A stretch of 29,453 nucleotides of DNA from a virus, in the IMG/VR virus record IMGVR_UViG_3300030329_001642, positions 1 to 29,453 of that record. One strand, 5' to 3'. The position numbers were made by a program, and so were the translations under genes. The notes below the pieces were generated by a model, which worked only from the letters and a program-made list of their open reading frames with translations, ran no database searches and was not told the origin of the DNA. This document shows, piece by piece, positions 1 through 29,453 of this stretch (position 1 is its first letter; each line of letters opens with the position of its first letter).

Positions 1-1140
1 GAACAGGTGAAGATGAAGACGCCTCAGTACTACAAAGACGCTGACGGTAATAGGTATCGCGTCAAAAAGGATGCGCCGGCGAAGGTGCGCCCCGAACTAT
101 ACCCCGGCCCCTTGAAGGAGAAGACTATCCCCTTCAACCCCGGCAGTCGCGTTCAGATCGCTCGAGCCTTTATTGACAAGTACGGCTGGAAGCCTGGGGC
201 ATACACCAACAACGGTGAGCCCAAGGTCGATGAGTCGATACTGACTGCGATGGAATACCCAGAAGCCAAACCTCTTGCTGATTATCTCACGGTTACAAAA
301 AGGCTGGGGATGTTGGCGGAAGGTAAGGAGGCTTACCTGAAGCTTGAAGACAAGGGGAGGCTACACGGAAGGGTCGTTCACTGGGGCACCGTAACGGGCC
401 GATCAAGTCATAGCCGCCCTAACTGCGGTCAGGTGCCCTCGACTCGCTCTCCCTATGGCGCCGCGTTCCGCAGCCTGTTTACGGTGGCCCCCGGTAATAA
501 GCTGGTGGGATGTGACGCCGCGCAGTTAGAGCTCAGGTGCTTGGCGCATTACATGAGAGACCCAGGTTATGTAGATGTCATTCTAAACGGAGACATCCAC
601 ACGACGAACCAGAAGGCCGCCGGCCTGGATACTCGAGATCAGGCTAAGGTGTTCGCGTACGCCGTGTGCTACGGCGCTGGCGCGAAGAAGCTAGGGGAGA
701 TCGTGGGGGGCTCCGCCAAGCAGGGCGCGATCTTGAAGAATCGTTTCCTCAAGAACCTCCCCGCCCTGGGATCTCTACTTGAGCGAGTGGCGAAGACTGC
801 CGAGGTAAGAGGGTACCTGCGCGGGTTGCTTAGACATAAGCTTCCTGTTAGGTCTCCACACAAAGCGTTGAACACTCTACTGCAAGGCGCTGGCGCCACC
901 ATTATGAAGGTAGCTACCGTCGAGATGCACAAGGAGGTAACTAAGCGAGGCTGGGCTGACCGAGCTCACATGGTTGCACACGTCCATGACGAGGTGCAGT
1001 GGGAGTGCGAAGAAGAGATCGCTGAAGAACTCGGTATGTTGTTAGCTGACAGCATCCGAAAGACCACATCTATACTTCAGTTGTCTTGCCCAATGGACGC
1101 TGACTTTCACATTGGAACCACTTGGGCGGAAACACACTAA
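1..1140 (+). CDS. T7-like family A DNA polymerase, C-terminal part (left end cut off)
   Basis: This is the polymerase domain of a phage replicative DNA polymerase of the T7 gp5 type, which copies the phage genome in the host cytoplasm. Motif A (DAAQLELRCLAHY) lies at 514-552, motif B (KVFAYAVCYGAG) at 646-681, and the motif C triad His-Asp-Glu at 985-993. The palm aspartates are present. The tyrosine four residues after the motif B lysine corresponds to T7 Tyr526, so discrimination against dideoxynucleotides should be T7-like. The frame is open to base 1 with no stop, and the GTG at position 7 lies inside the protein by comparison with T7 (704 residues). About 320 N-terminal residues, including any 3'-5' exonuclease domain, are therefore outside the window. 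The stop codon overlaps the next start as TAATG. The identity is very secure; the domain content upstream is unknown. Confidence 0.96.
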   Translation, partial: EQVKMKTPQYYKDADGNRYRVKKDAPAKVRPELYPGPLKEKTIPFNPGSRVQIARAFIDKYGWKPGAYTNNGEPKVDESILTAMEYPEAKPLADYLTVTKRLGMLAEGKEAYLKLEDKGRLHGRVVHWGTVTGRSSHSRPNCGQVPSTRSPYGAAFRSLFTVAPGNKLVGCDAAQLELRCLAHYMRDPGYVDVILNGDIHTTNQKAAGLDTRDQAKVFAYAVCYGAGAKKLGEIVGGSAKQGAILKNRFLKNLPALGSLLERVAKTAEVRGYLRGLLRHKLPVRSPHKALNTLLQGAGATIMKVATVEMHKEVTKRGWADRAHMVAHVHDEVQWECEEEIAEELGMLLADSIRKTTSILQLSCPMDADFHIGTTWAETH

Positions 1141-1886
1141 TGGGACGAAAAAGAAAGCTAATCATCGACGGGGATATCCCGCTTTATCAGATCGGGTTTG
1201 CGGTAGAGACTGCCGTTGACTGGGGCGGAGACTTCTGGTCACTGAGTGGGGACATGAACGAGGCGCGTGAGTCTATGGTCATCTGGGTAGATAAACTCAA
1301 GGCTGAGACTAAGACGGCTGAAGTAGTGGTGGCCCTGTCTGGTCGTGATAACTGGCGTAAGGGTTTATGTCCTGACTACAAAGCCAACCGTAAAACCCGC
1401 CGCAAGCCGGTGGTCATCAATCCGCTTAGAGACTTCATCCGCCATAAGTGGGATGTGATCGAAGAAGACGGGCTCGAGGCCGATGACATTCTGGGCCTCA
1501 GTGCGAACCGTGTAGATATTCTGTGCTCTTCAGACAAGGATCTCCTCACGGTCCCCGGCCGGCATTTCAATCCCACGAAGCCCGAGGATGGCGTGCGTAC
1601 TGTCACTGAGCGCGAGGCCGACTACAACCATTTCGTGCAGGCATTGACGGGGGACTCCGTAGACAACTATCCAGGTTGCCCTGGCGTGGGGCCGGTGTCT
1701 GCGAACAAGCTTCTACAAGAGCTCGACTCGTCAGAGTGGTGGCCTGCCGTGCTAAAGCGGTACGCTAAGGCCGGCCTGACTGAGGAGGACGCGCTTCTTC
1801 AGGCTCGTCTTGCATACATTCTTCGCCCCGGTGACTATGACTACATCAGTAAGGAGGTAGACCTATGGGTGCCACCCAGCGCATGA
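1140..1886 (+). CDS. T7 gp6-like 5'-3' exonuclease (FEN/PIN family)
   Basis: This 248-residue protein is a structure-specific 5'-3' exonuclease of the T7 gp6/flap-nuclease family, used in primer removal, recombination and host DNA breakdown. The family marks are in order: an N-terminal metal-binding IIDGD (about residues 8-12), a basic NWRKGLCPDYKANRK helix, EEDGLEADDI (acidic metal site), CSSDKDLL, and the helix-hairpin-helix region with GDSVDNYPGCPGVGP. It is somewhat shorter than T7 gp6 (300 residues). I chose the ATG at 1140 because it overlaps the polymerase stop as TAATG and has a GGCGGA about ten bases upstream; an in-frame TTG at 1122 is less likely. Its end overlaps the next gene by 22 bases. 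Its place directly behind the polymerase matches a replication operon. Confidence 0.93.
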   Translation: MGRKRKLIIDGDIPLYQIGFAVETAVDWGGDFWSLSGDMNEARESMVIWVDKLKAETKTAEVVVALSGRDNWRKGLCPDYKANRKTRRKPVVINPLRDFIRHKWDVIEEDGLEADDILGLSANRVDILCSSDKDLLTVPGRHFNPTKPEDGVRTVTEREADYNHFVQALTGDSVDNYPGCPGVGPVSANKLLQELDSSEWWPAVLKRYAKAGLTEEDALLQARLAYILRPGDYDYISKEVDLWVPPSA

Positions 1887-2230
1887 AGCGTGACGAGCTC
1901 CTCAAGTTCCACGAGACCTTTAGCAAGGCCGCAAGGGACTTGATGACTCAGAAAAATCATGACTACGCGGGGGATGCCGAGCACGGTTCGCAGCCTTTTG
2001 CTAACTTTGAGCGCGTCGAAGCCCTGGGAATATGTAGCACCGTACAGGGGTTTTTGGTCAGGATGACTGATAAGATGAGTAGGTTGTCTAGCTTCGTTGA
2101 GTCTGGTAGCCTAAAAGTAAAGGATGAATCGGTCTACGACACCCTCGTGGATCTACTAAACTATTCGGTACTACTCGCTGCGTACCTCAAAGACACGCAG
2201 ATTTCTGATGGAAGTACGAGACAACAATAA
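1865..2230 (+). CDS. DUF1599 (nucleotide modification associated domain 1) protein
   Basis: This 121-residue, mostly helical protein matches the DUF1599 family, also called nucleotide modification associated domain 1. The visible family signature is KNHDYAGD, then PFANFERVEALG, then GFLVRMTDKMSRL, followed by a helix of the type DTLVDLLNYSVLLAAYL. Members are common in phages and resemble all-alpha NTP pyrophosphatases (MazG-like) in the spacing of acidic residues; the reaction is not established. A role in the deoxynucleotide pool or in handling modified bases is inference. It has the best ribosome binding site in the window, AAGGAGGT at 1851-1858, placed inside the exonuclease gene, which suggests high or independent translation. 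It sits between replication and head genes. Confidence 0.8.
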   Translation: MGATQRMKRDELLKFHETFSKAARDLMTQKNHDYAGDAEHGSQPFANFERVEALGICSTVQGFLVRMTDKMSRLSSFVESGSLKVKDESVYDTLVDLLNYSVLLAAYLKDTQISDGSTRQQ

Positions 2231-2426
2231 GAACCGAGAGGCCCGTGAGGCGCTGGCTGCGGAGCTCCCCCCGGTGGACCCCGCTTTGATTCAAGCGCTA
2301 GATGAGCGTTTCCCTAATCGTTACCCTGACATGAGTTGGACCGATAGGGAAATCTGGATCCGCGCAGGTCAGCGGAGTCTGGTTGATTTCCTCATCCAAC
2401 ACCACGAAAAGCAAAAGGAAGACTAG
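2208..2426 (+). CDS. small conserved phage protein of unknown function
   Basis: This is a 72-residue hydrophilic protein that I cannot assign. Its central part, FPNRYPDMSWTDREIWIRAGQ, followed by RSLVDFLIQHH, resembles small proteins found beside head genes of other T7-like phages. The resemblance is from memory and not tested. It overlaps the end of the DUF1599 gene by 23 bases and ends two bases before the next gene, so it is probably translated by coupling. No Shine-Dalgarno sequence precedes the ATG. There is no signal peptide or membrane segment. Confidence 0.7.
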   Translation: MEVRDNNKNREAREALAAELPPVDPALIQALDERFPNRYPDMSWTDREIWIRAGQRSLVDFLIQHHEKQKED

Positions 2427-2428
2427 CT

Positions 2429-2626
2429 ATGTGCATGGGCCGCCCTAAAACTCCCGCTCCCCCCGACATTCCCCCGCCGCCGATCCCGCCGCCCCCGCCG
2501 GCAAAGCCCGCCACGTTCGTGACTCCTCGAGCTACTGGTGCCGTAGGTAATGCGCTGCGAAGGCAGGGTAAAAAGGCCCTCTTGATTCCGAGCTCTGGCA
2601 CTGGAAACAATACCCCCGGTTACTAA
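2429..2626 (+). CDS. small proline-rich protein upstream of the portal
   Basis: This 65-residue protein starts MCMGRPK and has a proline-rich run (about residues 9-25, PPDIPPPPIPPPPP) followed by a basic patch RRQGKKALLIP and a Gly/Asn-rich tail. Small proteins with an early cysteine, a proline-rich stretch and a basic LRIP-like patch occur next to the portal gene in many marine T7-like phages and are often called virion structural, but their function is unknown to me. The ATG at 2429 has AAAAGGAA just upstream (2413-2420). Its stop is directly followed by the portal ATG with no gap. A minus-strand reading frame over the same bases is a shadow of the proline codons. Confidence 0.7.
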   Translation: MCMGRPKTPAPPDIPPPPIPPPPPAKPATFVTPRATGAVGNALRRQGKKALLIPSSGTGNNTPGY

Positions 2627-4168
2627 ATGAAATCTGCACGCGCTCAGTACTCGGAGCTAGAAAGCGAACGCACTCCTTACCTCAGACGGGGTAGGGACTG
2701 CGCCAAGCTCACCATTCCTAGCCTGCTTCCCGATGAGTCTGCCGGCTCCCATACTCAGTTCCGTACGCCTCATCAGAGCGTAGGGAGTAGAGGAGTTACG
2801 CACCTTGCGAGCGCGTTGGGGCTTAGTTTGCTCCCTCCGAACCAGCCTTTCTTTAGGTTTGTGCTGGAGGAGCAGGCTCTTCAAGAAGTGTCAATGGTTC
2901 CAGGCGCAAAGGCAGAGCTCGACGCTTCTCTTGCTTCTCTTGAGCGTTCCATCATGCAGGAGATTGAGGTGCAGGGGTTCCGAGTGGCGCTGGCGGAGGC
3001 GTTGAAGCTTCTCGTAGTCACGGGCAATGCGCTGCTCCACATCCCAAAGGATGGGACGATGCGGGTATTCCGACTCGACCGATACGTGGTCGAGAGAGAC
3101 CCTATGGGGCGCCTCAGTAAAGTCATCATCAAGGAAGACGTGGGGCTGCACACGCTGCCTAAGATGATTAGAGAGTTTGCGGAGCCTTACGCTAAGGCCC
3201 ATGATAAGAAAAGCTGCGAGCTCTATACCGTAGCGTGCTGGGAGGAGGGGAAAGTAATGATCCATCAGGAGATTTACGACCAGATCATCCCAGGATCTGA
3301 GGGAAAATACGACGAAGATAAGTCGCCCCTATTGGCGCTTCGCTTTGTAGCCGAGCAGGGCTCTGCGTATGGTCGCTCACACGTTGAAGAAGTATATGGA
3401 GACCTAAACAGCCTCGAGGGACTAAGCCGCGCTATTGTCGAGGGATCCGCAGCAGCTAGTAAGGTGCTGTTTATGTGCGCCCCTAACGGAACCACCCGGC
3501 CTAGGGATATTGCCCGGAGCTCAAACGGGCAGATCATTTCAGGGAATGCAGCAGACGTGTCCGTGCTTCAGATGCAGAAGTTCAACGACTTCCGTGTCTC
3601 CCTGGAAACCATGAACATCATAAATGAGAGGCTGAACTACGCTTTCCTATTGGCGGAAACGGCTATCAGAAACGCTGAACGAGTTACGGCAGAAGAAGTA
3701 CGACTGGTATCTCAAGCGGTTGAGCGATCACTGGGAGGGCTGTATAGCACTCTTAGCGCTGAGTTTTCTCTTCCTCTGGTGCGCCGTATGATGCAGCGGA
3801 TGATGAAAAGTAATAAGCTTCCTAACATTCCCGAGAAGTTTATCACCCCCGCCATCGTCACCGGGACGGCTGCACTCGGACGTGGACAGGACCTCACCAA
3901 ACTGGATACCTTCGTGGTTGGCTTGATTCAAACCCTTGGGCCGGCCGCTATGGAACATATCAATATGTCGGAGTACCTGCGCCGGCGTGCTGCAAGCCTT
4001 GCGCTTGACACCACAGGTCTGGTACGTACCGAAGAAGAAATCGCTGCCGAGCGTCAAGAAGCTATGCAAGCTCAGATGATGCAGGCAGCCACAGGCCCGG
4101 TCGCTGGAGGTTTGGCCGGTGCTGCTGGTGCTGCTCTGAAGCAAGCCTCCGCTAACACCGAAACATAA
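2627..4168 (+). CDS. portal protein (T7 gp8-like head-tail connector)
   Basis: At 513 residues this is close to T7 gp8 (536). Portal proteins form the dodecameric ring at one head vertex through which DNA is pumped by the terminase and later leaves into the tail. Family features include the N-terminal SELESERTPYLRRGRDCAKLTIPSLLP helix and the SRGVTHLASALGLSLLPPNQPFF segment. The middle has a GSAYGRSHVEEVYGDLNSLE stretch, then a C-terminal part with RVTAEEVRLVSQAVERSLGG and a long helix ending in Ala/Gly/Met-rich sequence. The ATG at 2627 follows the previous stop immediately and has no clear Shine-Dalgarno sequence. The gene is followed after four bases by the scaffold gene, as in T7. Confidence 0.95.
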   Translation: MKSARAQYSELESERTPYLRRGRDCAKLTIPSLLPDESAGSHTQFRTPHQSVGSRGVTHLASALGLSLLPPNQPFFRFVLEEQALQEVSMVPGAKAELDASLASLERSIMQEIEVQGFRVALAEALKLLVVTGNALLHIPKDGTMRVFRLDRYVVERDPMGRLSKVIIKEDVGLHTLPKMIREFAEPYAKAHDKKSCELYTVACWEEGKVMIHQEIYDQIIPGSEGKYDEDKSPLLALRFVAEQGSAYGRSHVEEVYGDLNSLEGLSRAIVEGSAAASKVLFMCAPNGTTRPRDIARSSNGQIISGNAADVSVLQMQKFNDFRVSLETMNIINERLNYAFLLAETAIRNAERVTAEEVRLVSQAVERSLGGLYSTLSAEFSLPLVRRMMQRMMKSNKLPNIPEKFITPAIVTGTAALGRGQDLTKLDTFVVGLIQTLGPAAMEHINMSEYLRRRAASLALDTTGLVRTEEEIAAERQEAMQAQMMQAATGPVAGGLAGAAGAALKQASANTET

Positions 4169-4172
4169 AATC

Positions 4173-4922
4173 ATGGTCGAAAGAGTCGAAATCACTGACG
4201 AGGCGTCACAACCTGAAGACGCTATTCCCGCCACCGCTAAGTCGGAGGTAATACCTACTGAGGGGGAGCAGGCCCTACAAGAAGGCCAGCGCCCCGATTG
4301 GCTGCCTGAGCAGTTCAATGATCCTGCCGAGCTTGGAAAGGCTTACGCGGAGCTACGCGCTAAAATGGACGGGGCAGAGCCGGCTGCGGAGGAGGGCTCA
4401 GAGGCGCCAAGCGAGCCTGCCCAGACGCTTACCCCGGAAACGCTCCAGCAGTACTCTGCTAAGTTTTTCTCTGAGGGTCTCAACGATCAGGACTACGCCG
4501 AGCTCGAGCGCATGGGCGTGAGTAAGGAGCTCGTGGGGCAGTACGCAGCGGGACAGACAGCGCTGATGGATCAGCAGACCGCAAGCGTGTATCGAGAGGT
4601 AGGAGGCCAGCAAGAGTATGAAGCTATGCTTACCTGGGCCGGCCAGAACCTACAGCCTCAAGAGATTGACGCCTTCAATAAGGCCGTTCTATCTGGTGAT
4701 CAGAACACCATCATGATGGCGACCCGTGGGCTGCACTCACAATACACGGCTACTACAGGTAAAGAGGCAAACCTCATCGCCGGTAGTACTTCTGAAGGCT
4801 CTGGCGAGGGCCGTTTTGAGAGTACGGCTCAGGTCGTAGAGGCTATGAACGACCCCCGCTACGAAAAAGACTCTGCATATCGCAATGAAGTTTTGCGAAA
4901 AATGCAGAACTCGAGCCTATAG
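4173..4922 (+). CDS. capsid assembly scaffolding protein (T7 gp9-like)
   Basis: This is a 249-residue, strongly acidic protein rich in Glu, Ala and Gln. It lies between portal and major capsid genes, exactly where T7 has gp9 (307 residues). Scaffold proteins guide assembly of the procapsid and leave before or during DNA packaging. The RPDWLPEQFNDPAELGKAYAEL segment (residues about 44-65) is typical of phage scaffolds. A central helical region and the conserved C-terminal motif with NDPRYEKDSAYRNEVLRKM complete the pattern. The C-terminal basic helix would bind the capsid protein by analogy with other scaffolds. No good ribosome binding site precedes the ATG. Confidence 0.9.
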   Translation: MVERVEITDEASQPEDAIPATAKSEVIPTEGEQALQEGQRPDWLPEQFNDPAELGKAYAELRAKMDGAEPAAEEGSEAPSEPAQTLTPETLQQYSAKFFSEGLNDQDYAELERMGVSKELVGQYAAGQTALMDQQTASVYREVGGQQEYEAMLTWAGQNLQPQEIDAFNKAVLSGDQNTIMMATRGLHSQYTATTGKEANLIAGSTSEGSGEGRFESTAQVVEAMNDPRYEKDSAYRNEVLRKMQNSSL

Positions 4923-4948
4923 AAAGCGCTAGGATAAGTACTGATAGT

Positions 4949-4966
4949 ATTCGCGTTCCCCTATAC
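4949..4966 (+). promoter_or_regulatory. candidate phage RNA polymerase promoter before the capsid gene
   Basis: The 149-base gap before the capsid gene contains CCCCTATA (4958-4965), the same eight bases as the SP6-like site at 26980-26987, with GT at equivalent places just upstream. Against the SP6 promoter (positions -17 to -1) it matches 11 of 17. The expected +1 G is a C here, which weakens the case. An extended -10-like TGATAGTAT (4942-4950) is an alternative host-type element. The position corresponds to T7 phi10. Confidence 0.35.
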
Positions 4967-5049
4967 GAACCTGGGCCTGCTGCGGCGGACAACCCAAGGC
5001 GAGTGAAGAGAAGCGAGTTCTAACCCAACTCATTTCGTTTCATTTCTCC

Positions 5050-5071
5050 AACCCTTGGGAGGGTTTTACCC
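5050..5071 (+). promoter_or_regulatory. hairpin that contains the capsid gene's Shine-Dalgarno sequence
   Basis: AACCCT (5050-5055) pairs perfectly with AGGGTT (5060-5065) around a TGGG loop, and the ribosome binding site GGGAGGG (5057-5063) lies in that loop and stem. A competing stem, GGGT (5061-5064) with ACCC (5068-5071), ends at the start codon. Whether either forms in the cell is unknown. Confidence 0.4.
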
Positions 5072-6202
5072 ATGACTGTTCTCAACACCATTTCGTTCGG
5101 TGGTCAGAACGCTGGCAACGGCCAGTGGAATGCCACGTTCGATACCCAAAACGCGCTTTTCCTCAAAGTCTTCGGAGGCGAGGTTTTTGCTGCGTATGAA
5201 AAGTATTCCGTGACCAACGGGAAGCACAGGATCCGCCAGATCCAAAGCGGAAAATCCGCTCAGTTTCCTTTCACGGGCCGCACCACGGCACGCCGCTTCA
5301 AGCCCGGTAGTGACATCCTTGTCGATGACGCTCAGGCTGTTGGCGGTGGTACTGGCGCTGATGCTACTACGCCTAAACTTCTAGGCCACATCAAGGCTTC
5401 TGAGAAGGTCATCAACATTGATGACTTGCTGATCGCAAGCTGCTTTATTGATGACTTGGACCTTGCAAAGTCGCATTATGACTATCGTGGTCCGTTTTCT
5501 CGTGAGCTTGGACGTGCGCTTGCCCATGAGTTCGATTTGAACGTGCTAAAGGCTTGTACCATTAGCGCTCTTGCGAACACTGGCGCGTCTGATCCGTTCC
5601 AGTCGAGCACTAAGATCGACATCACTGGTAACGGTACTGACGACGCAACCGCTCAACCTTCTACGGTCACTACGGCTCAGATCATCGGCGCGGCGTTTGA
5701 CGCTTCGCAGGCGATGGACGAGAAGTACGTGCCCGAGGAAGAGCGTTATATGTTCGTCCGTCCTGACGTGTACTACAAGCTTGTCGAAGATACCGGCACT
5801 CCGGGCCAGGGCACTGCGATCCTGCACCGTGACTACGGTAACGAAGGCAACGGTAACACCAAGGATGGCTTCGTCATCAAGGTTGCCGGCATGACTGTCG
5901 TGAAGACCCCGCACCTCCCCCGTACCGACACGGCGTATGACGCTGATGGTGATGGTGCCGGCGCTTCGGTCAAGAAGAACCCTGGCGAGAACAACGACTA
6001 CCAGGATGACTTCCGTAAGCTTACTGCACTTTGCTGGCACCCCGAGGCTGTCGGTACGGTGAAGCTCAAGGATGTCACGATGGAAAGCGAGTACATGATT
6101 CAGCGACAGGGTGACCTCATGGTCGCTAAGGTAGCCTGCGGAACCGCCGGCCTCCGTCCTGAGTGTGCTGTCGCCATTATGGCTCCCGCTAACCAAGCGT
6201 AA
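5072..6202 (+). CDS. major capsid protein (T7 gp10-like)
   Basis: This 376-residue protein builds the icosahedral head shell. It aligns by eye with T7 gp10A (345 residues): ALFLKVFGGEVFAAYEKYSVT, then IQSGKSAQFPFTGRTTARRFKPG, then KVINIDDLLIASCFIDDLDLA, and near the end AVGTVKLKDVTMESEYM and a GLRPECAVAI tail. The ATG at 5072 has the strong GGGAGGG at 5057-5063. Two insertions relative to T7 are visible, around GGGTGADATTPKLLGH and around DADGDGAGASVKKNPGENND. The gene has a private leader and is followed by two terminators, which fits a separate, highly expressed transcription unit. There is no room for a T7-like gp10B frameshift extension before the terminators. Confidence 0.96.
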   Translation: MTVLNTISFGGQNAGNGQWNATFDTQNALFLKVFGGEVFAAYEKYSVTNGKHRIRQIQSGKSAQFPFTGRTTARRFKPGSDILVDDAQAVGGGTGADATTPKLLGHIKASEKVINIDDLLIASCFIDDLDLAKSHYDYRGPFSRELGRALAHEFDLNVLKACTISALANTGASDPFQSSTKIDITGNGTDDATAQPSTVTTAQIIGAAFDASQAMDEKYVPEEERYMFVRPDVYYKLVEDTGTPGQGTAILHRDYGNEGNGNTKDGFVIKVAGMTVVKTPHLPRTDTAYDADGDGAGASVKKNPGENNDYQDDFRKLTALCWHPEAVGTVKLKDVTMESEYMIQRQGDLMVAKVACGTAGLRPECAVAIMAPANQA

Positions 6203-6210
6203 TCTAGAAC

Positions 6211-6251
6211 TTCCAGCGGCGGTCTTTCTAAGGCCGCTGCTGGAATCTTTT
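6211..6251 (+). terminator. intrinsic terminator after the capsid gene (first of two)
   Basis: A 14-bp stem with two G-T pairs (6211-6224 with 6232-6245) closes a seven-base loop (TTTCTAA) and is followed by TCTTTT. It begins eight bases after the capsid stop codon, the place of T-phi in T7. Confidence 0.88.
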
Positions 6252-6261
6252 GACTAGGTGT

Positions 6262-6295
6262 GGCGGGTATGGTCGTATGGCCGTACCCGCCTTTT
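6262..6295 (+). terminator. intrinsic terminator after the capsid gene (second of two)
   Basis: GGCGGGTATGG (6262-6272) pairs with CCGTACCCGCC (6281-6291) over 11 positions with one G-T pair, an eight-base loop and a following TTTT. Together with the previous hairpin it forms a tandem terminator before the tail genes. Confidence 0.88.
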
Positions 6296-6312
6296 CGCTA
6301 TAATCTTTACCT

Positions 6313-6927
6313 ATGCAGCTACTCACAGAACTAGAAAGCATCAACACGATGCTGTCCATGATCGGGGCCAGCCCGGTTTCATCCTTGTCAGGAGCATCTT
6401 CTGCTGACGTAGCCATTGCCCAATCAGTCCACGCCGAGGTCAACCGAGACGTGCAGGCTACAGGCTGGCACTTCAACCGGGAGTACGAGGTAGAGCTCGA
6501 GCCTGGGGATGACAAGCAGATTTACCTCCAGCACAACGTACTGCGCGTCGATGTGGAGCCCGATCAGGCCGTGATCTCCGGCACCTCAAACCCTGTAGAC
6601 GTTCTTCAGAGGGGGTCTAAGCTCTACGATAAGAAGAACCACACGTACGAGTTTTCTACGACCCTCAAGGCTACGGTCGTTTACGGCCTCAACTGGGACG
6701 AGCTCCCGCAGCCCGCTAGGCAGTACATCACCCTACGCGCCGGCAGGGTCTTTGCAGATCGTATGATCGGGGCTGGTGATACTCATTCATTCAATATGAT
6801 TCAGGAGCAGCAAGCTCTTATCACCCTGCGTAACTTTGATGCTGAGTCCGCTGACTATAGCGTCTTTGATAGCTTCGATGTGTACCGCATTGTAAACCGC
6901 ATGGGTTACCCGAACTCACTCCGATAG
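6313..6927 (+). CDS. tail tube protein A (T7 gp11-like adaptor)
   Basis: This 204-residue protein matches T7 gp11 (196 residues), which forms the ring that joins the portal to the nozzle of the short tail. The N-terminal ELESINTMLSMIGASPVSSL is the family hallmark. Further on it has VNRDVQATGWHFNREYEVEL, a DELPQPARQYITLRAGRVFAD segment and a C-terminal DSFDVYRIVNRMGYPNSLR. The ATG at 6313 comes just after the double terminator and has no Shine-Dalgarno sequence. Transcription must either read through the terminators or start at an unseen site; a TATAAT at 6299-6304 has no matching -35 box. Confidence 0.94.
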   Translation: MQLLTELESINTMLSMIGASPVSSLSGASSADVAIAQSVHAEVNRDVQATGWHFNREYEVELEPGDDKQIYLQHNVLRVDVEPDQAVISGTSNPVDVLQRGSKLYDKKNHTYEFSTTLKATVVYGLNWDELPQPARQYITLRAGRVFADRMIGAGDTHSFNMIQEQQALITLRNFDAESADYSVFDSFDVYRIVNRMGYPNSLR

Positions 6928-6931
6928 ACAG

Positions 6932-9900
6932 ATGCCCCTAATAAACTACAGCATCCCTTCCCTAATCGGTGGAGTAACTCAGCAACCCTCTAACCTTGCA
7001 TACCCTGGACAGGCTAAGGTTCTAGAGAACGCATGGCCCTCGGTAACGGACGGCCTTCAAAAGCGTTACCCGACAGAATACCACGGAAAACTTAGTGGCG
7101 CCGACTTCAATAAGACCCACAAGATCGCCAACCACTTTATTGATAAGTCTACGGACGAACGGTATCTCGTCACGGTCAACGGCGGTGCGGTCTGGGACGG
7201 TTCCAAGTACCCACGAAGGCTACGCACGTTTGACCTTCTTGACGTGTCTGGGGGCCTCATCAATACGCCCGTTGTCCGTATGTCTAGAAGTGGGTATGAC
7301 TATCTAGACTCGACCAACCCGGATGACTATAGGTTCCAAACCATTGGTGACGTAACCTTTGTAGTCAATAGGTCTAAGGTGCCGGCCAAGCTTGCTGATA
7401 CTGGTCCCACTAGTAACAAGCAAGCTATTCTGTACGTCCGTAGTACGCTGGCATCGAACGCCCATGAGGACGTGGTTGTGACGTTCAATGGCGCCAGTAC
7501 GGTAAACATTCGAGAAGGTGACGCGAGCTCTACCTTATTGGCTTACAACATCTATGCAGCGTTGACGGGTGCTGACGCTTCTCAAGGGGCGCATACGGTA
7601 AGTAAACACTCCAATAAGTTCCTAAAAACAAGCCACGGTATTGCCGCCAATACTGCTATCAAGGTTGCTGCGGATACGTTCCCTACATATAGGGTGAGTG
7701 CATATGATGAAGAGGATGGCACATTCTACTACAGTACTAAGAGCATCTCCGCAGAGACGGTTCTATACGTTCGTGACGTAGAGTCCAACGCCTATAAAGT
7801 GTCCTTTCAGCCAGGAGGCGATGCCTTGGATTGGGTAACTGAGGGGTCAAACATTGTGGTCACTTCAATAGGTACGGGCTCGCCCCCCACCGGCTTTGAG
7901 AAGCTAGTAGTTCAGGGGAGTCCTGACGTTACGTCCGTCTTGGGCGGCGGCGCGACCTCTCACAACGTAGGTAACGTCCTTCTGTTGTCTCACCTCGATG
8001 GTGAAGACTTCTCGATTGAGGTTAGGGACGCTGCCGGTAACTCACTCGTAGACGTATACAAAGACTCAGCGCCTTCTTTCAGTGAGCTACCTGATACTGC
8101 CGTAGACGGTTTTGCTCTACAGATCAGGAACGACCCGGCCACTGGGCTGGATGACTACTGGGTAAAGTTTGTAGCAGACTCAGGAAACCCAGGAGAGCTC
8201 TCGAGTGGGTACTGGACCGAGATTGCGACGCCCGGTGGGCAAAACAAACTAGACCCGCGTACGATGCCCCACATTCTAGTGAGAACTCCAGACCCAGGGG
8301 GTGGGCTCCCCTCGTTTGCTTTCATGCCGGGTGGGGAAGCCTTTAGTAATGTAGTGGGTCTAGATAACGAGAATGACCGGCTCGAGATCCAGATTGCGCC
8401 TACCGGGGTTATTTCGACATACAACACCGAGCTCCTTGCTGACGGTGATGAAGTAACTTTATCTGATATCAGTGAGGCTAGTGGCCTAGACTTGGTAGCA
8501 GATAAGCTGTACTACGTGAAGGCTATTAGCACTGCCACAGGTAATACGCAAACTATCGAGCTATACCATGATTCTGGTCTATCTGATAAGGTCACGTTTA
8601 CCTTTACAGATGGGGTAAGCGTTTTCGCCGTTCTTCGGGCAAAGGCTGAGTACCCCCAGTTTGTATGGAATGACCGCCAAGCTGGTGGTGAGGTCACCAA
8701 CCCGGATCCCACGTTTGTGGGGACGCCTATTGAAGATGTATCTTTCTTCAAGAACCGCCTAGCGTTTGCTGCTGGCGAAAACTTTGTTCTCTCCGAGCTT
8801 GGTGAGTTCTTCAACTTCTACCGTACGACAGTTACTCAACTCCTCGAGACTGCCCCTATTGACGTAGCGAGCTCGTGGGCCGGTGTGGCGAACATCAATC
8901 GACTTGTACCTTATGGGCAAGGGCTTCTAGGTCTTGCCCCTAATGTTCAGTTCTTCTTGAAGGCTTCAGGTTCTCAGGCGTTCGGGGCAAGCACGGTAAG
9001 TATTGATGTCGTATCTAACCTCTCTACGGCGCCGGTAGACGCTGCCGCTCCTCAACTTATGGGGAGCTCACTGTACCTTCCGTTTACGCGGGGGGACTAC
9101 GTTGGGATGTATGAGTATAAACCTGATAATACAGGCGTGTTTAGTAATGACGATGTTACTAGCCACGTACCCCAGTACGTAGAAGGTCCTCTAAGGGATA
9201 TTGCAGTACTTGAAAAAGAGAAGTGCATGGTACTGTTGGGTACTAAGGCAGTAACTGACGGCTATAAAAACACAAACGAGCTATACGTTTATAAAACGCT
9301 GGCGTTGGGGGAGAAGCGGGTACAGTCCGCGTGGACTAAGTACACCTTCCACGGGGCGGATATTCGAGCTATACACTTCTACGATAATGAACTCTATATC
9401 ATGAGTTGTCGTACTGTGGGCGAAGACGATTCTTGGTGGATTGACAAGATATCTTTCAAGACTGGGCGGACAGATACTGACTCAACCTATGTGACCCACC
9501 TGGACCGTAGGTTCAAGTACACCGTACCCGGCGGAGATTATGACGCCGCTAACGGGTGGACGAATATCGGAGCCGGCGGGGAGATCTATCCCTTTGAATG
9601 GGAAAACCCTATGGAGGCCGTTACTACTGACGGAGAGCTCCTGCCAAGCCTAAACTCCCGCGTAGATGGACAGATCCGCGTCATGGGGGATATGACAGGC
9701 AAGGTCGTGTGGGTGGGCGAGAAGTACACCATGAAGTGCAAAATGCACACACAGTACGTACGCCAGAACACAGGATCTCGCGGGGTCGTAGCGCTGGTAG
9801 CCGGCCGCACTCAGCTACGTACAGGAACTTTGATGCACGCAGACTCTGTGTACTTCAACGTACAGGTCACCCCGCTCAACCGTGATCCTTACAACTACAC

Positions 9901-10102
9901 CTATAACGGTAGGGAGCTAGGGGCCGGCAGGCTTTCTGTTGGGGCCATCCCCACCATTGAGGCGGGGGCGTTCAAGTTTCCGCTATACGGAAAGAATGAA
10001 GATGTAGACATCGAAATCACGAACGATTCTCCATTCCCTTCCAACCTTGTGGGGGCTGAGATCGAGGCTCTATATCATTCCAGGTCTGGGAGAGTGTCTT
10101 GA
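6932..10102 (+). CDS. tail tube protein B (T7 gp12-like nozzle), enlarged
   Basis: This protein forms the hexameric nozzle of the short tail. The N-terminus INYSIPSLIGGVTQQPSNL and LENAWPSVTDGLQKRYP, the middle DVSFFKNRLAFAAGENFVLS and the C-terminal half align with T7 gp12. It has 1056 residues against 794 in T7. The extra length appears in at least two places, about residues 234-316 and 500-560. Both are beta-rich stretches with a YY-containing core (FYYSTKSIS and LYYVKAIS) and a later FT/FQ...G strand, like beta-sandwich domains inserted in other phage tail proteins. The start at 6932 lies four bases after the previous stop and has no Shine-Dalgarno sequence. The stop overlaps the next start. 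Confidence 0.94.
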   Translation: MPLINYSIPSLIGGVTQQPSNLAYPGQAKVLENAWPSVTDGLQKRYPTEYHGKLSGADFNKTHKIANHFIDKSTDERYLVTVNGGAVWDGSKYPRRLRTFDLLDVSGGLINTPVVRMSRSGYDYLDSTNPDDYRFQTIGDVTFVVNRSKVPAKLADTGPTSNKQAILYVRSTLASNAHEDVVVTFNGASTVNIREGDASSTLLAYNIYAALTGADASQGAHTVSKHSNKFLKTSHGIAANTAIKVAADTFPTYRVSAYDEEDGTFYYSTKSISAETVLYVRDVESNAYKVSFQPGGDALDWVTEGSNIVVTSIGTGSPPTGFEKLVVQGSPDVTSVLGGGATSHNVGNVLLLSHLDGEDFSIEVRDAAGNSLVDVYKDSAPSFSELPDTAVDGFALQIRNDPATGLDDYWVKFVADSGNPGELSSGYWTEIATPGGQNKLDPRTMPHILVRTPDPGGGLPSFAFMPGGEAFSNVVGLDNENDRLEIQIAPTGVISTYNTELLADGDEVTLSDISEASGLDLVADKLYYVKAISTATGNTQTIELYHDSGLSDKVTFTFTDGVSVFAVLRAKAEYPQFVWNDRQAGGEVTNPDPTFVGTPIEDVSFFKNRLAFAAGENFVLSELGEFFNFYRTTVTQLLETAPIDVASSWAGVANINRLVPYGQGLLGLAPNVQFFLKASGSQAFGASTVSIDVVSNLSTAPVDAAAPQLMGSSLYLPFTRGDYVGMYEYKPDNTGVFSNDDVTSHVPQYVEGPLRDIAVLEKEKCMVLLGTKAVTDGYKNTNELYVYKTLALGEKRVQSAWTKYTFHGADIRAIHFYDNELYIMSCRTVGEDDSWWIDKISFKTGRTDTDSTYVTHLDRRFKYTVPGGDYDAANGWTNIGAGGEIYPFEWENPMEAVTTDGELLPSLNSRVDGQIRVMGDMTGKVVWVGEKYTMKCKMHTQYVRQNTGSRGVVALVAGRTQLRTGTLMHADSVYFNVQVTPLNRDPYNYTYNGRELGAGRLSVGAIPTIEAGAFKFPLYGKNEDVDIEITNDSPFPSNLVGAEIEALYHSRSGRVS

Positions 10103-10578
10103 CAGACGTAGTGCTACGTATGGCTACGCGAGAAGACGCTAAGGAGATTGCAGGGAATCTCAGGGAGGCTGACCTTGGGGAGATGAAGGCCGTCCTAGGA
10201 ACTGTGGAAGACCCCGCAGAGTCCCTTATTTACGGCGTTGATAACAGCGCATACCCGATGGTGGCTACGATTGATGGCGTCCCTGTTTCCATCTTTGGAG
10301 TCATTCGAGACCCTATCAATGCGGACGTAGGATGCGTCTGGATGATGGGCACTGATGAGATGACCCGGCGTAAAAAACTGTTCTTACGCCACGCCCTGAA
10401 AGCACTAGAAACGCTGTTTGGATCGTTCCGACTTCTATGGTGCTGTATGGATAAGAGAAACACAGTTCACGTTAGGTGGATCCAGTGGCTTGGGTTTAGT
10501 CTATTGCGTGAGCATCCTTCTTTTGGAGAGCAGCGTAAACCGTTCCTTGAGTTTGCTAAACTAAACACCAATGTGTGA
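10099..10578 (+). CDS. T7 gp13-like protein with acetyltransferase-like (GNAT, DUF2833) fold
   Basis: This 159-residue protein occupies the place of T7 gp13 (138 residues), which is needed for correct assembly of the internal core. The first strand, VVLRMATREDAKEIA, is typical of GNAT N-termini, and the C-terminal NTVHVRWIQWLGFSLLRE resembles both gp13 and the last GNAT motif. Whether it binds acetyl-CoA is doubtful; no clear Q/RxxGxG/A loop is seen, so it may be a structural derivative. I use the TTG at 10099, which overlaps the previous TGA and has GGGAG at 10088-10092. The next ATG (10120) would remove the first beta strand. Confidence 0.82.
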   Translation: MTDVVLRMATREDAKEIAGNLREADLGEMKAVLGTVEDPAESLIYGVDNSAYPMVATIDGVPVSIFGVIRDPINADVGCVWMMGTDEMTRRKKLFLRHALKALETLFGSFRLLWCCMDKRNTVHVRWIQWLGFSLLREHPSFGEQRKPFLEFAKLNTNV

Positions 10579-11137
10579 ACCCACTACTATGGCTATTATG
10601 GCTGCTGGCTCCTCTATGTACGGAGGGATGCAGCAGCGTAGCGCTATCAAAGCGGCCAACAGGGCTCAAGAGATGGCGTTTACCCAGAACGTGCAAGCCA
10701 CAAAACAGGGCTTTGCAGACGAGATGGGGCAGCTTGCCCAGAGGACCACGCAAGAGCTCGAGGCTGCGGAGCAGCAGTCTAGGAAGGTTCAGGCAAACCT
10801 CGCAGACTTCATCGGTAAGCAGTACAGCGGGGCGGCTTCGGTCACAGGAAACGCCCTACTCGGAATGGCTCAAGGCGCCTTCGCCAAGAAGGGGGAGGCT
10901 GACGCCGCCATCAATAGAAACAAGGACATGATTGAGGGCCGGTACTACCAAGAAGGTGGAGTACGAGCTCAGAAGGCTTGGTCTACTATGATGGGGGCTT
11001 ATCGCCCGCCGGCGTCCGTCCCTGGCTTTGACTCCCTACTTATCAACGCCGCCACCGCTGGCTTCTCTGCGTACGCTACGGCGAAGCAGGCCGGCATGGG
11101 AGAAACCACTAAAACAGACGGAACCGTCATCCCCTAG
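10571..11137 (+). CDS. internal virion protein (T7 gp14-like ejection protein)
   Basis: This 188-residue Ala/Gln-rich protein corresponds to T7 gp14 (196 residues), the internal core protein that is ejected and sits in the outer membrane to start the DNA channel. It begins MCEPTTMAIMAAGSSMYGG, followed by a long amphipathic, coiled-coil-like helix (AQEMAFTQNVQATKQGFADE through QSRKVQANLADF). The C-terminal part has an Ala/Gly-rich segment (INAATAGFSAYATAKQAG). The gene starts eight bases inside the gp13-like gene and is followed by the gp15-like gene after two bases. No Shine-Dalgarno sequence is seen. Confidence 0.87.
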   Translation: MCEPTTMAIMAAGSSMYGGMQQRSAIKAANRAQEMAFTQNVQATKQGFADEMGQLAQRTTQELEAAEQQSRKVQANLADFIGKQYSGAASVTGNALLGMAQGAFAKKGEADAAINRNKDMIEGRYYQEGGVRAQKAWSTMMGAYRPPASVPGFDSLLINAATAGFSAYATAKQAGMGETTKTDGTVIP

Positions 11138-11139
11138 AC

Positions 11140-13833
11140 ATGGCTGACTTCGACCCTTATATCCAGATCCAGCCTAAGCAGGGCGTCACGAGCACGTACT
11201 CTCCGTACGGTGCGGGCGCCCAGCCTGGGTTTGTCCAGCCCTCTGAAGACTGGGGGAAGATCCTAGGAGACTTCAGCAAGTCTCTGTCTTCTTTCTTTGC
11301 CTCTCAGGAGACTGAGAAGCGTAAGGAGCAAGACCTTGAGGCCGCTGCCCTTGTCGCTGAACAAGACTCTGAAGAGCTCTCTGGGCAGCTTCACAAGGCC
11401 GCCCAAGACGGTCAGATCCCTCCTGGGTTTAGCCCGTACCTACTGAAGCAGACTCGAGTTCAGCTTGCACGTAAGGCTGGCCGAGAGATGGCTGACTGGG
11501 CAAAGCTAAACGGGCAGATGTGGGAAGACCCTGATTTTGTCGAACGTGACGAAGAAGGGAACGAGCTAGGCAGCACGCCTACGGAAGTCCTTGCCAGGGA
11601 GCGTGAGCGCCTTCTTGCTAAGTATCCTGGCTTGCTAGGTACAGCAGAAGGTAGAGGTGTGTTTGAGGCCATGTACTCAGATATTGAATCTGAGTACGTA
11701 GTTACCGCCGGCAAAACACAGTCAAAGGCCCGCGTCGGTCAGGCCGTTACGGGATATAGTGATGATGTCCAAGCCCTTATACAGACCTGGGAAGAAACAC
11801 TAGACCCCGCTGCTGATGAAGAAACCCAAGGGGTTTACAGAAAGCAACTACAAGAGGGTGTAGATAAGCTTCAGGTAGAGCTCCGTGAAGCCATCAAGGG
11901 ACTTCCTGGTATTTCACTACCACAGGAGACCTTGAACAAAACGACATGGGCCGTGTTTGAGAAAGCTCTCGCTGGTGATATCACCGCTCTATCTAATGTC
12001 GAAGACGCCGCATTTCTCCAAGAGAAGATAGATATGCTCAAGGAGGTGAACCCCCGAGGCAAGAATGAAAAGGACGCATGGGGTCACGCTTTCGCCGCTG
12101 AAATAGATGTACTAGAGAACAAGCTATCCGCTAGGATTCGCGTTCTTTCAGATGCTGACGCTAGGTTTGGCACTACGGATACTAAGGCTGCCAGGGCGCT
12201 CGAGGCTCATGGGTGGGGGCTCGAGGGTTATGAGCAACTTGACGTTTGGACTAGTGCGGAAGTCCCACCCTCTAACCAAGAAGTCTTCGAGTTTTTGGTA
12301 GGCCACTTGGAGGGTGTAGCGGGAGATAAGGGCTATACCGATATCCAGATTAGAATGGCTGCTACTGCTCTGGTGCCAAGAATGACGAGAGAACTTGACG
12401 CCGCAATATCTCGCCAGGAGCGAGCGGATGACGCCCCTACCCCGGAGGAACTAGCTCAGACTACCTTCGACAAGGATGCGGACAAGCTCTTTATGGCGGG
12501 GGATTACGAAGGACTTGTGGCCGCCATTGATGACGGGAATAACCAGATAGATATTGACACGGGTCGAGCAGGCACCCTACTCGTCCGGCTAGAACAAAAA
12601 AGAAGTAGGGATAGGGGGCTTCAGGATGAGATCAACGCCAAGGTGATGACGATTCAACGTATTACCCTTGGCGCCTTCAATCAGGTTATCGAGGGGGAAA
12701 TGCAGCTTCGACTGTCAGGGCTCGACCCGACTCTTGAGCTAGATGTAAGGGAGGCCCTAGCGGAAGGAAAGCTTCCTGGGTATGAAGAGCTACAGGCTGT
12801 TGAGCTAACCCAGCTATACGCTGAACTTGGTACGTTTGCTCGTGATCAGTTCAATACCCTAATCCTAGATGATCCAAGCAATAATCCCCAAAAGCAAGTG
12901 GATGATATGTTTGTGTCCGATGAGTTTCTCAATGGGGTGAAGGATCTAACTGACGCATACAAAGACCGAGTAAGAGACCGCATTCGTTCTTATCAGCTAC
13001 CCACCAAAGGCGATGCTCCACGCCTGCCGGTCACACGTATGGAGCCTATGACCGAGGAAACTTTCGAGGACATTGACCCCGACTGGTGGTGGGGAGGTCT
13101 CTTGAATGATGAACGCCTGGGAGAAATCTTCGCTAAAGGTATGGAGCACATAGCAGGCAATGGGCCGGGTTTCGTGGACTATATCCGTACCCTCCCCACA
13201 AAAGAGGGCGCTGACTGGCCCACATTGAAGGCAGCCCGTAATGCAATCCTCAAGCCGCTGACCGTCGGCGGAGGCTATGCAACCCTAGGGACAGCCAATG
13301 AAGACTTTTGGGACGCGACTCTTGACGAAAATAGAAAGCCGGTAGCAAGGGACGAAGTTGGCGTGAGTATCTCTCAGTCGGCCCTAGACGCCAAGTGGAA
13401 GTTCGTCGCTATGGTAGACGCTATTGAGCACTGGGATAATCCTAGGACGTTTGAGCGCTTGAACTCGTCTTCTCCTGTCGTTCTAGATAAGCGCGGCATT
13501 CAGATTCCCAACACTTACCTCGACTGGGAGAGGTTTGGGATGCTAGGTAGAAACGCATTCGTCGAAACGGACTTGGGCGCCGTGAATGAAGAAGCCATCG
13601 CTAATAATGAGTTTATGAAAGTATACGAAGAGGTCTTCCTTGATAAAGACGGCGATCAGATCCCGCAGGCAGACCTTAGTAAAGAAGCGATTGACAGGTG
13701 GATAGACGCGCAGAAGGCGTGGCTGGAGTCCCCTTCAGGCAAAGTTTATCGAGTACTCCCCGATACACTACATCGTGGCGAGTATCGGTTCCTACTCGCT
13801 CAAAAAGAGCTTTGGGAAGCTCACCAACAATAG
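11140..13833 (+). CDS. internal virion protein (T7 gp15-like ejection protein)
   Basis: This 897-residue protein corresponds in place and style to T7 gp15 (747 residues), which together with gp16 forms the periplasmic tunnel for DNA entry. It is long, acidic and largely helical. Its N-terminus has a short YSPYGAG segment and a SFFASQETEKRKEQDLEAAA helix, as in other gp15-like proteins. There is no signal peptide, and I see no recognised enzyme motif. A Trp-rich DPDWWWGG turn occurs around residues 647-654. The assignment rests on order, size and general resemblance more than on a motif. The ATG has no Shine-Dalgarno sequence. Confidence 0.83.
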   Translation: MADFDPYIQIQPKQGVTSTYSPYGAGAQPGFVQPSEDWGKILGDFSKSLSSFFASQETEKRKEQDLEAAALVAEQDSEELSGQLHKAAQDGQIPPGFSPYLLKQTRVQLARKAGREMADWAKLNGQMWEDPDFVERDEEGNELGSTPTEVLARERERLLAKYPGLLGTAEGRGVFEAMYSDIESEYVVTAGKTQSKARVGQAVTGYSDDVQALIQTWEETLDPAADEETQGVYRKQLQEGVDKLQVELREAIKGLPGISLPQETLNKTTWAVFEKALAGDITALSNVEDAAFLQEKIDMLKEVNPRGKNEKDAWGHAFAAEIDVLENKLSARIRVLSDADARFGTTDTKAARALEAHGWGLEGYEQLDVWTSAEVPPSNQEVFEFLVGHLEGVAGDKGYTDIQIRMAATALVPRMTRELDAAISRQERADDAPTPEELAQTTFDKDADKLFMAGDYEGLVAAIDDGNNQIDIDTGRAGTLLVRLEQKRSRDRGLQDEINAKVMTIQRITLGAFNQVIEGEMQLRLSGLDPTLELDVREALAEGKLPGYEELQAVELTQLYAELGTFARDQFNTLILDDPSNNPQKQVDDMFVSDEFLNGVKDLTDAYKDRVRDRIRSYQLPTKGDAPRLPVTRMEPMTEETFEDIDPDWWWGGLLNDERLGEIFAKGMEHIAGNGPGFVDYIRTLPTKEGADWPTLKAARNAILKPLTVGGGYATLGTANEDFWDATLDENRKPVARDEVGVSISQSALDAKWKFVAMVDAIEHWDNPRTFERLNSSSPVVLDKRGIQIPNTYLDWERFGMLGRNAFVETDLGAVNEEAIANNEFMKVYEEVFLDKDGDQIPQADLSKEAIDRWIDAQKAWLESPSGKVYRVLPDTLHRGEYRFLLAQKELWEAHQQ

Positions 13834-13842
13834 AAAACACTA

Positions 13843-16800
13843 ATGGCTACGAACCCTAAATCATATGAAGAGATGTTCGGTTACGCGAACGACTCTAATC
13901 CTGATGTGTTTGCTCAGGAGTTTGGAGGCTATGGTGATAGTAGCCCCTTTTCAGTTACGCAGAACGATGTCGAGCCTGATGATTTCTGGCTTACTGATGG
14001 TATCGAAGGTATCGGCCTTGGAGTCTTGGGAGCCGTTGAAGGTATCCTTGAGCTCGGCACGATCATCCCCGGTATTGATTATGACATCCCTGACAACTTT
14101 GGCCTAGGCCACGCCGAGACTGGGTTCGGTAAGTTCATGGAAGGTACGACTGCCTTCTTTGCGCCCTTCTTGGTCCCCGGCGCCGGCTGGGTAGCAAAGG
14201 GTGCTCACCTCGGTAAACTCGGTAAAGGGGCTCAGGCGACCCGCCTGCTCCGTGAAGGTAGCAAGATTTCTAAAGCTGCCGGCGCTATTCAGGGAGGTAC
14301 GTTCAAGCTTGGCAAGCACATTGCCGGCGAGAAGCTACAACTAACTAAGTTCACCAACCAGTACCTCGGCCGGGATTGGCTGATGGCGCGTAAAGCGCTG
14401 CACGAAGGCGCTACTGGCCTTGGCAAAATGAAAGGGATGGGCTACGCAGCCGCTGGCAAGATGGTAGGCCAGTTCCCTGAAATGATGGGCGCGGGTATTG
14501 GCGGAGCTATCGTGGATTTCTCAGTGTGGGATCCGCACGAGGACCGGCTGTCTAACTTCATCCAAGAGATCCCAGGTCTTGCTAACCCTGTCAACGAGTT
14601 CCTAGCCGCTGATGAGGAAGACTCAGAGCTCCTGGGGCGCATCAAGCAGACCCTTGAAGGCTTCGGGATGGGCTTTGCTATTGATGGGTTCATCGGAGGC
14701 ATCAAGGCCCTATTCGCCGCAAAGCGGGTGTACCAATCTACGGGCGACTCTGCTAAGGCCGCTCGAGCCTTCCGTAAAGAGAAGATCGAGAACGATGTAT
14801 CCCGATGGGCTCAACAGTTCAACGGGGACCGGGAAACGGCCATCCACGGGCGGATGTTCAACCTGGGCCTAGACCCGGAGCGCATCAACTTTGAAACGGT
14901 AGTAGATGATGTAGAGCGTCAGCTTTTCCAGCTAGACCCCCACGAGGTTCCTGAAAACCTTAGAGGTCTCCTAAGCCCTGACGATCTCTCTCAGCTTACT
15001 CTCGGCGCTGTACGGGACGTGTCTGATCTAGTAGAGACCTCCTTGAATGGCGGCCTAGATCCTGTCGTACTACGGGAGCTTGCTCTAGCTGGTCAGGCCG
15101 TTCGTGGTGAGTACGAGCGCATGGGATCAGAGATCCTTCCAGCGCTGTTCCCGGCTCAAGCGGGGCGTACAAAAGATGACGGCGTTCTATGGACCGCGCT
15201 GAACGCGATCCTGTCACCAAACCAGCAAGTGGATACACACACCGGGGCGTCCATGATGGTGCTCTCCGCGTGGCGTGCAGCCGGCCGCCCTACCCGGCGG
15301 GCTGAAATCAAAGCGATTATTACAGATGCTTTGGGCGCTACCGGTGCAGATTCAACGTCCCTGGAAGGGATGCTTGAGCATCAAAAGCGTATCACGAAGC
15401 TTCTTGAGAATGCAGATGCGCTAGAGACTGACTCGCAGATCCTTGATTATGTAAACACTAAACTTATCAAGACGCGAGAGTTTGCTGGTGGGTACCTACC
15501 TGGACGCTTTAGTGGCATCGCTCTAGATGTACACATGGGCCACATTCTAGACTCTCGAGTTTGGAAAGAGGGTACTACGCTATACAACAAGACCTTTGAT
15601 AAATACCAAGGTACGGGAGCTACGGCGTACCGGGCCATTATCCGTAAGACCGCCGATGAGCTCGGTTGGAAGAGCGGCACTGAGGTACAGGAGACCGTCT
15701 GGTCTTCTATCGCTGCTATCAAGGGGCTGTTGCAGCACTTCAGAGGTAACGTAGATGACGTGCTAGACAATATGCACGGCGAGCTAATTACGCAGCTTTG
15801 GGACCACAACGTGGTCCTCAAGGAGCTCATGGAAAATGAGCGCTTCGCTTCGATTATGAAAGCCGGCGGAGCGTCCGACGATATTATCTCTAACATGAAA
15901 AACGGAGAGGGTGTATTCGCCCCCCGTGAAGTTACCCCTGGCGTTGCCGACTTTGATCGTGAAGCTGTAAGAAAGGCTGTCAATCACATTCAGCAGTTCA
16001 CGTCAGCGGGCTCCGCATCAGGCGCCCCTGGGCGTATGCTCAACCTGATTAGAGCCTTTGGGCAAGAAGCCGCAGAACGTCTAGGACTGTCCGCCCCCGG
16101 TATGTCTTACCAGATGCTGCGGGGTACAGGCTTGCGTCGAACGGGCGACCAGATCATTGACGGTAAGAAGGTCAAGCTACCCGGAACCCAGAAGGGTAAA
16201 GGTATCCTGACTGTTGACTACCGTGATGCAGAACACGGCCTCCCTGACACTTACAAGTTTAGGGAGCTCATCCGCCCCGAGGGTGAGCAGGTGGCCGGTG
16301 CAGCTACAGGCGCAGCTTCTAAGGTTGTTGGCGCCGCCGTAGATGAAGGTAAAGCGGTGAGTGTCGTGTATGACACTTCTGCCGCTAAGGTTGTACGCAC
16401 CCCTGGGGGAGGGAAGCCGCTGTCTACTCGAGATGCGGTCACTCTTACTGATGTCTCCTTTGAGGTCGGCGGTAAGAAGCCTGCTCTAAAGGGCGCTTAC
16501 AAAGAGGGCGAGCAGCTCGCAGAAGGCGTAGCGGTCAAGTATGACGGTACGTTCTTCGTGACTGAAAACGGCTACGCAGTGCGTAACGCTGATGAGGTCA
16601 CAATGGCCGGCGATAAGATGTACGCCAGAGGTAAGGTCACTTACTGGGACCAAGAGGCTGCGTTCGGAGTTCAGAAGAGTAGGTATAGAAAGATCCGCCT
16701 GCCTGAACTTGGCGAAGATGGTAAGCCGCAGTTTGCTCTAGCAGATAAGAACAAACTGGATAGCATCACCCCTAAAGCGTACGCGAAGCTTCCCCCAGAG

Positions 16801-19800
16801 GAGAAGAAACTTTACACGGCCTCTTTGGACTCTAAAGATAAGCCACACCTCTACTACAAAGCAGACACGCTTGAGACCCGCCCCGATGTTCTTGAAGGCC
16901 TCGAGGATCAGTCTAAAACTATGGGCTATAAGGAGGGCATATCTGCCCCTCCTAGTGGCGTGCCTATCGGGCGTAGGGGTGTAACTAAGTTCCTGTTCCA
17001 GAACGCTGAAGAGGGCGTCGAGCGGGCGAAGGGCGCCACTGTAGTCACTGAAGCCGGCCGTCTATACATGATGGGCTTTGAGAATGCAGACGCCTCGACG
17101 GGCCTGCACGAGCTCATTCACGCTTGGAGGCTGATCGGTGTCAACCGCGCACTCCCTGAAGCAGACCGTGTAGCTATGGGAGGCTTGCGCGACTTTGAAG
17201 TTGACGCGCTAGAAAAAGCTATGGGCATGAAGCCCGGTGATGAGTGGACAGACGAGCTTGATGAACGACTCGCTGCCTACTGGGAAAAATACGTGTGGGA
17301 GGGGCAGCTTCCTAAACACGAGGGGGTTTCTGATCGAGACTTCGACGTTATCAACGTGGCATTTACCAAGCTGTCGAAGAAGCAGCGAGAAGTCTACGAA
17401 GGCTATGAAGGATCGCTTACGCAAGACGCGATTCCTGAAGAGATCCGCAACCTGTTTGATGGGGCGGTAAACCGATCAAACGTGCAAGAGACTATGGACT
17501 CTCTAGGGGATGAAGCCCTGGCACTGTACGGCCAAGCCCTATCAGCTACCGGCCGCGTAGTCACTCGCACTAAAGTTGAAGAAGCGGTCGATAAGTTTGA
17601 AGCAGAGCTTTCTGCCAAGTATCCCGACTACAAAGAGGGTCTTGCATTCAAGACGGACGCAGAGCTCCGCGCTGTCCCTGCATACCAAGCCCTAACCCAG
17701 GGAGAAAAGATCAAGCTGGGCCGGCGTAGAGCGGAGTGGAAACGCCAACAGGATGCTATCAACACCGCTGCGGAGGGCGTACACACTCGAGCGCAGCAGC
17801 TTCACGACGCAAAGGGTCAGCTAAATGCTGTCTATGATGATCTGAATGCCAAGTATGACGAGGGCTGGAGCGACCTTGATCTAGAAGAAGCAGACTTGCT
17901 TCGCGTCCATCGGGCACGCGCTGCACTTGCAAAGATCGAAAGTGGTAAGGTGCCGTTCGCTAGTAGGGCGGCAGAGCCCACAAGGCAAGGTGGTAAAGAC
18001 GCCCCCGAGACCGGGTTCCCTGGAGCTCGTCGTGAGCCTGGAATGCCCGTCAATGTTGGTCGCGCCGTACGTATGGAAGGTGAGGGCGGTATTGATGACA
18101 TTGCATCAGCCGATGACGCTAAAGACTTGTTTGAGCAATACGTGAGGGCAGAGCGGGATCTTCTAGACCCTACGAAACCGCACGCTATCAAAGAGGCTGA
18201 CGCGGAGTGGGTCGCAGAAAACGAGCGTAGGTACTACCTCGATGTTGTCGCCGCTACCCGAAAGGGTGGTAAGGCTGACCTTGAGAAGTTCTTTGACAAG
18301 AACACCGATGTAGGCCGTGAGTTTATGGCACGAAGCCGTGCTATCCGCGCTTTCTCTGCTGATGTGTTTGCTTCGGCCACTGAGGCTGAAGCTCGTCTAG
18401 CCGCAGCAGAAGCTGCCGGCGTTATTGCTGACATTGACAAGGCAAAAGCAGACCTACTGTATTGGACGGGCCTATTCGAGCCGGTCACTGATCAGCTTAT
18501 GTCTATGTCTCAGCTAAAAGGTTCGGGCCTAAAGGATATGGCGACAGAGCCTTGGGCCGTCATTCATGGCCGGCCTACCAGCCCGGAAACTGTGAAGGCT
18601 ACGCTGGAGGCTACGACCGCCGCGCTTCAAGGAGCTCGAGGGGTAGGTGAAGACGTGGACGCTTACATTGAGAGGCTGCGCGTTGCCATGCGCGAAGGGC
18701 AGCTATCTACGATGTCCGTAGCGACCAAGACCAACGGAGATAGGCTCGATACTGTTCTTGAGGTGTTCTACAACAGCCTCCTTTCAGGGCCGAGAACCCA
18801 CGCCGTCAACACGCTATCTAACAGCCTTTATGGGCTGATGATGCACGGCTCTAGAGCTCTAGGACGTAAAGGTCTAACGGCGGCGGGGCTGACTGATGAG
18901 TTTGCCTGGAAGGGCGGAAGGGCCTCTAAACGTGAAGTTCTCAAAATGACGAGCACCGTTGTGGGACTGCGTCAGATCCTCAAGGATTCTTTTGCCCTAG
19001 CGCGTGTAGCCTTGAAAGAGGGCGCCGCTCAGTACGACCAAACTGGTGGTCGAGCAGCGTTCGATTCCTCGCGTGGCGTGTTTACGGGTAAAACGAGTAG
19101 AGACTTTGAAGGCCGGCTAAAGCCTCTCGGTGAAGACCGTGAGCTCGTGCAGCCGCTGAAGTCTCTATTCAACGGCCTCTTCCGTACCATCTCGCTAGAT
19201 GGGTGGCCGACTAGACTTCTGGGAGGCATGGACGAGGCATTCAAACAGATGCACTCGCGCCTCGTGGTGTCTGAAGCGCTTATCCGCCAGGGGGCTGAGA
19301 AGTTCCCTAATGACGCTCGAGCTATCGCTGAGTACGTTCAAGATGAGTTCGCTACCATCATTGGAGACGGCAACCACTACACCTTGAAGCGTGTCAAGCG
19401 TGACGGCTTGCGAGAGGCGGCGGAGAAGGGCCTCGATAAGAGTGCCGCTCGCCGCTATATGCAGGAGTACGTAAAGAACAACTGGAGCGAAGAGCGCTCT
19501 GCTCTTGCCGAGAAAGCACTCGAGTTCTCTCGGCGCTCTACGTTTACAACTCCTGCAAACAAGGAAGCGGGTAGAAACCTCATTTCAAGAGAGATCCACC
19601 ACCTTGGAAAGGCGATGCAAGACTTTACAGGTCAGGTGCGTTGGCTTCGTTTCCTGGTGCCTTTCATCAACACACCTACCAACCTAATGGCAGAGGCGGC
19701 GGATATGCTCGCTTCTCCTCTTACTGACGGCGTTCTCCCCGGATGGAAGAAAATGCGCTCTCGGTTGAGTGGTGACGTGGAGTCTATCCGGGCCATTGAA

Positions 19801-20856
19801 AACCCCGAAGAAGCGGCTGATGCACTTGGGCGCCTTGCCATGTCTAGTAGCATCATCAGCCTAGTGTGGATGAAAGCCAACTCTGGGGAGATTACTGGGG
19901 GAGGGCCGAAAGACCCGGATGCCCAGCGCCTTCTTAGAGAAGCCGGCTGGCAGCCTTACAGTATCCGCTTTGGAGATACCTATTATGGATACGGCCGGCT
20001 CGATCCTATTGCTTCGGTAATGGGCATCGTGGCTGATATCGCAGAGGGCTTCAACGGGAACCCGTATACGGATAACCCAGAAGAAGAAGGCATCAAGGCT
20101 CTAATGATGGGAGCCACTATGGCCGTCTTTAGAAACCTTGGCGAGAAGTCATACCTTTCTGGAATGATCAACTTCGCCTCTGCGATTGACAACCCCGAGT
20201 ATTACGGGAAGCAGGTCACGCTAAACATGGGCGGATCAATGGTTCCTACCCTGTCTGCACAGGTAGCGGGTCAGATGGATCCCACACTTAGAGAAGTGCG
20301 CGGCATTGTAGATAAGTGGAAGGTACGTATCCCCGGCCTAGGGGACGATCTTCTGCCTAAGCGTAACTTCATGGGCGAGCCTGTGGGGAAAATGCAGCAC
20401 ATGGGCGGGCCGCTTCTTGGACTGTTTAGTCCTATCCCAGTTTCACAGGTGTCTAGTGATATTGTCGCTACAGAAGCTGCGAAGTTTGGGGAGGTGATGG
20501 GGCCGCCCGATCCTGTCAAGTTTGGAACGCTAGACTTGCGGGAGTACGGGGCCTACGACCGATACCAAGAGCTACAGGGCGAGGTGCTTATCAACGGCGC
20601 CAATATGCGCCAGGGCCTCGAGGAGCTTATTGAAAGCGCTGAGTACGGTAGCCTGCCTGACTTTGCTGGGGACGGCGCGAGTAGCCCCAAAATGGACCTA
20701 CTTCGTAAGGCCGTTACTAAGTATAGAGGTCAGGCGTGGAAAGAGCTCCTCAAAGAGTTCCCTATGCTGAAAGAAAACTTCGACATTACAATGTACAATC
20801 GAGGCGCACGTAAAGGCGGGCGACCCGAGCGTGATCTTCTAGACCTGCTCCGATAA
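13843..20856 (+). CDS. giant internal virion protein (gp16-position ejection protein) with zinc metallopeptidase motif
   Basis: This 2337-residue protein sits where T7 has gp16 (1318 residues), the largest ejection protein. The N-terminus has Gly-rich amphipathic or membrane-prone stretches (about residues 50-130), fitting insertion in the host membrane. HELIH at residues 1089-1093 is the HExxH signature of zinc metallopeptidases. A downstream DELDERLAAYW with Glu1141 (or Glu1138) could give the third zinc ligand, as in zincins built into large polyvalent proteins of phages and plasmids. Later segments SLLSGPRTHAVNTLSNSLYG (about 1642-1661) and RFLVPFINTPTNL (about 1935-1947) are typical of such giant phage proteins. 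I see no clear lytic transglycosylase site like that of T7 gp16. The ATG follows the gp15-like gene after nine bases. Confidence 0.85.
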   Translation: MATNPKSYEEMFGYANDSNPDVFAQEFGGYGDSSPFSVTQNDVEPDDFWLTDGIEGIGLGVLGAVEGILELGTIIPGIDYDIPDNFGLGHAETGFGKFMEGTTAFFAPFLVPGAGWVAKGAHLGKLGKGAQATRLLREGSKISKAAGAIQGGTFKLGKHIAGEKLQLTKFTNQYLGRDWLMARKALHEGATGLGKMKGMGYAAAGKMVGQFPEMMGAGIGGAIVDFSVWDPHEDRLSNFIQEIPGLANPVNEFLAADEEDSELLGRIKQTLEGFGMGFAIDGFIGGIKALFAAKRVYQSTGDSAKAARAFRKEKIENDVSRWAQQFNGDRETAIHGRMFNLGLDPERINFETVVDDVERQLFQLDPHEVPENLRGLLSPDDLSQLTLGAVRDVSDLVETSLNGGLDPVVLRELALAGQAVRGEYERMGSEILPALFPAQAGRTKDDGVLWTALNAILSPNQQVDTHTGASMMVLSAWRAAGRPTRRAEIKAIITDALGATGADSTSLEGMLEHQKRITKLLENADALETDSQILDYVNTKLIKTREFAGGYLPGRFSGIALDVHMGHILDSRVWKEGTTLYNKTFDKYQGTGATAYRAIIRKTADELGWKSGTEVQETVWSSIAAIKGLLQHFRGNVDDVLDNMHGELITQLWDHNVVLKELMENERFASIMKAGGASDDIISNMKNGEGVFAPREVTPGVADFDREAVRKAVNHIQQFTSAGSASGAPGRMLNLIRAFGQEAAERLGLSAPGMSYQMLRGTGLRRTGDQIIDGKKVKLPGTQKGKGILTVDYRDAEHGLPDTYKFRELIRPEGEQVAGAATGAASKVVGAAVDEGKAVSVVYDTSAAKVVRTPGGGKPLSTRDAVTLTDVSFEVGGKKPALKGAYKEGEQLAEGVAVKYDGTFFVTENGYAVRNADEVTMAGDKMYARGKVTYWDQEAAFGVQKSRYRKIRLPELGEDGKPQFALADKNKLDSITPKAYAKLPPEEKKLYTASLDSKDKPHLYYKADTLETRPDVLEGLEDQSKTMGYKEGISAPPSGVPIGRRGVTKFLFQNAEEGVERAKGATVVTEAGRLYMMGFENADASTGLHELIHAWRLIGVNRALPEADRVAMGGLRDFEVDALEKAMGMKPGDEWTDELDERLAAYWEKYVWEGQLPKHEGVSDRDFDVINVAFTKLSKKQREVYEGYEGSLTQDAIPEEIRNLFDGAVNRSNVQETMDSLGDEALALYGQALSATGRVVTRTKVEEAVDKFEAELSAKYPDYKEGLAFKTDAELRAVPAYQALTQGEKIKLGRRRAEWKRQQDAINTAAEGVHTRAQQLHDAKGQLNAVYDDLNAKYDEGWSDLDLEEADLLRVHRARAALAKIESGKVPFASRAAEPTRQGGKDAPETGFPGARREPGMPVNVGRAVRMEGEGGIDDIASADDAKDLFEQYVRAERDLLDPTKPHAIKEADAEWVAENERRYYLDVVAATRKGGKADLEKFFDKNTDVGREFMARSRAIRAFSADVFASATEAEARLAAAEAAGVIADIDKAKADLLYWTGLFEPVTDQLMSMSQLKGSGLKDMATEPWAVIHGRPTSPETVKATLEATTAALQGARGVGEDVDAYIERLRVAMREGQLSTMSVATKTNGDRLDTVLEVFYNSLLSGPRTHAVNTLSNSLYGLMMHGSRALGRKGLTAAGLTDEFAWKGGRASKREVLKMTSTVVGLRQILKDSFALARVALKEGAAQYDQTGGRAAFDSSRGVFTGKTSRDFEGRLKPLGEDRELVQPLKSLFNGLFRTISLDGWPTRLLGGMDEAFKQMHSRLVVSEALIRQGAEKFPNDARAIAEYVQDEFATIIGDGNHYTLKRVKRDGLREAAEKGLDKSAARRYMQEYVKNNWSEERSALAEKALEFSRRSTFTTPANKEAGRNLISREIHHLGKAMQDFTGQVRWLRFLVPFINTPTNLMAEAADMLASPLTDGVLPGWKKMRSRLSGDVESIRAIENPEEAADALGRLAMSSSIISLVWMKANSGEITGGGPKDPDAQRLLREAGWQPYSIRFGDTYYGYGRLDPIASVMGIVADIAEGFNGNPYTDNPEEEGIKALMMGATMAVFRNLGEKSYLSGMINFASAIDNPEYYGKQVTLNMGGSMVPTLSAQVAGQMDPTLREVRGIVDKWKVRIPGLGDDLLPKRNFMGEPVGKMQHMGGPLLGLFSPIPVSQVSSDIVATEAAKFGEVMGPPDPVKFGTLDLREYGAYDRYQELQGEVLINGANMRQGLEELIESAEYGSLPDFAGDGASSPKMDLLRKAVTKYRGQAWKELLKEFPMLKENFDITMYNRGARKGGRPERDLLDLLR

Positions 20857-20858
20857 CA

Positions 20859-22763
20859 ATGACTTATTTCTCCAAGAAAACCTACACGACTTCTTCGGGT
20901 CAGGCTTCGTCTAAGCAGTTTGATATTGCTTTCGATCTAGAGGCTGGCTCAACCGCTACCAGTTCTAAGCCTTATATCGCTACGGCGCATATCAAGGCCA
21001 AGGTACGGGGCTCTGCGTCTACAGACTTCACCATCAATGAAGGCTCTACCCCATCTACGCTTACGTTTGGGGGGTCTACAACGCTTACAGCCGGCGATGT
21101 CGTTGAAATCTATAGAGAAACCCCCCGAGCTCTGTCAGGCCGCAGCGTTGACTTTACAAACGCCAGCCTACTGACCGAGAAGAACCTCGACCACAGCGCT
21201 ATCCACAACCAGTTTCTAGCCCAAGAGGCTCTAGACTTGCTTTTGGACACGCTAAAAGAGAACGCTTCCGGGGCTCTAGACGCAGCGGAGCGTAAGATCA
21301 CGAACTTGGCGACCCCTACGGCAGATTCTGACGCCGTTACAAAGGACTATGTGGACACACAGGCTGTGTTCCAAGGGGCTGCCAGCGCCCAAGCTTGGGA
21401 GCTCACAGGCACGGGAAGCGCTTTCAAGTTCCAACTGGTGAGCCCCACGCCCTCTGCTACCGTAAACGAGCTTTTCGTCGTTGAAGTAGATGGGCTGATG
21501 CAGACGCCTTCCAATAACGCCGGCGGCGCAGTACGCGACTTCCGGGTATATGAAGACACTACGGACGGTCTGTATTACCTTGAGTTTGAGGCTGACTCGT
21601 TTCCGTCTAGTGGTGATGATAAGAGCCCCCCGAACGGAGCTAAGATTTCTGTACAAAATATGGGGATCTCTAAGTCAGCCCTGACGGGTAACGTCATCTT
21701 TGAAAGCGGTGACGCTGCTGCTTCTATCATTACTCTGAAGGGGCATTCCTCTCAATCTGCGAAGCCTCTCATTGTTCAGAACAGTGGAGGAGGCGAGCTT
21801 TTTAGTGTGGGATCTACTGGCGCGATTGCCGCAGCCTCTACGGCTTCAGCTACTGGCCTTACGATTGACCCCGCAGACGATGGCAATAAGGGCCTGATCG
21901 TAAAGCAAAACTCTGCAAGTCAATCCGCTAACCTCCTAGAGCTTCAGAAAACTGACGGCTCCGCTCTGGGCACGGCCTTTTCTAATGTAGGTAACCTTAC
22001 GATTGGAACAGGATCGGCAGACGCTACCAACCGGGCCGCCATTGTCACAGCAAGTGGAGTAGGCGGCCTCAAGATTACAAAGGGAGGAACGTCTACAAAC
22101 GACCTCGTGTCGGTTGTTGCTGACTCTAGTGAAGTGCTTGCAGTAGAGCGGGACGGGACGCCTTCGGAGCAGTGGAAACTAAGCGCAGGCGCTCGAGCTC
22201 TTATGGTGTTCAGAGAGAACACCACGAGTGACTCTAAAGTTATCTGTACAGGTAACTCTTCACAAACGGATGAAATCTTTACGGTGCAGGAAGTAGGAGG
22301 TACAGACCTCTTTTCTGTAGACGGTACAGGTAAGTCTAAAGCAGTTACGACAGGTTCTGGTAATGACAAGGCCATTGAAGTTAGGACTTCAGGTGGGGCA
22401 TCCCTACTTGAGGTAAGAGCAAACGGACAGCTATGGCGCCGTGGGTTTAGAGCCTACAACGTGGTACAGGCCGGCGGGTTTGCTGTAAATGATAGCGACC
22501 GTACTTCTATTACACACGGCGAGCTCATTGCGACCGCTACCTATGAACGGGTGTCGAACAACGAGACCCGCGTAGTTCTTGGCTCGCCGCTCCCTGACGC
22601 CGATTACGTAGTTAGAGCTTTTGAAGAACACGGTAGCGTACATCGCAATACAGGTGTTGCGGTTAGCTCTAAACTAGCCGGGTCGTTTATTATTACACAC
22701 ACCGCTCAAACCCAGGTGTCTACCCATAATGACTGTGAAATCAAGTGGGAGGTACTCATCTAA
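20859..22763 (+). CDS. tail fibre protein (T7 gp17-like N-terminus)
   Basis: This 634-residue protein would bind the host receptor. The first 150 residues have the phage T7 tail fibre N-terminal pattern that docks on the tail: a FDIAFD strand, a G-x-V-E-I-Y-R-E-T segment, VDFTNASLLTEKNLDHSAIHNQF and a QEALDLLLDTLKENA helix. The central and C-terminal parts hold irregular beta-rich repeats around ASQSANLLELQKTDGSALG and similar SSQ.../LFSVDGTGK units, as expected for a trimeric fibre shaft. The C-terminal 90 residues would be the tip. It is longer than T7 gp17 (553). The start lies two bases after the previous stop; the stop overlaps the next start as TAATG. Confidence 0.9.
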   Translation: MTYFSKKTYTTSSGQASSKQFDIAFDLEAGSTATSSKPYIATAHIKAKVRGSASTDFTINEGSTPSTLTFGGSTTLTAGDVVEIYRETPRALSGRSVDFTNASLLTEKNLDHSAIHNQFLAQEALDLLLDTLKENASGALDAAERKITNLATPTADSDAVTKDYVDTQAVFQGAASAQAWELTGTGSAFKFQLVSPTPSATVNELFVVEVDGLMQTPSNNAGGAVRDFRVYEDTTDGLYYLEFEADSFPSSGDDKSPPNGAKISVQNMGISKSALTGNVIFESGDAAASIITLKGHSSQSAKPLIVQNSGGGELFSVGSTGAIAAASTASATGLTIDPADDGNKGLIVKQNSASQSANLLELQKTDGSALGTAFSNVGNLTIGTGSADATNRAAIVTASGVGGLKITKGGTSTNDLVSVVADSSEVLAVERDGTPSEQWKLSAGARALMVFRENTTSDSKVICTGNSSQTDEIFTVQEVGGTDLFSVDGTGKSKAVTTGSGNDKAIEVRTSGGASLLEVRANGQLWRRGFRAYNVVQAGGFAVNDSDRTSITHGELIATATYERVSNNETRVVLGSPLPDADYVVRAFEEHGSVHRNTGVAVSSKLAGSFIITHTAQTQVSTHNDCEIKWEVLI

Positions 22764-23206
22764 TGACCGAACTCAATACAACTATCTTGGCCGCTACATT
22801 CAAAGAGAATGTCCAGGCCGTTCTACCCGTTGGGGCCGTACTTCCATACGCAGGACACGCCGCCCCCGGTACTGACTTCCTACTCTGTAACGGAGCAGCG
22901 GTCAGCCGCACTACCTACGCTAAGTTGTTTACCGTGATCGGCACTCACTACGGCGCCGGTGACGGCTCTACTACCTTCAACGTGCCCGACCTTCGTGGTA
23001 GAGGTCCTATTGGGGTACGCACTATGGGCGCTTCTGATTCCAGCCGTGAATCGGGTACCTCCTCCCTAATCGACCTGGACGCTTACCATGATCCTGTGCC
23101 TAACGATCTAGGAGACAGCCAGGGGCAAGACCTGACGTTCAACTTTATTATCAAAGCAAAGCCTGAACTACCCTCTCTGGCCGCTGCATATCCTGCTGCC
23201 CCGTAA
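22763..23206 (+). CDS. phage tail collar domain protein
   Basis: This is a 147-residue protein whose residues about 20-85 match the tail collar domain: LPVGAVLPYAGHAAPGTDFL, then LCNGAAVSRTTYAKLFTVIG and the closing GDGSTTFNVPDLRGRGPIG. In other phages this domain is part of short tail fibres or baseplate-linked fibres and helps trimer formation. Here it is a separate small gene after the main fibre. It may be a fibre tip, a second receptor-binding piece or an assembly factor; the sequence does not decide. The ATG at 22763 overlaps the fibre stop and has a good GGGAGGT at 22747-22753 inside the fibre gene. An in-frame GTG at 22745 is less likely. Confidence 0.85.
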   Translation: MTELNTTILAATFKENVQAVLPVGAVLPYAGHAAPGTDFLLCNGAAVSRTTYAKLFTVIGTHYGAGDGSTTFNVPDLRGRGPIGVRTMGASDSSRESGTSSLIDLDAYHDPVPNDLGDSQGQDLTFNFIIKAKPELPSLAAAYPAAP

Positions 23207-23212
23207 TATGTC

Positions 23213-23431
23213 ATGGAAGCCGACGATCAGCGTATCCTATTGGCCCTTGGCCGCCTTGAAGGTAAGGTAGACTCTCTTATTGCCCGAGATCAAATCGTAC
23301 AAGGCGATCTTGAAAAGCTTGCTGATCGTATGCGGGTACTTGAGGCTTCAAAATCTTCTATAATGGGAGCGTGTGCAGCTATCACTGCTGTCATCTCCTT
23401 CCTAATCTCATTTATCTCCGACAAACTCTAA
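23213..23431 (+). CDS. holin-like protein with one membrane segment
   Basis: This 72-residue protein has an N-terminal amphipathic, coiled-coil-like helix (residues about 5-45, ILLALGRLEGKVDSLIARD and onward) and one hydrophobic C-terminal segment (about 49-69, IMGACAAITAVISFLISFI), ending SDKL. This resembles XhlA/class III-type holins and similar small lysis proteins. T7 places its holin (gp17.5) right after the fibre, as here. A holin forms the inner membrane lesion that triggers lysis. No endolysin is seen beside it; in T7 the lysozyme lies upstream of the polymerase, outside this window. The start at 23213 has no Shine-Dalgarno sequence. The stop overlaps the next start as TAATG. Confidence 0.72.
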   Translation: MEADDQRILLALGRLEGKVDSLIARDQIVQGDLEKLADRMRVLEASKSSIMGACAAITAVISFLISFISDKL

Positions 23432-23772
23432 TGAAGCTACTCTACCTTGCGCCCCTTATGCTCGCGCTGGTCGCCTCCTGCGCGACTCCAGGCGATCTAC
23501 GCGACCTTGCGGACTCTTTTGAAGACTTCCAATCGGGGGCTATTACTGATACCGAGCTCGAGGACGCTATCGCAGCTAAGGCTGACGAGATTGAAGAGCG
23601 AACGGTAGACCTTGTAGAGTCTATGCCCACCTCGCCGGCCGGTTGGCTGGCCCTTCTAGCCCAACTAGGCGCTACGGCGGCTATTGGCGGCTACGGAGTC
23701 AACCGATACCGCGACAAGAAGCGCGTGCTGCGAGGCGAAGCTACTGGTTCTACCCCGCCGCCCCTTATCTAA
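23431..23772 (+). CDS. lipoprotein with C-terminal membrane segment, possible unimolecular spanin
   Basis: This 113-residue protein has a lipoprotein signal peptide with lipobox VAS/Cys17. The residue after the cysteine is Ala, not Asp, so outer membrane sorting is expected. A charged helical region (residues 21-65) is followed by a hydrophobic segment (about 70-90) and then a basic tail, NRYRDKKR, that would face the cytoplasm. A lipid anchor at one end and a transmembrane segment at the other is the topology of unimolecular spanins such as phage T1 gp11, which fuse outer and inner membranes in the last step of lysis. The periplasmic part is short for this (about 50 residues). I chose the ATG at 23431, which overlaps the holin stop. 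No separate Rz/Rz1 pair is seen. Confidence 0.68.
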   Translation: MKLLYLAPLMLALVASCATPGDLRDLADSFEDFQSGAITDTELEDAIAAKADEIEERTVDLVESMPTSPAGWLALLAQLGATAAIGGYGVNRYRDKKRVLRGEATGSTPPPLI

Positions 23773-24074
23773 GGCTCCCACAGTGCCTGATAGCACCGTG
23801 AGTACGCTACGCCCCACTCCGGGCCGTGTGCGTCTACGAGTGGGTCATCAGTCCAAGCCAAGGCGTGCGCCCATTCATGGGCTAGGATCCCCAAAGCTTC
23901 GCTGTCAGCAAGCCGAGCGTGGATGCGGATTAGAAATCTATCGGGCTCCTCTAGGTACTCACACGTACCGTACTCTTCCATCTTCTTCGGTCGAGTTACG
24001 CGGACGGTATGAGGTAGGGGCACCAAGTCTTCAAGGGTCTGGATACCCTGTTTCAGTTTCTTGCTTAGTGCCAT
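23769..24074 (-). CDS. SprT-like zinc metallopeptidase on the minus strand
   Basis: This 101-residue protein is the only minus-strand gene in the window. HEWAH (residues 66-70) followed by AHGPEW with His83 gives the HExxH...H zinc site with the HGPEW pattern of the SprT family. SprT proteins are zinc-binding putative proteases; the phage role is unknown. The reading frame fills the gap between the lipoprotein and the small terminase exactly: its TAG shares bases with the lipoprotein TAA (23769-23772), and its ATG overlaps the terminase ATG in the palindrome CATG (24072-24075). I find no Shine-Dalgarno sequence or convincing promoter for it within the terminase gene, so how it is expressed is open. 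The forward frame over the same bases has no protein-like features. Confidence 0.8.
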   Translation of the reverse strand: MALSKKLKQGIQTLEDLVPLPHTVRVTRPKKMEEYGTCEYLEEPDRFLIRIHARLADSEALGILAHEWAHALAWTDDPLVDAHGPEWGVAYSRCYQALWEP

Positions 24075-24294
24075 GAGTAAATCAAAAGAAGAGCTATTAG
24101 AACAGTTGCACTGCCTTGTCGCTGAAGAGCTTATCGACAGGATTCAAACTGGAGAAGCTAGTGCAGCGGAACTAGGGGTGGCAACGAAGTTCCTAAAAGA
24201 TAACGGGATGGACGTGAGTAGCGAAGCCGATACCCCTATCCATGACCTGTCTAAGATTGTACCGTTCTCACAGGCTCGAGCGCAGGGTGAATGA
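24073..24294 (+). CDS. terS: terminase small subunit (T7 gp18-like)
   Basis: This 73-residue protein is short but matches small terminases of T7-like phages (T7 gp18 has 89): a helical SKEELLEQLHCLVAEELIDR, then TGEASAAELGVATKFLKDNG, which is the recognition part. It binds the concatemer and recruits the large subunit. I use the ATG at 24073; an in-frame TTG at 24061 would extend it into the minus-strand neighbour. There is no Shine-Dalgarno sequence, and because the gene upstream is on the other strand it cannot be translated by coupling. Its stop overlaps the large subunit start as ATGA, which supports joint expression. Confidence 0.88.
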   Translation: MSKSKEELLEQLHCLVAEELIDRIQTGEASAAELGVATKFLKDNGMDVSSEADTPIHDLSKIVPFSQARAQGE

Positions 24295-25982
24295 GTAAAC
24301 GTAAGGCGGAGTTTGAAGTACCTGAAGAGCTAAAAGACTTTAGGAACTTTGTCTATCTGGTATGGAGCTACCTAAACCTGCCAGAGCCTACGCCTATCCA
24401 GTACGACATTAGCTCATTTCTGCAACACGGTCCCAGAAGGCGTACCATCTGCGCGTTTCGAGGCGTTGGCAAGTCGTTTTTGACTAGCGCCTATGCGGTT
24501 TGGCAGCTACTGCTGGACCCGCAGAAAAACATTTTGGTGGTGTCGGCCAGTAAGGCGCGTAGTGATGACTTCTCCACCTTCGTGCAGCGCATGATCTGGG
24601 AAATGCCGATCCTGGCGCACCTAAAGCCGGCAGAATCCCAGCGTACTTCTAAGATCGCCTTCGACGTAGGGCCGGCAAAGGCCGCTCACGCCCCCTCAGT
24701 CAAGTCAGTCGGTATTACCGGGCAGCTAACGGGATCTCGAGCCGACCTAATCATCTCCGATGACGCGGAGTCCCTCAACAATGCGGCTACTCAGGGACAA
24801 CGGGACAAGCTTTCAGAGCTCGTCAAGGAGTTTGAGGCTATCGTCAAGCCCGGTGGGGAGATCGTCTTCCTAGGGACGCCTCAGACGGACGCAGGGAGCC
24901 TCTACCACATCCTCCCTGAACGGGGCTACTCCACTCGCGTGTGGCCTGCACGGTATCCTACAGCGCGTCTGAGGAAGCGCTACGGGAATACCCTCGCTCC
25001 TAAGATCGAAGAGGAGCTCAAAGAGAACCCCGACCTCGCTGGAGAGCCTACGGACCCCCGCCGGTTCAACCAAGTCGAGCTCGAGGAGCGGGAAGCCAGC
25101 TATGGCCGAAGCGGTTTTGCCCAGCAGTTCATGCTGGACCCGTCACTAGAGGACGAGAACAAGTACCCGCTGCGAGTCAATGACCTGATCGTCATGGACA
25201 TTGATTCTGAGAAGGCCCCAGAGAACATGATATGGGCCGGCTCAGACGATTACAGGCTACCAAGCCTTCCTAATGTTTCTTTCGCCGGCGATCACTACCA
25301 CAAGCCTATGGCTATTGATGGTGAATGGCTGAAGTACTCAGGGTCCGTAATGGCGATTGACCCCAGTGGACGCGGCAAAGACGAAACTTCGTTCAGTATC
25401 GTAAAGGTGCTGAACGGTTTTATGTACGTCCATGAGTGTACTGGTATCACTGGGGGATACGGTAAAGAGGTACTTGAAAAACTCGCACACGAAGCCAAGC
25501 GACATAAAGTAAACCTTATCCTCGTAGAATCGAACTTTGGGGACGGAATGTTTCTTGAGCTTCTCAAGCAGCATCTCAGGCGGATCTTCCCCGTCACTAC
25601 GGAAGAGGTCCGTCACCACATCCAAAAGAATAAGAGAATCATTGATACTCTTGAGCCAGTAATGAATCAGCATAAACTGGTGGTGTCCTCTCGGCTTGTC
25701 GAGCGCGATTATGAATCTACACTAGCACTACCGCCCGAAAAGCAGAACCAGTTTCGTTTGTTTTGGCAGATGACGCGCTGCACACGGGAAAGGGGATCGT
25801 TGATACACGACGATAGGCTTGACGTGTTGGCTATGGCTGTAGGTTACTGGGTAGACGCTGCCGGCTTGGAAGCTTCAGAAGCTATGAAGACACGTCGAGA
25901 GGAGTTGCTAAATGAAGAGCTCGAGAACATAATGAATGCACGCACGATTGGCTCGCCCCAGTCTCCCCTCACTTGGATGTAA
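24291..25982 (+). CDS. terL: terminase large subunit (T7 gp19-like packaging ATPase/nuclease)
   Basis: This 563-residue motor protein packages DNA and cuts concatemers; T7 gp19 has 586. The ATPase domain has a Walker A RGVGKS (residues 57-62) and a Walker B with acidic pair Asp157-Asp158 and Glu160 in LIISDDAES. The coupling region has EIVFLGTPQTDAGSLYH. The RNase H-like nuclease domain has Asp357 in MAIDPSGRGKDETSF, a LILVESNFGDGMFLELL segment, and the last metal ligands in HDDRLDVL (Asp507, Asp508, Asp511). T7-like terminases of this kind usually make short direct terminal repeats, so fixed genome ends are expected. Expression is coupled to the small subunit through ATGA. Confidence 0.96.
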   Translation: MSKRKAEFEVPEELKDFRNFVYLVWSYLNLPEPTPIQYDISSFLQHGPRRRTICAFRGVGKSFLTSAYAVWQLLLDPQKNILVVSASKARSDDFSTFVQRMIWEMPILAHLKPAESQRTSKIAFDVGPAKAAHAPSVKSVGITGQLTGSRADLIISDDAESLNNAATQGQRDKLSELVKEFEAIVKPGGEIVFLGTPQTDAGSLYHILPERGYSTRVWPARYPTARLRKRYGNTLAPKIEEELKENPDLAGEPTDPRRFNQVELEEREASYGRSGFAQQFMLDPSLEDENKYPLRVNDLIVMDIDSEKAPENMIWAGSDDYRLPSLPNVSFAGDHYHKPMAIDGEWLKYSGSVMAIDPSGRGKDETSFSIVKVLNGFMYVHECTGITGGYGKEVLEKLAHEAKRHKVNLILVESNFGDGMFLELLKQHLRRIFPVTTEEVRHHIQKNKRIIDTLEPVMNQHKLVVSSRLVERDYESTLALPPEKQNQFRLFWQMTRCTRERGSLIHDDRLDVLAMAVGYWVDAAGLEASEAMKTRREELLNEELENIMNARTIGSPQSPLTWM

Positions 25983-25984
25983 CC

Positions 25985-26287
25985 ATGAAGTCCACCAAAA
26001 CAAAGACGCTAAGAGTCACTTTACAGTCGCAAGACGTAGGGTTTACCGGGGCGCTGCCGTCTAAAAAGTACCCAAGGGCACGTACAAACCACGGCACGAA
26101 CTTGCTGCACGGTCTTCTACGTTCTGGTGTGTCCTTTGATAAAGCTATGAAGGTAGCGCTTGGTGTTGAAGAGTCGAACTCCTGGGACGGAGCGGAGCCT
26201 CAGTACAATAAGGTAAACGTGCCTCAAGGAACTAGAGGCGGTCGCGGATCCTCGATCATCGAGATTCCTGCACAACCAATCCCGTAA
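25985..26287 (+). CDS. small basic protein of unknown function after terminase
   Basis: This 100-residue basic protein begins MKSTKTKTLRVTLQSQDVGF. I do not recognise it. It has a Lys/Arg/Thr-rich N-terminus, a probable short helix SFDKAMKVALGVEE and a Gly-rich tail ending in IEIPAQPIP. The ATG at 25985 lies two bases after the terminase stop; an in-frame TTG at 25973 would overlap terminase. No Shine-Dalgarno sequence, signal peptide or membrane segment is seen. The position matches T7 gp19.5, but the sequence does not obviously resemble it. Confidence 0.68.
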   Translation: MKSTKTKTLRVTLQSQDVGFTGALPSKKYPRARTNHGTNLLHGLLRSGVSFDKAMKVALGVEESNSWDGAEPQYNKVNVPQGTRGGRGSSIIEIPAQPIP

Positions 26288-26289
26288 CT

Positions 26290-26547
26290 ATGCTTTTAGC
26301 TGACGGCCTTGACGAAGCCCTGATTGGGGTAGCGCGGAGGTGTGGTCAACCCGACCTAGTGGCCTACTCCGTTTCTAAATGTATTGAAGTCTTCATGCGT
26401 AGTGGGCTGAGCTACCTTGAGGCTTGTGAACACTTTGAGTTCAACACGGCCGGCGCCTGGGTAGGCGAAGGGACTCCCGTGTGGGTCTACGACCACGAAG
26501 GGTGGTTCGAGGAGCTCAAAGACGAATGGCAAGCCAAGAAGCCCTAG
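26290..26547 (+). CDS. small conserved phage protein of unknown function
   Basis: This 85-residue acidic protein has the pattern EALIGVARRCGQPDLVAYSV, then CIEVFMRSGLSYLEACEHFE, then FNTAGAWVGEGTPVWV. Similar short proteins with the final FN...GAW.GE.TP motif occur in many unrelated tailed phages, by my recollection; their function is unknown. The ATG lies two bases after the previous stop without a Shine-Dalgarno sequence. Its end overlaps the deaminase start by 22 bases, and the deaminase ribosome binding site lies within it. Confidence 0.72.
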   Translation: MLLADGLDEALIGVARRCGQPDLVAYSVSKCIEVFMRSGLSYLEACEHFEFNTAGAWVGEGTPVWVYDHEGWFEELKDEWQAKKP

Positions 26548-26948
26548 ACGGAGCCTACATGGCGATGGCTCGAGTCTGGGCAGGACTCTCCAGAGCTCGT
26601 AGGCTCCAGGTAGGCTGCTTGATTGTCAAAGACAGCACGATCATCGCTGACGGGTTCAACGGGACTCCTAGCGGCTTTGAGAACGCCTGCGAAGGCCCTG
26701 ACGGGAAGACACTCCCCGAGGTCATCCACGCTGAAGCTAACGCCATCGCAAAGCTTGCTAGGGCTCCAGGGGCCTCGTCAGCCGGCGCTACGCTGTACAG
26801 CACCGCTAGGCCCTGCCTCGAGTGCTCCAAGCAGATCGTCCAGGCCGGCATCACTAGAGTGGTCTACGGGGAGCACTACGGGGCTGACAAGGGCGAACGG
26901 CTCCTGCGGGCCGCCAGGGTAGACGTGTCCTTCAAGCCCAAGGTCTAA
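26526..26948 (+). CDS. dCMP deaminase-like protein
   Basis: This 140-residue zinc enzyme would convert dCMP to dUMP, feeding dTMP synthesis. The zinc and catalytic residues are His68 and Glu70 in VIHAEANAI and Cys97/Cys100 in ARPCLECSKQIVQAG. The N-terminal half has the phage and bacterial dCMP deaminase pattern LQVGCLIVKDSTIIADGFNG followed by TPSGFENACEG. I chose the ATG at 26526, with GAGGAG at 26510-26515 upstream; an in-frame TTG or similar start at 26481 would give an N-terminus that does not look like the family. T7 has no such gene. It lies at the end of the late operon rather than with replication genes, which is unusual. Confidence 0.9.
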   Translation: MASQEALDGAYMAMARVWAGLSRARRLQVGCLIVKDSTIIADGFNGTPSGFENACEGPDGKTLPEVIHAEANAIAKLARAPGASSAGATLYSTARPCLECSKQIVQAGITRVVYGEHYGADKGERLLRAARVDVSFKPKV

Positions 26949-26970
26949 GTCCTTGTTTTCTAGGGACTTC

Positions 26971-26992
26971 TGAATGGTGCCCCTATAGAAGG
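26971..26992 (+). promoter_or_regulatory. SP6-like phage RNA polymerase promoter
   Basis: GGTGCCCCTATAGAAGG (26976-26992) differs from the SP6 promoter core GGTGACACTATAGAAGG at only two positions. With +1 at G26988, bases -12 to +4 match 14 of 16, while -17 to -13 do not match. The site is non-coding and lies after the last late gene, where T7 has phiOR. The RNA polymerase itself is not in the window. Confidence 0.65.
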
Positions 26993-27145
26993 AAGAAGGA
27001 GCCCCTTATAAGGGCTAGGAAGCCAATATCTAGACATAGAAAGATTGAACATAGATAGCCTTAGTCTCCCTTAGTTGAAGGTGAGGGAGAACTAGGGCGA
27101 CTAGGACTCCTGAAGCGAGCTCTGGTGATTCTGATATGTGTCTTT

Positions 27146-27172
27146 GAGGGGAGGGCTTACTGGGCTCTCCTC
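27146..27172 (+). terminator. possible weak hairpin before the main terminator
   Basis: GAGGGGAG (27146-27153) pairs with CTCTCCTC (27165-27172) with one G-T pair and an 11-base loop. It is followed by a TCTCTCTT tract rather than a run of T, so termination here is uncertain. Confidence 0.35.
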
Positions 27173-27180
27173 TCTCTCTT

Positions 27181-27226
27181 ATTGGCTTACAACATCGCTG
27201 CATAGATGTTGTAAGCCAATTTTTTC
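27181..27226 (+). terminator. strong intrinsic terminator, perfect 16-bp stem
   Basis: ATTGGCTTACAACATC (27181-27196) and its exact reverse complement (27205-27220) enclose the loop GCTGCATA. The stem is followed by TTTTT (27221-27225), and the last stem base adds one more T. It separates the late region from the gene at 27253. Confidence 0.88.
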
Positions 27227-27252
27227 ATTGAGGGAGACCAGGAACATGAGAC

Positions 27253-27468
27253 ATGAGTGATGCAAAACTGGACCACATCAGGCCCGAAGACGGCGTAATG
27301 TCACAGAAGAGACGCGCTCTCCAAGAAGCCTCGGAGCTCGTTGACCAAGCGCTCGAGGCCTATCTGAATAACCCCCCTGGAAGAAGAGAGACGGCATCAG
27401 CCCTCCTCGACCAAGCCACGAGGCACTACGACAAAGCCTTTGAAGCGGTTTACGCACTCAATAGGTAA
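27253..27468 (+). CDS. small helical protein of unknown function
   Basis: This 71-residue protein is predicted by eye to be almost all helix: a Lys/Arg region KRRALQEASELVDQALEAYL, a short NNPPGRRE turn and a second helix ASALLDQATRHYDKAFEAV, which looks like a helical hairpin. I do not recognise it. The ATG at 27253 has GAGGGAGA (27229-27236) upstream. It stands alone between a strong terminator and a long non-coding stretch. If the genome ends are near here it may be the last or first gene, or lie in a terminal repeat. Confidence 0.62.
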   Translation: MSDAKLDHIRPEDGVMSQKRRALQEASELVDQALEAYLNNPPGRRETASALLDQATRHYDKAFEAVYALNR

Positions 27469-27521
27469 ACCGAAAAACGACGCAAAAATCTGAGCGGTCT
27501 CATTCCAACGCCGGTGGCTAC

Positions 27522-27541
27522 CGCCCCCCGGCGCCCCCCGG
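27522..27541. repeat. tandem pair of CGCCCCCCGG
   Basis: CGCCCCCCGG occurs twice in direct tandem (27522-27531 and 27532-27541). The second C6 run (27534-27539) can pair with the G6 run at 27564-27569, extended by GGCG/CGCC across a two-base bulge, with the AT island TTATATATA in the loop. Confidence 0.75.
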
Positions 27542-27935
27542 CAACCTTATATATAGGGCGCGTGGGGGGACCGCCTACCGCTGGCCGGCACGCCCACGTC
27601 ACGTGCCGCGTCACGCTATCACGCCGCGCCGCCGCCTAACGCCCTTCAAGGCGCCGTGTGGGGGTTGTGCCATCGGATCTAGAATCCGACGAGGCGCTGG
27701 TGAGGGGCTCAAGGTCTGCCCGGTGCCGGCGGGGAGCGCGGGCTGGCCGGCCGTAGCTGTGCCTGTCTCTCTCTGTCATGGCCCGTCTTTTGGCCCTACC
27801 AGGACCCACGAGCCCTGCGGGGCGCGGGCGGCGTCCAGGAAGGAGCCGGCAAGGGGTCCAGGCAGAATCTGAGAATCCTAAGTGCTGACAGGGTAGGCAC
27901 TTCGGACACTCTGGAAAAGAAACACGTAGAAGGGG

Positions 27936-27966
27936 TTGACGAAGCGGACAGGATATCCGATAGTAC
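27936..27966 (+). promoter_or_regulatory. sigma70-like early promoter 1
   Basis: TTGACG (27936-27941) is followed after 17 bases by GATAGT (27959-27964), or after 19 bases by TAGTAC (27961-27966). An A-rich stretch lies upstream (27914-27922). It is 52 or more bases before the first early gene. The spacer holds the palindrome-like GGACAGGATATCC (27946-27958), shared in form with promoter 2. Confidence 0.55.
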
Positions 27967-28017
27967 TTCTATCAACGCGGCGGGGATGACCCCGGCCGAA
28001 GCCAAAGGAAACAAGCC

Positions 28018-28188
28018 ATGACTACCAAGACCGAGCGGACGACTACGCTGACTGACGAGGAGCTGGCAGAAGACGCTTACGCAGGCGCGAGCTGCTACAC
28101 GTGCAACAAGCCTCTCACGCGCTACGAAGAGGCCCACGGGGACGGAAACTGCTTGCGGTGCTTCCAGGAGCTGGAAGGCCCTGAGTAA
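28018..28188 (+). CDS. 56-residue zinc-knuckle protein, probable early gene
   Basis: This short gene encodes 56 residues beginning MTTKTERTTTLTDEEL. Two Cys pairs, Cys26-x2-Cys29 (SCYTCNK) and Cys45-x2-Cys48 (NCLRCF), would hold one zinc ion in a small zinc ribbon. Such proteins often bind nucleic acid or another protein; the target is unknown. The ATG has AAAGGAA (28005-28011) upstream and follows early promoter 1 through a leader with a small GGGG/CCCC hairpin (27982-27993). Its start region, GCCATGACTAC, is shared with two later genes. I consider it real because of the cysteine pattern, the ribosome binding site and the fit between its neighbours. Confidence 0.72.
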   Translation: MTTKTERTTTLTDEELAEDAYAGASCYTCNKPLTRYEEAHGDGNCLRCFQELEGPE

Positions 28189-28211
28189 CCAAACCAAACC
28201 AAAAGACAGCC

Positions 28212-28424
28212 ATGACTACTACTACTACTACTGAGGCGTTGCCTGCCCACTTCCCAGAAACCATCCCCGCCGTCTGGGAGATATTCGGCTTCCTGCGCGG
28301 GATGGCGTTCTGTGGCCGCTGGCCCGGTGACGCTGCTGCTGTTGCTGCTGTTGCTGAGGTGTTCGACATGAGCGACGAGGATGCGCTCGAAGTTTTCAAG
28401 AGCTACAGAGAGGTGACCAAATGA
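28212..28424 (+). CDS. small acidic early protein of unknown function
   Basis: This 70-residue protein starts with Met and six threonines, encoded by an (ACT)6 run (28215-28232). It continues with a hydrophobic-aromatic part (IPAVWEIFGFLRGMAFCG), an Ala/Val stretch encoded by GCT/GTT repeats (28332-28355) and a C-terminal DMSDEDALEVFKSYRE helix. I do not recognise it. There is no Shine-Dalgarno sequence; the leader is a CCAAA repeat (28189-28205) followed by the shared start box. The stop overlaps the next gene as ATGA. Confidence 0.62.
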   Translation: MTTTTTTEALPAHFPETIPAVWEIFGFLRGMAFCGRWPGDAAAVAAVAEVFDMSDEDALEVFKSYREVTK

Positions 28425-28855
28425 CCCAGAAAAACAAGATTCGCGGGATGGCCTGGGCGACCGACCGCGCCTGGACAACTCACCAAATCATCAACCTCGT
28501 GCTGAACTCGGAGCTGATCGCGGCGTCCAAGCGAGAACCGAACCCGTACGCCCTGGGCCATTTCCTGCTTGCGTCAGAAAAGATCCAAGAAACCGTCAAA
28601 GACGGATCCGGTGTAGAAGATCTGCGACGCCTGCGGACAGAGATCGAGGCGAGCTTCCTACTGCCGCTGACGCGTTTCTACCGCTGGCTCGACGCGGTGA
28701 CCGAGCATACCAATGACCGGCGACCCAGGGGCGAGCCGTGCCCTGGCATTTGCGTTCCTATCGCCAAATTCCGGGGGACCCGGTGTGACCTGTGCGGCGA
28801 CGAGAGCAACAGCCGCTGGGAGCCGGGGTTGAAGTGTGGGCGTGTCGAAGACTAG
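28421..28855 (+). CDS. early protein with C-terminal four-cysteine motif
   Basis: This is a 144-residue protein of unknown function. The first 95 residues look helical (TTHQIINLVLNSELIAASK, then YALGHFLLASEKIQETVKD and RRLRTEIEASFLLPLTRFYR). The C-terminus has Cys107-x3-Cys111 and Cys122-x2-Cys125 (PCPGIC and RCDLCGD), a probable zinc site. It begins with an ATGA overlap with the previous gene, so the two are likely translated together. It is followed by a C7A10 run and early promoter 2. Position and zinc site suggest a host-takeover or regulatory role, but this is only inference. Confidence 0.7.
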   Translation: MTQKNKIRGMAWATDRAWTTHQIINLVLNSELIAASKREPNPYALGHFLLASEKIQETVKDGSGVEDLRRLRTEIEASFLLPLTRFYRWLDAVTEHTNDRRPRGEPCPGICVPIAKFRGTRCDLCGDESNSRWEPGLKCGRVED

Positions 28856-28872
28856 CCCCCCCAAAAAAAAAA
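28856..28872. repeat. homopolymer junction C7A10
   Basis: Seven C (28856-28862) are followed directly by ten A (28863-28872), right after the stop of the four-cysteine gene. The A-run lies 12 bases before a -35 box and could act as an UP element. Its exact length may be a sequencing uncertainty. Confidence 0.8.
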
Positions 28873-28884
28873 CAGATAACCCGA

Positions 28885-28913
28885 TTGACAACGGATACCT
28901 TGTCCGATAGAAC
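28885..28913 (+). promoter_or_regulatory. sigma70-like early promoter 2, upstream of the ArdC-like gene
   Basis: A perfect -35 box TTGACA (28885-28890), a 17-base spacer and TAGAAC (28908-28913, four of six matches) form a host-type promoter. An A10 tract lies just upstream, and the ArdC-like start codon is 46 bases downstream. The spacer contains GGATACCTTGTCC (28893-28905). Confidence 0.65.
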
Positions 28914-28958
28914 ATAGACCAACACGAGGCGCGAGCCTTCCTACCAAACGAGACAGCC

Positions 28959-29453
28959 ATGACTACCAAAACCAAGACCGACGCCTACCAGCTGATCACC
29001 GACGCCATGCTCGCCCTCATCGAGGCCGGCACCTGCCCTTGGCGCAAGACCTGGCAGGGCACCGATGGCGACAACGGTGCTATATCGATGAGCTCCGGCA
29101 AGCCCTACTCCGGTATAAATCCCTGGATCCTCGCCCTGACCGCAATGAGCAAGGGCTTCACCTCTCGCCACTGGGGCACCTTCAAGGCCATTCAGGCCAA
29201 CGGCGGCAAGGTCCGCAAGGGCGAGAAGAGCACCGCAGTGGTCTTCTGGAAGTGGATCAAGGCCGAGGACAAGAAGACCGGCGAGACCAAGACCATCCCC
29301 TTCCTGCGCTTCTTCCGAGTCTTCAACGCCGAGCAGGCCGAGTGGGCCGATGGGCTCCCTGAAGCCTTCCAGCCCCTGGACCTCACCGACGAGGTGGACG
29401 AGTTCGACCCTATCGAGCAGGCCGAGGCCATCGCTGCCGGCTACCTGGAAGGG
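28959..29453 (+). CDS. ArdC-like antirestriction protein, N-terminal part (right end cut off)
   Basis: The visible 165 residues match the N-terminal ssDNA-binding domain of ArdC (DUF1738). After MTTKTKTDAYQLITDAMLAL come CPWRKTW, SGKPYSGINPWILA, a FTSRHWGTFKAIQANGGKV segment and RKGEKSTAVVFWKW, all family hallmarks. ArdC proteins of plasmids protect entering DNA from type I and related restriction; they usually carry a C-terminal metallopeptidase-like domain, which would lie beyond the window. The gene has its own promoter and is among the first early genes, as the Ocr gene is in T7. Third codon positions are mostly C or G, clearly more so than in the structural genes, which may indicate separate acquisition. 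No strong Shine-Dalgarno sequence is present; the start shares GCCATGACTAC with two other early genes. Confidence 0.9.
   Translation, partial: MTTKTKTDAYQLITDAMLALIEAGTCPWRKTWQGTDGDNGAISMSSGKPYSGINPWILALTAMSKGFTSRHWGTFKAIQANGGKVRKGEKSTAVVFWKWIKAEDKKTGETKTIPFLRFFRVFNAEQAEWADGLPEAFQPLDLTDEVDEFDPIEQAEAIAAGYLEG

Follow-up and report, generated by a model that had tools for sequence, protein, structure and literature searches.

A minimal SprT-domain protein gene lies antisense to, and head-to-head with, the small terminase gene in two lineages of T7-like phages

Located on the minus strand at positions 23769-24074, the accessory gene sprT encodes a minimal SprT-domain protein; two lineages of T7-like phages carry it antisense to, and head-to-head with, the terminase small subunit gene (terS). 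The window, i.e., the whole stretch of DNA analysed here, corresponds to a 29,453-base virus record in IMG/VR that is not marked as complete. Read from the window sequence, the sprT ORF begins with ATG, ends with TAG, and encodes a 101 aa SprT-like zinc metallopeptidase with the motifs HEWAH and HGPEW, the latter followed by 14 residues to the end of the protein. Every other gene of the window that could be confidently identified, by homology or by conserved order, lies on the plus strand, and to that extent sprT is the lone antisense ORF that an earlier note on this DNA took it to be. The base-sharing which that note described is likewise present in the sequence. At the 3' end of sprT, a 4-nt convergent overlap, CTAA (23769-23772), holds the stop codons of both sprT (TAG, minus strand) and a lipoprotein-like ORF (TAA, plus strand), and at its 5' end the palindrome CATG (24072-24075) is common to the start codons of sprT and of terS, whose ATG starts at 24073.

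The right-hand neighbours are firmly identified as packaging genes. The product of terS (24073-24294, plus strand; T7 gp18-like) matches PF11123 (DNA_Packaging_2, E 2.4e-15) and phrog_891 (E 3e-16), and that of the large subunit gene terL (24291-25982, plus strand; T7 gp19-like) matches PF22530 (E 1.4e-36) and phrog_38 (E 5e-110). No confident name could be assigned to the left-hand neighbours from Pfam or PHROGs, and we regard both as putative lysis genes by topology alone. The lipoprotein-like ORF (23434-23772, plus strand), a possible spanin, has no family match in either database; its lipobox (LVASC), C-terminal hydrophobic stretch, and basic end correspond to the topology of a single-gene spanin, and it is kept in the two closest relatives (68-72%) and replaced or absent elsewhere. 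The holin/XhlA-like ORF before it (23213-23431, plus strand) combines a coiled coil with a C-terminal hydrophobic stretch and has homologues at the matching position in many relatives, with phrog_1103 retrieved only at E 0.019.

The phage is T7-like (autographivirus-type), having a T7-type terminase per Pfam, with a T7-type, single-subunit RNA polymerase found in three close relatives (G001, G002, and G003); the corresponding region is missing from the window, which is a fragment. The record appears to be circularly permuted with respect to the T7-like map, and a shift in composition and gene content marks 27470-29453 as an early-type region. Elsewhere in the window, a conserved 159 aa gene (10099-10578) of acetyltransferase-like appearance, as judged by eye, lies 3' of a tail tubular protein B-like gene and has no Pfam match. 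The late genes are followed by a perfect hairpin (16 bp, with a T run; 27181-27220), and its arm recurs at 96% over 28 nt within the tail tubular protein B-like gene (7537-7564); being palindromic, the arm matches there in both orientations.

The length of the sprT ORF is by itself no proof of coding, since a 130 aa ORF on the plus strand covers the same stretch by chance. When the minus-strand frame was compared with that of an 84%-identical relative, 14, 7, and 57 differences fell at codon positions 1, 2, and 3, respectively, with a dN of 0.11 and a saturated dS, and other sprT pairs gave a similar codon-position bias. In the comparisons made, the plus-strand frames of this stretch contained stops in one or both partners, and the 130 aa ORF was rejected as a true gene because such stops break its frame in relatives. 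These alignments indicate that the minus-strand frame is under purifying selection, as the dN/dS check suggested in the earlier note was meant to reveal. Homology, codon-position bias, and a confident fold identify the minus frame as the coding one, and homology, selection, and fold reject sprT as a chance ORF; it is a protein-coding gene, and the earlier expectation of a real protein is borne out.

Per Pfam, the protein belongs to the SprT-like family (PF10263, E 4.2e-7, 30.2 bits against a curated cut-off of 25.6), as do all 20 of the 20 aligned sprT homologues (E<=0.01). HEWAH (both histidines included), His83, Trp87-Gly88, Cys38, and Glu67 are invariant across the 20 sequences, and thus the putative zinc site, HExxH plus a third histidine, is conserved. 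In a profile search of the PDB, human SPRTN ranked first (E 0.017), with an alignment that covered the GxC...HExxH...HG core. Structure prediction, which the earlier note had also proposed, yielded a confident AlphaFold2 model (pLDDT 93, pTM 0.87) resembling SPRTN and Wss1. With this model as the query, the top structural matches were SPRTN (6mdw/6mdx, Z 9.3/9.0 over 94-96 residues), Aquifex AQ_1354, and Wss1, and selecase-type peptidases were also among the best relatives; a Z near 9 for the SPRTN match is modest, and Foldseek against the PDB gave E-values of 0.01 or worse. The model suggests that the protein would fold as a zinc-dependent metallopeptidase, and family and fold are most like those of the DNA-protein crosslink proteases, cut down to the catalytic core.

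The phage protein shares with PF10263, which covers bacterial SprT and eukaryotic SPRTN, the core order of GxC, strands, HExxH helix, and HG(P)xW/F helix, but at 101 aa it is the core alone, without a zinc ribbon or zinc-binding subdomain and without a PCNA- or ubiquitin-binding tail. The likeness to SPRTN, the best profile match in the PDB, is one of the protease core fold, whereas the DNA-binding zinc subdomain and the PCNA/ubiquitin-binding tail of SPRTN are absent. Wss1, the yeast DNA-protein crosslink protease, resembles it in fold (Z 8.7 across 87-89 residues), but sequence identity is 13-15% and the Wss1 C-terminal tail is missing. Many phages already carry annotated SprT-like proteins in BFVD; those of Aeromonas phage 65.2, Vibrio phage nt-1, and Mycobacterium phage Yuna have the same fold class and family name, but they come from other phage groups and are often longer. 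A single INPHARED record matched the protein sequence. SprT-like proteins are widespread in mycobacteriophages, where they have been likened to SPRTN (PMC12363180).

The best explanation overall, which we hold tentatively and at a little under an even chance, is that sprT encodes an accessory SPRTN/Wss1-like protease acting on phage DNA, inverted through a stable compact insertion. Zinc would be bound by the two HEWAH histidines and the HGPEW histidine, with the Glu as base, and the enzyme, in the manner of SPRTN and Wss1, would clip proteins that are attached to phage DNA or bind it tightly, whereby replication and packaging would be unblocked. By its kinship with these proteases, it probably acts on DNA-bound or DNA-crosslinked proteins; DNA targeting is putative in a protein without the zinc subdomain and the PCNA- and ubiquitin-binding regions of SPRTN. 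A SPRTN-like role leads because of the family, the fold, and the gene neighbourhood in an unrelated phage (L121), in which a family-A DNA polymerase gene precedes sprT on a shared strand and a RuvC-like ORF (RuvC match below the cut-off) is found nearby on the opposite one. In a census of other phage sprT genes, genes for an AlkB-like oxygenase, UvrD, a methylase, and HNH were found near sprT, helicases were equally common far away, and DNA repair genes next to sprT were not clearly enriched over more distant genes. In the L150/L180 group, sprT lies near a dCMP deaminase gene and antisense to TerL, but on the far side of TerL.

The main rival, which we consider rather unlikely, is an IrrE/ImmA-like signalling protease or anti-defence factor that would cleave one particular repressor or defence protein of the host in early or mid infection, with the minus strand keeping sprT apart from the late operon. 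The metallopeptidase fold class is common to both (IrrE/PprI, Z about 7; CapP, Z 5.9), IrrE came second in the PDB profile search (E 0.6), sprT is accessory and patchily distributed, and the phage also has an ArdC N-terminal domain (28959-29450; PF08401, E 5e-32). However, these sequence and structure matches are weaker than those to SPRTN and Wss1, Peptidase_M78 (IrrE/ImmA) scores 14.2 bits, below its Pfam cut-off of 22, the extra IrrE domains are lacking, and defence genes are not next to sprT.

The search for the same inverted gene in related phages, as the earlier note had advised, found the arrangement kept well beyond the window. An antisense sprT occupies the same place in L025, L026, L027, and L028/L029 (60-84% protein identity), and a wider search added L122-L129 (42-49% identity). 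The sprT ATG lies within CATG in all 13 of 13 related contigs, window included (the CATG of L120 was read by eye), and sprT is head-to-head with terS in 12 of the 12 contigs that reach terS; L128 starts too near sprT for the terS side to be judged. Each of the five lineages in the window's clade has the 4-nt stop overlap with the preceding gene, an overlap not conserved in the second clade, and the gene to the left varies within the window's clade, being the lipoprotein-like ORF, a holin-like ORF, or another ORF. In a TerL tree, the sprT carriers form two fully supported groups which are not joined to each other, and the closest neighbour of the window's clade (94/92) is a group that lacks sprT. 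Representatives of this sister group and of a third group, and the nearest isolates, CRP-114 and LUZ100, yielded no SprT-like match in whole-record searches, some of these records being fragments. Thus, relatives that lack the gene do exist, but within its two clades both frame and position are kept, and the sprT-terS pair is either older and was then lost or has moved between lineages.

Two further observations concern these groups. The second sprT clade has a second, weaker SprT-like match beyond TerL on the late strand (G011:C1:5936-6121 and G010:C1:1407-1592; open frame of 228 aa). In the sister group (L030, L031, L033, L035, L037, L039, and L073), terS-terL is divergent from the portal-capsid genes, and terS has another small minus-strand ORF beside it in a nearly head-to-head position (a gap of 3 nt in L030).

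With terS as the constant neighbour in two lineages, a protease linked to the virion or to packaging, processing a head, internal virion, or terminase protein, would explain the tie to terS. We consider this improbable: to our knowledge, no maturation protease takes part in the assembly of T7-type phages, sprT is missing from relatives whose structural genes are similar, and in other phages sprT lies away from packaging genes. It is similarly doubtful that the sprT-terS pair is a selected unit, in which a DNA-clearing protease for packaging would be timed by opposing transcription across CATG and kept or exchanged between T7-like lineages.

T7-like phages are normally transcribed one way. Given the T7-type RNA polymerase of the close relatives, late transcription presumably runs in a single direction, so that sprT would need its own minus-strand transcript. 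No minus-strand promoter for sprT conserved among relatives was found. The window's best sigma-70-like site starts 110 nt upstream of sprT and scores over its own background, but it is not common to the relatives and was rejected as a conserved promoter. A motif upstream of the capsid gene, GGGCCTGCTGCGGCGGACAACC (4973-4994), is common to four related genomes and is a candidate phage promoter or RNA element; it has no copy near sprT, and a phage-RNA-polymerase promoter of this kind was also rejected. No Shine-Dalgarno-like sequence precedes sprT or terS at the normal distance in the window. Identity at fourfold-degenerate sites was 0.25 in terS codons 1-20 and 0.30 in sprT, compared to 0.34-0.45 elsewhere, and no hidden synonymous-site conservation was seen in terS or sprT on either strand; no embedded cis-element is visible, since the fourfold sites of both vary as they do elsewhere. 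The promoter and synonymous-site results do not point towards a sequence-specific device for regulation, although a regulatory effect of transcription alone would be compatible with them.

The suggestion in the earlier note of a regulatory or lysis-timing arrangement therefore fared poorly. In the form considered here, a minus-strand sprT transcript would reduce the late read-through that enters terS or the lysis genes, with the protein playing a secondary part; the head-to-head antisense position kept in two TerL lineages would suit this. We nevertheless regard it as the least probable of the explanations considered, given the strong selection on the protein, the promoter results, the synonymous-site results on both strands, the close sister phages without sprT, and a left-hand neighbour that differs between relatives. 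The favoured DNA-clearing protease does not call for an antisense device dedicated to regulation: sprT would probably have a minus-strand promoter of its own, located within terS/terL or further downstream, and late read-through on the plus strand would supply the message from which terS is translated. In the simplest view, a compact insertion next to terS would have fixed sprT in its inverted orientation, clean inversion or loss of the gene being hard because starts and stops overlap.

The type of protein is known in phages; what is unusual is its conserved backwards, start-to-start placement beside terS. A limited literature search found no description of this conserved inverted position and nothing relevant on SprT in podoviruses. 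If the orientation merely reflects compact insertion, which seems most likely, sprT is an ordinary accessory gene. As a lone inverted gene, placed base-exact against terS and kept over deep divergence in two lineages, it offers a tractable case for the question of how such a gene is expressed, and the sprT-terS arrangement offers a case for testing SprT-domain proteases as keepers of packageable phage DNA.
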